From assembly GCA_002254845.1 (NCBI GenBank), contig NKPT01000022.1, positions 1 through 50,355 on the forward strand: 50,355 nt of DNA, given 5' to 3'. The first letter of the stretch is position 1. Every line of letters begins with the position of its first letter. The translations under genes were made by a program, and so were the position numbers. Shown piece by piece: positions 1-50,355 of this stretch. This stretch comes from Chloracidobacterium sp. CP2_5A (GTDB lineage Bacteria; Acidobacteriota; Blastocatellia; Chloracidobacteriales; Chloracidobacteriaceae). The notes beneath the pieces were generated by a model. The model was not told the DNA's origin. It worked only from the letters and a program-made list of their open reading frames with translations, and made no database searches.

Positions 1-491
1 GATTGCGACGCGCGCACGGCGCTTTCCGTCGCGGCGCGCAGGAAGTCGCTCGCGCCGGCATTTGACCAAGGCGATCTTCCTAGCGCCTTGCCGCTACCGC
101 TTGAGTCCCAGGGAACGCTCTCGAAGAAAGCCGTTGCCGTCATTTCATCGGCCGGCGCGGTCGCCACCGCGGCGGGCGCGCCCGCCGCGGCCGGAATCGC
201 GGGGGATGGGCGCGGCGCTGGCAGCGGTACGAGCTCGCCCGGTGTCCGACTCGCGGACGTTAGGCGCGTCGCCGCCGGGCGAGCGATGACGGCGCGGATG
301 GGCGCGCCGCCGCGCTTAGCCCACGGAACCTGTTCGCCAAAGAAGGCTTCCGCCGTGTCTTCCAGACTCAGAGCCGCGCGCGCGCGCTGCACCGCGAGGC
401 TAAGCTTTTCGCGGCAGCGGGCAATCCGCGCTAGCAAAGCTTCCTGTTCGTCAAGGAGTTGTTGGGGGAGAGAAAAGTTGATGCTTGCCAT
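1..491 (-). CDS. Protein with two FFxxVPW motifs (partial, runs off left edge)
   Basis: Open frame read leftward from an ATG at 491 and still open at base 1, giving 163 residues and no C-terminus. The N-terminus (about residues 1-45) is polar and helix-like (SLPQQLLDEQEALLARI). Two copies of a short motif follow: FFGEQVPW at residues 50-57 and FFESVPW at 122-128. An Ala/Pro-rich linker separates them (about 85-115). Such spacing of short aromatic-Pro-Trp motifs in disordered sequence looks like repeated docking motifs, but that is inference. It starts 48 bases after the stop of the V4R gene on the same strand, so it is probably the last visible gene of the redox cluster. I do not recognise the family. 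The opposite-strand frame at 88-498 is rejected as a shadow. Confidence 0.6.
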   Translation of the reverse strand, partial: MASINFSLPQQLLDEQEALLARIARCREKLSLAVQRARAALSLEDTAEAFFGEQVPWAKRGGAPIRAVIARPAATRLTSASRTPGELVPLPAPRPSPAIPAAAGAPAAVATAPADEMTATAFFESVPWDSSGSGKALGRSPWSNAGASDFLRAATESAVRASQ

Positions 492-539
492 GAGATGATA
501 ATCCCTCAGGATGACGAATAGGCTTACGCGAGGTCGGCG

Positions 540-1202
540 TCAGTCAACCAGCTTTTCCATGATTTCTTTAGCCGTCGCGCCCTCGCGCCGCCAGAATTCC
601 GCCGCGTTGACTTTCTTCTGCGAGCCAACAATGAACTTGCAGCAGTCGTTGCCCATGGAGTAGCACTGAACCTCGATGCCGCCCCGCTCCTCGCGGTCGA
701 AGACGCTGAACACGCCGGCGAACATCCCGGCGTACATGTAACAAACCGGCTTGCCGACCTGCTCCATGGCCTTGGCTACGGCGGAATTCTTAATGGTGAC
801 AAAGACCATGCCCTGCTTTTCAAAGCTGAAGTCAATGGCCCATGCGCCCCAGCCCTCAGTGGTCAGCGGCCACCACCATGACTCCAGCACAAACTTGCGA
901 TTCATTTGCCAGATATCAAGCTTGCCGCCGCCGAACTCATGGCGCATTTTCTCGGCGAATCGCTTCATATCGCTGACGCCCCAGGCATAGCCTGACTTAT
1001 ACATTACGAGACTGGAGGCATCGCCAACCTCCTCATTCAGTCCGGTGTGGAGGCTGACGATGAAATCCTCCGAGGCGTAAACGCCGCGTTGGCCGTCCCG
1101 CAGCCGAATGGTGCGCGTGCGCGGGTCGCGGGAAAGAAAGTCTTCAGGGACAAAATAGTTGTGGTAGTTCTTGATGCCGCCATCCGCTACGTTGATTGCC
1201 AT
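540..1202 (-). CDS. V4R (4-vinyl reductase) domain protein
   Basis: About 220 residues. The C-terminal half fits the V4R small-molecule-binding fold, with the family's closing pattern CYSMGNDCCKFIVG near residues 180-193. V4R occurs in BchJ, in XylR/DmpR-type sensors and in TRAPP Bet3. In phototrophs it is linked to tetrapyrrole or photosystem biogenesis. Despite the name, reductase activity is not established. I chose ATG 1202 because GAGGAG lies about 10 bases upstream; a TTG at 1220 would add six residues overlapping that ribosome site. It lies 166 bases downstream of the ferredoxin gene on the same strand. Pairing with a [2Fe-2S] ferredoxin recalls Slr0144/Slr0147 with Slr0148 in the Synechocystis PAP operon. 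The family call is fairly sure and the role is inference. Confidence 0.75.
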   Translation of the reverse strand: MAINVADGGIKNYHNYFVPEDFLSRDPRTRTIRLRDGQRGVYASEDFIVSLHTGLNEEVGDASSLVMYKSGYAWGVSDMKRFAEKMRHEFGGGKLDIWQMNRKFVLESWWWPLTTEGWGAWAIDFSFEKQGMVFVTIKNSAVAKAMEQVGKPVCYMYAGMFAGVFSVFDREERGGIEVQCYSMGNDCCKFIVGSQKKVNAAEFWRREGATAKEIMEKLVD

Positions 1203-1368
1203 GAAACAAGAGCTCCTCAAGTGGAGGTTAGTATTTTGGTAAGGGCGCTGCGAGGCCCGTCACTGCTGGGGGGACTGTATCGTTACCAAGCTGAGCGACT
1301 ACGCGTCACCCGGCAGTCCAGCCGGCTCAATTGCCTTGCTCAACGGGGCGAAGTCTCTCCAGCAAGCC

Positions 1369-1842
1369 TTAAGAAGCTGAGGCCACTAACTTTGTCATAT
1401 CGAAGTCCTCGCCTTCAAGCTCTAAAATTCTTGACTTCGTGATGATTTTCCCGCGCTCGATCAAAATGCGCCCGTCCCGCGGGTGCATGATTGGTATCTC
1501 GGCGCGTCGTCCGACAAGCGCGCGCAGGTCTTCAATGTCCTGCAGATACATCCCTTCGGGAAGCTCGACGACCACGCCATCGCCAATGATGCGGGCCTGG
1601 CAGGAGAGTCGCGAGCGAGCCGTTGCCCCGGTGATGGTGCCGAGCGTGCGAATCTCGCGCTCGGTGCGCGGCGTCAGCGCCTGCTCGCCCTTGATAACGA
1701 AGACGTGACAGGTCGCGCACAGCCCCATGCCGCCGCAGGCCATGGCGACTTCGCACTGCGAAGCCAGCAGCGTGTCAAGCACCTTGGTGTCTGTCTTGAC
1801 CGAAATCGTCTTGTTGATCGGCTGTAGCGTTAGCGTTTTCAT
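1369..1842 (-). CDS. [2Fe-2S] ferredoxin with C-terminal extension
   Basis: 157 residues. The N-terminal beta-grasp domain carries the cluster ligands as CGGMGLCATC (Cys-X5-Cys-X2-Cys) and a fourth Cys about 38 residues later in RSRLSCQAR. This is the plant/adrenodoxin-like arrangement. A C-terminal part of about 65 residues beyond the usual fold (from PEGMYLQDIEDL onward, with GRRAEIPIMHP) resembles the extended ferredoxins of cyanobacteria. Start ATG 1842 has GGAG eight bases upstream and lies only four bases past the stop of the FNR-like gene, so the two are almost certainly co-translated. That argues they exchange electrons. A longer frame to 1968 exists but runs inside the FNR-like gene and was rejected. 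Family is sure; partner is inferred from spacing. Confidence 0.88.
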   Translation of the reverse strand: MKTLTLQPINKTISVKTDTKVLDTLLASQCEVAMACGGMGLCATCHVFVIKGEQALTPRTEREIRTLGTITGATARSRLSCQARIIGDGVVVELPEGMYLQDIEDLRALVGRRAEIPIMHPRDGRILIERGKIITKSRILELEGEDFDMTKLVASAS

Positions 1843-1846
1843 CGGG

Positions 1847-2542
1847 CTAGCTCCATCGCTCAACTGTAATGTTTTGTTTCGGAATTTCGGCGGACTGAAA
1901 GACTTGCTGGTAAAACTTAATCTCTGGGTACTCGCCAGCCGCGTAAAATTTTGTGTTGGGATTTTCAAGATAGAGACTTCTGAGCATCACCGGGCTAACC
2001 CGCCCAAGCCCGCCCGTCCAGCCTGGCGGACGGGTCGGCTGGTTGAGAATCAGCACCCTCGTGAGCGGGCTGTTTTGCTCAAAGTGCTTGAACTCATTAT
2101 CGTAGAGGATCTGACTTGCATCCGTCACTTCATGAAAGAGCGTAAGCCGGCGTTGCGGCTGGCGGAGCAGTATATAGTAAAAAAAACTGCGCGCTGCCGG
2201 GATGCAGTAGTCCGCGCCAATGAAACAGGCCGGGTCGTCCACGGCGGTGTCGAGTTTGAGCTGCCCCATCGGCTCGCCAATCGAGTAAGTCTGATCCGGT
2301 TGCGCTTGATCATAGAGCCTCGCGCCGAAATTGCCGGTTCGCTTGACCGTGACCTGGAAGTATTTTTGGTCGTGCGGAGATGAGCTGATGGTTAGTGGCG
2401 CTTGCCGCTCAGCGTCGAGGTGAAAGATGACGAACTGCCCCGGCGTAAAAGCGAAGGGGCGGTCCCCGAAATCAAAGACGAGGGAGCGTACGTCTGATGT
2501 TTCCTGAATGATCCGACGCAGGGTGTAGGAGCGCGTTTCCAT
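1847..2542 (-). CDS. Ferredoxin reductase (FNR)-like flavoprotein, degenerate NAD site
   Basis: 231 residues with the two-domain FNR plan. The N-terminal barrel has PGQFVIF and the FAD-binding stretch APLTISSSP (about residues 48-56). The expected nucleotide loop, normally like GGxGITP, reads FIGADYCIPAARSF. The C-terminal CGxPxM-like motif reads AAGEYPEIKFY. The flavin half is therefore conserved while the pyridine-nucleotide half is altered, so the enzyme may use another donor, bind NAD(P)H weakly, or be structural. It is followed four bases later by the ferredoxin gene and preceded by a coiled-coil gene on the same strand. A separate electron-transfer role from the thioredoxin-reductase-fold flavoprotein at 32001-32975 is likely. 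Fold sure, activity uncertain. Confidence 0.75.
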   Translation of the reverse strand: METRSYTLRRIIQETSDVRSLVFDFGDRPFAFTPGQFVIFHLDAERQAPLTISSSPHDQKYFQVTVKRTGNFGARLYDQAQPDQTYSIGEPMGQLKLDTAVDDPACFIGADYCIPAARSFFYYILLRQPQRRLTLFHEVTDASQILYDNEFKHFEQNSPLTRVLILNQPTRPPGWTGGLGRVSPVMLRSLYLENPNTKFYAAGEYPEIKFYQQVFQSAEIPKQNITVERWS

Positions 2543-2682
2543 GAGCAGGTCAGAACCAGATAAAAAAGTAGCCCGCCGCGAATTAGTCCGCGAATTAAAA
2601 AGGTAGCTCGCCGCGACTTGGGCTTTCGGGAAGGCTTTCTCGTAGAGGAAGGCTGATGGCTTGGCTTGTGGCTTGGCTTGGG

Positions 2683-3441
2683 CTACTGTCGCCCGCGCAG
2701 CGACGCCAACTCCGTTTCAAGCTTTTTGATATGGGCTGCGGTAAGATCGTTTGTCTGCGCGACTTCAGCCACAATCGTATCCAATTCCCTTGATAGTCGC
2801 TCGCTTTCATTGACGGCTTCCCCGTAGACGCGCGAGGTTGTTTTTTGATACTGGAGCGCTTGCCTCTCTAGCGTCTCTAGCTCCAACTCGGCTTCGCGCA
2901 GGGTGTTGAACAGGTCAAATGTCGCTGCGCTGGTCCGCCTGATTCGCTCATCCACTTGCCGCCGATGCTCTAAAAAGGTTAATTCGATGCCGTCGAGGTC
3001 CGACTGCGCGTCTTGCATGTCCGACGCCGCCTCCTGGAGGCTTTGTTGTAGGCTGAGAATATAACTTTCCAGTTGTTGGACATGGTCGGCGACTCGCGCT
3101 TGGTGGGTCAATAGCGCCTGCCGAATATCTTCCAGCTCGCGCGAGGTCTCGTTGACGGCCGAGAAGAAGTTCCGCGCCGCCATGTCGTATCGCTCCAGCT
3201 CATAGTTGCGCTCCCGTAAGAAGCCGAGCGCCTCATCTCGCTCTTGACGCAGCCGGCGGATGGTTGTTTCGGCTTCCTCAAGGCGGTGCAGTTGGTGCTG
3301 AAGCGTTGGGAAGCGCGCGAGCGCGCGGTTGATGACGCTCGCGCACCACCTGTACATGAGACGGGTCAGAAGCGGAAGTTGTTGAATTGAAAGGCGCTCC
3401 GCCGAGGATGGCGGCGGAACGGAAATATCGCTAAGCGGCAT
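2683..3441 (-). CDS. Coiled-coil protein
   Basis: 252 residues, no recognised enzyme domain. After a short Pro/Ser-rich N-terminus there is a hydrophobic/aromatic stretch (LPLLTRLMYRWCASVI, about 23-38). Nearly the whole remainder has the charged heptad pattern of a long coiled coil (about residues 48-250; for example LRQERDEALGFLRERNYELE). It is the first gene of the minus-strand redox cluster, 140 bases upstream of the FNR-like gene. It may act as a scaffold or membrane-associated filament for the redox proteins, but this is only suggested by position. Start ATG 3441 has no strong ribosome site. A possible promoter lies about 110 bases upstream. Confidence 0.6.
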   Translation of the reverse strand: MPLSDISVPPPSSAERLSIQQLPLLTRLMYRWCASVINRALARFPTLQHQLHRLEEAETTIRRLRQERDEALGFLRERNYELERYDMAARNFFSAVNETSRELEDIRQALLTHQARVADHVQQLESYILSLQQSLQEAASDMQDAQSDLDGIELTFLEHRRQVDERIRRTSAATFDLFNTLREAELELETLERQALQYQKTTSRVYGEAVNESERLSRELDTIVAEVAQTNDLTAAHIKKLETELASLRGRQ

Positions 3442-3754
3442 AGCCAGTTACACCTATAAGCTATAAGTAAGCTAACTTGGGCGCTGATCCTGAGCATCGC
3501 CGTCAGGCTGCACAGCGCTTGGAGCGTCCCCGCAGTCTGCCTGGTTGTTCGACTTATAGACGATTGACTGATCAAGCCAAGGGAAAGTCCGGAAAAGCGT
3601 CAAGCCTAAACAGCATAGTCAAGTTCTCAAGGAAGTCACAGTGTTTTTTTAGACTTAGTTGGCTTCTTGACGCTTAGCAGCGCTCGGGCCGAGCGCGAAA
3701 AAACGCGGGAAGCATAAAAACTTAGGAAGCTGCGCTAGCTGTTTGCGGCGCGCC
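3442..3754. other. 313-base intergenic region
   Basis: No convincing gene. It is more AT-rich than its flanks, with a run of seven T near 3644, a GCGCTCG/CGAGCGC stem around 3689-3705 and an imperfect GCGTCAAG/CTTGACGC inverted repeat (about 3597-3604 and 3665-3672). It contains the likely minus-strand promoter for the coiled-coil gene. Short open frames on both strands have low-complexity, implausible translations. No stem followed by a proper T-tract was seen in the minus reading direction. Confidence 0.5.
3553..3580 (-). promoter_or_regulatory. Candidate sigma-70 promoter for the redox cluster
   Basis: On the minus strand TTGGCT (3580-3575) and TATAAG (3558-3553) are separated by 16 bases. 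The -10 matches five of six consensus bases and the -35 only three. It would give a leader of roughly 100 bases before ATG 3441. Pattern match only. Confidence 0.35.
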
Positions 3755-4864
3755 TTAGTCTGGCGGCAGAGCGTCGCTTTCGACTTCAAGCAGCAGCCCG
3801 GCGGCCTTTAGCCCGTTGACGAGAAACGTGATGGCGGCGGTCCGGTCGGATGCGCGCGCGAGGATTTCCCGGATTGGGAGACGTCCGTCAAGGAGGCGCA
3901 GCAGGTTGACGGTCTCTTGCGGAAGGTCGTCGGCATTGAGACGCTGACGCAGCTCCGGCTCGACAGCGTAAGTTTTTGACTCTTCAACGCCTCCGCGCAG
4001 AAGCCGATGGGCGAGTCGGAGAACCGACTCGGCGGTTCGGACGTCGGCATCCGTCAGTCGCTCGCCGCCGATCGATGAGTCCGCGCCATCCGGGGCGTCG
4101 TCGGCATTGGTTTCCAGCAAGCGTCCGAGGTCTGGCGCTGGCTCAGCCGCCGCCTGATTCGGCAGCTTGAGCGCGGCGGGGCGGCGCTTGGCTTCCGCTT
4201 CGTCACGCCGGCGAAAAGCCTCCATAAGCAGGCCCATCAGCCGGTCGTGGAGCGTGCGCGACGGGGGCGTTGCGGGCGGCGCGCTCATCTGGAGCTGGAC
4301 GCCTTCCCAGAGGAGAATATCGAAGGCGGCGGCTTCGCCTTCCGCATGGCCTGTCTCCGCCTGCAGGAGTTCGCCGTCGCTGAAGTAAAGATAGCCGACG
4401 CGCCCGGCGGCGGTGACTCGGAGGACGCAGCTTTTGCGCTCGACCTCCAGCAATTGCAGGAATGACGCCAGCGTCAAGCCCTGAATGACGCCCTGTTGGC
4501 GGGCGTTAAGCTCATTGCGAATGGCGTTGTAGAGCGTATTGACGCTAAGCGGCTTGCGGATCACCGGAATGGCTCGGACCTGACTCAAGCGCGTCTCGAC
4601 ATCGCTGACCGCCATCGCGGTGGTGACGATAATCGGGAGTTGCGCCGACTCGCTGAGCAGGCGGGCGATGAGCTCGAAGCCATCCATGACGGGCATTTGA
4701 AGGTCGGTGACCACCACATCCGCCGGCTGGCGCGCTAAGATGTCAAGCGCCTCGCGTCCATGCTCAGCCGTGAGGACTTCAAGCTCCTCCTGATAGCGAC
4801 TAAGCCACCTGGCCACAATCTGGGCGATAGCCGTGTCGTCTTCAACTAGTAAAACCCGCCTCAT
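3755..4864 (-). CDS. Response regulator with REC and PATAN (DUF4388) domains
   Basis: 369 residues. The REC domain (about 1-118) has the acidic pair E8/D9/D10, phospho-acceptor D54 in VTDLQMPVMDG, the conserved Thr in IIVTTAM and the Lys in VIRKPL. Residues about 127-200 match the PATAN/DUF4388 fold (IQGLTLASFLQLLEVERKSCVLRV, split by YLYFSDGELLQAETG). The C-terminal part is charged, with no DNA-binding domain. In cyanobacteria PATAN response regulators act by protein contact on type IV pilus motors in phototaxis, so a motility or surface role is plausible here. It is 62 bases downstream of the PIN gene. A second PATAN protein lies at 23314-25596, and a PilS-like kinase at 11935. Confidence 0.85.
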   Translation of the reverse strand: MRRVLLVEDDTAIAQIVARWLSRYQEELEVLTAEHGREALDILARQPADVVVTDLQMPVMDGFELIARLLSESAQLPIIVTTAMAVSDVETRLSQVRAIPVIRKPLSVNTLYNAIRNELNARQQGVIQGLTLASFLQLLEVERKSCVLRVTAAGRVGYLYFSDGELLQAETGHAEGEAAAFDILLWEGVQLQMSAPPATPPSRTLHDRLMGLLMEAFRRRDEAEAKRRPAALKLPNQAAAEPAPDLGRLLETNADDAPDGADSSIGGERLTDADVRTAESVLRLAHRLLRGGVEESKTYAVEPELRQRLNADDLPQETVNLLRLLDGRLPIREILARASDRTAAITFLVNGLKAAGLLLEVESDALPPD

Positions 4865-4926
4865 AAAACCGCCTTATCTGGCGCGCCGGCAGCCTTGTCA
4901 ATCCTGCTGCTCAGGTTTCCTGAGCG

Positions 4927-5391
4927 CTAGACCCCGGTTGTGACGAGAAACTCCGGCGTGACGATAATAGGGCAGGGGAAGCCGCTCGCGAGATTAAAGC
5001 GCCGCACCCGCGCCTGCCGATGAATGCTAGCAATATGCCCGAAGTTCCAAGTTGCAAAAAGGTCCATGTTGTGAATAGACGCCAGGGCGACGTGGAAGGC
5101 GTCCGCCAGGAAACGCCGCTGGAAAATGCCGCCGCCAACATAGCTAGCGGCTAGCATGGTCGCTTCATCGCGCAGCGGGAGCTGCGGGAGCGGTCGAATG
5201 AGGTTGAGGTAAGCCGATCGGTGGGGCTCAGGCAGTCGCTCCAGCTCATGCCTAACTAGCGGCGAGACAAACGCGCGATACTCCCAAAGGTCGTGTTCCC
5301 ACCACCGCATGGTGAGGTCGCGGCGAAAGGGGTCATCGTTGTCGAGGTAGGCCCCGACGACCGAAGTTTCGAGATAGAGCGTGAGTTTCAC
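4927..5391 (-). CDS. PIN domain protein, possible toxin without visible antitoxin
   Basis: 154 residues from a GTG at 5391, chosen because AAGGA lies about 10 bases upstream and the PIN fold begins at once (KLTLYLETSVVGAYLDND). A longer frame reaches 5688 but would overlap the start of prkA on the other strand. Motifs: acidic ETS in place of the usual DTS, a central FLADAFHVALAS with its Asp, and ATWNFGHI near the C-terminus, as in type II PIN toxins and related single PIN proteins. PIN domains are Mg-dependent RNases. No small antitoxin-like gene is adjacent: the divergent neighbour is prkA and the downstream gene is the PATAN regulator. It may be an orphan toxin or a housekeeping PIN RNase. 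Confidence 0.7.
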   Translation of the reverse strand: MKLTLYLETSVVGAYLDNDDPFRRDLTMRWWEHDLWEYRAFVSPLVRHELERLPEPHRSAYLNLIRPLPQLPLRDEATMLAASYVGGGIFQRRFLADAFHVALASIHNMDLFATWNFGHIASIHRQARVRRFNLASGFPCPIIVTPEFLVTTGV

Positions 5392-5424
5392 CGGAACCGC
5401 GTCCTTGCAAACGCCTGCGAACAA

Positions 5425-5453
5425 TTGACGATAGCGGCGAATGCGCCCATACT
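5425..5453 (+). promoter_or_regulatory. Candidate sigma-70 promoter for prkA
   Basis: TTGACG (5425-5430), a 17-base spacer and CATACT (5448-5453). The -35 matches five of six and the -10 four of six consensus bases. It lies about 90 bases upstream of the prkA ATG, in the space shared with the start of the divergent PIN gene. Confidence 0.45.
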
Positions 5454-5541
5454 TTTCCCAGCAGGATGCGCGTCCCCGACGCGCGTCCTTTGCGCATCTC
5501 GCCCGCGCCTGAATTTTTCGTCCGTGACGGGAGTCGCTGCC

Positions 5542-7473
5542 ATGTCTGACACTGAAATCTCCAAGCCCGATATTACCCAACTGCTGGAAGCGCATCGGCG
5601 TGACCGCGCTTCGCTTCACTGGGAAGGGACGTTCCGCGAGTACTTCGAGATGGCGGTCAAGCAGCCCAAGCTGACGCAACTGGCGCATGCCCGCATTTGC
5701 GACATGATTCTCGCCGCCGGCACGACGGTTATCAACGAAGGGACGCGCGACGAGATCACGCGCTACAAATTTTTCAGCGATGAGCTGTTTGGCATTGATG
5801 AGGCCATCGAGCAGCTGGTTGAGTATTTTAAGTCAGCTGCCCAGCGGCTGGAAGTGCGCAAGCGCATCTTGCTGCTGATGGGACCGGTGGGTGGCGGGAA
5901 GTCCACCATTGTGACGCTCCTCAAGCGCGGGCTGGAGAAATGGACGCGCTCCGAGGCCGGCGCGGTGTACGCCATCAAGGGAGATCCCATGCATGGCGAC
6001 CCCATGCACTTGATTCCCCAGGATCTGCGCCCAGAAATTCAAAAGCACTACGGCATCTATATCGAGGGCGAGCTTAGCCCGCAGGCCCGCTACGACCTGG
6101 AGCACACCTATAAGGGGCGGCATGAGGATGTGATCGTCGAGCGGATTGTTTTTTCTGAGAAAGACCGGGTTGGCATTGGCACGTTCGCGCCCAGCGATCC
6201 GAAGTCGCAGGATGTTTCTGAGCTGACCGGCTCGATAGACCTTTCGACAATTGGCGAGGTCGGCGTGGAAAGCGATCCGCGGGCCTATCGCTTTGACGGC
6301 GAGCTCAACGTGGCCAACCGCGGCATGATGGAGTTTATCGAGATTCTCAAGTGCGACGAGAAATTCCTTTACTCGCTGCTGACGCTGTCACAGGAGCAAG
6401 CTATCAAAACTGGTCGCTACGCGATGATCTATGCCGACGAGGTTATTGTTTCGCACACCAACGAAAACGAATACCAGTCCTTTGTCGGCAACAAGAAGAA
6501 TGAGGCCCTTCAGGACCGGATCATCATGATCAAGGTTCCCTATAACCTGAAGGTTTCGGAAGAAGAGCGGATTTACAAAAAGCTTCTTTCGCAAAGCAGC
6601 CTGCAGGGGGTTCATATCGCGCCCTACACTCTGCGGGTCGCCGCCATGTTCGCCGTGCTGACCCGGCTTGAAGCCCCCAAGCGAGCCAATGTGGATTTGG
6701 TCAAGAAAATGAAGCTCTACGACGGCGAGGATGTGGATGGTTTCAAGAGCAAGGATGTCAAGGAGCTAAAGGCTGAAACCACGCGCGAGGGCATGTTCGG
6801 CATTTCGCCCCGCTATATCATCAATCGGCTGTCGAACGCGCTGGTGCAGGAATCGAAGAAATACATTACGCCAATTGACGCGCTGCGCGCTATTCGGGAT
6901 GGCTTTGATCAACACACCGGGATCACGGCCGAAGAGCGCGAGCGGTATCTCAACTTGATTACCCTGGTGCGCAAGGAATACGACGAAATTGCCAAGACGG
7001 AAGTGCAGCGAGCCTTCGTCTATTCATTTGAGGAAATGGCCAAAAGCATTTGCGATAATTATCTTGATAATGTGGAAGCCTACTGCAATAAGGAGAAAAT
7101 AAAAGACGCTATTACTGAAGAGGAAATGGAGCCAGATGAAAGATTGATGCGCTCAATTGAGGAGCAGATTGGCATTTCGGAGAATGCCAAGAATATGTTC
7201 CGGCAGGAAATCTTGATCCGCATCTCAACTTATGCTCGCAAGGGTAAGCGATTCGAGTACAATTCGCATGAGCGGTTGAAAGAAGCCATTGAGAAGAAGA
7301 TCTTCGCCGATCTGAAAGATATCGTTAAGATTACGACTTCAGCTAAGTCGCCGGACGCGGATCAGTTGCGGCGAATCAACGAAGTGATTGACCGGCTAGT
7401 GAAAAAGCATGGCTACACGTCTGAAAGCGCCAACGAATTGCTCAACTACGTGGGAAGCTTGCTGTCGCGGTGA
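5542..7473 (+). CDS. prkA: PrkA family serine protein kinase
   Basis: 643 residues from ATG 5542, close to the usual 630-645 for the family (Bacillus PrkA, E. coli YeaG). The AAA-like N-terminal part has a Walker A GPVGGGKST at about residues 114-122. It is followed by the PrkA-typical region (VANRGMMEFIEILKCDEKF) and a helical C-terminal domain (LRRINEVIDRLVKKHGYTS). PrkA proteins are linked to stress and stationary-phase or sporulation signalling; whether they act as kinase or ATPase/protease has been debated. The usual companions yeaH (VWA) and spoVR do not follow here. Instead aroA begins 20 bases after the stop. An upstream in-frame extension to 5293 overlaps the PIN gene and is unlikely. 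Confidence 0.93.
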   Translation: MSDTEISKPDITQLLEAHRRDRASLHWEGTFREYFEMAVKQPKLTQLAHARICDMILAAGTTVINEGTRDEITRYKFFSDELFGIDEAIEQLVEYFKSAAQRLEVRKRILLLMGPVGGGKSTIVTLLKRGLEKWTRSEAGAVYAIKGDPMHGDPMHLIPQDLRPEIQKHYGIYIEGELSPQARYDLEHTYKGRHEDVIVERIVFSEKDRVGIGTFAPSDPKSQDVSELTGSIDLSTIGEVGVESDPRAYRFDGELNVANRGMMEFIEILKCDEKFLYSLLTLSQEQAIKTGRYAMIYADEVIVSHTNENEYQSFVGNKKNEALQDRIIMIKVPYNLKVSEEERIYKKLLSQSSLQGVHIAPYTLRVAAMFAVLTRLEAPKRANVDLVKKMKLYDGEDVDGFKSKDVKELKAETTREGMFGISPRYIINRLSNALVQESKKYITPIDALRAIRDGFDQHTGITAEERERYLNLITLVRKEYDEIAKTEVQRAFVYSFEEMAKSICDNYLDNVEAYCNKEKIKDAITEEEMEPDERLMRSIEEQIGISENAKNMFRQEILIRISTYARKGKRFEYNSHERLKEAIEKKIFADLKDIVKITTSAKSPDADQLRRINEVIDRLVKKHGYTSESANELLNYVGSLLSR

Positions 7474-7493
7474 GCGAAGCGTTGGAGGCTGAC

Positions 7494-8819
7494 ATGGCGC
7501 GGCGGATTGAGCCGGCGCGTCGCCTGCGCGGGCGGGTTCGAGCGCCTGGCGACAAATCCATCTCCCATCGCATGGCGATGCTGTCCGCCATCGCCGAAGG
7601 GGAAACCGTAATCGAAGGCTATTTGACGAGCGCCGACTGTCTAGCGACCCTGGATTGCCTCGCGCGACTTGGCGTCTCCGTTCAAGTAACCGCGCAGGGC
7701 GTCAGGGTCGGCGGCGTCGGGAAGTCGGGCCTGCGGCCGAGCGCGGCGACGCTCGACGCGGTCAACTCTGGCACCACCATCCGCTTGCTGGCCGGCATTT
7801 TGGCAGGCCAGCCCTTTGAGACCGCGATCACCGGCGACGCCTCGCTGCGCCGCCGCCCGATGCGGCGCGTGATTGAGCCGCTGCGGCGCATGGGCGCGAC
7901 CATTGCCGCCGTGGACGACAACCTCGCGCCGCTGGTCATTCGCGGCGGCAAGCTTCAGGGCATCGTCTATGAATCCACAGTGGCCAGCGCCCAGGTGAAG
8001 TCCTGTCTTTTGCTGGCCGGGCTGTTCGCCTCCGGCGAAACAACCGTGATTGAGCCGATCCCGACGCGCGATCATACGGAGCGCCTGCTGGGCGCGTTTG
8101 GCGTCCCAGTCGTCGTGAGCGACGCAGCGCGCCGAGTTTCCGGCGATGACCAGTTGCGGAGTCCGGGGCGGCTGCGCGCGCCGGGCGACTTCTCCGCCGC
8201 CGCCTTCTTGCTGGCTGCCGGGCTACTGGTTGAAGACGCTTCGCTGTGCATTGAAGGCGTTGGGGTCAATCCCACTCGCGCCGGGTTGTTGACCGTGTTG
8301 CGGGAGGCTGGAGCGAGTATCGAAATTATGAATGAGCGATTGGAGGGTGGCGAGCCGGTCGGCGATTTGTCGGTGAGTCCAGCGACAGCGCGCCCGCGGC
8401 GACAGATGCGCCTGGAAGGCGCTCTGACCGCCAACGCGATTGACGAAATCCCTATCCTTTCCGTTTTGGGAGCCGCTTTTGGCGGTTTGGAGGTCGCTGA
8501 CGCGAGCGAGTTGCGCGTCAAGGAAAGCGATCGCCTCGCGCTGATCGCCCGCAACCTGCGCGCCATGGGCGTCGAGCTGGAAGCGCGCCCCGACGGGCTG
8601 ACGATTCCCGGAGGACAACGCTTTCGCGGCGCGGCCATCGAAACGGCCGGCGATCACCGAATCGCCATGGCCTTTGCCGTCGCGGCGCTGGTTGCTGAGG
8701 GACCTACCTTCATTGATGACCCCGCTTGCGTCAGCGTGTCGTTCCCGGGCTTCTTCACTGTTTTGGAACGGCTTCAGCGGCTGGGTTCTGGCGAAGAGAA
8801 GCGGTTGGCTCAGAGTTGA
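7494..8819 (+). CDS. aroA: 3-phosphoshikimate 1-carboxyvinyltransferase (EPSP synthase)
   Basis: 441 residues. It transfers the enolpyruvyl group of phosphoenolpyruvate to shikimate-3-phosphate in the shikimate pathway to aromatic amino acids, in the cytoplasm. Signatures: APGDKSISHR near the N-terminus, the LDAVNSGTTIRLLAG region, RRRPMRRVIEPL, and RVKESDRL with the catalytic acidic and basic residues toward the C-terminus, then GDHRIAMAF. I prefer ATG 7494 with GGAGG five bases before it. A GTG at 7470 overlapping the prkA stop would add eight residues without a good ribosome site. It sits between prkA and the sigma-54 regulator (two-base gap), so the three are probably co-transcribed. Confidence 0.95.
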   Translation: MARRIEPARRLRGRVRAPGDKSISHRMAMLSAIAEGETVIEGYLTSADCLATLDCLARLGVSVQVTAQGVRVGGVGKSGLRPSAATLDAVNSGTTIRLLAGILAGQPFETAITGDASLRRRPMRRVIEPLRRMGATIAAVDDNLAPLVIRGGKLQGIVYESTVASAQVKSCLLLAGLFASGETTVIEPIPTRDHTERLLGAFGVPVVVSDAARRVSGDDQLRSPGRLRAPGDFSAAAFLLAAGLLVEDASLCIEGVGVNPTRAGLLTVLREAGASIEIMNERLEGGEPVGDLSVSPATARPRRQMRLEGALTANAIDEIPILSVLGAAFGGLEVADASELRVKESDRLALIARNLRAMGVELEARPDGLTIPGGQRFRGAAIETAGDHRIAMAFAVAALVAEGPTFIDDPACVSVSFPGFFTVLERLQRLGSGEEKRLAQS

Positions 8820-8821
8820 AT

Positions 8822-10228
8822 ATGCCAAGGAAAGGCTCGCTGCTCGTCGTTGATGACGAGGAAATTATGCGCGATGTGCTGGAGACGCTGCTCTCCAGCG
8901 CGGGTTACAGCGTCAAGCTCGCTCGGACTGGCGAGGAAGGGCTGGAGCTTTACCGCGAGCAGGTCTTTGACGTCGTGCTGCTCGATGTCTCGATGCCGGG
9001 CATGGGCGGCTTGGCGACGCTGGACGCGCTGCTGACGCTCGACCCGGAGGCTGTCGCGGTCATGATCACGGCCTACGCCACGTTTGAGACGGCGGTCAGC
9101 GCCTGGCAGCGCGGCGCCTTCAACTGCATCCGCAAGCCGTTTGAAAACGAAGATATCTTGCGCGTTGTCGAGGCCGGCGTTCGCCGCCGCCGCAAGGACG
9201 AGGAACATGCTCAGCTCAAGCGCGCTCTGCAGCAGAGCGCCGACAAGCATGGCATTGTCGCCCGCAGCGCCGTTATGCGCGATATACTGGCGCTTGTCGA
9301 GCAAGTCGCGCCGGCGCGGACCACCGTGCTCATTCAAGGCGAATCGGGGACTGGAAAGGAGCTTATCGCCCGCGCCATTCACTTTGCCAGCCCGCGGGCG
9401 AAGACGGGGCAGTTTGTCCCGGTCAATTGCGGCAACATCCCGACGGAATTGCTTGAAAGCGAGCTATTCGGGCATACGCGGGGCGCTTTCACCGGCGCTT
9501 TCACGGCTAAAAAAGGGTTATTCGACATTGCCGATGGCGGCACGCTGTTTCTGGACGAAATTGGCAATATCTCCTTTGAAACGCAGAGCAAGCTGCTGCG
9601 GGTCATTCAGGAGCGGGAATTCATCCCGCTTGGCGAAACAACGCCCCGCCGCGTGGATACCCGAATTGTCGCCGCTACGAACCTGGATTTGAAGCAGGCT
9701 GTGACGGAGGGGAAGTTTCGGGAGGATTTGTTCTACCGCCTGAACGTCATCGCCATCAAAATGCCGCCCCTGCGCGAGCGCCCAGAGGACATTCTGCCGC
9801 TGGCGCGGCATTTCATTCGCAAATACAACGCAGAGAATCAGCGCCAGATGGTTGAGGACATTGACCCGGACGTGCTAGCGCTGCTCGAAGCCTATCCGTT
9901 TCCAGGAAACGTGCGGGAGCTTGAAAACGTCATCGAGCGAGCGGTTGTCATTTCGCGCTCGGATCATCTGTCGCTGGAGTGTCTGCGCGATGAAATTCTC
10001 AATCCGCCCGCGCGCCTCGCCGCGCCGTCTCTGTCGGATGGGCTGCTGCCCGCGCAGCTTGATGTCTCGCAAGGCATCCGCTTCTATGACGTGGTCGCTC
10101 AGTTCGAGATCGAGCTTATTCAGCGGGCCCTGGACCTGACGCATAACCATCAGAGCAAAGCCGCCAAGCTGCTTGGGCTTAACCCGACGACGCTCAACAG
10201 TAAAATCAAAAACTACAATATAAAGTAG
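8822..10228 (+). CDS. Sigma-54-dependent response regulator (NtrC/PilR type)
   Basis: 468 residues. The REC domain has phospho-acceptor D55 in LLDVSMPG and Lys in CIRKPF. The central AAA+ domain has Walker A GESGTGKE, the sigma-54 contact loop GAFTGA, and a Walker B in [11 protein letters not shown] Fis-type helix-turn-helix is at the C-terminus ([23 protein letters not shown]). It should activate sigma-54 promoters after phosphorylation. Start ATG 8822 lies two bases after aroA. The PilS-like kinase at 11935-13710 is the obvious candidate partner, though convergent and separated by the glycosyltransferase. I found no clear -24/-12 promoter in the window by eye. Confidence 0.93.
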
Positions 10229-10251
10229 CCTTTCCGCGTATTGTGAAGAAC

Positions 10252-11886
10252 ATGACAACGCTTTTTATGTGGAAAAAGACTTTCTCGGTCATGCTTGGGA
10301 AAGTTATTCTGGATATTCCTGGCCTGGAAAAATTTACCCGGACAAACAATATAAGTTATCTTTACACGCTTGATGCGCTGGATTGGACAATTTTTATTCT
10401 CTACTTTGGATTGCTTTCTATTCTTGCCATTTACGGACTATATCGCCTTCGCATCACCTATTTGTTCTTGCGCTACCACAGTTTTCAGCCAAAGCCAAAG
10501 TCAATGTTTAGCGAGGATAGCCTGCCACGGGTGACGGTGCAGCTACCGCTTTTCAACGAAATGTATGTGGTGGAGCGCCTTCTGGCCGCGTGCGCGGCCC
10601 TCGACTATCCGAAGGATAAGCTTGAGATTCAGATTTTGGATGACTCAGTTGACGAGACGCAAGCCATCGCCAAGGCGGCAGCGGATCGCTACGCCGCCGA
10701 GGGGCTGGATATTGTTTACCTTCATCGAACGAATCGAGCGGGCTTCAAGGCCGGCGCTTTGGGCGAGGGGCTGGCGGTTGCCAAAGGGGAGTTCATTCTG
10801 ATTTTTGACGCTGACTTTCAGCCCAAGCCAGACTGCATCCGTAAGATGATTCACTATTTTACGGAACCGCGCGTCGGCGTCGTTCAGTTCAGATGGAGCC
10901 ATCTCAATGCGGATTACAACCTGCTCACCCGCGTTCAAAGCGTTATGCTCGACGGGCATTTTGTCATCGAGCATACCGCGCGGCACCGGAGCGGCGGCTT
11001 CTTCAACTTCAATGGCACAGCCGGCATGTGGCGGCGCGAGGCGATTGAGTGGTCAGGCGGCTGGCAGGCGGATACGCTAGCCGAGGATACCGATCTCAGC
11101 TACCGGGCGCAGCTTTTGGGGTGGAAGTTTGTTTATGTTCTTGACGAGGATGTGCCGGCGGAGCTTCCGGTTGACATTAACGCTTTCAAAGTTCAACAGC
11201 GCCGCTGGGCGAAGGGATACACGCAGGTGGCCCTCAAGATTCTGCCGCGCCTGGGCGGGCTGAGCCTGCCGCTTCACGCGAAGATTGAAACTTTCTTTCA
11301 TTTGTCGGGCAATTTTATCTACCCGCTGATGATTTTGTTTCACCTGCTTCACTTTCCAGTCCTGATTGTTCGCTATAATCAAGGTCTCTTCCATCTCATG
11401 CTTTTGGACATGCCGTTTTTAGTGCTCTCAACATTTTCAGTCACTTCATATTATTTCATTTCGCTCAAAGAGTTGCATGGCCGGCGGTGGAAAGATCTGT
11501 TGATGATTTATTTGGCTATGTCAATTGGCGTCGGCATTTCAATCAGTAACGCAAAGGCTGTTTTGGAAGCTCTTTTGGGTATTCAAAGCGGCTTCATAAG
11601 AACCCCCAAGTATGCTATTGAACGAAATGAAAAGGGACACAGCTGGCAGCGGAAGAAATACCGTAGGACAATGGGCTGGCTGCCCTTGCTCGAAATTGCG
11701 ATGACGGCGTATTTCCTGCTGACAATCGCCTATGCCATTCACAGCGAGATGTGGGGCGTTTTGCCGTTTCTTTCCATTTTCGTCATTGGCTACGGCTATG
11801 TCGGCGTGGCATCGCTTCTCAACGGGCTTGGCGTGAAGAGCGCCAGGCCCGCGGCTGGCAGCCGACTCTCGCCGGTGGCCGAATAG
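10252..11886 (+). CDS. Membrane GT2 glycosyltransferase (cellulose/mannan synthase-like)
   Basis: About 544 residues. An N-terminal membrane segment (DWTIFILYFGLLSILAIYGL) precedes the GT2 catalytic domain. This has the first Asp in ILDDSVDET, the DAD-type metal site IFDADFQP, the acceptor-site Asp in AEDTDLSYRAQ and the processivity motif QQRRWAKG. Several hydrophobic C-terminal segments follow. This is the layout of processive membrane synthases (CESA/CslA-like), which extend a beta-linked polysaccharide from UDP- or GDP-sugars and export it. The product cannot be told from sequence. It follows the sigma-54 regulator by about 23 bases and may be its co-transcribed output. The start is uncertain: GTG 10243, ATG 10252 and ATG 10267 are in frame and none has a strong ribosome site. 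Base composition falls in the membrane-encoding parts. Confidence 0.87.
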   Translation: MTTLFMWKKTFSVMLGKVILDIPGLEKFTRTNNISYLYTLDALDWTIFILYFGLLSILAIYGLYRLRITYLFLRYHSFQPKPKSMFSEDSLPRVTVQLPLFNEMYVVERLLAACAALDYPKDKLEIQILDDSVDETQAIAKAAADRYAAEGLDIVYLHRTNRAGFKAGALGEGLAVAKGEFILIFDADFQPKPDCIRKMIHYFTEPRVGVVQFRWSHLNADYNLLTRVQSVMLDGHFVIEHTARHRSGGFFNFNGTAGMWRREAIEWSGGWQADTLAEDTDLSYRAQLLGWKFVYVLDEDVPAELPVDINAFKVQQRRWAKGYTQVALKILPRLGGLSLPLHAKIETFFHLSGNFIYPLMILFHLLHFPVLIVRYNQGLFHLMLLDMPFLVLSTFSVTSYYFISLKELHGRRWKDLLMIYLAMSIGVGISISNAKAVLEALLGIQSGFIRTPKYAIERNEKGHSWQRKKYRRTMGWLPLLEIAMTAYFLLTIAYAIHSEMWGVLPFLSIFVIGYGYVGVASLLNGLGVKSARPAAGSRLSPVAE

Positions 11887-11934
11887 CCCGCGCCGCGCAG
11901 GCGGCCGCCTGGACCGGTCGCTTAGCCCGGACGG

Positions 11935-13710
11935 TCACTTGGCAGGCGGCGCGGCTGCTTGCGCCGGCGACTCCCTGGAAGGTGGAAAAGAAGGCGCCGG
12001 GATGCCGCTTGGCGTTCGCCGTATTGCTAACCGCGAATCGGCAGGCGCCTCGCTCTTTGGCGGCGCCGACTGCGCGACGCGCGGGAGCGTCACGACAACT
12101 TCCGCGCCGCTCGCGCCATCGACGCGATTGCCAATGGCAATGCGCCCGCCGTGATCTGACAGGATTTGATAGACAATCGCCATGCCGAGCCCCGTGCCGC
12201 CCTCGCGGCTTGAGTTAAACGGCTCAAATGGGCGCTCCAGGCTGTCTTGCGGGAAGCCCGTTCCGCTATCGGTCAGGCGAACTTCGATTTGTTCAGCCTG
12301 TGGCGTGATGACAATGCTGAGCTTGCCGCCATTGGGCATCGCTTGAATGGCGTTGCGCGCTAGATTCCAGATCACTTGCCGGATCTGATCGCTATCCGCC
12401 ACGATCGTTGGCAAATCCGGCGGAGACTGGAGCGCGATTTCATGATCGGGCCGCATTTCAGGGCTATGTCGCAGCAGGGAAAGCGTGTCGCTGATGAGTT
12501 GCTCAAGGTTGACGGTGACGAGTTGCAGCGACCGCGGACGGGCGTACTTGAGAAAATCCTCGATAGTGTGATTGAGGCGGTCCGACTCGCGCAAAACGAT
12601 GCGCATCAGCTTCGACTGCTCCTGGTCAAGCTCAAGCTCCGATTGGAGCATTTGGATAGAGCCGCGCATGGCGGCGAGCGGGTTGCGGATTTCATGCGCG
12701 ATGCCGGCCGCCATCTTGCCTAGCGCAGCCAGCCGATCCTGACGGCGGATTTCTTCCTCCAGCTTGAGAATCTCGGTGAGGTCCTGAAAGGAGAGGACAT
12801 AACCCGTCGCGTCGCCGGATTCGGTTGTCAAAGGCGACACGGCAAAGCCGAGGCGCAGGGCGCGCCCGTCGGCGGCCCGGCAGTCAGCTTCAAATCGGCG
12901 AAAATCCTCTCCCGGCAGAGAAGCGGGCAAAAGCTCCGGGCCGAGCCTGTGGCGTAGCTCGTCAAACACCTCTCCCAGGTGCTGGCCGCGGACGTCTTTC
13001 GCCCGGTAGCCGGTGATTTCCTCGGCGGCGCGGTTGAAGGTCACGACGCGCCCTTTCAGGTCGATGGTGACCAGCCCGCTTTTGACGCTTTCCACAATGC
13101 GCTCGTTGAAAGCCCGCAGCTGCGCCAAGTCGCGGGCGGCGGCTTCCAGCTCAGCGTCGCTGCGCCGCAGACGCTCGGCAAGTTGTCCGCCCAGCACCGT
13201 CAGCGCCAAAATGGCGACCACATACAGGAGCGGATTGTTTTGCAAATACCGCTCGTTTTGCTCGACGATCGCGTAGCCGCCAACCAGCAAGCCGACTTTG
13301 AATGACACGATCAGCCCGACGTAGGCCAGCGCGCAGGCGATGCCGATGGCGATCGCGCCGACGCGCGGCAAAATCATCGCCGCCACGAAAACGATGACCA
13401 GATAGAGCGGCGCGAGCGGAAAGGCCGAATCGCGCATCTGATAAGTCAGCCACGTGACTGCCGCGACATCGCCTGCCAACTGAACGTAGCCTTGGAGCAG
13501 ATACTGCTCGGACATCCGCAGCCAAGTGAAATAGGCGACCGACAGGAACCCGACGACAACCGCCAGCCAGACCAGCGGCTGGGGGTTGATGTCGGCATTT
13601 GCCCAGGAGCTGTCGGAGCGCGCCATGGCGACGGCTAGCGCAAGCAGCGTCGAGATGACGACCAGCCGCGAAACGATCAGGTTGCTGAGGCGGGCGTAAA
13701 GCGGGTTCAT
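11935..13710 (-). CDS. PilS/NtrB-type sensor histidine kinase
   Basis: 591 residues. About six hydrophobic segments lie in residues 1-175, then a short coiled coil, a PAS domain (about 200-315, NERIVESVKSGLVTIDLKG), the dimerisation/phospho-acceptor box with H339 in AHEIRNPLAAMRG, and an HATPase domain with N, G1 (DSGTGFP) and G2 (GGTGLGMAIV) boxes. A Pro/Ala-rich tail ends the protein. Six membrane segments plus PAS plus this H-box is the PilS plan; PilS signals to PilR to control pilin. The likely partner is the regulator at 8822-10228. ATG 13710 overlaps the TGA of the upstream phosphopantetheinyl transferase as ATGA, so translation is coupled, which chose this start over an upstream in-frame one. 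Confidence 0.9.
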   Translation of the reverse strand: MNPLYARLSNLIVSRLVVISTLLALAVAMARSDSSWANADINPQPLVWLAVVVGFLSVAYFTWLRMSEQYLLQGYVQLAGDVAAVTWLTYQMRDSAFPLAPLYLVIVFVAAMILPRVGAIAIGIACALAYVGLIVSFKVGLLVGGYAIVEQNERYLQNNPLLYVVAILALTVLGGQLAERLRRSDAELEAAARDLAQLRAFNERIVESVKSGLVTIDLKGRVVTFNRAAEEITGYRAKDVRGQHLGEVFDELRHRLGPELLPASLPGEDFRRFEADCRAADGRALRLGFAVSPLTTESGDATGYVLSFQDLTEILKLEEEIRRQDRLAALGKMAAGIAHEIRNPLAAMRGSIQMLQSELELDQEQSKLMRIVLRESDRLNHTIEDFLKYARPRSLQLVTVNLEQLISDTLSLLRHSPEMRPDHEIALQSPPDLPTIVADSDQIRQVIWNLARNAIQAMPNGGKLSIVITPQAEQIEVRLTDSGTGFPQDSLERPFEPFNSSREGGTGLGMAIVYQILSDHGGRIAIGNRVDGASGAEVVVTLPRVAQSAPPKSEAPADSRLAIRRTPSGIPAPSFPPSRESPAQAAAPPAK

Positions 13711-14456
13711 AGGCGATCCCGTCCGGGCCAAGCAAAGCTCAAAACCTCAATTCGCTCGCCTCGCTGGCGCTCGACGACCAGCGCGCCAACAGCGCTGGAC
13801 TGCGAAACATCCTGCGTTAGCCAGCGGCATCCCTGCGCGTCCCGTATCGTGAATCGGCCTGAGCCGGCAGCGCAAGGCATTTCCAAGCGAAGCAGTCGCC
13901 GCAGCGCGGCCTGCCCGCTCGCCTTGAGAAACGCTTCCTGGCGCGTCCAGCACCGCTGAACCGCTCGCGGGCGCTCGTCCTCCGGCAGCGCCCAGAGCCG
14001 CTGAAGCTCGCTTTTGGGCAGGCACCGACGGGCGATGGCGAGCCATCGCCTAGGCTGACCTAGGAGCTCGACATCTGCGCCAACCCGGCGACCGTCAGCC
14101 ACGGCGAGCAGTCCCGCGTCGCCGGCGTGGGACAGGCTAAACGAGATGCGCGGGGCATCCGGGAGATAGGGCTTGCCATTGCGCTGATAGGCCAAACGTA
14201 GCGCCTGCGGCGGCATCCCAAGATACCCGGCCAGGATGCGGCGCAGACCGGCGCGGCCAAGGCGAAAGCGGCTCGCCGCGCCTGGTCGGCGCAGTCGCTG
14301 CGCCCGCAGGCGCTCGTCAGGGCTGAGAATGTCATCGGATCCGCCCTCGTCCAGCGGCGACAGCTTGAGCCACCACAGGTGCGCCGTCGCCGGCCACAGG
14401 GGCGGCCAGTCCGCGGATGGAGTTGCCGATTTCGGCGTAGTTTGGTTTAACACCAT
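13707..14456 (-). CDS. 4'-phosphopantetheinyl transferase (Sfp type)
   Basis: 249 residues, the two-lobed size of Sfp/AcpT-like enzymes. It moves phosphopantetheine from coenzyme A to a serine of carrier proteins. Visible motifs: FSLSHAGDAGLLAV, then GADVELL with the metal-binding Asp and Glu, and WTRQEAFLKASG (family consensus W-[TS]-x-K-E-A; here Gln replaces the Lys). No polyketide or non-ribosomal peptide synthase lies nearby, so it may serve fatty-acid carrier protein. Its stop overlaps the kinase start by ATGA. ATG 14456 is preferred over TTG 14465. The promoter must lie in the 42-base divergent gap with the PHA synthase-like gene. Confidence 0.85.
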   Translation of the reverse strand: MVLNQTTPKSATPSADWPPLWPATAHLWWLKLSPLDEGGSDDILSPDERLRAQRLRRPGAASRFRLGRAGLRRILAGYLGMPPQALRLAYQRNGKPYLPDAPRISFSLSHAGDAGLLAVADGRRVGADVELLGQPRRWLAIARRCLPKSELQRLWALPEDERPRAVQRCWTRQEAFLKASGQAALRRLLRLEMPCAAGSGRFTIRDAQGCRWLTQDVSQSSAVGALVVERQRGERIEVLSFAWPGRDRL

Positions 14457-14498
14457 TGCTGTCAAGCTTCATCCTGAAAACCTGACTTTGATTACACC

Positions 14499-15656
14499 AT
14501 GTCGCTGCTCATTGCTGAACGCTTATTCGCCGCGCTGCTTGGCGAGCCGACCGGGCCGCTTTACGAAGATGGCTACGTCGGTCAGCGTCAGGGCCGAGCC
14601 AGCCCGGCGCGCCCGCTCCGCTATGAGCTTCTGCTTGATGCGCCGACGCTCAAGCTCCGCCGCTACCTGCCGTTGCGCCGCCCGCGCCCCCTCATTCCGG
14701 TCCTGCTCGTGCCGCCGCTGATGGTGACAGCCGACGTTTTCGACTTGCACCCGAAGCGCAGCCTGGCGCGCTATCTCGTTGAGCGGGGCTATGATGTGTT
14801 CTTGCTTGACTACGGCAAGCCGCAAGCCCGCGACCGGCGCTTGTCGCTGGGGCGGTATGTCGAGCGCCGCCTGCAGGCTGGCGCGCGGATGGTCAAGCGG
14901 GTTACGGGGAGCGACGAGCTGTCGCTGGTCGGATACTGCCTGGGCGGAATTTTCGCCAACTGCTACGCGGCGCTCCATCCGCGGGCCGGCATCCGCAACA
15001 TCGTCACGATTGGCACGCCGACGGATTTCTCGGCGCTGCTGCTCCAGCGCGTCCTGGCTGGCGTTTCTCGGCAGCCTTTGGAGACGCTAGCCGCCCGCTA
15101 TGGCTATATCCCGGCCGCCGTTTGCAACGCTTCATTTCACCTGCTGCACCCCGACGCCATCCTGCGACGCCCGGCGGAGTTTTGGCGCAGCTTGAGCGAT
15201 CCCGACTTTGCGGCGGCGCCGCGCCCCGACGGCGGGCGAAACCTGGAGTACGTCAACCTGACCGAAGCCGCCTTCCGGCAGTTGTGGCACAACCTTGTGC
15301 TCGGCAACGAGTTGATGAATGGTCAGTTCGCCATCGGTCGGCGGCAGGTCAAGTATGAGCGGATTCGCGCCGCCGCGTTGATCATTGCCAGCCGCGAAGA
15401 CCGCTTGGTCGCGCCGGCGGCCGTGACCGCTATCACGAAAAAGCTGACCGTCGCGGATGTCACGACGCGCTTTGTCAAGGGCGGTCACCTCGGCATGCTG
15501 ATTGGCTCGCGGGCCGAGCGCGCGTGGCGACTGACGGCGGAGTGGCTAGACAGTCGCTCGCGCCGACGAGCCGCGCCGAAGTCGGAGCCGGCCGAGGTCG
15601 TCCCGTTGCCGGTCGCCCCGACCCGGCCGCTGGTCGCCCTGCGCAAGGTCTCGTAG
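14499..15656 (+). CDS. Class III PHA synthase-like alpha/beta hydrolase
   Basis: 385 residues. The fold and motifs match poly(3-hydroxyalkanoate) synthase subunit PhaC: the lipase-like box GYCLGG with Cys at residue 147, Asp in SREDRLV at 301, and His in GGHLGML at 330. The Cys-Asp-His spacing is nearly that of class III PhaC of Allochromatium (149, 302, 331). The enzyme would polymerise 3-hydroxyacyl-CoA. Class III enzymes need PhaE, and no PhaE-like gene is adjacent. The next gene is a crotonase, which could handle the acyl-CoA. The last 35 residues are a polar Pro-rich tail. It could also be a PhaC-related acyltransferase with another product. Confidence 0.75.
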   Translation: MSLLIAERLFAALLGEPTGPLYEDGYVGQRQGRASPARPLRYELLLDAPTLKLRRYLPLRRPRPLIPVLLVPPLMVTADVFDLHPKRSLARYLVERGYDVFLLDYGKPQARDRRLSLGRYVERRLQAGARMVKRVTGSDELSLVGYCLGGIFANCYAALHPRAGIRNIVTIGTPTDFSALLLQRVLAGVSRQPLETLAARYGYIPAAVCNASFHLLHPDAILRRPAEFWRSLSDPDFAAAPRPDGGRNLEYVNLTEAAFRQLWHNLVLGNELMNGQFAIGRRQVKYERIRAAALIIASREDRLVAPAAVTAITKKLTVADVTTRFVKGGHLGMLIGSRAERAWRLTAEWLDSRSRRRAAPKSEPAEVVPLPVAPTRPLVALRKVS

Positions 15657-15677
15657 CCCGGCGTCTTGGAGTCGCGC

Positions 15678-16463
15678 ATGGAGAGGGAAGCGCGCCGCGA
15701 AACTGTGACCTACGAAGTCTGCGCTGGCATCGCCGTTGTCACGCTTCAGCGACCTGAAGCGCGCAACGCCGTGGACGACCCGACGGCGGCGGCGCTGGAC
15801 GCGGCTTTTGAGCGTTTTGACGCGGACGACGCCTGCGCGGTCGCCGTGTTGACTGGCGCGGGCGGGCATTTCTGCGCTGGGGCCGACCTCAAGGCCGTGG
15901 CAGCCGGCGCGCGCGTCAACCTTCGAGAAACCGGCGTCGCGCCGATGGGTCCGACGCGGCGGCGGCTGTCCAAGCCGGTCATCGCCGCTATCGAGGGCTA
16001 CGCCGTCGCGGGCGGGCTGGAGCTGGCGCTCTGGTGCGATTTGCGAGTGGCCTCTGAAACCGCCGTCTTCGGCGTGTTTTGCCGCCGCTTTGGCGTTCCG
16101 CTCATTGACGGCGGGACGGTGCGCTTGCCGCGGCTGATTGGCTTTGGACGGGCGATGGATTTAGTTTTGACGGGGCGCCCAGTGCCGGCCGAGGAAGCGC
16201 TGGCAATTGGACTCGTCAATCGTCTCTGCCTGGAAGGCGGGGCGCTTCGCGCCGCGCTTGAGCTGGCGCAGGCAATAGCCGCCTTTCCTCAAGCCTGCCT
16301 GCGCGGCGACCGGCTATCCCTTTACGAACAGTCCGAGCTGGGTTGGGTCGAGGCGCTTCAAAACGAGTTTCGGCGCGGACTCGCAACGCTGGCGTCCGGC
16401 GAGACGCAGGCCGGCGCGCGGCGCTTTGCGGAAGGCGTTGGTCGTCACGGAGTCTTTGAATGA
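15678..16463 (+). CDS. Enoyl-CoA hydratase/isomerase (crotonase) family protein
   Basis: 261 residues. Crotonase fold with the oxyanion-hole segments HFCAGADLKAVA and GYAVAGGLELALWCDLRVAS, then the FCRRFGVPLIDGGTVRLPRLIG region. In canonical enoyl-CoA hydratase two Glu residues hold the water. Here the first position lies in GLELALWCD and the second region reads PLIDGGT, so the acid set differs and the exact reaction cannot be named. ATG 15678 has GGAG six bases upstream; a TTG at 15668 would add a few residues. The stop overlaps the next gene's ATG as ATGA. Placed after the PHA synthase-like gene, it may feed or drain hydroxyacyl-CoA, though the (R)-specific hydratases used for PHA are of another fold. 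Confidence 0.85.
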   Translation: MEREARRETVTYEVCAGIAVVTLQRPEARNAVDDPTAAALDAAFERFDADDACAVAVLTGAGGHFCAGADLKAVAAGARVNLRETGVAPMGPTRRRLSKPVIAAIEGYAVAGGLELALWCDLRVASETAVFGVFCRRFGVPLIDGGTVRLPRLIGFGRAMDLVLTGRPVPAEEALAIGLVNRLCLEGGALRAALELAQAIAAFPQACLRGDRLSLYEQSELGWVEALQNEFRRGLATLASGETQAGARRFAEGVGRHGVFE

Positions 16464-17581
16464 ATCGCTCTAGCCGGATGTACCGCTGGCTAAGCTGCGG
16501 GCTGTCCCTGCTCGTGGCGGGCGCTTCCTTAGCGGTGGCTCAGCAGCGCCCGCGCGTGACCAGCGTTTTAAACGGTCGCGCAACTGTTCCGCTCGTGACG
16601 CTGCCCACGGAATGGCTTTACCTCGACCCCGACGGGGCGCGCCAGGAGCCGCTCGTGACAGAAGCCGCCGTGTATCTTCCGCTGCGCAGCGGGAAAGTCG
16701 TCGCCTTAGCGCGGCAAGATGGCGCTCGTCTCTGGGAGACCTCGCCCGGCGTGGCGACCGCGGGGACGCTGTACCGGCTGGGCGACCGCCTTGTCGCCTG
16801 CGCGACGCGCCCGGCCGGCGACGGCGCCGCCGCGACCGGCGTGGTCCGGCTGCTCGACCTGGCGACGGGCGTGGCGCGGCGGGAAATTTCGCTGCCGCTT
16901 CCCATCACGTCGCATCTGGTTGGCGACGGCGCGCGGCTTTACGCGCGGCTCGGCGCGACGGAAGTCGCGGCGCTTGATCCGGGAGATTTTTCCATTCTGT
17001 GGCGCGTGTCCGGCGACTTCACGGAGCATTTGACTTGCGACCGGGACAGCCTGCTGGTCGGCGCGCGCGCCGGCGCGCTCTGGTCGCTGCGCGCGGCGGA
17101 CGGCGTCCGGCAGTGGGTCTGCGAGCTGGGCGCGCGACCGGGGCCGGCGAGGGGCGACGCCGAGCGCGTTTACTGCGGCACGACGCAGGGCGAAGTCATC
17201 GCCATCCGCCGGGCCGACGGCCGCATCCGGTGGCGTCGCCGAACCGGCGGGGCGATTGCCGCGCCGCCGCTGATTGATCGCGGCCGGGCGCTGGTCGTCT
17301 CGTATGATAACTTCCTCTACGCCTTTGACGGGCAAAGCGGCGCAATGCAGTGGCGACAGCAAATGGCCGGACGCCTGACGGCGTCGCCGACCCCGTTGAC
17401 GGAGACCACGCTGGCGGTGGCGGCGCTGGACGACCGTGAAATCACGGTCGTGAACAGTCTTGACGGGCGCATCGTGGCGCGGTGGCAGCTTGAGGAGGAG
17501 CGCTTGTTTTCGGCGCTTCACCCGGCGCAGGGGCTGATCATCGCGGCGACCGAGCGCGGAATTGCCGCCGTCAGGCTGTAG
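16460..17581 (+). CDS. Exported PQQ-type beta-propeller protein
   Basis: 373 residues. An N-terminal signal peptide (RMYRWLSCGLSLLVAGASLAVAQQ) is followed by repeats of the PQQ-like WD-type pattern: GKVVALARQDGARLWET, ATEVAALDPGDFSILWRV, GALWSLRAADGVRQWVC, GEVIAIRRADGRIRWRR, NFLYAFDGQSGAMQWRQ. This is the BamB-like propeller plan. BamB helps outer-membrane protein assembly, but other exported propellers have unrelated scaffold roles and no bam gene is adjacent. It overlaps the crotonase stop by four bases, so it is translationally coupled to it. It ends 42 bases before the selenocysteine tRNA. Confidence 0.85.
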   Translation: MNRSSRMYRWLSCGLSLLVAGASLAVAQQRPRVTSVLNGRATVPLVTLPTEWLYLDPDGARQEPLVTEAAVYLPLRSGKVVALARQDGARLWETSPGVATAGTLYRLGDRLVACATRPAGDGAAATGVVRLLDLATGVARREISLPLPITSHLVGDGARLYARLGATEVAALDPGDFSILWRVSGDFTEHLTCDRDSLLVGARAGALWSLRAADGVRQWVCELGARPGPARGDAERVYCGTTQGEVIAIRRADGRIRWRRRTGGAIAAPPLIDRGRALVVSYDNFLYAFDGQSGAMQWRQQMAGRLTASPTPLTETTLAVAALDDREITVVNSLDGRIVARWQLEEERLFSALHPAQGLIIAATERGIAAVRL

Positions 17582-17623
17582 CGGCCGGCGGTAGCGGCTC
17601 AGGGGCTTTGTCCCGCCTTGCAG

Positions 17624-17721
17624 GGAGGCGCATGCGGTCGGGTGGCCGCCGCGGACTTCAAATCCGTCGCGTCCGCGCGGAAACGCGGATGGGTGGGCTC
17701 AACTCCCACGCGCCTTCGCCA
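17624..17721 (+). tRNA. selC: tRNA-Sec (UCA), selenocysteine
   Basis: 98 bases including CCA. The acceptor stem has 8 pairs (17624-17631 with 17710-17717, one G-U). The D stem has 6 pairs with a 4-base loop (17634-17639 with 17644-17649). The anticodon loop CTTCAAA (17656-17662) carries TCA at 17658-17660. The long variable arm has a 6-pair stem TCCGCG/CGCGGA (17672-17677 with 17684-17689). The T stem has 5 pairs (17693-17697 with 17705-17709). The discriminator is G 17718, with an encoded CCA at 17719-17721. The 8+5 acceptor/T stack, short D loop and long variable arm are the marks of bacterial tRNA-Sec. The D-arm and acceptor pairings were checked base by base. Confidence 0.95.
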
Positions 17722-17767
17722 AGCTTGCCGAAAGGAAGGCCAGTCCAGCCGGAGCGTCCGGTCTCGA

Positions 17768-17796
17768 TTGCGCAACCCGGCGACCTAGCGAATAAT
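17768..17796 (+). promoter_or_regulatory. Candidate sigma-70 promoter for penicillin-binding protein 1A
   Basis: TTGCGC (17768-17773), 17-base spacer, AATAAT (17791-17796; five of six consensus bases). It lies 45 bases upstream of ATG 17842 and after the tRNA. The same TTGCGC with a 17-base spacer precedes the VWA gene. Confidence 0.4.
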
Positions 17797-17841
17797 CCAC
17801 GGGTTACGCATACTCACGAATCTCGAGAGCGAATACCGCCT

Positions 17842-20571
17842 ATGTCAAACGTCCTAAAACTGTCTCGTCTTGACGAGCCGCCGGCGCTGCCAGCGGCGGC
17901 AGAGCCATCCGCCGGGTGGCTTCGCCGATTGGTTTTTCCGCTGTCGCTCGTCGGGTCGGCGGCAGTCGGATCGCTGGCGATGTTTTTGTTCTTGCAGTGG
18001 TTCGCCACGACTGACGACCAGCGCCAAGTGGCGGCGCTCGCTGACTTTCAGCCGAGCGTCGTGACGCGGGTGTACGCCGACGACGGGCGCACGGTTATTG
18101 GCGAATTCGCTCTTGAGCGGCGCGTCCCGCTTGCCTACGAGGAAATTCCGCTTCGCATGCGGCAGGCGATTATGGCCATCGAGGATTCGCGCTTCGAGCA
18201 GCACTGGGGCGTGGATCCTATCGGCCTGGCGCGGGCGGCCTGGAAAAACTTTTTGGCAGGGCGCGCGATTGAAGGGGGCTCGACGCTCACGCAGCAGCTC
18301 ACCAAGATTTTGTTCCTCTCGCCGGAGCGAACCTTAGAGCGCAAAATCCGGGAAGCCATTCTGGCGCTGCAAATCGAGCGGCAATACAGCAAGGAGCAAA
18401 TCATGGAGCTGTATTGCAACCAGATTAACCTCGGCGGCGGCGCCTATGGCGTCGAGGCCGGCGCGCAGTATTACTTTGGCAAATCCATCAAGGACTGCTC
18501 GATTGAGGAGTGCGCCTTGCTCGCGGCGATTCCCAAAGCGCCTTCTGGCTATTCGCCCATCCTCAAGCCGCAGGAAGCCAAGCGCCGGCGCAACTTGGTC
18601 ATTGCGAACATGCTGGAGTCAGGCTACATCACGGCGGGCGAAGCCGAGGCCGCGAAGGCGACCGACTTGAAGCTCAATGTCACGTCAGCGCGCGAGTTTA
18701 ACGCCAGCGGCCCGTTCGCTTACGTCGTCGAGGAAGTTCGGCGCGAGCTTGAAAGCCGCTTTGGCACGCGCGGAACGCATACCGGGGGGTTTCAGGTCAT
18801 CACGACCATTGACGCGCCGGCGCAGATTCAGGCGGTCAATGCCGTGCGCTGGGGGCTGCATCGCTATGAGGAGCGTCACGGCGGCGGGCGACGCGACGCG
18901 CCCATCCCGAACGTTTTAGAGGACCTCAAGGGCAAGGATCTGTCCGCCTATCGTCACCCGGAGTGGGCCTACGAGCCGTTCAACGGCATGTACCTGCACG
19001 GCTTGGTCACCCGCGTCGCCGGGCGCGTCGCGGAAGTTTCGTTTGGGAAGTACCGCGCGTCGGTGACGTTTTCGCCAGAACGCCCGCTCCGCGAGGGCGA
19101 CCTGCCGATGTTTCTTATCAAAAGCGGCGCGGCGCGGCAAAACGCCTTCACGCCGGCGGCGGAGATGACCGCCTCCTCGGCTGCCGCGCCGCCGCCGGCC
19201 CGCAGGGGGCGGTACAAGAAGCCGGACAAGCTGGCGGCTGAGACGGCTGCAAGCGATGGAACGCTTCAGGTCGAGTTGCGCTCGTTGCCGGCCATCGCCG
19301 GCGCGATGCTATGCCTCAACGCGCAAACCGGCGAAATTAAGGCTATGGTGGGCGGCTATGATTTTTCGCAGTCCAAGTTCAACAACGCCACGCAGGCGAA
19401 TCGGCAGACCGGCTCGTGCTTCAAGCCGTTTATCTACGCCGCCGCCATTGAGAATGGATGGACGCCGGATGATCTGGTTTCCGATACGCCCTTTCAGTCT
19501 GGCAACTGGTCGCCGCGCAACTACGACGGCGGGTTTGCCGGCCCGATTCCCCTGCGCGTGGCGTTAGCCAAGTCGCGAAATATCCCGGCCGTCCGGCTGT
19601 TGGCCAATGTGGGCATCCGGCGCGGCGCGGAGATGGTGCGCCGATTTGGCATCACCAATCCGATGGCGCCCTATCTGCCGTCCGCGCTAGGGGCGACGGA
19701 AGTGCCGCTCATCGAGATGGTTTCGGCTTACTCTGTCTTTCCAAACCAGGGGAAGCGGGCTAAGCCGCACCTCATTCGGCGCATTCTCGATTATGACGGG
19801 CGGACGATCTTCGACTTTGACAAGGATGAGTCAGAGCGCGAGTCGCGGGTGATTTCCTCTTATGTCGCGGCCCAGATGGTGGACATGATGCGTGGCGTCA
19901 TTGACGGCGGAACGGCCTCGAAAGTCCGCGCCGTCGCCGAGGGCGACCTCAACAAGCGTCAGATCGGCGGCAAGACGGGCACCGTCAACGACTGGACCGA
20001 CGCCTGGTTCATCGGCTACACGCCGTCGCTGACCTGCGGCGTCTGGATTGGCTATCCCGGCGAAAAGCGCACGCTGGGACGCGGCGAGACGGGCGGGGAA
20101 GCGGCGCTGCCGATGTGGATCGAGTTCATGAAGCTCTATCTGCAGGGAAAGCCTATCGAAACCTTCGACAAGGCCCCGGCGCCGGACGCCGATCTGGAAA
20201 AGCTGCAAGCCGAGCGCGACCGACAGGAGCGCAAGGAGCTGGAAAGCGGCGTCGCCACCCTGATGGAGGATACTGAAGCCTTGTCAGCCAAGCAGGCGGC
20301 CTCTGGGCGAGCGGCGGCGCCGGGCGACGAGGAAGCGACTAGGCCGCGGCGCGAGCGAACGCTGATTGAGGAAACCACCGGACAAACCGCCGTGGATGAA
20401 GCGCAATCCGCCAAGCGCGCCCAACGGCGCGACCCGCCGGGCGCGGACGGCGCGCCTCAGCCGTCCCTGAGGCCACCAACCGTCAAGAAGCCGTCCTTTG
20501 TAACGGACGAGCCGTCCAAGCCGTCCCGGCGCGAGCCGCCTAAGCGCGAAACGCCCGGCCAGGATCGTTGA
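17842..20571 (+). CDS. Penicillin-binding protein 1A, bifunctional transglycosylase/transpeptidase
   Basis: 909 residues. A short cytoplasmic head and one membrane anchor (about 28-52) precede the GT51 transglycosylase domain (EDSRFEQHWG with the catalytic Glu, GGSTLTQQLTK, RKIREAILALQIER). Next come an OB-like insert (about 385-440) and the transpeptidase domain with SCFK (Ser 525), SRN and KTGT motifs. It polymerises and cross-links peptidoglycan in the periplasm. The last 150 residues are charged, Pro/Arg/Lys-rich and probably disordered. Start ATG 17842 was chosen because the longer frame back to 17608 runs through the selenocysteine tRNA. ftsY follows after 36 bases. Confidence 0.93.
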   Translation: MSNVLKLSRLDEPPALPAAAEPSAGWLRRLVFPLSLVGSAAVGSLAMFLFLQWFATTDDQRQVAALADFQPSVVTRVYADDGRTVIGEFALERRVPLAYEEIPLRMRQAIMAIEDSRFEQHWGVDPIGLARAAWKNFLAGRAIEGGSTLTQQLTKILFLSPERTLERKIREAILALQIERQYSKEQIMELYCNQINLGGGAYGVEAGAQYYFGKSIKDCSIEECALLAAIPKAPSGYSPILKPQEAKRRRNLVIANMLESGYITAGEAEAAKATDLKLNVTSAREFNASGPFAYVVEEVRRELESRFGTRGTHTGGFQVITTIDAPAQIQAVNAVRWGLHRYEERHGGGRRDAPIPNVLEDLKGKDLSAYRHPEWAYEPFNGMYLHGLVTRVAGRVAEVSFGKYRASVTFSPERPLREGDLPMFLIKSGAARQNAFTPAAEMTASSAAAPPPARRGRYKKPDKLAAETAASDGTLQVELRSLPAIAGAMLCLNAQTGEIKAMVGGYDFSQSKFNNATQANRQTGSCFKPFIYAAAIENGWTPDDLVSDTPFQSGNWSPRNYDGGFAGPIPLRVALAKSRNIPAVRLLANVGIRRGAEMVRRFGITNPMAPYLPSALGATEVPLIEMVSAYSVFPNQGKRAKPHLIRRILDYDGRTIFDFDKDESERESRVISSYVAAQMVDMMRGVIDGGTASKVRAVAEGDLNKRQIGGKTGTVNDWTDAWFIGYTPSLTCGVWIGYPGEKRTLGRGETGGEAALPMWIEFMKLYLQGKPIETFDKAPAPDADLEKLQAERDRQERKELESGVATLMEDTEALSAKQAASGRAAAPGDEEATRPRRERTLIEETTGQTAVDEAQSAKRAQRRDPPGADGAPQPSLRPPTVKKPSFVTDEPSKPSRREPPKRETPGQDR

Positions 20572-20576
20572 TGCCA

Positions 20577-20596
20577 AGCCGCCCCAAAGGGCGGCT
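20577..20596. other. GC-rich stem-loop before ftsY
   Basis: AGCCGCCC and GGGCGGCT pair perfectly over eight bases around a CAAA loop. It is not followed by a T-tract, so it is unlikely to be a full intrinsic terminator. It abuts the ftsY ribosome site (AAAGGA, ATG 20608) and could modulate translation or stop RNA decay. Confidence 0.45.
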
Positions 20597-20607
20597 AAAG
20601 GATAACC

Positions 20608-21939
20608 ATGCTGTTCTGGAGACGGAAGAAAGATGCAACGCCCGCTGAGCGAGCCGGGCTGACCACGCTGTTTGGCAATGAACCCATTCCGGTTGCGCAG
20701 CCGCAAGTCGCTGAGGCGCAAGCCGAGCTGGCGACCGAGCCTCCGGCGCTCGTTGCCGCTGCCGAAGCTGCGACCGCGCCGCTGCCCGCGTCGCCTCCGG
20801 TCGAGCCAGCCAGCCTCGCTCCAGTCGCTGAAATCGCGCCGCCGCCGGAAGCGACCGTTGAAAAGGAGCGCCGAGGGCTCCTGTCGCGGTGGTTCGGGAC
20901 TGGGGCTGGACCAGCGGCGGTCGCCCCCGACGAGATTAGCGTGGCCGCGCCGGCGCCGCCCGCTTCAACTCCGGCAGCTTCGGCGGAAGCGCCGCGCGAA
21001 ACCTTCTTGTTGCGAATGAAGAACGCCGTCCGGCGAACGCGGCAAAATCTGGCAGGGCGACTCGATACGCTGGTGCGCGGAAAGAAAGTCATTAGCCCCG
21101 AAGTGCTGGACGAATTGGAAGAAATTCTGATTGGGGCCGATATTGGCGTCCGAACCACGCTTGATCTTGTTGAAAAAATTCGCTTGCAGGTGGATCGCAA
21201 GCTTCTCAGCGATACCGACGAGCTGAAGCGCGTCTTGCGTCAGGAGCTGCTCGCGCTGTTGCGCTCGCCGGTGAAGTCCGTGTCTGGCCGCGCCGTTCGC
21301 TCAGAGAGCGACTTGGCATCGGATATTCGCCCCTACGTCATGATGGTGGTGGGCGTGAATGGCGTTGGGAAAACAACAACCATCGCCAAGCTGGCGAATC
21401 TCATCAAGCGCGAAGGAAACGAAGTCATCGTCTGCGCGGCGGATACCTTTCGGGCCGCCGCGGCTGACCAGTTGACGGTTTGGGCCGGGCGAGTCGGGAT
21501 TCCAATCATCCAGCAAAAGCCTGGCACTGACCCGGCCGCCGTGGTGTATGACGCTATGCAGGCGGCCAAATCGCGCGACGCCGATGTGGTGATTGTGGAC
21601 ACGGCGGGGCGGCTGCACAACAAAGTCAACCTAATGAACGAATTGGAAAAGATGTCCCGGATTGCCGCACGCGAGGTCCCGCAAGCGCCCCACGAGGTTT
21701 TGCTGGTTCTCGATGCCGCGACCGGGCAAAACGGGCTGGAGCAGGCCCGGCAGTTTGCCAAGTCGGTGCCCGTGACGGGACTCGTGCTGACAAAGCTCGA
21801 TGGCACCGCCAAGGGCGGCATTGTCGTCGCCATTGCCCGCGAGCTGGGGCTGCCGATTCGATACATTGGCACCGGCGAGCAACTCGACGACCTGACTGTA
21901 TTCTCGCCAGAAGCGTTCGTTGACAGCCTATTCGAATAG
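20608..21939 (+). CDS. ftsY: Signal recognition particle receptor FtsY
   Basis: 443 residues. A variable acidic, Ala/Pro-rich A region (about 1-130) precedes the helical N domain ([19 protein letters not shown]) and the SRP GTPase G domain. Motifs: [10 protein letters not shown] (P-loop), [20 protein letters not shown], and [10 protein letters not shown] with the GIVV stretch. It docks ribosome-SRP complexes at the inner membrane. The A region is longer than in minimal FtsY, as in many proteobacteria. It is convergent with the REC-zinc ribbon gene, whose stop is 33 bases away. Confidence 0.96.
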
Positions 21940-21972
21940 CTGGCTTGCTCGAATGGCTGGACTGGCTCGCGC

Positions 21973-23268
21973 CTAAATCATCTCGCCGCAGTGCGGGCAA
22001 AGGATGTCGCTTTCAAGGACGCGCCCGCCACAGTGCGGGCAGGCCTGCTCTTGCGCCGCGTGGCGCGCTCCATCCGTTGCTGGCGTCACCGCTACGATCA
22101 CGGCGGTGGCCAGAATGTCGGTCCCGGTTTCCTGAAGCAGCGCGACCTCTTCCGCGGCGATGCCGTCGCTTGACACGTCGGCTTCATCAAAAGTTTCCGC
22201 GGCGGTCGCCGGCGGCTCCGAAGGCGGCGGGGCTTCCTGCGTGACGCTTTCCGGCAACTCGACTTCCGTAACTTCGTATAGCCCGCCGATGTGCACGGCG
22301 GCGTTTCCCGTGTCAAAGCGAATGCTTAGCCCGGCAGACGGATCCTGCGGCTGAAGCTCGGCCGTGATCCGTTCCGGCAGGCTAAAGCTAATATCCGCGC
22401 TGACTTGGGTGGGAATTGGCGCGAATAAGTTCGTCGAGGGGTAGGGATCAGTGAAGGGGAGCGCCTGGTCAGTGACGGTTTCTGTCAGGCGCTTGGCGGA
22501 AAGCGGCTGAGCTCGTTGATCTTGAGCGGCGCTAGCGGGCGCCTGAGCCGACGCCTCATCCTCGAAGTAGGCCTCATAGCCATCGCTGGCGACAACCGAG
22601 TAGGGATCCGGCAGCTCGCTGGTTGGCGGACCGGAGGCGGCGACTTGCGTTTCAGGCTCGCCCGTCTTCCCGGCGAGCGTATCCATTGGAGCGGATGGCA
22701 GGATCGTCGGCGTCGGCGGCGCGCTGGCATCGGGCGGCGGGAGCTGCGAGTCATCTGCCTCCGCCGGCGATGCGACGGGCGATATGTCAGTCGGCGCGCC
22801 GGGCGCGGCGATTTGCCCGTTGCCAAAAGCGGCTTCGAGGTCTTCTTCCTGGACTTCTTGCGAGAAATTGCCGGAATCAAAGTCGGCGGGCGCTTCTTGC
22901 CCATACTTGCGCCAAAGCGCGTTGATCGTCTCAAGCAGCGCGAAAGGGTCGATGGGCTTGACGAGGGTCTCGTCCGCGCCGGCGCGCTCCGCTTCCTGCC
23001 GGTCAAATGGCTCGCCGTCGTGATGGATCATCAGAACAGGCAACTCCAGCTTGAGCACCTGCTTGATGTGGCGACAAGCCTCGTAGCCAGTCTTGCCCGG
23101 CATAAGCACGTCCAGCACGACGAGATCCGGGCGCATTTCCCCAGCGCGCCGCGCCGCGAGATCGCCGTTCCCGACGGCCACCACCTCAAATCCCCGCTGC
23201 TGGAAAAACGCTTGCAGGTCGCGGCGGGTTGGAACGTGATCGTCGGCAATGAGGATTCGACGGCTCAT
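21973..23268 (-). CDS. REC domain protein with C-terminal zinc ribbon
   Basis: 431 residues. The REC domain (about 1-120) has D9/D10, phospho-acceptor D53 in VLDVLMPG and Lys in LVKPIDP. A long acidic, Pro/Ala/Ser-rich region follows (about 130-395) and is probably disordered. The last residues form a zinc-ribbon knuckle pair, CPHCG at about 410 and CPHCGEMI at the end. There is no DNA-binding or enzyme output domain, so it likely acts by protein contact. It is the last of three minus-strand signalling genes. Its ATG is 45 bases after the TPR-REC-PATAN gene stop, so co-transcription is likely. Confidence 0.8.
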   Translation of the reverse strand: MSRRILIADDHVPTRRDLQAFFQQRGFEVVAVGNGDLAARRAGEMRPDLVVLDVLMPGKTGYEACRHIKQVLKLELPVLMIHHDGEPFDRQEAERAGADETLVKPIDPFALLETINALWRKYGQEAPADFDSGNFSQEVQEEDLEAAFGNGQIAAPGAPTDISPVASPAEADDSQLPPPDASAPPTPTILPSAPMDTLAGKTGEPETQVAASGPPTSELPDPYSVVASDGYEAYFEDEASAQAPASAAQDQRAQPLSAKRLTETVTDQALPFTDPYPSTNLFAPIPTQVSADISFSLPERITAELQPQDPSAGLSIRFDTGNAAVHIGGLYEVTEVELPESVTQEAPPPSEPPATAAETFDEADVSSDGIAAEEVALLQETGTDILATAVIVAVTPATDGARHAAQEQACPHCGGRVLESDILCPHCGEMI

Positions 23269-23313
23269 TGTAAGGAAATGCGACTTGCTCGATGGCTTCC
23301 CGAAAGGGCGATG

Positions 23314-25596
23314 TCAAAGCCCTTTGGCAATGAACTTAACACGCCCGTTGTCCACTGAGACCGAGAACGAGATATGGGTACACCGGAGCTGGCTCCTAAT
23401 CTTCGCTGATTGGTCGCACAAGATGCGATGGAAGCGCGCGAATGTAAAATCTTGAAGCGATTCGCCACACTGTTGCTTGGCGGCGACAACGGCTTCATAA
23501 AGCTGCTTGGCGAGCGTCTCCTCGGCGGCTGGGTCGGTAAATGTCACGCGGTATTCTCCCGGCATCACGGGCGACCCGATCGAGGCCTGCGCCGCCGGCG
23601 GAGCGGCTGGCTCAGCGTAAGCTGGAGGCCAGGATGGGCGCCCAGGCTCGTATGCCGGCGGCACGAGCGCGGATGGCATCGGCGGTGGCGACGACTGGGT
23701 CGGGGGGGCATAGGTCGGCGGCGGCGCGTAAGGCGGATAGGCTGGCGGCGCGTAAGGCGGATAGGCTGGCGGCGCGTAAGGCGGATAGGCTGGCGGCGGG
23801 GTATAGCCGCCGCCCTGCCCGTAACCGCCCTGCCCGTAACCGGCGGATGGGGAGTCCGGCGGAAGGTTCTGCGTCGGGTAGGCTGGCGGTGCCGGCGGAA
23901 AATGCGTCCCTCCCTGCGGAGCGTAGGTGGACGGCGGCGATAACGGCTGGCTGGCGGGCGGCGGCGTATAGCCGCCGCCTTGCCCGTAGCCGGCGGCTGG
24001 GGGGTCCGGCGGATAGCTTGGCGCTCCCGGCGCCGCAGGGTACGCCGGAAGCGCCGGCGAGGTGGGCGCGGGATTCCTGTAGCTGGCGGGCGGCGGCGCG
24101 GGCGCGAGATGATTGCCTGGCGGTAGCGGATTGCGCGATGCCCATAAGACAGAGAGCATGCGCAGCAGATCAATATCGTGTCGGGCTTGCGCGATACAGT
24201 CCCCGACCGTGCGCTTGCCATCGATCAGACCCATCAGCCGCCGCGCTTTCTCAGGCGGGAAGCCGGTAAGCCACGACACGTCAAAGCCGGGCGGCAAGCT
24301 GGCCAGGGTGCCAGGCGGCGGCAGAGAGGCCAGCAGGCTCTGCTCCTCGTCATAGCGATGCATCGCTTCCAGAATCAGCTCTGACGCCCGCATGTTAATC
24401 ACATTGGGGCGCGTGACGGGCTGTTGCGTAAAGGCGTAACTGCCATCTGACCAATGCGCCATGTGAATAATGGCCGCCAGCCCGCTAAAGTCTCCGCTTT
24501 CGGCATCCACGGCCGCGCCGTCCCTGAAGTAAATGCTGCCCGTTTCCTGGTTGGGCGTCACGACCTTAATCACGCCTTCCTTGCGCTCGCGCTCCATCTG
24601 GTTGAGCAGGTCGGTCACGCTCGTATGTGACAAGTGACCGCCAATGCGCGTCGCCGCCGGCTGACGCTTGAGAATGCGCTTGACCTTGAGCGGAATTTCC
24701 TTGACGCTAAACGGCTTGGCCCAGTAGTCCTCAACGCCAAGCTCCAGCGCCGAAACCTTTTCGTCTTCCTGCGCTCGCGAGGACAGGCAAACAAACGGAA
24801 TTTTGGCCAGATTCGGCTCGTCCTGGAGCGCCGCGAAAAGCTGGCTGCCATCCATCTTGGGCATCATCAAATCGGAAATGATGAGCGCCGGCGCGTGTTG
24901 GCGAATGATGGACAGCGCCTCCAACCCATTGTTCGCGGTCATGATCTGGCAGCCGAGCGGCTTGATAATTTTCTCTAGAATCATCAGAACGTGCGGCTCG
25001 TCATCCACTAACACGACGAGCCGGTCGGAAAAATCATCCTGCTCCTTCGGCGTTCGCCCGCTATTTTCCTCCGTTACCCACGTGGCCTTTGCGCCCTGCA
25101 TCCACTTCTCGCTGCGCTCCTGAATCAGCTCGCGCAGCTCTTTGCGATAATCGGCGTCCTTTTCCCCAAAGCCCGGCAGCATTTTGAGAAAGCCCATCGC
25201 GGCTTCCGATTGCTGCTCCTCAAGGTACAGCCCGATGACTTGGCGGCAATAATCATACGCCCGGTCGAACTGGCGCGTCTCGAAGTAAATATTGACGATA
25301 TGCTTGAGAATGGTGGCGCGCTGCGGCGATTCAACCATGCGCTCCACCTTGCGGTAGAAGACAAGCGCCAACTCGTACTGTTTGCCGCTGCGGTAGGCGT
25401 CGGCCAAGCGCATGAAATGACTCACCGCCGCTTCAAGGTTGCCGCTTTCCTGGTAGGCTTCAGCGAGTCGCTTCAGCGCGTCAACATTGTTGGGATTGTC
25501 ACGAACGACATTAGAGAGTTGCTCGATCTCGCGGGCAAGCTTCATCTGGTCGAGCTGGCTGGCAACTTGTCGCCTGACATTCTTGAAAAGTTCCAT
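23314..25596 (-). CDS. TPR-REC-PATAN protein with Pro-rich repeats
   Basis: 760 residues. N-terminal TPR-like helical repeats (about 20-150) precede a REC domain with D242 in ISDLMMPKMDG and Lys in WAKPF. A PATAN/DUF4388 domain follows (about 318-415, TSVTDLLNQMERERKEGVIKVV to GSIYFRDGAAVDAESG). After a helical linker comes a Pro/Tyr/Gly-rich stretch (about 490-670) with 8-residue YPPYAPPA repeats and GYGQGG motifs. A compact C-terminal domain (about 680-760) starts EYRVTFTDPAAEETLAKQLY and resembles the small C-terminal domain named after myxobacterial MXAN_5187; I am only moderately sure of that. Domain content suggests an assembly hub. It lies between the REC-zinc ribbon and PP2C genes on the same strand. 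Confidence 0.85.
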   Translation of the reverse strand: MELFKNVRRQVASQLDQMKLAREIEQLSNVVRDNPNNVDALKRLAEAYQESGNLEAAVSHFMRLADAYRSGKQYELALVFYRKVERMVESPQRATILKHIVNIYFETRQFDRAYDYCRQVIGLYLEEQQSEAAMGFLKMLPGFGEKDADYRKELRELIQERSEKWMQGAKATWVTEENSGRTPKEQDDFSDRLVVLVDDEPHVLMILEKIIKPLGCQIMTANNGLEALSIIRQHAPALIISDLMMPKMDGSQLFAALQDEPNLAKIPFVCLSSRAQEDEKVSALELGVEDYWAKPFSVKEIPLKVKRILKRQPAATRIGGHLSHTSVTDLLNQMERERKEGVIKVVTPNQETGSIYFRDGAAVDAESGDFSGLAAIIHMAHWSDGSYAFTQQPVTRPNVINMRASELILEAMHRYDEEQSLLASLPPPGTLASLPPGFDVSWLTGFPPEKARRLMGLIDGKRTVGDCIAQARHDIDLLRMLSVLWASRNPLPPGNHLAPAPPPASYRNPAPTSPALPAYPAAPGAPSYPPDPPAAGYGQGGGYTPPPASQPLSPPSTYAPQGGTHFPPAPPAYPTQNLPPDSPSAGYGQGGYGQGGGYTPPPAYPPYAPPAYPPYAPPAYPPYAPPPTYAPPTQSSPPPMPSALVPPAYEPGRPSWPPAYAEPAAPPAAQASIGSPVMPGEYRVTFTDPAAEETLAKQLYEAVVAAKQQCGESLQDFTFARFHRILCDQSAKIRSQLRCTHISFSVSVDNGRVKFIAKGL
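23720..23799. repeat. 24-base tandem repeat, 3.3 copies
   Basis: Three identical units at 23720-23743, 23744-23767 and 23768-23791, then eight further bases of a fourth. In the minus frame each unit encodes YPPYAPPA. Zero mismatches between copies points to recent expansion or slippage. Confidence 0.9.
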
Positions 25597-25850
25597 GGTG
25601 ACTCAGTGTCCCGTCGGTCGTCTTCCCGCCAAATGCTCTGATTTATTTGCGGTCTTCCGCGAGGTCTGGCGCTGGTGGGCGGCTAGAGCGAGATTTTGAG
25701 CTTGCGCGCAACGGCTGTTACTGGCTCTGGGCGCTATATGCCAAGGCGAGTCTAAGACAGCTTGCCTAGCGAAGCAACGACCTCATAACAAGAGCGCGGC
25801 TGGAGCCGAAAGCAGTCAAGGCGCGCGCGGAAGGGGGAAGGCGGAGCGCC
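25597..25850. other. 254-base intergenic region
   Basis: It lies between the stop of the PP2C gene and the start of the TPR-REC-PATAN gene, both minus strand. I see no gene, no clear promoter and no stem with a T-tract. It is moderately GC-rich with GCTAG/CTAGC words. Confidence 0.4.
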
Positions 25851-28457
25851 TCAGGCAAAATGAATAATAACCAGGGTCACATCGTCCTCGGCGGGCGCGT
25901 CGCCCAGGAAGGAGCGCAGGGTGTGCAGGATGGCCGTTTGCAGGTCAGCCGCCGAGCTTGCGCCCCGCTGGGCGATAAGTTGCTCAAGCCGTTCAAAGCC
26001 AAAGACTTCGCCTTGACTGTTGCGGGCTTCCACCAGTCCGTCGGTATAGAACGCCAGCGTGTCGCCGGGCTGGTAGGCGAGTCGCCGCGTAGGATACTGC
26101 CCGTTGAGGCGCGCGCCGAGCGGATAGTCGCCGTGCTCAATCGTCTCGACTTGGCCGGTCGCGGCGCGGTAGTGATAGGCGAAGGGGTGACCTGCGTTGG
26201 CGACCTCCAGCGACTGTGTGGACGTGTCAATCACCGCATAGGTTAGCGTCATCAAATCTCGTTTGCCGCCTGATATGGCGATGAGATGGTTCATGGCGGC
26301 CATGACGGCCGACGGATGCGCGTCGTTACGAACTTGATTCTGCAGCCCGCCCTTGGCCAGCGCCATCATGAGCCCCGACGAAATGCCATGGCCGGTGACA
26401 TCGCCGATGGCGACGGCCAGGCATTGCGGGCCAAGCACGAAGAAGTCGTAGTAGTCTCCGCCAACGTCGCTGGCAGGGAGCGAAATGCCTGTGACGTCAA
26501 TCCCCGGAATGGTCGGCGGCGCGGCGGGCAGCAACTGCTGCTGCATGTCGCGGGCAATCTCCAGCTCGCGCCGCAGCGTCGCTTCCGCTGTCAGGCGACG
26601 CACCAGTTGCGCGTTGTCCAGCCGAAGCGCCACCGATTCGGCGACAGCCATGAGCAGCGTTTTGTCTTCCCTCGTGTAAGGCTCGCCTGACAGCTTTGGC
26701 CCGAGGCTAAAAACGCCAAGCAGGTTGTCGCCCGACACCAGCGGCACAAGGAGATTGGAATCCAGTCGCCGAAGGGTTGGGTGCTTGCCGTAGGGGATGC
26801 CGTCTGTGGATTCCGGGTCGAGATCAAATGGCTCCGGCTCCCGGCGCAGCTTGGTCATTAGCGGCGATGTCGTCGGGAGCGACAGCTCCGATTCAATGAC
26901 CCCGGAGGCGTTAGGGCCAAAGCGACAGGCGAAGCCGCGCAGCATAGGCGGCGCGCCGTTAGCCGCCGCCCCCGCGCCAAGCAGGGCGGGGTGCAGGAGG
27001 AAGCCAATTGTCCTGACGTGAAGAGCAGAGTCGACTGTCGCCGCCACGCGGCATAGCATTTCGTCAATGTTGGTCGCTTGGCGCACAGAGGTCGCGAGAT
27101 CGCTCAGCACCTGCTGCGCCTTATACGCCTCGCGAAAAAAGTGCCGGTCAATGGCTTGCTGAAGGTGTGGGTTGATAAAGGCCGCCAGCCCGAAAAGCGC
27201 GCCGCCCGTGACCAGCATCCAGGCGCCGAGCGCCAGCGGCGTGGGCCGGTTGCCGGTCGCGGCGTAGCCCCACAGCACGACGGGAAAAACCAGATAGCGC
27301 GAGAAGAAGTAGAACGCGATGCACTCAAGAACGATCACCCCGCGCGACACGAATAAATACCGCACGCCGCTCCGCAGAATCTGCTGGATGCCCAGCACTC
27401 GATGCTTGACGACAACGTAGGCGAATGAAAGCGGAAACAGCGGAAACAGCGCGATGGGCAAGACGTAAAGCCAGGGATACTCTTCCGAGTCAAGCTTGAA
27501 GACGTTGACCGTCAGCAGCAGCAGCAGAATCGGGATAACCCCAATGGCCGAGCCAAGCGTGAAGACCTTCAGGCGGCGCGCTTGCTCCGGCCTTTCCGCT
27601 CGACTCCGGTCAATATAGCTAAAAAACGGCGCGGCGAGCCCAATCCACAGCAGGATAAATCGGAGCGACAGCAGCGTGCTCGCCAAAGGCAAGTCTCGAA
27701 ACCAGCGTACCGCTTCAAATGAAATCAGTCGCGCCGCGAAGCCGGCAACGCTGAGCAAGCCAAGCGCGATAGCCGCCAGCCCGTAGATTCGCCTCAAAAT
27801 CAGAACTTGTTTCGTGAAGCGACTCGGGCTGGGGAATTCCAGGAAAAAGCGGAGACAAAAGTAGCCGACGGCGCTGCTCCCAAGGGTTTGAAGAAACCCG
27901 GCTGGAACGCTTAGCCACGGGGGAAGCAACGCGGACTGCGCGCTCCCGAAAAGGGCGGTCAAGCAGATGAAGAAGAGTCCGCCCGTCCGGGCGGTGGCAT
28001 CTTCCCAGCGAAGCCAGCAAACGGAGAGACCGACGGCGGCGCACAGCAGGACAATCAACGCCGTTTCAACCACGAAAAAGACTTCGAGCGAAAGCCACTT
28101 AGCGGATGGGGGCAGCAGCTTGACTTCAACTTGGTAAAACTGTCCGTTCGGCTTCTCGACAATGAGCGGCAAAACCTTGGTCCGTTCCGCCATCCGGCGC
28201 AGACGCGCATAGTCGCCGAAAGACTCGATGGGGCGCCCGTCGGGTTGAAAAAGCTTGTCGCCGGGCGCAAGTCCGGCCAGGCGCGCCGCGCTTCCTTCCT
28301 CAACCGAGCGAACCACCGGCTGCGTCTCTTCAAGCGCGATGCCGGCCGACCAGCCGCGCAACTCATTCGCGCCCGAGGCTAGGCGCGCGACGACATAGAA
28401 GCCGACAAGTATGGTCAAAAGCCAGAGCGAGAAGGATGAAAGCGGGCGGTAAGCCAT
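25851..28457 (-). CDS. Membrane PP2C (SpoIIE-type) phosphatase with PDZ and GAF domains
   Basis: 868 residues. An N-terminal membrane anchor (SFSLWLLTILVGFYVVARLA) is followed by a PDZ-like domain (about 30-115, RLAGLAPGDKLFQPDGRPIESF). A block of hydrophobic segments (about 125-430) precedes a GAF domain (about 440-610, ending VAESVALRLDNAQ). The C-terminal PP2C/SpoIIE domain has ASDVGGDYYDFF, GDVTGHG and AEDDVTLVII with the metal-binding Asp residues. Such RsbU-like phosphatases dephosphorylate Ser/Thr on anti-sigma antagonists or similar partners; no such partner is adjacent. It is upstream, on the same strand, of the TPR-REC-PATAN gene (254-base gap). ATG 28457 was preferred over TTG 28466. 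Confidence 0.85.
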   Translation of the reverse strand: MAYRPLSSFSLWLLTILVGFYVVARLASGANELRGWSAGIALEETQPVVRSVEEGSAARLAGLAPGDKLFQPDGRPIESFGDYARLRRMAERTKVLPLIVEKPNGQFYQVEVKLLPPSAKWLSLEVFFVVETALIVLLCAAVGLSVCWLRWEDATARTGGLFFICLTALFGSAQSALLPPWLSVPAGFLQTLGSSAVGYFCLRFFLEFPSPSRFTKQVLILRRIYGLAAIALGLLSVAGFAARLISFEAVRWFRDLPLASTLLSLRFILLWIGLAAPFFSYIDRSRAERPEQARRLKVFTLGSAIGVIPILLLLLTVNVFKLDSEEYPWLYVLPIALFPLFPLSFAYVVVKHRVLGIQQILRSGVRYLFVSRGVIVLECIAFYFFSRYLVFPVVLWGYAATGNRPTPLALGAWMLVTGGALFGLAAFINPHLQQAIDRHFFREAYKAQQVLSDLATSVRQATNIDEMLCRVAATVDSALHVRTIGFLLHPALLGAGAAANGAPPMLRGFACRFGPNASGVIESELSLPTTSPLMTKLRREPEPFDLDPESTDGIPYGKHPTLRRLDSNLLVPLVSGDNLLGVFSLGPKLSGEPYTREDKTLLMAVAESVALRLDNAQLVRRLTAEATLRRELEIARDMQQQLLPAAPPTIPGIDVTGISLPASDVGGDYYDFFVLGPQCLAVAIGDVTGHGISSGLMMALAKGGLQNQVRNDAHPSAVMAAMNHLIAISGGKRDLMTLTYAVIDTSTQSLEVANAGHPFAYHYRAATGQVETIEHGDYPLGARLNGQYPTRRLAYQPGDTLAFYTDGLVEARNSQGEVFGFERLEQLIAQRGASSAADLQTAILHTLRSFLGDAPAEDDVTLVIIHFA

Positions 28458-28594
28458 GACCGTCAAGCCAGAGGCGTATGGCTGCTCCAGCCTGGAGGCG
28501 TGGCGCAGACTTCAATCAGCAATGGTTTCGCCGTCGCCGGAAGGCGGCGTTCGGAGGCGCTCCAACGCGGCAGTCGCCGAGCAGTTCATCTTTC

Positions 28595-28623
28595 TTGCGC
28601 GGCGCTTCAGGCAATCTTACAAT
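28595..28623 (+). promoter_or_regulatory. Candidate sigma-70 promoter for the VWA gene
   Basis: TTGCGC (28595-28600), 17-base spacer, TACAAT (28618-28623; five of six consensus bases). It lies about 115 bases upstream of ATG 28738, in the 280-base divergent gap with the PP2C gene. It is the best-looking -10 element I found in the window. Confidence 0.5.
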
Positions 28624-28737
28624 AAGGTTTCCAATAGGGCTTCGCGCTAAAGCTCCAAGGTCTGACGCTCATTGGCTGGCGGCGGGCTGCGATTTGAGGC
28701 TGGCGCTTGTCCCTGGGGCGGGCGAGGTTTGGCGGTT

Positions 28738-29715
28738 ATGCGGAGTCGATTGTCGAAAGTCGTTTTTACGCTCCTGGCGTTCATTGGCTTACCGTCCAGC
28801 TGCGCAAGGTGCCTGGCGCAGCAGCCGCCGCCGCGCCCGGACGAGCTGCCGGTTGTCAAAACCACGACCAATCTCGTCACCTTCAACGTAAGCGTCACCG
28901 ATCCGCAGGGGCGCTTCGTGACCGGGCTCGACGCTGAGCACTTTGAGGTTTATGAAGATAATGTCAAGCAAAATATCGAGTTTTTCAGCGACGAGGACGC
29001 GCCGGTCTCGATAGGCATTGTGTTTGACATGTCTGGGAGCATGCGCGGGCGGCTTAACCGATCCAACGTCGCCCTGCGCAAGTTTCTGGACGCTTGCCAC
29101 GATGAGGATGAGTTTTTTCTGGTCGGGTTCAATCATCAAGCGAAGCTGATGATGGACTACACGTCCAACCCCGAGCGCATTTCAGGCGCGGTCATGCTGG
29201 CTGAAGCCCGCGGACAGACGGCGCTTTACGACGCGGTGTATATCGGCGTTGAAAAGCTCAAGGAAGGGCGCCACGGTCGGCGGGCGCTCCTCGTCATTAG
29301 CGATGGTCAGGATAACAGCAGTCGCTACACGTTTCGGGAGGTGCGGCAGTTGGTGCGCGAGGCGGATGTCCAGATTTACGCCATCGGCATCGCCACGGCC
29401 TTCAACGACACGTCGCTTGACTTGCAGGGCAGGTCAATCCTCGATGAGATCGCGCGCCTCACGGGCGGGCGCGCTTTTTTCCCGAACAGCCAGGTCGAGT
29501 TGCAGGAAATCATCACGCGAATCGCGATTGAGCTGCGCCACCAGTATGGCATTGGCTACACGCCGACCAGCTTGGCTGGGATCCCCGCCAGCTTGAAGTC
29601 CAGCGAAAAACAGCGGTGGCGCAAGCTCAAGGTCAAAATCAACCCGCCGAAGGGGCTTCCGAATCTGACCGTGACTGCCCGCGAGGGCTACTACGCGACG
29701 TTTGCCAGCGAGTGA
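28738..29715 (+). CDS. Secreted VWA domain protein (acidobacterial VWFA-related family)
   Basis: 325 residues. A signal peptide (VVFTLLAFIGLPSSCARCLAQ) is followed by a short beta domain (TTTNLVTFNVSVTDPQGRFVTGLDAEHF) that precedes the VWA fold in this family. The MIDAS reads DMSGSMRG (D-x-S-x-S), with the later GQTALYDAV and ISDGQDN motifs. The C-terminus has RHQYGIGYTP, also typical. The family is very abundant in Acidobacteria and named for them; function is unknown beyond likely metal-dependent protein binding outside the cell. ATG 28738 was chosen because the signal peptide starts there. An S41-like gene follows after 82 bases on the same strand. Confidence 0.9.
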   Translation: MRSRLSKVVFTLLAFIGLPSSCARCLAQQPPPRPDELPVVKTTTNLVTFNVSVTDPQGRFVTGLDAEHFEVYEDNVKQNIEFFSDEDAPVSIGIVFDMSGSMRGRLNRSNVALRKFLDACHDEDEFFLVGFNHQAKLMMDYTSNPERISGAVMLAEARGQTALYDAVYIGVEKLKEGRHGRRALLVISDGQDNSSRYTFREVRQLVREADVQIYAIGIATAFNDTSLDLQGRSILDEIARLTGGRAFFPNSQVELQEIITRIAIELRHQYGIGYTPTSLAGIPASLKSSEKQRWRKLKVKINPPKGLPNLTVTAREGYYATFASE

Positions 29716-29797
29716 CAAGCGCGCCAAGCTGTGGCACGCTGGCGAAGCGCGCCGTCGCAATTCTTTTCCTCGCCAATCGCCATTCCGAGCCTTGCCT

Positions 29798-31078
29798 ATG
29801 TCATTCAAAGCCAAAATTATTCTCATCGCGCTCTCGACAGCCCTGGCCGCTTACGCCGTCGTTGGCGGCTTGCTGGCCCGCCGCGCCAGCGCGGTGGCTA
29901 AAGGCAACCCTTACGTCCAGCTCAAGATTTTCAATGAAGTGGTCAAGCATATCGCCAACGACTACGTGGATGAGCCGGACATGAACAAGGTGCGAATTGG
30001 CGCGCTTCGCGGCTTGGCGGATGGGCTGGATCCCTATTGCGCCTATCTCTCGCCGGAGCAAGCGTCGCGATTCAAGCCGGAGACGATGACGGCGACGCCG
30101 TTTGGGATGGTGGTCTCAAAATATGCCGGCTTTGCCTACGCCGTGGCGGTTGTGCCCGGCTCGCCCGCCGCGCGGGCTGGCGTCAAGACCGGGGATTTCA
30201 TCGAGTATGTCAATGCGGTGGCCACGCGGGACGTGAGTCTCTACGAGGTCCTGGAGATGCTTGTCAGCGTGCCTGACGACGGCGCCATCGAGGTCACGAT
30301 TTTGCGTCCGGGTCTTCCGAAGGGCGAAAAGCGCATCCTCAAGAAAACTGGAACCTTCCAGTCGCCGGTCGAGTCGCGGATGGAAGCGCCGGATACGGGT
30401 TACATCAAGGTCGGCTTGCTGACCAAGGGCAAGGCGGAGCAAGTCATCGCGGCGGCGCGCCAACTCCAGCAGCGCGGCGCGCAAAAGCTTGTGCTTGACT
30501 TGCGCGAGTCAGCCCACGGCGATTTGGCTGAAGGCGTAGCGCTCGCCGGGGCGTTCACGCCGGGCGCGGTTGTCGCTCGAAAGCTTAGCGCTGGCAATCA
30601 GACCGAGGCGCTCACGGCTCAGCCCGGCTCATTCACATTTGACGGCGCGCTCGTCGTGCTGACAGATCGCTCAACGGCCGGCCCGGCGGAAGTTGTGGCC
30701 GCCGCCGCGCGTGACCATAAGCGCGGGGAAATTGTTGGCGAGAAAACCTTTGGCGCTGGCTCTCAGCAGGCGGTCTTTCCGCTCCGCGATGGCTCGGCCA
30801 TGCTGTTGACCACCGTTCGCTATGCGCCGGCGACGGGGAAATCGTTTATGGAAGAGCCAGTCAAGCCATCGGTGGAAGTCAAGGTCGCCGCCGCCGAGCC
30901 GGCGCTGCCGGACCTTGATGCCGATGCGCCGCCGGCGCCGGAATCCACGGAAGAGGTCAAGAAAGTCGCTCCGCCGAGCGAGGATGTTATCCTCAAGCGG
31001 GCGCTAGAACTACTCAAAGGCGAGACGAAGCAAGCCCAGCGCCCTTTGTCCAAGGGGCGGCTACCAAAAGCGGCTTGA
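29798..31078 (+). CDS. S41 (C-terminal processing) protease homologue lacking the catalytic dyad
   Basis: 426 residues. N-terminal membrane anchor (IILIALSTALAAYAVVGGLL), a helical region, a PDZ domain (about 100-185, SPAARAGVKTGDFIEYVN) and an S41 protease domain. In active members a Ser sits in the T-A-S-A-S-E motif and a Lys in F-G-K-G, 25 residues apart in the algal D1 protease. Here the matching sites are Gly 295 (STAGPAE) and Ala 320 (FGAGSQ), also 25 apart. Both catalytic residues therefore appear replaced, so it is probably an inactive, peptide-binding relative. The C-terminus is acidic, Pro-rich, then Lys-rich. The start ATG 29798 fits the membrane anchor. Confidence 0.85.
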   Translation: MSFKAKIILIALSTALAAYAVVGGLLARRASAVAKGNPYVQLKIFNEVVKHIANDYVDEPDMNKVRIGALRGLADGLDPYCAYLSPEQASRFKPETMTATPFGMVVSKYAGFAYAVAVVPGSPAARAGVKTGDFIEYVNAVATRDVSLYEVLEMLVSVPDDGAIEVTILRPGLPKGEKRILKKTGTFQSPVESRMEAPDTGYIKVGLLTKGKAEQVIAAARQLQQRGAQKLVLDLRESAHGDLAEGVALAGAFTPGAVVARKLSAGNQTEALTAQPGSFTFDGALVVLTDRSTAGPAEVVAAAARDHKRGEIVGEKTFGAGSQQAVFPLRDGSAMLLTTVRYAPATGKSFMEEPVKPSVEVKVAAAEPALPDLDADAPPAPESTEEVKKVAPPSEDVILKRALELLKGETKQAQRPLSKGRLPKAA

Positions 31079-31126
31079 CGCTCTCGCTTCAGGGCGCTTT
31101 CCGCTTACGCCGCGAGGAGCCGCTTC

Positions 31127-31909
31127 ATGAAGCTCGACGCCACGCGCCGCCCGCGCGCCGCCATGCAGGCGTATCTAGCTGAAGCCCTCGCCGGATGCTA
31201 CGAAGGCGAGCCGACCCTATCGCCCATCGAGGGGGGGCGCTCGGCCGCCGAGCGCCAGCTCGACCGCTTTGACGTCCGCCGCTATGGCTCGCGCAACCAT
31301 GTGACGCGCGGCCATGTTTCGCGCCTTTCGCCCTACATTCGACATGGCGTCCTAACGCTGCGGGAGGCGCGCGACGCCATCTTCGCCCGTTTTGGCCGGG
31401 CTGGCGAGAGCATCTACAAGTTTGTGTTTGAGCTTGCTTGGCACCAGTTCTGGCAGGAGATTTATGCCGCGCTGGGCGACGAAATCTATGCCGACATCGA
31501 GGACTACAAGTTCGCGCCGCCGGTCTGGCAGGAAACGCTGCCGGACGACGTGGCGCGCGCCGAGACGGGGCTGGTCTGCATGGATGAGTCGCTCCGCGAG
31601 CTTTACGCGACCGGTTACCTGCACAACCACGCGCGGATGTGGTTTGCCGCCTATTTAGTTCACCACCGAAAGGTTCGCTGGACGGTTGGGGAGCGCCTGT
31701 TTTTCGCGCATCTTCTGGATGGCAATCCGCCGCCCAACGCCCTTTCGTGGCAATGGGTGGCGTCAACCTTCTCCAGCAAGCCGTATTACTTCAACCGCCA
31801 AAACGTTGAGAAATACACGGATGGCGAATGGTGTCGCCGGTGCGCGGCGAAGTGTCCGTTTGACAAAGCGTACGACGAGCTGGCGGCCGAGTTATTTGGC
31901 AAGCCGTAA
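31127..31909 (+). CDS. Short photolyase/cryptochrome-like FAD-binding protein
   Basis: 260 residues. It matches the C-terminal FAD-binding helical domain of the photolyase/cryptochrome family but lacks the N-terminal antenna (Rossmann) domain; full photolyases have about 450-500 residues. Visible: SRLSPYIRHGVLT, FELAWHQFWQEIYAAL, GYLHNHARMWFAAYLVHH, LDGNPPPNALSWQWVASTF, SSKPYYFNRQNVEKYT. Three Cys lie near the C-terminus as C236-x2-C239-x3-C243. It may be a stand-alone flavoprotein used in repair or light sensing. ATG 31127 follows AGGAG within ten bases. Same strand as the S41-like gene and the flavoprotein after it. Confidence 0.8.
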   Translation: MKLDATRRPRAAMQAYLAEALAGCYEGEPTLSPIEGGRSAAERQLDRFDVRRYGSRNHVTRGHVSRLSPYIRHGVLTLREARDAIFARFGRAGESIYKFVFELAWHQFWQEIYAALGDEIYADIEDYKFAPPVWQETLPDDVARAETGLVCMDESLRELYATGYLHNHARMWFAAYLVHHRKVRWTVGERLFFAHLLDGNPPPNALSWQWVASTFSSKPYYFNRQNVEKYTDGEWCRRCAAKCPFDKAYDELAAELFGKP

Positions 31910-31966
31910 CGCCCGCCAGGTCCTTGAAGCCCATGAGCTGAATCCAGCCTCTTTGCGATTTGGTTT

Positions 31967-31987
31967 CGGATGTTGGAGCGACATCCG
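31967..31987. other. Stem-loop upstream of the flavoprotein gene
   Basis: CGGATGT and ACATCCG form a perfect 7-base-pair stem around a TGGAGCG loop, ending 13 bases before ATG 32001. There is no T-tract. It may only be chance. Confidence 0.3.
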
Positions 31988-32000
31988 GCGATAGGCGCGT

Positions 32001-32975
32001 ATGACCAATGACCGCGACCAGTCCGACCTTTTGATCGTTGGCGGCGGGCCTGCCGGGATTGCCGCCGCGCTGTGGGGCAAGCGGCTGGGGTTGAATCCGC
32101 TGCTGCTCGAAGCCGGCCCGCAACTCGGCGGTCAGTTGCTTCGCAGCTACAACCGCTCAGTGGATTGCCCCGGTTTTTACGGTCTGGTGGGCGCCGACAT
32201 CGCTGAGCGCTTGACTACGCACCTGTTGCGCGAAGGCATTCGCTTTCAAGTCAACGCGCCGGTGACGCAAGCGGACTGCGCGGCGCGGGCGGTTATCGTT
32301 CGCGGCGAAGCGACGTTTTCCGGGCGCGCTTTGGTTTTGGCGCTAGGCGCGCGTAAGCGACGGCTGGGCATACCGGGCGAGCGCGAGTTCGCAGGGCGCG
32401 GCGTGAGCGCCTCTGCCACCCGCGATAAGGAAAAATACCGGGGACAAGAGGTCATCATCGTGGGCGGCGGCGACGGCGCTTTTGAAGAGGCGCTGATGCT
32501 GGATGAAGCCGGGGCGCGCGTGACGCTGGCGCATCGCTCCGGGACGTTTCGCGCCCGCCCGCTCTATCGAGACCGGGTTTTGACGCATCCGCGCATTCGC
32601 GTCATGACGCATACTCGCTTAGTGGCCATCGAAGGCGAGACGGCGGTCGAGCGCGTCCGGCTGGAAGTCGCGCCTCCCGGCGAGGCTTGCCGGCAGATCG
32701 CGTTGCCCGTGACAGGGGTTTTTCTTGCGCTGGGCGTTACGGCCAGCACGGAGCTGGTCGCCGGCCAGGTGGACTGCGACGCGGATGGCTACATCCTGAC
32801 CGATCGTTTCGGGGCGACTTCCTGTCCGGGCGTTTGGGCCTGCGGCGATGCGACCCGCCCGCTGTTGTCCAGCCTATCAACGGCGTTTGGCGATGGCGCG
32901 ACAGCGGCTAAGGCCGCCTTTGACTGGCTCGCGTCTCAAAGCGGTAGCGCGCTGACGGGACTTTGTTTATCGTAA
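32001..32975 (+). CDS. Thioredoxin reductase-fold flavoprotein without CXXC (possible ferredoxin-NADP reductase)
   Basis: 324 residues. FAD-binding GGGPAGIAAAL near the N-terminus, a second dinucleotide site VGGGDGAFEEAL and the closing motif GVWACGDAT (about 275-283) give the thioredoxin reductase plan. Where thioredoxin reductase has C-A-T-C, this protein has S138-A-T-R141 (GVSASATRDKE), so it cannot pass electrons to thioredoxin by the usual disulphide. The fold is shared with the TrxR-like ferredoxin-NADP reductases of green sulphur bacteria and Bacillus YumC, which also lack the pair. A different reductant role is likely. It lies between the photolyase-like gene and a GH13 gene. Confidence 0.8.
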   Translation: MTNDRDQSDLLIVGGGPAGIAAALWGKRLGLNPLLLEAGPQLGGQLLRSYNRSVDCPGFYGLVGADIAERLTTHLLREGIRFQVNAPVTQADCAARAVIVRGEATFSGRALVLALGARKRRLGIPGEREFAGRGVSASATRDKEKYRGQEVIIVGGGDGAFEEALMLDEAGARVTLAHRSGTFRARPLYRDRVLTHPRIRVMTHTRLVAIEGETAVERVRLEVAPPGEACRQIALPVTGVFLALGVTASTELVAGQVDCDADGYILTDRFGATSCPGVWACGDATRPLLSSLSTAFGDGATAAKAAFDWLASQSGSALTGLCLS

Positions 32976-33031
32976 CTGAAAGCGCCCTCCCAGGCGCTCC
33001 CTGACCCTGCTTCAGGTCCCGGCAACGCTTC

Positions 33032-34450
33032 ATGCTACTTTATGAGATCAATGCCCGACTCAACGGGCAACGCTTTGCTGAAATCACGGACGCTCAGCTG
33101 AGTCGCTACGCCGCCCTTGGCTTTGACGCGCTCTGGCTGATGGGCGTGTGGGCGATTGGCCCGGAGGGCGTGGCGATGTCAAAACGCTACGCGCCGGATT
33201 TTGTCGGATCGCCTTACGCCATCAGCGATTATCAGTTCAACCCAGAGCTTGGCGATGAAGCCGACTTTGGCGCGCTGCGCGCGCGCGCGCGCCGGCATGG
33301 CTTGCGGCTGATCCTCGATTTCATCCCCAATCACTTTGCGCGCGATACGCCGCTCATCATGACGCGCCCGGAGCTCTTCATGCACAGCAACCCGGAGTGG
33401 CGCGACGAGTACGGCGACGATTACTACTGGCATCCTTCAGGGCGGCGGCTGGCGCATGGGAAGGATCCACACTTCGCCGGATGGAACGACACCGTGCAGC
33501 TCGATTACACCGTTGCGGCGACGCGCGCCTACATGCGCGACGCCCTCGTTCGGCTGGCGACGCTGTGCGATGGGGTTCGGTGCGACATGGCAATGCTCGT
33601 CTTGCGCGAGCAAATACATCGCCAGTGGTATCCGCGCTTGCCGCGAGAGGTTTTCGACCGCGTCATGCCGGGGGAATTTTGGGACGAGGCGATTACGGCC
33701 GCCAAGCGCGTTAATCCTGACTTTACGCTTATTGCCGAGGCTTACTGGGATACCGAGCTGTACTTGATCGGTCTGGGCTTCGACTACGCTTACGACAAGC
33801 GGTTGCTTGATTGCCTAGTTGCGCAGAACGCGCCCTTCGCCGTCGTCGAGCGGCTGCGGTCAGTATCGGAGATTTTTCTTAAGCGAACGATGCGCTTCGT
33901 CGAAAACCATGACGAGGAGCGCGCAGCCGCCCGCCTGTCGCCGCTCGCCAATCGGCGGGCCGCGGCCCTTGTATGCCTGCTGCCTGGGGCAGCGCTGATT
34001 CACCAAGGGCAAATGGAAGGCATGACGGAAAGGATTCCTGTCCAGCGCGTTTGGCCGCTGCGCCATCAGGAGCCGGACGCGGCGCTCCAGTCCTACTTTG
34101 AAAGCCTGCTCCAAATTGCCCGGCAGCCCATTTTTCGGGAGGGCGGCTATAGTCCTGCCGAGTCGAACGTGCCGCGCGCGGTGAGCTTCTGGCGCGCTTA
34201 CGGAACAAGAGTCGAGCTGATTCTGATTCCAATTGGGGAAGAGCCGGCGAGCTTGCCCGCCGCGCCCTGCGTCACCTTGCCGCCGCCCGAGTATCGGGCC
34301 GACCCGCGCTCGGCGCGACTGCCTGGGCTGCCTGAAAGACAGCTTCCCGTAACAGCGCATAGCGATTGCTGGCAGCTTGACGCGACGATGTTGGCGGCGA
34401 GCTTGAACAAAAGCCCATTCGCTCGAATTGTCTTCGACGCGCAGGGATGA
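33032..34450 (+). CDS. GH13 (alpha-amylase family) glycoside hydrolase
   Basis: 472 residues without signal peptide, so probably cytoplasmic. Four conserved regions are visible: LILDFIPNHFA, GVRCDMAML with nucleophile D185, LIAEAYWD with acid/base E236, and FVENHDEER with D294. The protein acts on alpha-glucans or glucosyl compounds, but the subfamily is not obvious; the compact start (MLLYEINARLNG) and the absence of domain B-type extensions suggest a small intracellular member. It could be involved in glycogen, trehalose or sucrose-like metabolism. The methyltransferase starts three bases after its stop, so both are probably co-transcribed. Confidence 0.87.
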   Translation: MLLYEINARLNGQRFAEITDAQLSRYAALGFDALWLMGVWAIGPEGVAMSKRYAPDFVGSPYAISDYQFNPELGDEADFGALRARARRHGLRLILDFIPNHFARDTPLIMTRPELFMHSNPEWRDEYGDDYYWHPSGRRLAHGKDPHFAGWNDTVQLDYTVAATRAYMRDALVRLATLCDGVRCDMAMLVLREQIHRQWYPRLPREVFDRVMPGEFWDEAITAAKRVNPDFTLIAEAYWDTELYLIGLGFDYAYDKRLLDCLVAQNAPFAVVERLRSVSEIFLKRTMRFVENHDEERAAARLSPLANRRAAALVCLLPGAALIHQGQMEGMTERIPVQRVWPLRHQEPDAALQSYFESLLQIARQPIFREGGYSPAESNVPRAVSFWRAYGTRVELILIPIGEEPASLPAAPCVTLPPPEYRADPRSARLPGLPERQLPVTAHSDCWQLDATMLAASLNKSPFARIVFDAQG

Positions 34451-34453
34451 CGC

Positions 34454-35284
34454 ATGGACGCTCGACTTGCCACCTTGTTGGCGCGGCTGCGCTGTCCAGT
34501 CTGCGCTGCCGCCGGCCTAGCCTTCGAGGGACGGCCTCGCGCCGGGACGTTCGCTTGCAGTCAGTGCAGCGCTCGCTTCCCGCTGCGCGATGGCGTCGCC
34601 GACTTCCTGCCAAGCGGCGCGCCTTCGCTGACCTTCGCCCAGTTGACCGGACAATGGCAGCTCACAGCCGTGGCTTACGAGCGTCTGTGGCGGACGCGCG
34701 CGCTGTCGCTCCTATCAGGCGAGGATTTCCCGCCCAAGCGGGAAATCGGCTTGCTGCTGGAGGCGCTCGAGCCAACCTTCGCTGAGGACGGCCTGTGGCT
34801 CGACGCGGCGTGCTCGACTGGCTATTACGGTCGTCCTATCGCCAAGCAGCTGATCGAACGCGGTCGAGACGCTTCGCTCGTCATCGGCATCGATCTCTCG
34901 ATGCGCATGCTTGAAGAGTCCCGCGCCTTAGCGACGCGCGAAGGGGTCGCCGAGGCCATGCTTTGGCTGCGGGCTGATATGTCAGCCGTTCCGTTGGTCG
35001 ATGCCGCGGTCTCCGGCATTGCCTGCGGCGGCTCGCTCAACGAATACCGCGACGCCTTGGCGGTCTTGAAGGAAGGCCGGCGATTGTTGCGCCCCGGCGC
35101 AGGGCGCTACTTCGTCATGAATCAACTCGATCCGCCGCTGGTCATTCGGGCGGCGCTGTCGGCGCTGGGCGGGCTGACCTTTTTCACGCGCCAGTCGCTC
35201 AACGAAGCATTCGCTTTGGCCGGCTTGCGAATATTGACGGCGAGCGATTACGGGAAGCTCGCCATCACATCGCTAACCGCTTGA
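34454..35284 (+). CDS. SAM-dependent methyltransferase with N-terminal zinc ribbon
   Basis: 276 residues. An N-terminal Trm112/RlmA-like zinc ribbon has CPVC (about 15-18) and CSQC (about 36-39). A Rossmann methyltransferase follows, with motif I LDAACSTGYYG and the acidic IGIDLSMRML. The substrate is unknown. The layout resembles RlmA-type rRNA methyltransferases and also methyltransferases of small molecules in phototrophs. It is almost fused to the GH13 gene (three-base gap), which does not clarify its job. The next gene is on the other strand. Confidence 0.82.
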   Translation: MDARLATLLARLRCPVCAAAGLAFEGRPRAGTFACSQCSARFPLRDGVADFLPSGAPSLTFAQLTGQWQLTAVAYERLWRTRALSLLSGEDFPPKREIGLLLEALEPTFAEDGLWLDAACSTGYYGRPIAKQLIERGRDASLVIGIDLSMRMLEESRALATREGVAEAMLWLRADMSAVPLVDAAVSGIACGGSLNEYRDALAVLKEGRRLLRPGAGRYFVMNQLDPPLVIRAALSALGGLTFFTRQSLNEAFALAGLRILTASDYGKLAITSLTA

Positions 35285-35315
35285 GCTAGCCTTGGCGTGG
35301 CTTTAGCCGGCGACG

Positions 35316-36083
35316 TCAAGCGCCGGCGGTCGCCGCCTGAGCGGCTGCCGCGTCAAGCGGGATTGGCGCGAAAAACGCCTTCCAGTCGCTGACCGGAGCG
35401 GTGTCATCCGAGACGATTTCAAGCGTCTTGCCGTAGGCGGTTTCCGTCCAGAGCGCCTGCGCGCAGACTTCGGCCACGTCGGCGCGCGAGATCGAGCCGC
35501 TCGAAAGGGCGTCCGCCGGCGCGACCTTGACGCCCTTCTGAAAAGGCGGCTGGTTGGTGAGTCCGCCCGGTCGGACAATCGTGTAGCGCAGCCCCGAAGC
35601 GCGAACGGCTTTTTCAGCTTTGTCCTTCATCGTCAGGATGTCGCCGAAGGGCTTCATCATCAGGCTGAATGGATTGAGCGGCTGATTGATGAGCATCGAG
35701 GTAACGATGACAATTTGTTCCGCGCCGACGCGCTTCATGGCGTCCAGCAGATTAGCCGTGCCGCGGTTGTCCACGGCGTCCGCGCCGTCGTCGCCAAAGC
35801 CGAAGAAATCGGCGACGCCCTTGCCCGCGTTGGCGAAGCCAACCCGCGTCCCGACGCAGTTGATGACGGCCCTTGCGCCGGCGAGGGCCTTTTCAAGGCT
35901 TGCGGGGTCCCGCACATCGGCGACGGCCGTTTCAATGCTTTGCTCGGCAAAGGCCGCCAGCTTGGCTTCGGAACGGGCAATGGCGCGGACGGCCACGCCA
36001 TGGTGTCGCAGGCGACTGACAACCTCCCGACCCGTGCCGCCATTGGCGCCGAGAACGGCGACCAGACCTTCGTAAGTTGACAT
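35316..36083 (-). CDS. NAD(P)-binding SDR-like protein (atypical SDR)
   Basis: 255 residues. The Rossmann start is VAVLGANGGTGREVV, a GxxGxxG-type NAD(P) site. Later, VINCVGTR and VTSMLINQPLNP occupy the place of the Ser-x3-Tyr-Lys site, and RYTIVRPGGLTNQ follows. The pattern is of atypical SDRs such as NmrA-, HTATIP2- or YbjT-like proteins, in which catalysis is often lost. ATG 36083 follows GAGGAG by nine bases; an upstream in-frame ATG at 36143 lacks such a site. Substrate unknown. It is 77 bases downstream of the P1 peptidase gene. Confidence 0.83.
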   Translation of the reverse strand: MSTYEGLVAVLGANGGTGREVVSRLRHHGVAVRAIARSEAKLAAFAEQSIETAVADVRDPASLEKALAGARAVINCVGTRVGFANAGKGVADFFGFGDDGADAVDNRGTANLLDAMKRVGAEQIVIVTSMLINQPLNPFSLMMKPFGDILTMKDKAEKAVRASGLRYTIVRPGGLTNQPPFQKGVKVAPADALSSGSISRADVAEVCAQALWTETAYGKTLEIVSDDTAPVSDWKAFFAPIPLDAAAAQAATAGA

Positions 36084-36160
36084 ACCAGCTTTCTCCTCAA
36101 GCGTCGGCGCTGCGGGGGCAGCCTGGATTATTCGCGCGGGCAAAAATCTGGCGCAATGCG

Positions 36161-37117
36161 CTATGCCGGAAAGCCCGCCGCCGTGACGCCGCGCGCCACG
36201 GCTTCCGCCACGACTTCCGCCGCCAACGCGCCAAGGCAGCCCGCGTCGGTCGCGGAAGCGCCGACGCTTGGATCAGCCACGGAAACGGCAAACAGCGTAT
36301 CGCCGTCAAACGGGGTATGGATGGGTGAAATCGCGCGCGCCAAGCCGTCATGCGCCATCTGGGCGATCTTGGTTAGTTCCGCTTTGGTCAGCGGCGCGTT
36401 GACGGCCACAACGCCAATGGTGGTGTGGCTCGCGGGCGGCAAAGGGGCAAAATGCGTGATGTCGCCGGCGCGAATGCGCGCCGCCAAGTCGGCGAAACTT
36501 CCGTCTTCGAGGCGCGCGCCAGCCAAAATTCGCCGCTCCCGGGGATGCCAAACATCGCCGACGGCGTTGACGGCGATGAGCGCGGCAACACGAACGCCGC
36601 TAGGCAGCCGCAGTCCAAAGCTTCCGATGCCGCCGCGCGAGGCGCGCGCTATCCCAAGCAGCTTGCCAACGGTCGCGCCAGCTCCGGCGCCGACTCTTCC
36701 TTCCGTCACGGGCGCGTCGGTGGCTGCCAAACAGGCTTGATAGCCAGCTTCGGCGTCGGGGCAAATCGTCGGATCGCCCGCGTGCAGGTCAAACAAAATG
36801 GCAGCCGGGACAATGGGAACGCGCGCCACGCCGACATCAAGCCCGACCCCGCGCTCGCGCAGGTAGCGGACGACGCCCGTGGCGGCGTCGAGTCCGAACG
36901 CGCTGCCGCCGGCCAGAACAATCGCATGAACCTGCGCCACAAGGTTGAGCGGCGCGAGCGCGTCGGTTTCGCGCGTGCCGGGCGCGCCGCCCCGGGCGTC
37001 AACGCCGGCCACGGCCAGCTTGTCAAACAAAATGACCGTGCAGCCGGTCGGACGCCGACTTTCAGTAAAGTGCCCGACTCGCAGTCCGGCGATGGCGGTC
37101 AGCGTGTGGTTTTCCAT
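36161..37117 (-). CDS. P1 family (DmpA-like) peptidase
   Basis: 318 residues. It matches the self-processing DmpA/P1 aminopeptidase family (Ntn-hydrolase-like): TAIAGLRVGH at the start, RGGAPGTRETD, AIVLAGGSAFGLDAA, and the cleavage region SHTTIGVVAVNAPLTKAE, where the Thr after SHT would become the new N-terminal nucleophile. Mature enzymes form alpha/beta subunits. DmpA-type enzymes cleave small peptides and D-amino-acid amides. Start ATG 37117 overlaps the 3' end of the rfbD-like gene by 19 bases, so it is probably translated as part of the same transcript. Confidence 0.83.
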   Translation of the reverse strand: MENHTLTAIAGLRVGHFTESRRPTGCTVILFDKLAVAGVDARGGAPGTRETDALAPLNLVAQVHAIVLAGGSAFGLDAATGVVRYLRERGVGLDVGVARVPIVPAAILFDLHAGDPTICPDAEAGYQACLAATDAPVTEGRVGAGAGATVGKLLGIARASRGGIGSFGLRLPSGVRVAALIAVNAVGDVWHPRERRILAGARLEDGSFADLAARIRAGDITHFAPLPPASHTTIGVVAVNAPLTKAELTKIAQMAHDGLARAISPIHTPFDGDTLFAVSVADPSVGASATDAGCLGALAAEVVAEAVARGVTAAGFPA

Positions 37118-37959
37118 TCGTTCAAGCTTTCGACCAGCGCCTCGCGCCAATCGCGCAGCGCCGGCAATCCAAGCGACGCATCGGCGGAATGGGCCAGAAC
37201 GCAGGACATCGGGCGCTTGGCCGGACGGCGCAGCTCGGCTTCGGTGACGCCGACAAGCGTGGCCTGCGCTCGCTCGCCAAGCCGCTCGCGCGCCAGCGCC
37301 GCGAAATCATGCCAACTGCACGGCTCGCCAGCGCTGACAGCATGAAAGATGCCGCCCGCGCGGGCCTCGGCCAGGCAGCGCAGGTACGCTGCGACATCAT
37401 CCGCGTAGCTCGGCAAAATGCGATTGTCCACAATGCCTTTGACGATGCCCGGTTGCGTCAGCAAATCGCCGATGACGCTGGCAAAGTTCTTGCCGCCGCG
37501 CCCAAACAAGCCGGCGACGCGCGTGACGGCAAACCTTGGGGAAACCTCCTGTACCGCTCGCTCCCCGGCCAGCTTGGACTCGCCATAGACCGAGATCGGG
37601 TTAGGCGCGTCCGTCGTTTGGTAGGGACTCGTCTGCGCGCCGTCAAAAACATAATCGGTACTGATATGAATGAAATAAGCTCCCGCGGACAGGGAAGCTC
37701 GCGCCAAATGGCGCGGGCCGTCCGCATTATGGCGAAACGCGCTGGCGCGGTCGGTTTCGCAGGCGTCCACGTTGGTCATCGCGGCGCAGTTGATGACAAC
37801 CGTTGGGCGGTAATGAGCGAGGCAATCGAAAACAGCGGCGGCGTCGCTAATGTCGAGGTCTTGGCGTGTCAGGGCAATGACTTGGTCGGTTGGGCGAGCG
37901 GATGCGACGACGCGCTGGCCAAGCAGTCCGGCCGCGCCGGTGACAAGAAGCTTGAGCAT
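37099..37959 (-). CDS. rfbD: dTDP-4-dehydrorhamnose reductase-like SDR
   Basis: 286 residues. The NAD(P)-binding VTGAAGLLGQRV, VINCAAMTNVDACE, HISTDYVFDG and the catalytic YGESKLAGE (Tyr-x3-Lys) motifs match the RfbD/RmlD family, which makes dTDP-L-rhamnose for cell-surface polysaccharides. The other rml genes (A, B, C) are not next to it in this window. Members can also act on other deoxysugars, so the symbol is by family only. The gene ends inside the P1 peptidase start (19-base overlap). ATG 37959 marks the start of the Rossmann fold. Confidence 0.8.
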   Translation of the reverse strand: MLKLLVTGAAGLLGQRVVASARPTDQVIALTRQDLDISDAAAVFDCLAHYRPTVVINCAAMTNVDACETDRASAFRHNADGPRHLARASLSAGAYFIHISTDYVFDGAQTSPYQTTDAPNPISVYGESKLAGERAVQEVSPRFAVTRVAGLFGRGGKNFASVIGDLLTQPGIVKGIVDNRILPSYADDVAAYLRCLAEARAGGIFHAVSAGEPCSWHDFAALARERLGERAQATLVGVTEAELRRPAKRPMSCVLAHSADASLGLPALRDWREALVESLNEWKTTR

Positions 37960-38043
37960 TGACGAGGACTCGTTTCGGTTGGGGCCTTGACCTGCTTCCA
38001 TTAGGGCGCGGCGCAATGCCTTCGGAGGGGTTGCTCGCCCAGC

Positions 38044-39792
38044 TTAGTCTCGCGGGCGCGGGCGCTTGTCGTTATCCCTCTTGTCGCGCCCGATTTTCCA
38101 AACTTCCCACCACCGCCGTCCGTCGCGCCAATTCGGTCGGCGCTCTTCGGCGCGCGGCGCGCGCGCTGTCCTGGATTCAGGCTGTGGCCGCGGCGGCGAC
38201 GGGGAAGGCGTCGGTCTCTCGTCCGGCGCGTCCGCGGTCGGCGGCTCAGCTTGGGCTGCCCGCCCGGCGTCGTTGTTAGCCTGATTCGGGTTGCGCGCCG
38301 ACCTATTGCCATTGCTGGCTTCCGCCTTTCTCGATGGTCGCCGCGAGGCGCTCTCGGCAGGCGACGAGTCCGCGTCTTGGGCGGCCGGCGCTGGCCCAGC
38401 TTCAACTGGCGGCGCGACCGGCTGGCTTGCGGCAGGCGGCGCGACCGGCGTCGTGGCGCTCCGCATCCAGCTTGTCGCCGCTAGCCCGCCCGCCGTGACG
38501 AGCGCCGCCGCGCCGCCAACCGCCAGCCCCATCCGTTGTAGGCGGCTCAGCTTGGGCTGCCCGCCCTGGCCTTTGGGCGTCACTACGGTTTGACCCGTCA
38601 CATTGTCTTCCGCTGGCGTCAGCGTCGCGCCGATGGCTAGCGTGCCCGTGCCGGCTCGCGGCGGGGCGACCGGCGGCGGCGCTTCGACACGCAACGCGCT
38701 TGAGCTTGCCGGCGATGGTTGTTGATGACTGCTCGCGCTCGACAGCGCGCTCAGCTCAGCCGTCTCCGCATCGGCGTTGAGCGAGGGAGCGCCGCTGGCG
38801 GGGAGCGTTCGCTCCCGCGGCGTGATCGCCTGATCCGCTGGAGCGGCCGCTCCGGTGACGGGCGGCGCGACGAATGGCGTCGGCTCCGGGAGCGCGAGCG
38901 GAATCGTCGCGCTTGGCTTTTCGCCGTAGGTCGCCACATAGGCCGTCTCGAGGCGGTTCCACCACTCGGCTACTGAAGCCGGTCGGTCATAAGGCTTCTT
39001 GGCTAGTCCCGAAAGAACCGCTTCTTCCAGCGCCGGAGAGAGATTTGGGTTGAGGTCGCGCAGCGGCGCCGGCGGGCGCTGAATCTGCGACGTGAGAATC
39101 GCCGCCACGCGGCCGCGAAAGGGCGGCTGCCCGCACAGCATTTCATAAGCGATGATGGCCAGGCTGTAGAGGTCTGACCGAGCGTCAAGGTTATCGCCGC
39201 TGCAATGTTCGGGCGACATATACGCCGGCGTGCCGACCAGCTCGCCCGTGCGCGTAATGCTCGACGACGTTTCGGCTTCCTCAACGGTTTTGGCCAACCC
39301 GAAGTCCAGCACCTTGGCCGTGGCGCTGCCGTCGTCGCGCCGCTTGAGCATGATGTTGTCCGGCTTGAGATCGCGGTGGATGATGCTGCGCCGATGCGCG
39401 AACTCGACGGCGGCGCAGACCTCGCTCAGAATGGGCAGCGCCAGGGACGGCGGCAGGATGGCTTGCTCCTGCAAGATCGCGCGGAGCCCCTTGCCTTCAA
39501 TGAATTCCAGAATGAGGTACGCGCCGCCGTCAGGGAGCTTGCCAAAGTCATAGACCGTCACAATGTTGGGGTGCTCTGTCGCCGCCGCCGTGCGCGCTTC
39601 GCGGAAGAACCGTTCCAGCGCGCCCTCAATCGTCAGAATTTCGGGACGGAGAACCTTGACAGCGACCGTTCGCTCCAGCATTAGGTGACGCCCGCGATAA
39701 ACTGCGCCCATCCCGCCTTGCCCGAGGATGGCCTCCAGCCGCACTTTTTCGTCAATGATTTGACCCACCAGGGAAGATTGATCGGAGGTCAT
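38044..39792 (-). CDS. Membrane Ser/Thr protein kinase (PknB-like)
   Basis: 582 residues. The kinase domain (about 15-285) has GQGGMGAVYRG, AVKVL, HRDLKPDN, DFGLAKT and GTPAYMSPE. A Pro/Ala/Glu-rich stretch (about 285-430) precedes a membrane segment (LAVGGAAALVTAGGLAAT). The external part is a low-complexity Pro/Ala/Arg tail with no PASTA domains. The kinase would phosphorylate cytoplasmic targets on Ser/Thr. A 26-base direct repeat lies within the gene (38240-38265 and 38541-38566). Start ATG 39792 is 76 bases from the cobT stop. Confidence 0.9.
   Translation of the reverse strand: MTSDQSSLVGQIIDEKVRLEAILGQGGMGAVYRGRHLMLERTVAVKVLRPEILTIEGALERFFREARTAAATEHPNIVTVYDFGKLPDGGAYLILEFIEGKGLRAILQEQAILPPSLALPILSEVCAAVEFAHRRSIIHRDLKPDNIMLKRRDDGSATAKVLDFGLAKTVEEAETSSSITRTGELVGTPAYMSPEHCSGDNLDARSDLYSLAIIAYEMLCGQPPFRGRVAAILTSQIQRPPAPLRDLNPNLSPALEEAVLSGLAKKPYDRPASVAEWWNRLETAYVATYGEKPSATIPLALPEPTPFVAPPVTGAAAPADQAITPRERTLPASGAPSLNADAETAELSALSSASSHQQPSPASSSALRVEAPPPVAPPRAGTGTLAIGATLTPAEDNVTGQTVVTPKGQGGQPKLSRLQRMGLAVGGAAALVTAGGLAATSWMRSATTPVAPPAASQPVAPPVEAGPAPAAQDADSSPAESASRRPSRKAEASNGNRSARNPNQANNDAGRAAQAEPPTADAPDERPTPSPSPPRPQPESRTARAPRAEERRPNWRDGRRWWEVWKIGRDKRDNDKRPRPRD
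38240..38566. repeat. 26-base direct repeat within the kinase gene
   Basis: An identical 26-base string (starting GGCGGCTCAGCTTGGGCTG) occurs at 38240-38265 and 38541-38566. In the minus frame the first copy reads as GRAAQAEPP and the second as GGQPKLSRL, so the copies are in different reading frames. Confidence 0.9.
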
Positions 39793-39868
39793 AGCTGGGG
39801 CATTCCGAAACCCGGCGGCGCGCGGGCCGCTTGAGGGCTGGTTAACTTGAGGGCTGGTTAGGCGGAGC

Positions 39869-40918
39869 TTAGCTCATCTGCGCTTCGGCAAATGTCGCCA
39901 TGCCCGCATGTAGCCTACACGCTGCGTCAAGAATTGAAAACGCCAAAGCGGCGCCGCTGGCCTCGCCAAGCCGCATCTCAAGCTGTAGGAGCGGCGTCGC
40001 TTCCAAAAAGTCGAGCAGAGCTTGATGCCCAGGCTCGGCTGAGCGATGTCCAAACGCTATGAACTCGCGCGCGGCCGGCGCGTAGGCGACCGCCAAGGCG
40101 GCGGCCGCCGTCGAGACAAAGCCGTCCGCCACGGCGACGCAGCCGCGCGCGGCGCATCCCAGGAACGCGCCGCACATCGCCGCCAGCTCAAGGCCGCCGA
40201 CTTTGACAAGGATGTCCAGCGGGTCGTCGGCGCGGGGCTGGTGCCGTTCGAGCGCGCCCTGAATGACCGCGATTTTGCGCGCCACGCCATCCGCGGAAAG
40301 CCCGCTCCCGCAGCCCGTCACCGCTTCGGGCGGCTTTCCTGTCAGCGCCGCCGTGACCGCCGCTGCCGCCGTGGTATTGCCGATACCCATCTCGCCAATG
40401 GCAACCGCCCGGATGCCGCGCTCCGCCAGCTCGTCAACCGCGTCACAGCCGAACAGCATAGCGCGCTCCGCCTCTTCCGCTGTCAGGGCTGGCTCGATGG
40501 CGAAGTTGCGCGCGCCGCGCCGAACCTTGCCGTGCCGAACGCTAGCCAGATGGGAAACATCGGCGTCCACGCCGACATCGCAAATGACTAACTCGCTTTG
40601 AGTCATCTCGGCCAAGACCGCGACAGCCGCCCTGCCGTTGACGAAGTTCCGCAAATGCTGATGCGTAATGCGCGGCGGAAAGGCGCTCACGCCCTCGGCG
40701 CATACGCCGTGGTCGGCGCAAAACACGACAATAGCGCGCGGATGCGCTTGCGGCTGGTCCGTCCCCTGGATAGCCGCAATTTGAGCCGCCAGCGCCTCAA
40801 GCCGCCCCAGGCTGCCCGGCGGCTTGACCAGTTGCGCCTGCCGCGCTCGCGCTTGGTCGGCGAATGCCTGCTGGGGCGGGCCAATACGCTCGACGAGGCT
40901 ACGCAGCCGGCTGGTCAT
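39869..40918 (-). CDS. cobT: Nicotinate-nucleotide-dimethylbenzimidazole phosphoribosyltransferase
   Basis: 349 residues, near the usual 350-360. It makes the alpha-ribazole phosphate lower ligand for cobalamin. Key stretches: KPPGSLGRLE, FCADHGV, GEMGIGNTTAAAA (phosphate loop), and near the C-terminus LQLEMRLGEASGAALA with the catalytic Glu. Start ATG 40918 overlaps the esterase stop by 20 bases. It lies about 5 kb from cbiB/cobD and is not preceded by its own riboswitch. Together with them it supports cobinamide salvage or late cobalamin assembly. A longer frame reaches 41155 but lies on the esterase gene and is rejected. Confidence 0.93.
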   Translation of the reverse strand: MTSRLRSLVERIGPPQQAFADQARARQAQLVKPPGSLGRLEALAAQIAAIQGTDQPQAHPRAIVVFCADHGVCAEGVSAFPPRITHQHLRNFVNGRAAVAVLAEMTQSELVICDVGVDADVSHLASVRHGKVRRGARNFAIEPALTAEEAERAMLFGCDAVDELAERGIRAVAIGEMGIGNTTAAAAVTAALTGKPPEAVTGCGSGLSADGVARKIAVIQGALERHQPRADDPLDILVKVGGLELAAMCGAFLGCAARGCVAVADGFVSTAAAALAVAYAPAAREFIAFGHRSAEPGHQALLDFLEATPLLQLEMRLGEASGAALAFSILDAACRLHAGMATFAEAQMS

Positions 40919-41852
40919 AGGCCTTGGCGAATGCCCGGCGAAGGGCGGCGGCGGACTCGTCAAGCGCGCGGCGGGCGTCGTCGAACAACGCCGGCAGCGA
41001 AAAGAAGCCATGCACCATCCCGGCGTAATGCGACACGGAAACCTCAACCCCGGCCGCCTCCAGTCGCCGGGCGTAGGCTGTCCCTTCGTCGCGCAGCGGG
41101 TCATACTCGGCGACAATAATGTGCGCGGGCGGAAGCCCCGCAAGGTCTTTTTCAAACAGCGGCGAGATGTAGGGGTGGCGCTTGTCCTGATCGGCCGGGA
41201 TGTAGCGTTCCCGAAACCACTGCATAGCGTCTTTGGTCAGAAAATACCCTTCGCCATTTTCCTCGTAGGAAGGCTGGCTGTGGGTGGCGTCCGTCACCGG
41301 GTACACCAGCAGTTGAAACGCCGGAAGGCGGCTTTTGCGATTTCGCGCCATGAGCGTCGCCACGGTCGCCAAGTTGGCGCCGGCGCTGTCCCCGGCGACG
41401 GCAACGCGCGCAGGGTCGCCGCCCAGCTCTTCCGCCTGGGCTATCGCCCACTGAAGCGCGTCAAAGGCGTCAATTGGGGCCGCCGGGAATGGATGCTCCG
41501 GCGCAAGGCGGTAGTCAACCGAAACCACGATGGTTGGCGTCCGGTTGGCCAGGGCGCGGCAAATGTTGTCATGGCTATCCAGGTTGCCGACGACAAAGCC
41601 GCCGCCGTGAAGGTACACGGTCACGGGCAGCGGCTGTTCGCTTTCCGGGGCGTAGATACGGACGAGCAGGCTGGCTTGGCTGCACGGAATGAGACGATTC
41701 TCGATGCGGGCGACCGGCTCCGGCGGCCCAGCTAACGCGCGCAAAGCGAGAAAGGAATCGCGGGCTTGTTCGGGAGGAAGCGTCCAGAACGGCGGCGCGC
41801 CCAGCGCCGCGATTTGCTGCAGGAAAGCTTCGGCTTGCGGGTGGAGGGGCAT
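40899..41852 (-). CDS. Alpha/beta hydrolase, hormone-sensitive lipase (HSL) type
   Basis: 317 residues. The oxyanion-hole HGGG (YLHGGGFVVG, about 79-88) and nucleophile motif GDSAGAN mark the bacterial HSL/family IV esterases. The catalytic Asp is in EYDPLRDEG and the His in MVHGFFS. It likely hydrolyses short-chain esters. No signal peptide. It is in an apparent run with purM upstream (86-base gap carrying a repeat) and cobT downstream (20-base overlap). Confidence 0.88.
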   Translation of the reverse strand: MPLHPQAEAFLQQIAALGAPPFWTLPPEQARDSFLALRALAGPPEPVARIENRLIPCSQASLLVRIYAPESEQPLPVTVYLHGGGFVVGNLDSHDNICRALANRTPTIVVSVDYRLAPEHPFPAAPIDAFDALQWAIAQAEELGGDPARVAVAGDSAGANLATVATLMARNRKSRLPAFQLLVYPVTDATHSQPSYEENGEGYFLTKDAMQWFRERYIPADQDKRHPYISPLFEKDLAGLPPAHIIVAEYDPLRDEGTAYARRLEAAGVEVSVSHYAGMVHGFFSLPALFDDARRALDESAAALRRAFAKAYDQPAA

Positions 41853-41911
41853 CGGTATGATTCTCCTACGGAGATAATTCTCCTAACCGAGGGGGATTTC
41901 GGCATCTGACA

Positions 41912-41950
41912 CTAGGCTAGCGCTAAGCTAGGCTAGCGCTAAGCTAGCTG
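41912..41950. repeat. 16-base tandem repeat with TAGCGCTA palindromes
   Basis: Two perfect copies of a 16-base unit (CTAGGCTAGCGCTAAG) at 41912-41927 and 41928-41943, followed by a partial copy. Each unit contains TAGCGCTA and CTAG words. The second copy covers the purM stop codon (TAG at 41941-41939 on the minus strand). Confidence 0.9.
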
Positions 41951-42964
41951 GACGGCGCGGGCGCCGGCGACGACGCGCCCAATCGTGAAAACCGCGCCGC
42001 CCTGAGCGCGGATGGCGTTGCAAACGGCGTCGGCATCCGCTTCAGCAACCACCGCCGCCATGCCGATGCCCATGTTGAACGTCCGGTGGCTCTCTTCTTC
42101 GGAAAGCCGCCCGAGCTCGACCAAATGGGTAAAAACTGGCAGAACTGGCCAGCTTCCGCGCTGGAGCGTCACCGCGCAGCCTTCAGGCAGAATGCGGGGC
42201 AGGTTGCCGAGCAAGCCGCCGCCGGTAATATGCGCCAGCCCCTTCAACTGCCCGCCGTCCAGCAGCGCGTCAAGAGTTGGCAGATAGCATTGGTGCGGCT
42301 TGAGGAGTTCCTCCGCCGCCGTGCAGCCCAGCGCCTCAACCAGGGTGTCAGTTTCGTAGCGGGCCGTCTCGAAAAAGAGTTTCCGGGCCAGGCTGTAGCC
42401 ATTGGTATGCAGACCGACCGAGGGCAGCCCCAGCACCACATCGCCCGCGACGATGCGCTTGCCGTCAATAATGCGCGCGCGATCCGCCCAGCCGACGATA
42501 AAGCCCGCGACATCATATTCGCCATCGGCGTAAAAGCCGGGCATTTCGGCCGTCTCGCCGCCAATGAGGGGGCAGTTAAACGCTTGGCAGGCGCGCGCAA
42601 GTCCGTCCACAACGGCCGCGACAATGCTGGGCGCGAGTCGCCCCGTCGCAATGTAGTCGAGGAAAAACAGCGGCCGCGCGCCCTGCGCGAGGATGTCGTT
42701 GACGCAGTGCGCCACAAGATCGTAGCCGACCGTGTCGTGAATGCCGGTGAGGAAAGCGACCCTGAGCTTCGTGCCGACGCCGTCGGCGCTGGCGACGAGC
42801 ACGGGATCGTCCGCGCCTCTGAAATCAGGGCGAAATAGCGCGCCGAAGCCGCCGATGTCGCTCAGAACCTGCGCGTTGAAGGTTGCCCGCGCCCGCGCCC
42901 CAATCCGGCGCTTGGCTTCGTCGGCGGCGGCAATGTCCACGCCTGCGTCGCGGTAAGTAATCAC
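41939..42964 (-). CDS. purM: Phosphoribosylformylglycinamidine cyclo-ligase (AIR synthase)
   Basis: 341 residues, the usual length. It forms aminoimidazole ribonucleotide from FGAM with ATP in purine synthesis, in the cytoplasm. Motifs: DAGVDIAAADE, SADGVGTKLRVAF, HCVNDILAQGARPLFFLDY, GGETAEMPGFY, VGLHTNGYSLARKL, HITGGGLLGNLPR. The start is GTG 42964 (GTG-ATT-ACT), 13 bases after the DUF3006 stop. It ends in a CTAG-rich 16-base tandem repeat. Confidence 0.95.
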   Translation of the reverse strand: MITYRDAGVDIAAADEAKRRIGARARATFNAQVLSDIGGFGALFRPDFRGADDPVLVASADGVGTKLRVAFLTGIHDTVGYDLVAHCVNDILAQGARPLFFLDYIATGRLAPSIVAAVVDGLARACQAFNCPLIGGETAEMPGFYADGEYDVAGFIVGWADRARIIDGKRIVAGDVVLGLPSVGLHTNGYSLARKLFFETARYETDTLVEALGCTAAEELLKPHQCYLPTLDALLDGGQLKGLAHITGGGLLGNLPRILPEGCAVTLQRGSWPVLPVFTHLVELGRLSEEESHRTFNMGIGMAAVVAEADADAVCNAIRAQGGAVFTIGRVVAGARAVQLA

Positions 42965-42977
42965 AGCGGCTTTCCCA

Positions 42978-43253
42978 TCAGAGATAGAAATCTTTTTGGT
43001 CGGGGTCGCCGCCCTGCGTCAGCTCGCGGAGCAGGCTTTTGACCTCCGCCTGCTCGCGGATGCGAGCTTCATCGTCGCGCAGGAAGGTCAGGCGCAGGTG
43101 GTCGCCCTCCCGAATGCCTTCCGGGAGAAGCCGCGCCGGGCAGTCAAAATAAACTTGAGCGTCGTCGTGGAAGATAAGCCGGGCAAAGCCTTCCGTTAGG
43201 CTGTCCACCACAAGGCGGCATTCGCTGGAAGCTACGCGGTCATTCATAGGCAT
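42978..43253 (-). CDS. Small DUF3006-like protein
   Basis: 91 residues. The pattern CRLVVDSLTEGFARLIF followed by PARLLPEGIREGDHLRLTF fits DUF3006, a small beta-barrel domain of unknown function found in many bacteria. A charged helix ends the protein. Two in-frame ATGs are present (43253 and 43247). It lies 20 bases after yqeY and 13 before purM, in a tightly packed run. Confidence 0.65.
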   Translation of the reverse strand: MPMNDRVASSECRLVVDSLTEGFARLIFHDDAQVYFDCPARLLPEGIREGDHLRLTFLRDDEARIREQAEVKSLLRELTQGGDPDQKDFYL

Positions 43254-43273
43254 AGGGCGTCATCCAAAGCGCG

Positions 43274-43720
43274 CTAGGAAAGCTTGGCGCGGACGAGGGC
43301 ATTGATGGCCTTGCCGTCCACGCGCTGACCGGCCAGCTTCGCCATGGCGGCTTTCATCGCGATCCCGATATCTTTCGGGGAGCTAGCGCCCGTTTCGGCA
43401 ATCGCGGCGGCGACAACGGCATCCAGCGCGTCGGCGCCTGGCGGCGGCGGCAGGTAGCTTTCCAGCAGCTCAAGCTCGGCGCGCTCCTTGTTCGCCAAAT
43501 CATTGCGCCCGCCTTTGGCAAAGGCTTCCGCGGCCTCGCGGCGCTGCTTGATGAGCGTCGCGAGCAGCGCCGTCGCCTCGGCGTCGTCGAGTTGATGGCG
43601 AGCCTCAATTTCCCGCTTTTGGAGCGCCGCCTTGACCAGGCGCAGGGCTTCGAGGCGGGCCGCGTCCCTGGCTTTGAGCGCGGCAGTCAGGTCGGCCAGC
43701 AGGCGTTCGCGGATTGTCAT
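43274..43720 (-). CDS. GatB/YqeY domain protein
   Basis: 148 residues, the usual length for YqeY-like proteins. It matches TIRERLLADLTAALKARDAARLEALRL, ALQKREIEARHQLDD and the C-terminal QRVDGKAINALVRAKL, a helical domain related to the tail of GatB that binds tRNA in amidotransferases. The stand-alone function is not well established. It starts six bases after the DUF3386 stop and precedes DUF3006 and purM. Confidence 0.85.
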   Translation of the reverse strand: MTIRERLLADLTAALKARDAARLEALRLVKAALQKREIEARHQLDDAEATALLATLIKQRREAAEAFAKGGRNDLANKERAELELLESYLPPPPGADALDAVVAAAIAETGASSPKDIGIAMKAAMAKLAGQRVDGKAINALVRAKLS

Positions 43721-43726
43721 AAGCGT

Positions 43727-44407
43727 CTAGTCGGACAAAAGCGCGAGGTCGCGCAGGTCAAGCGCGCGAACCGTGGGCTTTTCGTGGCTGATTTCAACAA
43801 CGCGAATGTGACTGGGCAAATACATTTCGCCAACCTTCTCGTACAGCTCGGTGTATTGCGCCACGCTCGCCAAGCGGCCGGTTTCCGGGTCAAAGTAGGT
43901 CACAACGTAGTGCTTGGGGAGGTGGCGCCCGTCTTCGGTTGTGACGACTTCGAGCGTGGTGATCACAAAGCGCGCGCCGTGCATCCGGCGGCAGACTTCG
44001 GTGATGACGCCGTCCTGAAGGCGATAGCTCGATTCCAGCGGATCGCCCTCGAAGACCAGCTTGACGCCCAGCGCGTTTTCCTCGCCTTCCGCAAAGCGAA
44101 CTGGATGGTCGGTCGGGACGGGCATGCCGCCCGTCCGTTCCAGCCGGTGGGCAATGTTCATCGCCAGAAGGCTCTGAAGCCACTGAACGCTTTCCGCGCG
44201 CGCGCCGGGCAACTCGCAGGCAATGTCGCGGACGCTTTTCAGCGTCACGCGGCCGCTGAGCGTTTGGGCGTCCTCGCGAAACGTCACGGACGCGGTAAAC
44301 CCGTGGAAACGCTCGTCCGGGAAAGTGGCGCGACGCGCCCGGGCATCGCGTAGAAGCGCTTCCGCTGTCGCCTGGGAACTAGCGGATACGATGACTGGAG
44401 CGGACAT
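43727..44407 (-). CDS. DUF3386-like protein (phototroph-linked)
   Basis: 226 residues from ATG 44407. The pattern fits DUF3386, known from cyanobacteria and other phototrophs: FHGFTASVTFREDAQTLSGRV, the helical middle, and the C-terminal HYVVTYFDPETGRLASVAQY followed by EKVGEMYLPSHIRVVEI. Function is unknown. A longer frame to 44605 extends across the divergent promoter region and is unlikely. It heads a run with yqeY, DUF3006 and purM. Family call moderate, based on remembered pattern. Confidence 0.7.
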   Translation of the reverse strand: MSAPVIVSASSQATAEALLRDARARRATFPDERFHGFTASVTFREDAQTLSGRVTLKSVRDIACELPGARAESVQWLQSLLAMNIAHRLERTGGMPVPTDHPVRFAEGEENALGVKLVFEGDPLESSYRLQDGVITEVCRRMHGARFVITTLEVVTTEDGRHLPKHYVVTYFDPETGRLASVAQYTELYEKVGEMYLPSHIRVVEISHEKPTVRALDLRDLALLSD

Positions 44408-44535
44408 GGTAAACTTTTTGAAGGCGAGCTCAGATTTTTGAGATAGGTTATGGACCTGCGAATATGCAAGCATAGTCGTGACGGCGGCAGGGCGCAATCC
44501 CGGCGAAGTCGCCCTGCGAGGCCAGTCGCGGCGCT

Positions 44536-44565
44536 TTGACAAGTCTTCCGGGGATTGGCTAGGGT
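44536..44565 (+). promoter_or_regulatory. Candidate promoter for the glutamine amidotransferase gene
   Basis: A perfect TTGACA -35 (44536-44541), 18-base spacer and TAGGGT (44560-44565), which matches only three of six -10 bases. It would give a leader of about 70 bases before ATG 44640. The region 44408-44639 (232 bases) is otherwise without a gene. Confidence 0.35.
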
Positions 44566-44639
44566 GCAACAATCTTGTACATCGCTTGTGACATACTGTT
44601 TCCAACGGCGTCCCCTCGGCAGGAAAGGCAAGAGCTCCT

Positions 44640-45716
44640 ATGGCGCGACAGTGGAAAGACTACTGCGAGTTTGAACCGATCTTTCAGCGCATTGAGCGCA
44701 TGCGCGTGCTTATTTTGGATAACCTCATCGCCTGCGCGTCTGATCTGAGCGACAAAGCCAGGCGCGAGCCTAACTTTGACGCCGAAGCCTGGGTGGCCGA
44801 GGAGCGCAAGATCGCCGGCTTCGCCATAGGGAACATCACGCAGAACATCAACAACCTGATTATGAAGCCCCATTGGCTGGTAGCGCGCCTGAACGAGCTG
44901 ACCGACGCCAGAGTTGCCGACTTCGATCCGGACGCCATCATCATCAGCGGAACGCTCAGAGACTTCGACCTTTATCATCCCGACTTGATCGCTCGCCTGG
45001 AGTCGTTCCTTCGGCGGACGACGATTCCGACGCTTGGCATCTGCGGCGGCCACCAGATTATGGGTCAGGCGTTCGGCGCGCGCGTGGTGACGCTCGATGG
45101 TCTTGCCCCATGGGAGAAGCGGTCGGAGCGGATGCGCGAGTATCAGTACTACCTGATCAGCGTGTTGCGCCCGCAAGATCCGCTCTTTGCCGGGATTTTG
45201 AACGAGCGCGGGCGGCGACTGCCGAAAAACACGCTGCGAGTGTGGCAGAACCACGGATTGATGCTGGAGCGCGTCCCGCCCGGCTTCTCGCTGCTCGCGA
45301 AGAGCGAGCTGACCCGCAACCAGATCATGGTCAAGCGGGGCGATGGGCAGTTGCTCTACGGCGTGCAGTTTCACCTCGAAAAATCCTTCGAGGACTGGCG
45401 CAAGCTGCCCAGCCCATGGGAGCACCGCAATGAAAGCCGCGACGGGCGACGCATGTTTGAAAACTTCTTGATTGAAGCGCTGCGACATCGCGGCAAGGCC
45501 GACCTGGTGAAGGAAGCGGCGACGCTGCCGCTGTCACCGGTCGTTTCGGCGCGGGACGCCCAGCCCGCTTACGCTTTGGCCGCCAGCGGGCAGCGGCTCA
45601 ACGGTTACGGCAATGGTCCTGCAAAAGCGCCGGCGCCGCCCTCCCTGACGCCGAGCGAGGTCGGCGGTTCGGAGCCGGCTGAGGAGTACATCGCCGACCG
45701 CCTGACCGGGCTATAG
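44640..45716 (+). CDS. Class I glutamine amidotransferase-like protein
   Basis: 358 residues. A triad typical of class I amidotransferases: nucleophile C135 in GICGGHQIM, then H245 and E247 in GVQFHLEKS. About 110 residues precede the usual fold and a Pro/Ser-rich tail of about 80 residues follows. There is no synthase domain, so the ammonia acceptor or hydrolysed amide is unknown; a gamma-glutamyl hydrolase role is also possible. ATG 44640 has AGGAAAGG about 12 bases upstream. It ends about 200 bases before the cobalamin riboswitch. Confidence 0.83.
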   Translation: MARQWKDYCEFEPIFQRIERMRVLILDNLIACASDLSDKARREPNFDAEAWVAEERKIAGFAIGNITQNINNLIMKPHWLVARLNELTDARVADFDPDAIIISGTLRDFDLYHPDLIARLESFLRRTTIPTLGICGGHQIMGQAFGARVVTLDGLAPWEKRSERMREYQYYLISVLRPQDPLFAGILNERGRRLPKNTLRVWQNHGLMLERVPPGFSLLAKSELTRNQIMVKRGDGQLLYGVQFHLEKSFEDWRKLPSPWEHRNESRDGRRMFENFLIEALRHRGKADLVKEAATLPLSPVVSARDAQPAYALAASGQRLNGYGNGPAKAPAPPSLTPSEVGGSEPAEEYIADRLTGL

Positions 45717-45887
45717 GCGACGCCGCGGGCGCGCCCCGGAAGCTGGCGCCCTTGCGACGCTGCCAAAGAAGTTCCCCAAAAGAGCGCTTTCGCGCTTTCC
45801 TCGCGCCTGCCGTCGCAGTCCGCATCCGCCAAGGGCGGTCGCTAAAAACTTGCCTTGTGTTGCCTCTTGCGCGCGCTCCAGCCAGGA

Positions 45888-45893
45888 TATATC
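45888..45893 (+). promoter_or_regulatory. Candidate -10 box for the cobalamin operon
   Basis: TATATC about 28 bases before the riboswitch. Possible -35 words (TTGCCT, TTGCGC) lie upstream but the spacing is off (15 or 22 bases), so this is weak. Confidence 0.25.
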
Positions 45894-45921
45894 TTGGCAG
45901 GCAGCATTACGTTCTTTGGCT

Positions 45922-46095
45922 TCGGGTGCCCGGCGCTTCGCTAAGCGTTGGGATAATAGGGAAGCGGGTGTAAATCCCGCGCGGTCCCGCCACTGTAACG
46001 CCAATCAGATGTTCGCGCCTCGCTAGAAGGGTCACTGCGCTTGAAGCTGCGCGGGAAGACCGGCGCGAACCGGCGAAGTCAGGAGACCTGCCCGA
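45922..46095 (+). ncRNA. Cobalamin riboswitch
   Basis: The B12-box elements are clear: GGGAAGCGGGTGTAAATCCC near 45959-45978, GCCACTG at 45989-45995 and GTCAGGAGACCTGCC at 46078-46092. Outer bases TCGGG (45922-45926) can pair with CCCGA (46091-46095) as P1. It is placed 190 bases before cbiB. Stems downstream at 46155-46171, 46216-46236 and 46241-46269 lie between the aptamer and the cbiB start. The last is close to the ribosome site, which suggests translational control, though an early terminator is also possible. Confidence 0.95.
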
Positions 46096-46154
46096 TGCCA
46101 CGCGCGGAAAGCTTCTCGCGGAAGAAGCGGCGCGGCTAACAGTCTTGTCTGGAT

Positions 46155-46171
46155 GCGCCGGAATGCGGCGC
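46155..46171 (+). other. Stem-loop 1 of the cobalamin leader
   Basis: GCGCCG and CGGCGC pair over six bases around a GAATG loop. It is followed by GTCTTCTC, too poor in T for a confident terminator. Confidence 0.5.
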
Positions 46172-46215
46172 GTCTTCTCAGCCTGTTCGCTTTCCAGCGC
46201 GTGTTCTTAAGGTGG

Positions 46216-46236
46216 GCGTCTCTGTGATTGAGACGC
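46216..46236 (+). other. Stem-loop 2 of the cobalamin leader
   Basis: GCGTCTC and GAGACGC pair over seven bases around a TGTGATT loop. Confidence 0.6.
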
Positions 46237-46240
46237 GCTC

Positions 46241-46269
46241 GGCTGCGTTTGATTCAGCTCTGCGCAGCC
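46241..46269 (+). other. Stem-loop 3 near the cbiB ribosome site
   Basis: GGCTGCG and CGCAGCC pair over seven bases around a 15-base loop; the stem ends 17 bases before ATG 46287. It may help hide the ribosome site in the B12-bound state. Confidence 0.5.
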
Positions 46270-46286
46270 AAACTGGATAACGCGCC

Positions 46287-47240
46287 ATGTCGCCCCTGCT
46301 GCTCGCCGCCGCCTACGCGCTTGACCGCCTGATTGGCGACCCGCCGCGGCTGCCGCACCCAGTACGCTGGATGGGCGCGGCCATCGCTGCCGGCGAGCGC
46401 CTCTTGCGTCCGCTAGCGCGCGGGCCGGCGACGACCTTCCTTGTTGGCGCGGCGTTGACGCTTGCCTTGGTCGGGCTGTCCTACGGCGGCAGTTTGCTCG
46501 CGCTGCGCGAGCTGTGCCGATGGTCGCCGGCCGGCGGCGCGATGGTCGCGACTTACTTGGCGGCGACAACGCTGGCCACCAGGGACCTGCTTGATGAAAC
46601 AGCAAGCGTTGTTAGCCGGTTGCTCGCCGGCGATTTGCCTGGGGCGCGGCGGCGCGTCGCCCGCATTGTGGGCCGCGACACGGACGCCCTCAGCGAAAGC
46701 GAAGTTTGCCGGGCCGCCGTTGAAACCCTTGCCGAAAGCGCCTCGGACGGCATCATTGCGCCGCTGTTCTACCTCGCCGTTGGCGGCGTCCCCGCGGCGC
46801 TGGCCTACAAAGCCGTCAACACGCTCGATTCCTGCATCGGCCACGCGGATGAGCGTTACTTCTGGTTTGGCAAGTTCGCCGCCCGCCTGGACGACATCGC
46901 CAACCTGATTCCGGCGCGGTTGACGGCCGCCTTGGTCGTCGTCGCTGCCTGGCTCAGCGGCGACGACTGGCGCGGCGCGCTGCGCGTCTGGTTCCGCGAC
47001 GCCCATCGCCACGCCAGCCCTAACGCCGGACGCCCCGAAGCCGCATTGGCCGGGGCGCTCGGCGTCCGGCTGGGCGGCGTCAACCACTACGGCGGCGTTC
47101 CCGCCACGACGGCTTTTCTGGGCGACGCCCGCCGCCCGTTGGATATCGCCGCCGTCGAGGCTGCGCGCCGGCTGGTTTCAAGCGTATCGTGGCTAGGGTT
47201 CGCCGCCGCGCTCGCATTTTGCCTCTGGAGCGTCCAATGA
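46287..47240 (+). CDS. cbiB: Adenosylcobinamide-phosphate synthase CbiB
   Basis: 317 residues, the usual length. It attaches aminopropanol phosphate (or aminopropanol) to adenosylcobyric acid, in the inner membrane. Signatures: AYALDRLIGDPPRLPHPVRWMG at the start, VGRDTDALSESEVCRAAVETLAE, SDGIIAPLFYLAVGGVPAALAYKAVNTLDS, and NAGRPEAALAGALGV. Hydrophobic segments are spread along the protein. It lies under the cobalamin riboswitch. The stop overlaps the cobD ATG as ATGA, so the two are coupled. Confidence 0.95.
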   Translation: MSPLLLAAAYALDRLIGDPPRLPHPVRWMGAAIAAGERLLRPLARGPATTFLVGAALTLALVGLSYGGSLLALRELCRWSPAGGAMVATYLAATTLATRDLLDETASVVSRLLAGDLPGARRRVARIVGRDTDALSESEVCRAAVETLAESASDGIIAPLFYLAVGGVPAALAYKAVNTLDSCIGHADERYFWFGKFAARLDDIANLIPARLTAALVVVAAWLSGDDWRGALRVWFRDAHRHASPNAGRPEAALAGALGVRLGGVNHYGGVPATTAFLGDARRPLDIAAVEAARRLVSSVSWLGFAAALAFCLWSVQ

Positions 47241-48334
47241 ATCCTTCTCCGTGGTTGTCTGTCCATGGCGGGCGGGTGTTTGAAGCGGCGCGGCGATGGG
47301 GCGTCGCGCCCGACCAAATTCTTGATTTCAGCGCTAACCTCAACCCGTGGGGGCCGCCCCAGTCAGTCAAAGACGCCGTCGCGCGCGCCGACTGGACGCG
47401 CTATCCCGACGATACGGCGCTACGCGCCGCGTTTGCGCAACGCTACAACCTCGACCCAGCCGCCGTTGTGGTCGGCAACGGCGTGGCGGGCCTGCTGTTT
47501 GACACGCTGCGCGTCTGGCGTCCGCGCCGCGTTCTCCTGCTAGAGCCGTCCTTCGCCGAGTACCGCCGGGCGCTTATCGCCGTCAACGCCTGCCTCGTCA
47601 CCAAGCCGCTGCGCGCCGAGGAACAGTTTCAACCCGACTTCGCGCGCCTTGCGCCGTTGATCCGGGAAGCGCGCGTGGACACGGTCATCCTCAATTCGCC
47701 GCACAACCCGACCGGCGCGGCTTATCCGGCCGACCGACTCCTCGACTTTATCCGTACCGTGGCGCAGCACAGCGTGCGCGTCGCGCTGGATGAGTCGTTC
47801 GCCGACTATCAGCCTGAAAGCTCGCTGGCGTACAAGGCAGCCAACCTGCCGAACGTCGTCGTCCTGCGCTCATTGACGAAGTTCTACACGATGCCGGGCC
47901 TGCGCGTCGGGGTCGCGGTGGCCTATCCGCCGCTGGCGCGCGATCTCCGCCGCCAGACTGCCGCCTGGCCGGTCGGCGCGCACGCGCTCGAAGCCGCCCG
48001 CGCCGCGCTTGGCGATGAAGCCTTCGCAACGCGCGCGCGCATCCGCAACGAGTGCGCGCGCCGCGCCTTTGCGCATGCGCTTGATGAGTTGGGCTGCGCG
48101 GTGTTTCCAAGCGCTGCCAACTTTCTGCTGATCCGGCTGCCGCGCGGCGCTGGAGCTGAGCTGGCGCGGTGGCTGGAGCCGCATCGCGTCCTCGTTCGCC
48201 GCTGCGCGGATTTTGTCGGCTTGGACGACCGCTACCTGCGCCTAGCTGTCCGCGATGACGCCGCCAACGCGCATTTGGCCGCGCTGCTCGTCCGCTGGCT
48301 ACGCGGGCAAGACTCGCTTGTCTTGACGATTTAG
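47237..48334 (+). CDS. cobD: Threonine-phosphate decarboxylase CobD
   Basis: 365 residues, PLP-dependent aminotransferase fold. It makes (R)-1-amino-2-propanol phosphate from L-threonine phosphate, the substrate used by CbiB. Visible: ILDFSANLNPWGPP at the start, NSPHNPTGAAYP, DESFADYQPE, and SLTKFYTMPGLRVG with the PLP lysine K215. The start ATG 47237 overlaps the cbiB stop (ATGA). Followed by a TonB-dependent receptor after 52 bases. Other aminotransferases share this fold, but the operon context settles the role. Confidence 0.9.
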   Translation: MNPSPWLSVHGGRVFEAARRWGVAPDQILDFSANLNPWGPPQSVKDAVARADWTRYPDDTALRAAFAQRYNLDPAAVVVGNGVAGLLFDTLRVWRPRRVLLLEPSFAEYRRALIAVNACLVTKPLRAEEQFQPDFARLAPLIREARVDTVILNSPHNPTGAAYPADRLLDFIRTVAQHSVRVALDESFADYQPESSLAYKAANLPNVVVLRSLTKFYTMPGLRVGVAVAYPPLARDLRRQTAAWPVGAHALEAARAALGDEAFATRARIRNECARRAFAHALDELGCAVFPSAANFLLIRLPRGAGAELARWLEPHRVLVRRCADFVGLDDRYLRLAVRDDAANAHLAALLVRWLRGQDSLVLTI

Positions 48335-48386
48335 TAAGATTCCTATTTGGTATCAAGATGTATCCTGAAGGAAAGGAACCTAAGCT

Positions 48387-50355
48387 ATGACTTCCTCCAT
48401 CTTCCGCTGTCTGACGCTGTGCGCGCTCTGGGCGGCGTTGTTAGCCGGAAGCGCCGTCGCGCAGTTAGGCGCTGTTCGCGGGCGGGTCTGCGACGAACAA
48501 GGCAGCCCCGTGCCGAACGCCACCATCGTCTTGCAGGGGCGCGATGCCAGCGTCCGCTTGACAACGACCAGCGGCGCGGACGGCGGCTACGCCTTTGAAG
48601 GCCTCGCTGGCCGCGACTACCTCGTCGAAGTTGAAGCCTCCGGCTTTGCGCGAGCCACGCGCCGCGTTACCGTCGGCGACGCGGCCGACATTACGCTTAG
48701 GATAGAAGGCGTCGCCGATACGGTGGTGGTGACGGCGGCGGGCGCGCCCCAAGCCGTGGATGAAGTCTCGAAAGCCGTGACGGTCATTGACCGGCAAGAA
48801 ATCCTCGACCGAAACGAATTTGCGCTCTACGAAATCCTGCGCGTCGCGCCGGGGATTCAGATTCTCAACAACGGCGGTCCCGGCGCGTTCACCCAACTGC
48901 GGACGCGCGGGCTGCGGCCCGATGCCACGGCGATCCTCTACGACGGCCTGCGCTTCCGCGACGCCTCGACCACGCAGGGCGACGCCACGTCGTTTATGTC
49001 CAATCTCAACTTCGCGGACTTCGGACGGGTGGAGTTTCTGCGCGGGTCAGGGTCGTCGCTTTACGGGACGAACGCCGTCGGCGGCGTCGTCAATATCGTC
49101 TCCAACAGCGGCGGCGGCCCAACGACCGGCTCGCTGCAACTGGAAGGCGGCGGGCTGGGGATGTTTCGGGGACGGTTTCAGCTTCAGGGCGGCTTGGGCG
49201 GGCGGTTTTCCTACAGCTTTGCGACGACGCACCTCAACGTCACGCAGGGCGTCAACGGCTGGACGCCCACCCGCAGCACCGGCGTCCAAGGGACGCTGCG
49301 CTACGACTTCACGCCCAACATCTCGCTGACCGGGCGCGTCAACGCTTCGGACGACTTTGTGGCGCTTCAGATTAGCCCCGCCACGACTGGTATTCCAGCG
49401 GCGAACTTTCCCTCGACGGGCGTCATTCCGGCGCGGTTTTTGCCCGCCGACCAGGTGCGGCGGCTGATCGCAGGCGCGCCGGCCGCGCAAATTGCGTGGG
49501 GCGATACGACCATCATTCCCAACCGGCAGGATCCTGATAATCGCCGGACATCCGACTTCGCGATGGGCGCGGTTATCTTCAGTCACGCCATCAATCCAGT
49601 GGTTGGCTACCGCGTGGCGTGGCAGCGCGTGCATACGGCGCGCGTGTTCCAAAACGGCCCGGGCGGCTTTGGCTTCCAGCCAACGACCTCAAACTTTCTC
49701 AACTACATTGGCGACATTGACACCGTGGACGCCCGCGTCAATCTGCAACCGACGCGCTGGCTCGCGTTTACGGCCGGCTACGAGTTTGAGCGCGAAGCCT
49801 ATTTTGACCGGCAGGACAACCGGCTTCCTGACCCGCTTCGGCGCGTGGACGTGCAGACCAGCATCAGTCAGAACGCCCACGCCGGCTACTTTCAGGCGCA
49901 GTTTCGGTTGCTTGACGACCGGCTCCAGCTTGCCCTGTCAGGTCGGTCGCAGGGCTTTCGGTTGAATCGCCCGACATTCTTGGCGACGGGGACGGCCAAC
50001 GCCTACGCCAACGTTCAGCTCAAGGCGCCGCCGACGGCCTATACGGGCGACATATCGGCGTCGTATTTCGTCGCCGCAAGCAAAACCAAGCTGCGCGCCC
50101 ACATCGGCAACGCCTATCGCGCCCCGGCGCTCTATGAGCGTTTCGGCGGCGGCTTTTTCAGCAATCCGGCGACGGGGTTGGTCAACTTTACGCCCTACGG
50201 CGATCCGTTCCTCGCGCCCGACCACTACAACTCGTTCGACGCAGGCATTGATCAGTACCTTTTCCGCGACCGCTTACAGATTGGGCTAACCGGCTTTTAT
50301 ACGCGCGTCATCCAGATCACGGCCTTTGACTCCAGCGGCGTGCTGAATCCGCGAA
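48387..50355 (+). CDS. TonB-dependent outer-membrane receptor, probable cobalamin transporter (partial)
   Basis: Open from ATG 48387 to the right edge, 656 residues without a stop. A signal peptide (LCALWAALLAGSAVAQ) is followed by a carboxypeptidase-regulatory-like beta domain (about 28-105, GAVRGRVCDEQGSPVPNATI), a TonB box-like TVVVTAAG, the plug (DRNEFALYEILRVAPGIQI, RTRGLRPDATAILYDG, VEFLRGSGSSLYGTNAVGG), and the beginning of the barrel (about residue 240 on). GGAAAGGA lies about nine bases before the ATG. Being in the riboswitch operon suggests it imports cobalamin or cobinamide, as BtuB does; this is by context, since the plug does not show substrate. Confidence 0.88.
   Translation, partial: MTSSIFRCLTLCALWAALLAGSAVAQLGAVRGRVCDEQGSPVPNATIVLQGRDASVRLTTTSGADGGYAFEGLAGRDYLVEVEASGFARATRRVTVGDAADITLRIEGVADTVVVTAAGAPQAVDEVSKAVTVIDRQEILDRNEFALYEILRVAPGIQILNNGGPGAFTQLRTRGLRPDATAILYDGLRFRDASTTQGDATSFMSNLNFADFGRVEFLRGSGSSLYGTNAVGGVVNIVSNSGGGPTTGSLQLEGGGLGMFRGRFQLQGGLGGRFSYSFATTHLNVTQGVNGWTPTRSTGVQGTLRYDFTPNISLTGRVNASDDFVALQISPATTGIPAANFPSTGVIPARFLPADQVRRLIAGAPAAQIAWGDTTIIPNRQDPDNRRTSDFAMGAVIFSHAINPVVGYRVAWQRVHTARVFQNGPGGFGFQPTTSNFLNYIGDIDTVDARVNLQPTRWLAFTAGYEFEREAYFDRQDNRLPDPLRRVDVQTSISQNAHAGYFQAQFRLLDDRLQLALSGRSQGFRLNRPTFLATGTANAYANVQLKAPPTAYTGDISASYFVAASKTKLRAHIGNAYRAPALYERFGGGFFSNPATGLVNFTPYGDPFLAPDHYNSFDAGIDQYLFRDRLQIGLTGFYTRVIQITAFDSSGVLNPR

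Follow-up and report, generated by a model that had tools for sequence, protein, structure and literature searches.

A Chloracidobacterium gene run related to the pre-1 bilin cluster and the slr0144-type operon, with a possible role in bilin reduction

The closest described relatives of the gene run analyzed here are the cyanobacterial pap operon and the pre-1 cluster of pre-PcyA bilin reductases, for which we draw on parts of the published reports. The pap operon has been linked to both PSI and PSII, with no agreed mechanism (PMC4853703). TPR and kinase genes are reported as members of the Synechocystis-type operon in papers including PMC4853703 and PMC11863333, and interactions of Slr0144–Slr0149 have been reported (PMC9880817). 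Rockwell, Martin and Lagarias (2023; PMC10151467) tied pre-1 to Synechocystis slr0144–slr0149, named Chloracidobacterium as a pre-1 carrier without haem oxygenase, and indicated that pre-1 genes may be dispersed. According to the same work, biliverdin is a substrate that pre-PcyA enzymes reduce, and bilins are bound by BBAGs, which lack the strong fluorescence seen in phycobiliproteins and whose functions the authors describe as not known. The initial annotation of the present DNA proposed a PAP-operon-like cluster outside the cyanobacteria, which is correct but not new, because PMC10151467 names Chloracidobacterium. The motif repeats, FNR co-occurrence and overlap, and kinase position described below do not appear in the passages of that paper covered here; its main text contains no mention of FNR, ferredoxin reductase, slr0145 or Verrucomicrobi-, and kinase stands in its reference list only. 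A paper on Chloracidobacterium isolates (PMC8245765) contains none of the terms bilin, V4R, heme oxygenase, phytochrome, PcyA and phycobili-.

The window, meaning the whole stretch of DNA analyzed (50,355 bases), is contig C11 of the source genome, and its base 1 is the end of that contig. The run lies on the minus strand and carries the following features.

2683–3441, minus strand: gene for a coiled-coil protein of 252 aa, the first of the five-gene run
1847–2542, minus strand: gene for a cluster-specific FNR-like flavoprotein of 231 aa, based on Pfam and NCBIfam matches, orthologues and an AlphaFold2 model
1843–1846, minus strand: four-base gap between the flavoprotein and Fe-S genes
1369–1842, minus strand: gene for a [2Fe-2S] protein of 157 aa, Fed5/Slr0148 type
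540–1202, minus strand: gene for the V4R1 protein, 220 aa, based on PF02830 and a tree
3–491, minus strand: gene for the FFxxhxW (FFxxVPW) protein (FFP), 163 aa seen, 3' end missing
321–344, minus strand: motif copy 1 of the FFxxhxW protein, FFGEQVPW
108–128, minus strand: motif copy 2 of the FFxxhxW protein, FFESVPW
3755–4864, minus strand: gene for a response regulator with a C-terminal DUF4388 domain, based on Pfam matches of the G004 orthologue and on gene order; a neighbour and only a candidate member of the operon

All five minus-strand genes of the initial annotation are present, as is the four-base gap after the flavoprotein gene, which measures 4 or 5 bases in 7/7 Chloracidobacterium genomes. 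The FFxxVPW gene lacks its 3' end and the operon is interrupted because contig C11 ends there; the second half is on contig C30 of the same genome. In relatives the operon reads FNR, Fe-S, V4R1, FFP, globin, V4R2 and a Ser/Thr kinase. The five-gene order is kept in all seven Chloracidobacterium genomes, the source genome included, and dN/dS falls between 0.01 and 0.24 across the usable comparisons of three genome pairs (0.08–0.12 for the coiled-coil gene and 0.08–0.18 for the FFxxVPW gene). For the pair L038/L041, the BBAG value (1.39) was dropped because it is distorted by a stop within the stretch that tblastn had extended, FNR and V4R1 give no value because dS is saturated, and the response regulator value is based on 68 residues. 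With constant order in 7/7 genomes and low dN/dS, the five genes are conserved beyond chance. The other genome with BchX, G008, holds four of the five together on a contig that starts inside the reductase gene, which places the coiled-coil gene beyond reach there; that gene is not on the G012 stretch. Pfam matches of the coiled-coil protein are all below cut-offs, and kinship with the Acaryochloris coiled-coil/TPR protein was rejected, with no match at E up to 1.

The core of the cluster (Fe-S, V4R1, globin and V4R2) matches the pre-1 bilin cluster. Like the pre-1 pre-PcyA cluster (PMC10151467), ours combines an Fe-S protein and a CxRD globin with a pair of V4R proteins, one from each of two clades; in the source genome V4R2 is on contig C30. 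Chloracidobacterium differs from pre-1 in that its bilin reductase is at another locus, with a third V4R gene, and in the addition of the FNR-like and coiled-coil genes. V4R1 (PF02830, 58.8 bits, above the Pfam cut-off) occurs at ≥76% identity in 9/98 relatives, and the globin and an FNR orthologue (≥40%) are found in exactly the same nine, which are those with the cluster. In the tree, V4R1 of all 17 clusters forms one group (support 98/97) and V4R2 another (85/93). V4R1 shares its domain with the 4-vinyl reductase BchJ; at 16 bits against a cut-off of 74.3 it is not BchJ by that model. We consider it an even call that the run represents the pre-1 bilin or slr0144-type cluster as it exists in Chloracidobacterium and encodes a tethered complex for NAD(P)H-to-ferredoxin-to-bilin reduction under kinase control. 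The operon in relatives and the co-occurrence of V4R1, FNR and globin count in favor of this bilin-reduction complex, as do the published results of PMC10151467, PMC9880817 and PMC11863333.

In such a complex the FNR-like flavoprotein would pass electrons from NAD(P)H to a dedicated [2Fe-2S] protein; the adjacency of the two genes links these steps of the chain. The flavoprotein matches NAD_binding_1 (PF00175) at 26.5 bits, above the Pfam cut-off, and its AlphaFold2 model (pLDDT 89.7) resembles FAD/NAD reductases, with a query TM of 0.80 to both Fre (1qfj) and the sulfhydrogenase gamma chain (9nf0). FAD-NAD(P) reductases of the Fre, NqrF and sulfhydrogenase-gamma type are similar to it in sequence too, although the two fold matches share only 18–20% identity with it. 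Members of the canonical FNR superfamily carry a GGxGxxP nucleotide loop and a CGP motif. Our protein has the FNR fold, and both motifs are absent from it in an alignment of nine orthologues. This counts against the proposal, and NAD(P)H oxidation is therefore not assured. Unlike Fre/NqrF-type reductases, the protein has a conserved signature of its own and a C-terminal ERWS.

The [2Fe-2S] protein (Fer2, PF00111, 36 bits, above the Pfam cut-off) would in turn feed reduction of a bilin, a linear tetrapyrrole, by the ferredoxin-dependent bilin reductase of the second locus. The four cysteines of CX5CX2C...C are kept in 21/21 aligned copies, and cluster-type copies have in common a conserved C-terminal extension of ∼60 residues; the predicted model (mean pLDDT 74) resolves the extension poorly and was not used. 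Of 24 loci found in the Fe-S search, 12 (L091–L102) match over at least 148 residues and the other 12 over part of the ferredoxin only; L091/L092 were taken as G002:C2/G003:C28 and L093/L094 as G008:C420/G012:C12, each counted once. Two links to bilin reduction count in favor: in two of the five verrucomicrobial clusters (L096 and L099) a second Fe-S gene follows the bilin reductase gene after ∼11 and 28 bases, and in G012 the bilin reductase and FNR orthologue genes overlap. Counted against are the other three verrucomicrobial clusters, which have no Fe-S gene beside the bilin reductase, and L095 and L101, where a full-length Fe-S gene stands on a stretch with no further cluster gene. The genes could instead form an Fe-S or general ferredoxin supply module, an ISC-like ferredoxin with its reductase, merely close to pigment genes. 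The best NCBIfam match of the protein is indeed an ISC ferredoxin, but at 59.8 bits against a family cut-off of 132.1 we reject that identity, and the extension, together with partners that do not change between Acidobacteriota, Verrucomicrobia and a cyanobacterium, makes such a module highly improbable.

Downstream of the electron carriers, the two V4R proteins may hold or pass on pigment, and the globin may take it. The globin encoded after FFP is phycobiliprotein-like (PF00502, 77.5 bits in G004). Its CxRD bilin-attachment motif, which counts toward bilin reduction, is present in 7/7 Chloracidobacterium genomes (CVRD in the source genome's copy, on contig C30), in G012, in L096–L100 and L102, and in one globin of each Acaryochloris plasmid; the G008 globin has Ala in place of the Cys, which counts against it. 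In each of the five verrucomicrobial clusters, a bilin reductase is encoded on the stretch that holds the cluster. In the source genome the enzyme (51 bits) lies on contig C379 beside the third V4R gene, outside the window's operon, and no PF01126 haem oxygenase was found in G000–G013; both points weigh against bilin reduction. A haem oxygenase is usual in pre-1/BBAG clusters, though they can do without one.

The lack of a PF01126 haem oxygenase fits a second reading, in which (bacterio)chlorophyll precursors are the cargo of the V4R proteins, the FNR-ferredoxin pair serves either to reduce these precursors or to repair the reaction centre, and the bilin reductase of Chloracidobacterium works on a tetrapyrrole derived from chlorophyll. 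BchX is above cut-off in 8/98 relatives, all eight of which hold the cluster, compared with 1/90 of the others, and of 396 genomes sampled across the phylum, the four with V4R1 (E up to 1e-30), all Chloracidobacterium, are also the four with BchX above cut-off; the photosystem links of the cyanobacterial operon (PMC4853703) agree with this. However, these eight genomes come from just two genera, and one or two events could account for the co-occurrence. The cluster is also present in G012, an assembly 83% complete, with no BchX or BchL signal, and the core is held by five verrucomicrobial genomes (completeness unstated) and the unplaced BWSM_10, where BchX is not above cut-off. We therefore find reaction-centre biogenesis, as the initial annotation stated it, not supported, because the same core, with a bilin reductase, also turns up in verrucomicrobial genomes where BchX is not above cut-off, and we regard this reading as unlikely. 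The V4R and ferredoxin matches outside phototrophs keep the same partners there, in line with the kinship that the annotation proposed. Among weaker BchX-like matches, that of G101, below cut-off, reads as NifH beside NifD, and those of G142, G346, G367, G389 and G410 in the phylum sample (180–197 bits) read by eye as NifH or NifH-like (L167–L169 and L171 as NifH; L165, L166 and L170 as part of a longer protein with a NifH-like domain).

Between V4R1 and the globin lies a frame that matches no Pfam family. It has two to four copies of FF-x(2,3)-hydrophobic-x-W in 16/17 clusters, two of them from Acaryochloris, compared with 0/612 control frames with at least two copies; this recurrence counts in favor of the tethered complex, and L099, with degraded motifs only, counts against it. 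The FFxxhxW protein changes fast, and its short repeated motif also occurs in a cyanobacterium. We suggest, tentatively and at somewhat less than even confidence, that this gene represents a previously unrecognised family of multivalent tethers with a docking motif and little else conserved, kept from Acidobacteriota and Verrucomicrobia to cyanobacteria. As a flexible tether, the protein would dock folded partners through its repeated motifs and bring the V4R proteins, bilin globin, dedicated reductase-ferredoxin pair and kinase together in a single regulated complex for pigment redox chemistry, ancestral to the machinery of the pap operon. A partner elsewhere with the same motif was rejected: an FFxxhPW DNA pattern search of eight genomes gave 22 matches. 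The motif gene accounts for eight of them, once in every genome; among the 14 at other sites, two places are common to G001 and G004 alone. The reversed pattern gave seven matches.

In relatives the operon includes a Ser/Thr kinase (PF00069, 161 bits), whose gene is downstream of V4R2 in 15/15 non-cyanobacterial clusters. It may set the activity of the complex, a role of the kind suggested for Synechocystis SpkG and the ferredoxin homologous to ours; an spkG mutant loses Fd5 phosphorylation. The same paper treats the kinase activity of SpkG itself as unverified (PMC11863333), which counts against the bilin-reduction complex. The constant kinase position also suits a bilin- or redox-sensing complex, in which sensing falls to the globin and V4R proteins, the Fe-S and FNR proteins set redox state, output runs through the kinase together with the neighbouring response regulator, and pigment reduction only makes the sensor's chromophore. 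Further evidence in its favor comes from the response regulator gene upstream of the run in 7/7 Chloracidobacterium genomes and in G012, from the weak resemblance of V4R1 to the regulator MsvR (39.5 bits, where the cut-off is 220) and from the properties reported for BBAGs (PMC10151467). Yet the response regulators of Chloracidobacterium and G012 are alike over the receiver domain only, no output target is known, and chemistry explains a dedicated reductase and ferredoxin better than sensing does. We therefore think sensing doubtful, if conceivable.

The cluster offers a specific proposed order of electron flow and a specific binding motif, both open to test. A relative of a poorly understood cyanobacterial photosystem cluster in a non-cyanobacterial phototroph provides new handles on the role of that cluster: the Chloracidobacterium version separates the complex from oxygenic photosynthesis and comes with a reductase gene of its own, a kinase at an unvarying position and a directly testable motif protein. 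A bilin reductase in a bacteriochlorophyll-maker with no known haem oxygenase also raises the question of its substrate.

For the pap operon, our sequence comparison is with the slr0144-type clusters of Acaryochloris pREC2 and pREC3, and Synechocystis is compared through papers alone; its slr0144–slr0152 operon has, as published, a plant-type ferredoxin gene and differs from ours. The kinship is borne out by Acaryochloris V4R1 proteins 43% identical to ours, by ferredoxins 49–52% identical over 90–99% of the query, Fed5-type with a C-terminal extension as ours is, by the V4R1 and V4R2 tree groups, and by the common order V4R1, FFxxhxW protein, globin, V4R2. The initial annotation had the cyanobacterial version lack a dedicated reductase and scaffold; there is no reductase gene on the two Acaryochloris stretches, but the FFxxVPW protein does have a counterpart there. 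Acaryochloris differs further in its second globin-like gene and in having no kinase gene on these stretches, and its Fe-S gene comes after V4R2, whereas ours comes before V4R1.

The five minus-strand genes that the initial annotation had described at 1-3441 of the window were all found there, and the gap of four bases between the flavoprotein and [2Fe-2S] (Fe-S) protein genes was confirmed. Contig C11, part of an assembly of 3.41 Mb and 385 contigs, ends at window base 1, and the second half of the operon lies on contig C30 of the same genome:

C30 11-613, globin
C30 619-1254, second V4R protein (V4R2)
C30 1340-3067, Ser/Thr kinase

When mapped to the relative G002, the ends of C11 and C30 are placed ∼130 bases apart. 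The gene order in relatives is coiled coil, FNR-like flavoprotein, Fe-S protein, V4R1, FFxxVPW protein, globin, V4R2 and Ser/Thr kinase; a response regulator with DUF4388 and a PrkA-like gene, the latter divergent, lie upstream of the coiled coil. The five genes do stay together, the order being identical in all seven Chloracidobacterium genomes. The globin belongs to the Phycobilisome family (PF00502; 77.5 bits for the G004 copy). Because BchX in the genome scores over NCBIfam's cut-off, the source organism is very likely a chlorophototroph. The PrkA-like serine kinase gene (window 5293-7473; 338.8 bits versus a cut-off of 576) is divergent from the operon and adjoins the response regulator gene in 7/7 Chloracidobacterium.

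By sequence and model, the FNR-like flavoprotein is a divergent FAD-NAD(P) reductase with predicted nucleotide use. A structure predicted from nine orthologues (pLDDT 89.7) resembles those of cytochrome b5 reductase, flavohaemoglobin, Fre and sulfhydrogenase gamma. The alignment of the nine has QAxLTxSSSP at the flavin site, GxxYxxxAAR where GGxGxxP is expected, no CGP, and a C-terminal ERWS common to all nine; we take GGxGxxP and CGP to be the canonical motifs.

The small protein encoded between V4R1 and the globin carries a repeated motif, FFxxhxW. For each of 17 clusters, we took the V4R1-globin frame with the most motif copies and counted the pattern FF-x(2,3)-[AVILMFYHC]-x-W. Sixteen of the 17 frames hold 2 to 4 copies, figures that describe rather than predict, since the pattern was picked after viewing these proteins and 7/17 come from one genus. 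The remaining frame, from the Opitutales cluster L099, has no fitting copy, with degraded forms visible. Among 612 other frames of at least 120 residues from the same stretches (overlaps included), one had a single copy and none had two, and shuffled versions of the positive proteins reached the observed count in 0-9 of 5000. Outside the motif, 51-72% of residues are Pro, Ala, Ser, Thr, Glu, Gln, Gly or Lys, and neither of two proteins tested had a Pfam match. The protein may be a flexible tether with repeated putative docking sites.

We then compared 98 relatives, the source genome included. In G008, from another genus of the same family, the genes from FNR to kinase have this same order, on a contig of 8 kb that begins within the FNR gene; G012, from another family of the same order, keeps Fe-S to kinase together, and its FNR orthologue lies on a separate contig and overlaps a bilin reductase gene. 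V4R1 at identities of at least 76% occurs in 9/98 genomes (13/98 once weaker V4R matches count), the FNR orthologue at identities of at least 40% in 9/98 (37/98 with weak matches to other reductases), and the PF00502 globin in 9/98. The runner-up for FNR is a fragment of 62 residues in G008 (E 4e-15); the remainder have E values of 2e-12 or weaker. The V4R1, FNR and globin sets are identical (G000-G006, G008 and G012), and BchX over cut-off (8/98) matches this set minus G012, whose assembly is 83% complete. In a phylum-wide sample of 396 genomes, those with V4R1 (E up to 1e-30) and those with BchX over cut-off are the same four, all Chloracidobacterium; BchX-like matches below cut-off in five further genomes were read as NifH or NifH-like. 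This co-occurrence rests on few genera, so the link to phototrophy is no more than suggestive. The globin of the phototrophic relative G008 (L042:2768-3355) has AVRD where the bilin-attaching CxRD is expected.

When the Fe-S alignment was run against genome contigs, 24 loci matched, 12 of them over at least 148 residues. Besides those taken to be G002, G003, G008 and G012, six stretches carry the Fe-S gene together with V4R1 (63-72% identical), globin, V4R2 and a kinase:

L096, L097, L099, L100 and L102, clusters of Opitutales, Opitutaceae or Verrucomicrobia
L098, cluster of the unplaced bacterium BWSM_10

Bilin reductase is present on all five verrucomicrobial stretches, and none was found on the BWSM_10 stretch. 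On L095 (a contig of 3.4 kb from Eremiobacterota) and L101 (Opitutales), the Fe-S gene stands without other cluster genes. BchX exceeded the cut-off in only one of the ten genomes behind L093-L102, that of L093 (taken as G008), and in none of the verrucomicrobial and BWSM_10 cluster genomes, assemblies of unstated completeness; the core cluster therefore occurs in organisms without signs of bacteriochlorophyll. Best matches in non-phototrophs with unrelated partners would have spoken against the initial annotation; the partners in these genomes are the same. Haem oxygenase was found in six of the ten (L096, L097 and L099-L102), and in three of these six its contig and the cluster contig are of equal size. 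Two Opitutales clusters have a second Fe-S gene copy directly after the bilin reductase (L096:17295-17753 and L099:17215-17682). Proteins of 116-119 aa without a Pfam match lie just upstream of Fe-S in G012 (L044:2926-3276) and the Eremiobacterota contig (L095:262-621) and are weakly alike (E 3e-5), and proteins of ∼200 aa, also without a match, follow the kinase in G012 (L044:8771-9364) and BWSM_10 (L098:14798-15418; alike at E 2e-10).

The bilin reductase family PF05996 was detected in 8/98 relatives, and G001 and G004 have orthologues (68-69% identity) missed by Pfam. In 7/7 Chloracidobacterium the gene lies at a second locus, adjoining a third V4R gene (V4R3) and a ParA-like ATPase gene:

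L082:8995-10518 (contig C379 of the source genome), bilin reductase, V4R3 and ParA-like ATPase; also on L083-L088

V4R3 groups in the tree with a V4R protein adjoining the G008 reductase. Haem oxygenase (PF01126) was found in 20/98 relatives, none of them among G000-G013.

We infer the mechanism proposed below from anatomy and gene adjacency. The FNR and Fe-S genes are adjacent in 7/7 Chloracidobacterium, 4-5 bases apart; the second Fe-S gene lies ∼11 and 28 bases from the bilin reductase in L096 and L099 (2/5 verrucomicrobial clusters). Three adjacencies (FNR with Fe-S, reductase with the second Fe-S, and the G012 overlap of reductase with FNR) join the same three proteins. The simplest electron chain would run from NAD(P)H to FNR, then to the Fe-S protein and on to bilin reductase. 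Biliverdin is the substrate of pre-PcyA reductases, bilins are bound by BBAGs, and the tested pre-1 enzyme gave only small amounts of product (PMC10151467). In 15/15 non-cyanobacterial clusters V4R2 is followed by a kinase gene, at a distance of 1.4 kb in L097 and of no more than 170 bases in the other 14, and all but the L096 kinase match a simple DLKPxN-loop pattern. Because of this constancy, and because an spkG mutant reportedly lacks Fd5 (Slr0148) phosphorylation, SpkG's own activity being unverified (PMC11863333), kinase control of the ferredoxin may be old, the cluster kinase being a putative SpkG counterpart.

For comparison with cyanobacteria, we used the clusters that Acaryochloris marina MBIC10699 carries on its plasmids pREC2 and pREC3. 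Both run V4R1, small protein, globin-like protein, V4R2, Fe-S and globin, with a coiled-coil/TPR protein on one plasmid; neither stretch gave a kinase or FNR match. Identity to the window's proteins is 43% for V4R1 and 49-52% for the Fe-S protein. In a maximum-likelihood tree of 42 V4R proteins, V4R1 of 17/17 clusters group together (98/97), as do V4R2 of 17/17 (85/93), in keeping with the two clades published earlier; the program flagged long branches, including the join of cyanobacterial V4R2, and deep joins are unsure. The pREC3 FFxxhxW frame (L115:5624-5962) is open and lacks an annotated gene in a gene table incomplete by its own description. Downstream of the pREC2 cluster, a further stretch, with 58% likeness to the Fe-S protein of Acaryochloris, adjoins a transposase gene (L116:10844-11107). 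The initial annotation was right both on the gene run and on the kinship to the PAP-type operon.

Already published (PMC10151467) are the pre-1 cluster, its occurrence in Chloracidobacterium, reported there to lack haem oxygenase, and kinship to slr0144-slr0149. The main text of that paper contains none of the terms FNR, ferredoxin reductase, slr0145 and Verrucomicrobi-, while kinase occurs only in its reference list; its figures and supplement may hold more. Among the literature matches listed for slr0145-slr0149 and slr0151, slr0145 appears in one machine-learning classification only. Interactions among Slr0144-Slr0149, including a Slr0149 pull-down, have been reported (PMC9880817), and a ferredoxin review lists the cyanobacterial cluster, noting a TPR protein and, in some cases, a kinase (PMC4284462). 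What we describe is a lineage-specific variant of this known cluster, with two or three parts not described in the published text as far as we consulted it; added here are the FFxxhxW protein as a common part, the exact co-occurrence of the FNR-like flavoprotein, the constancy of the kinase and the occurrence of the cluster in Verrucomicrobia.
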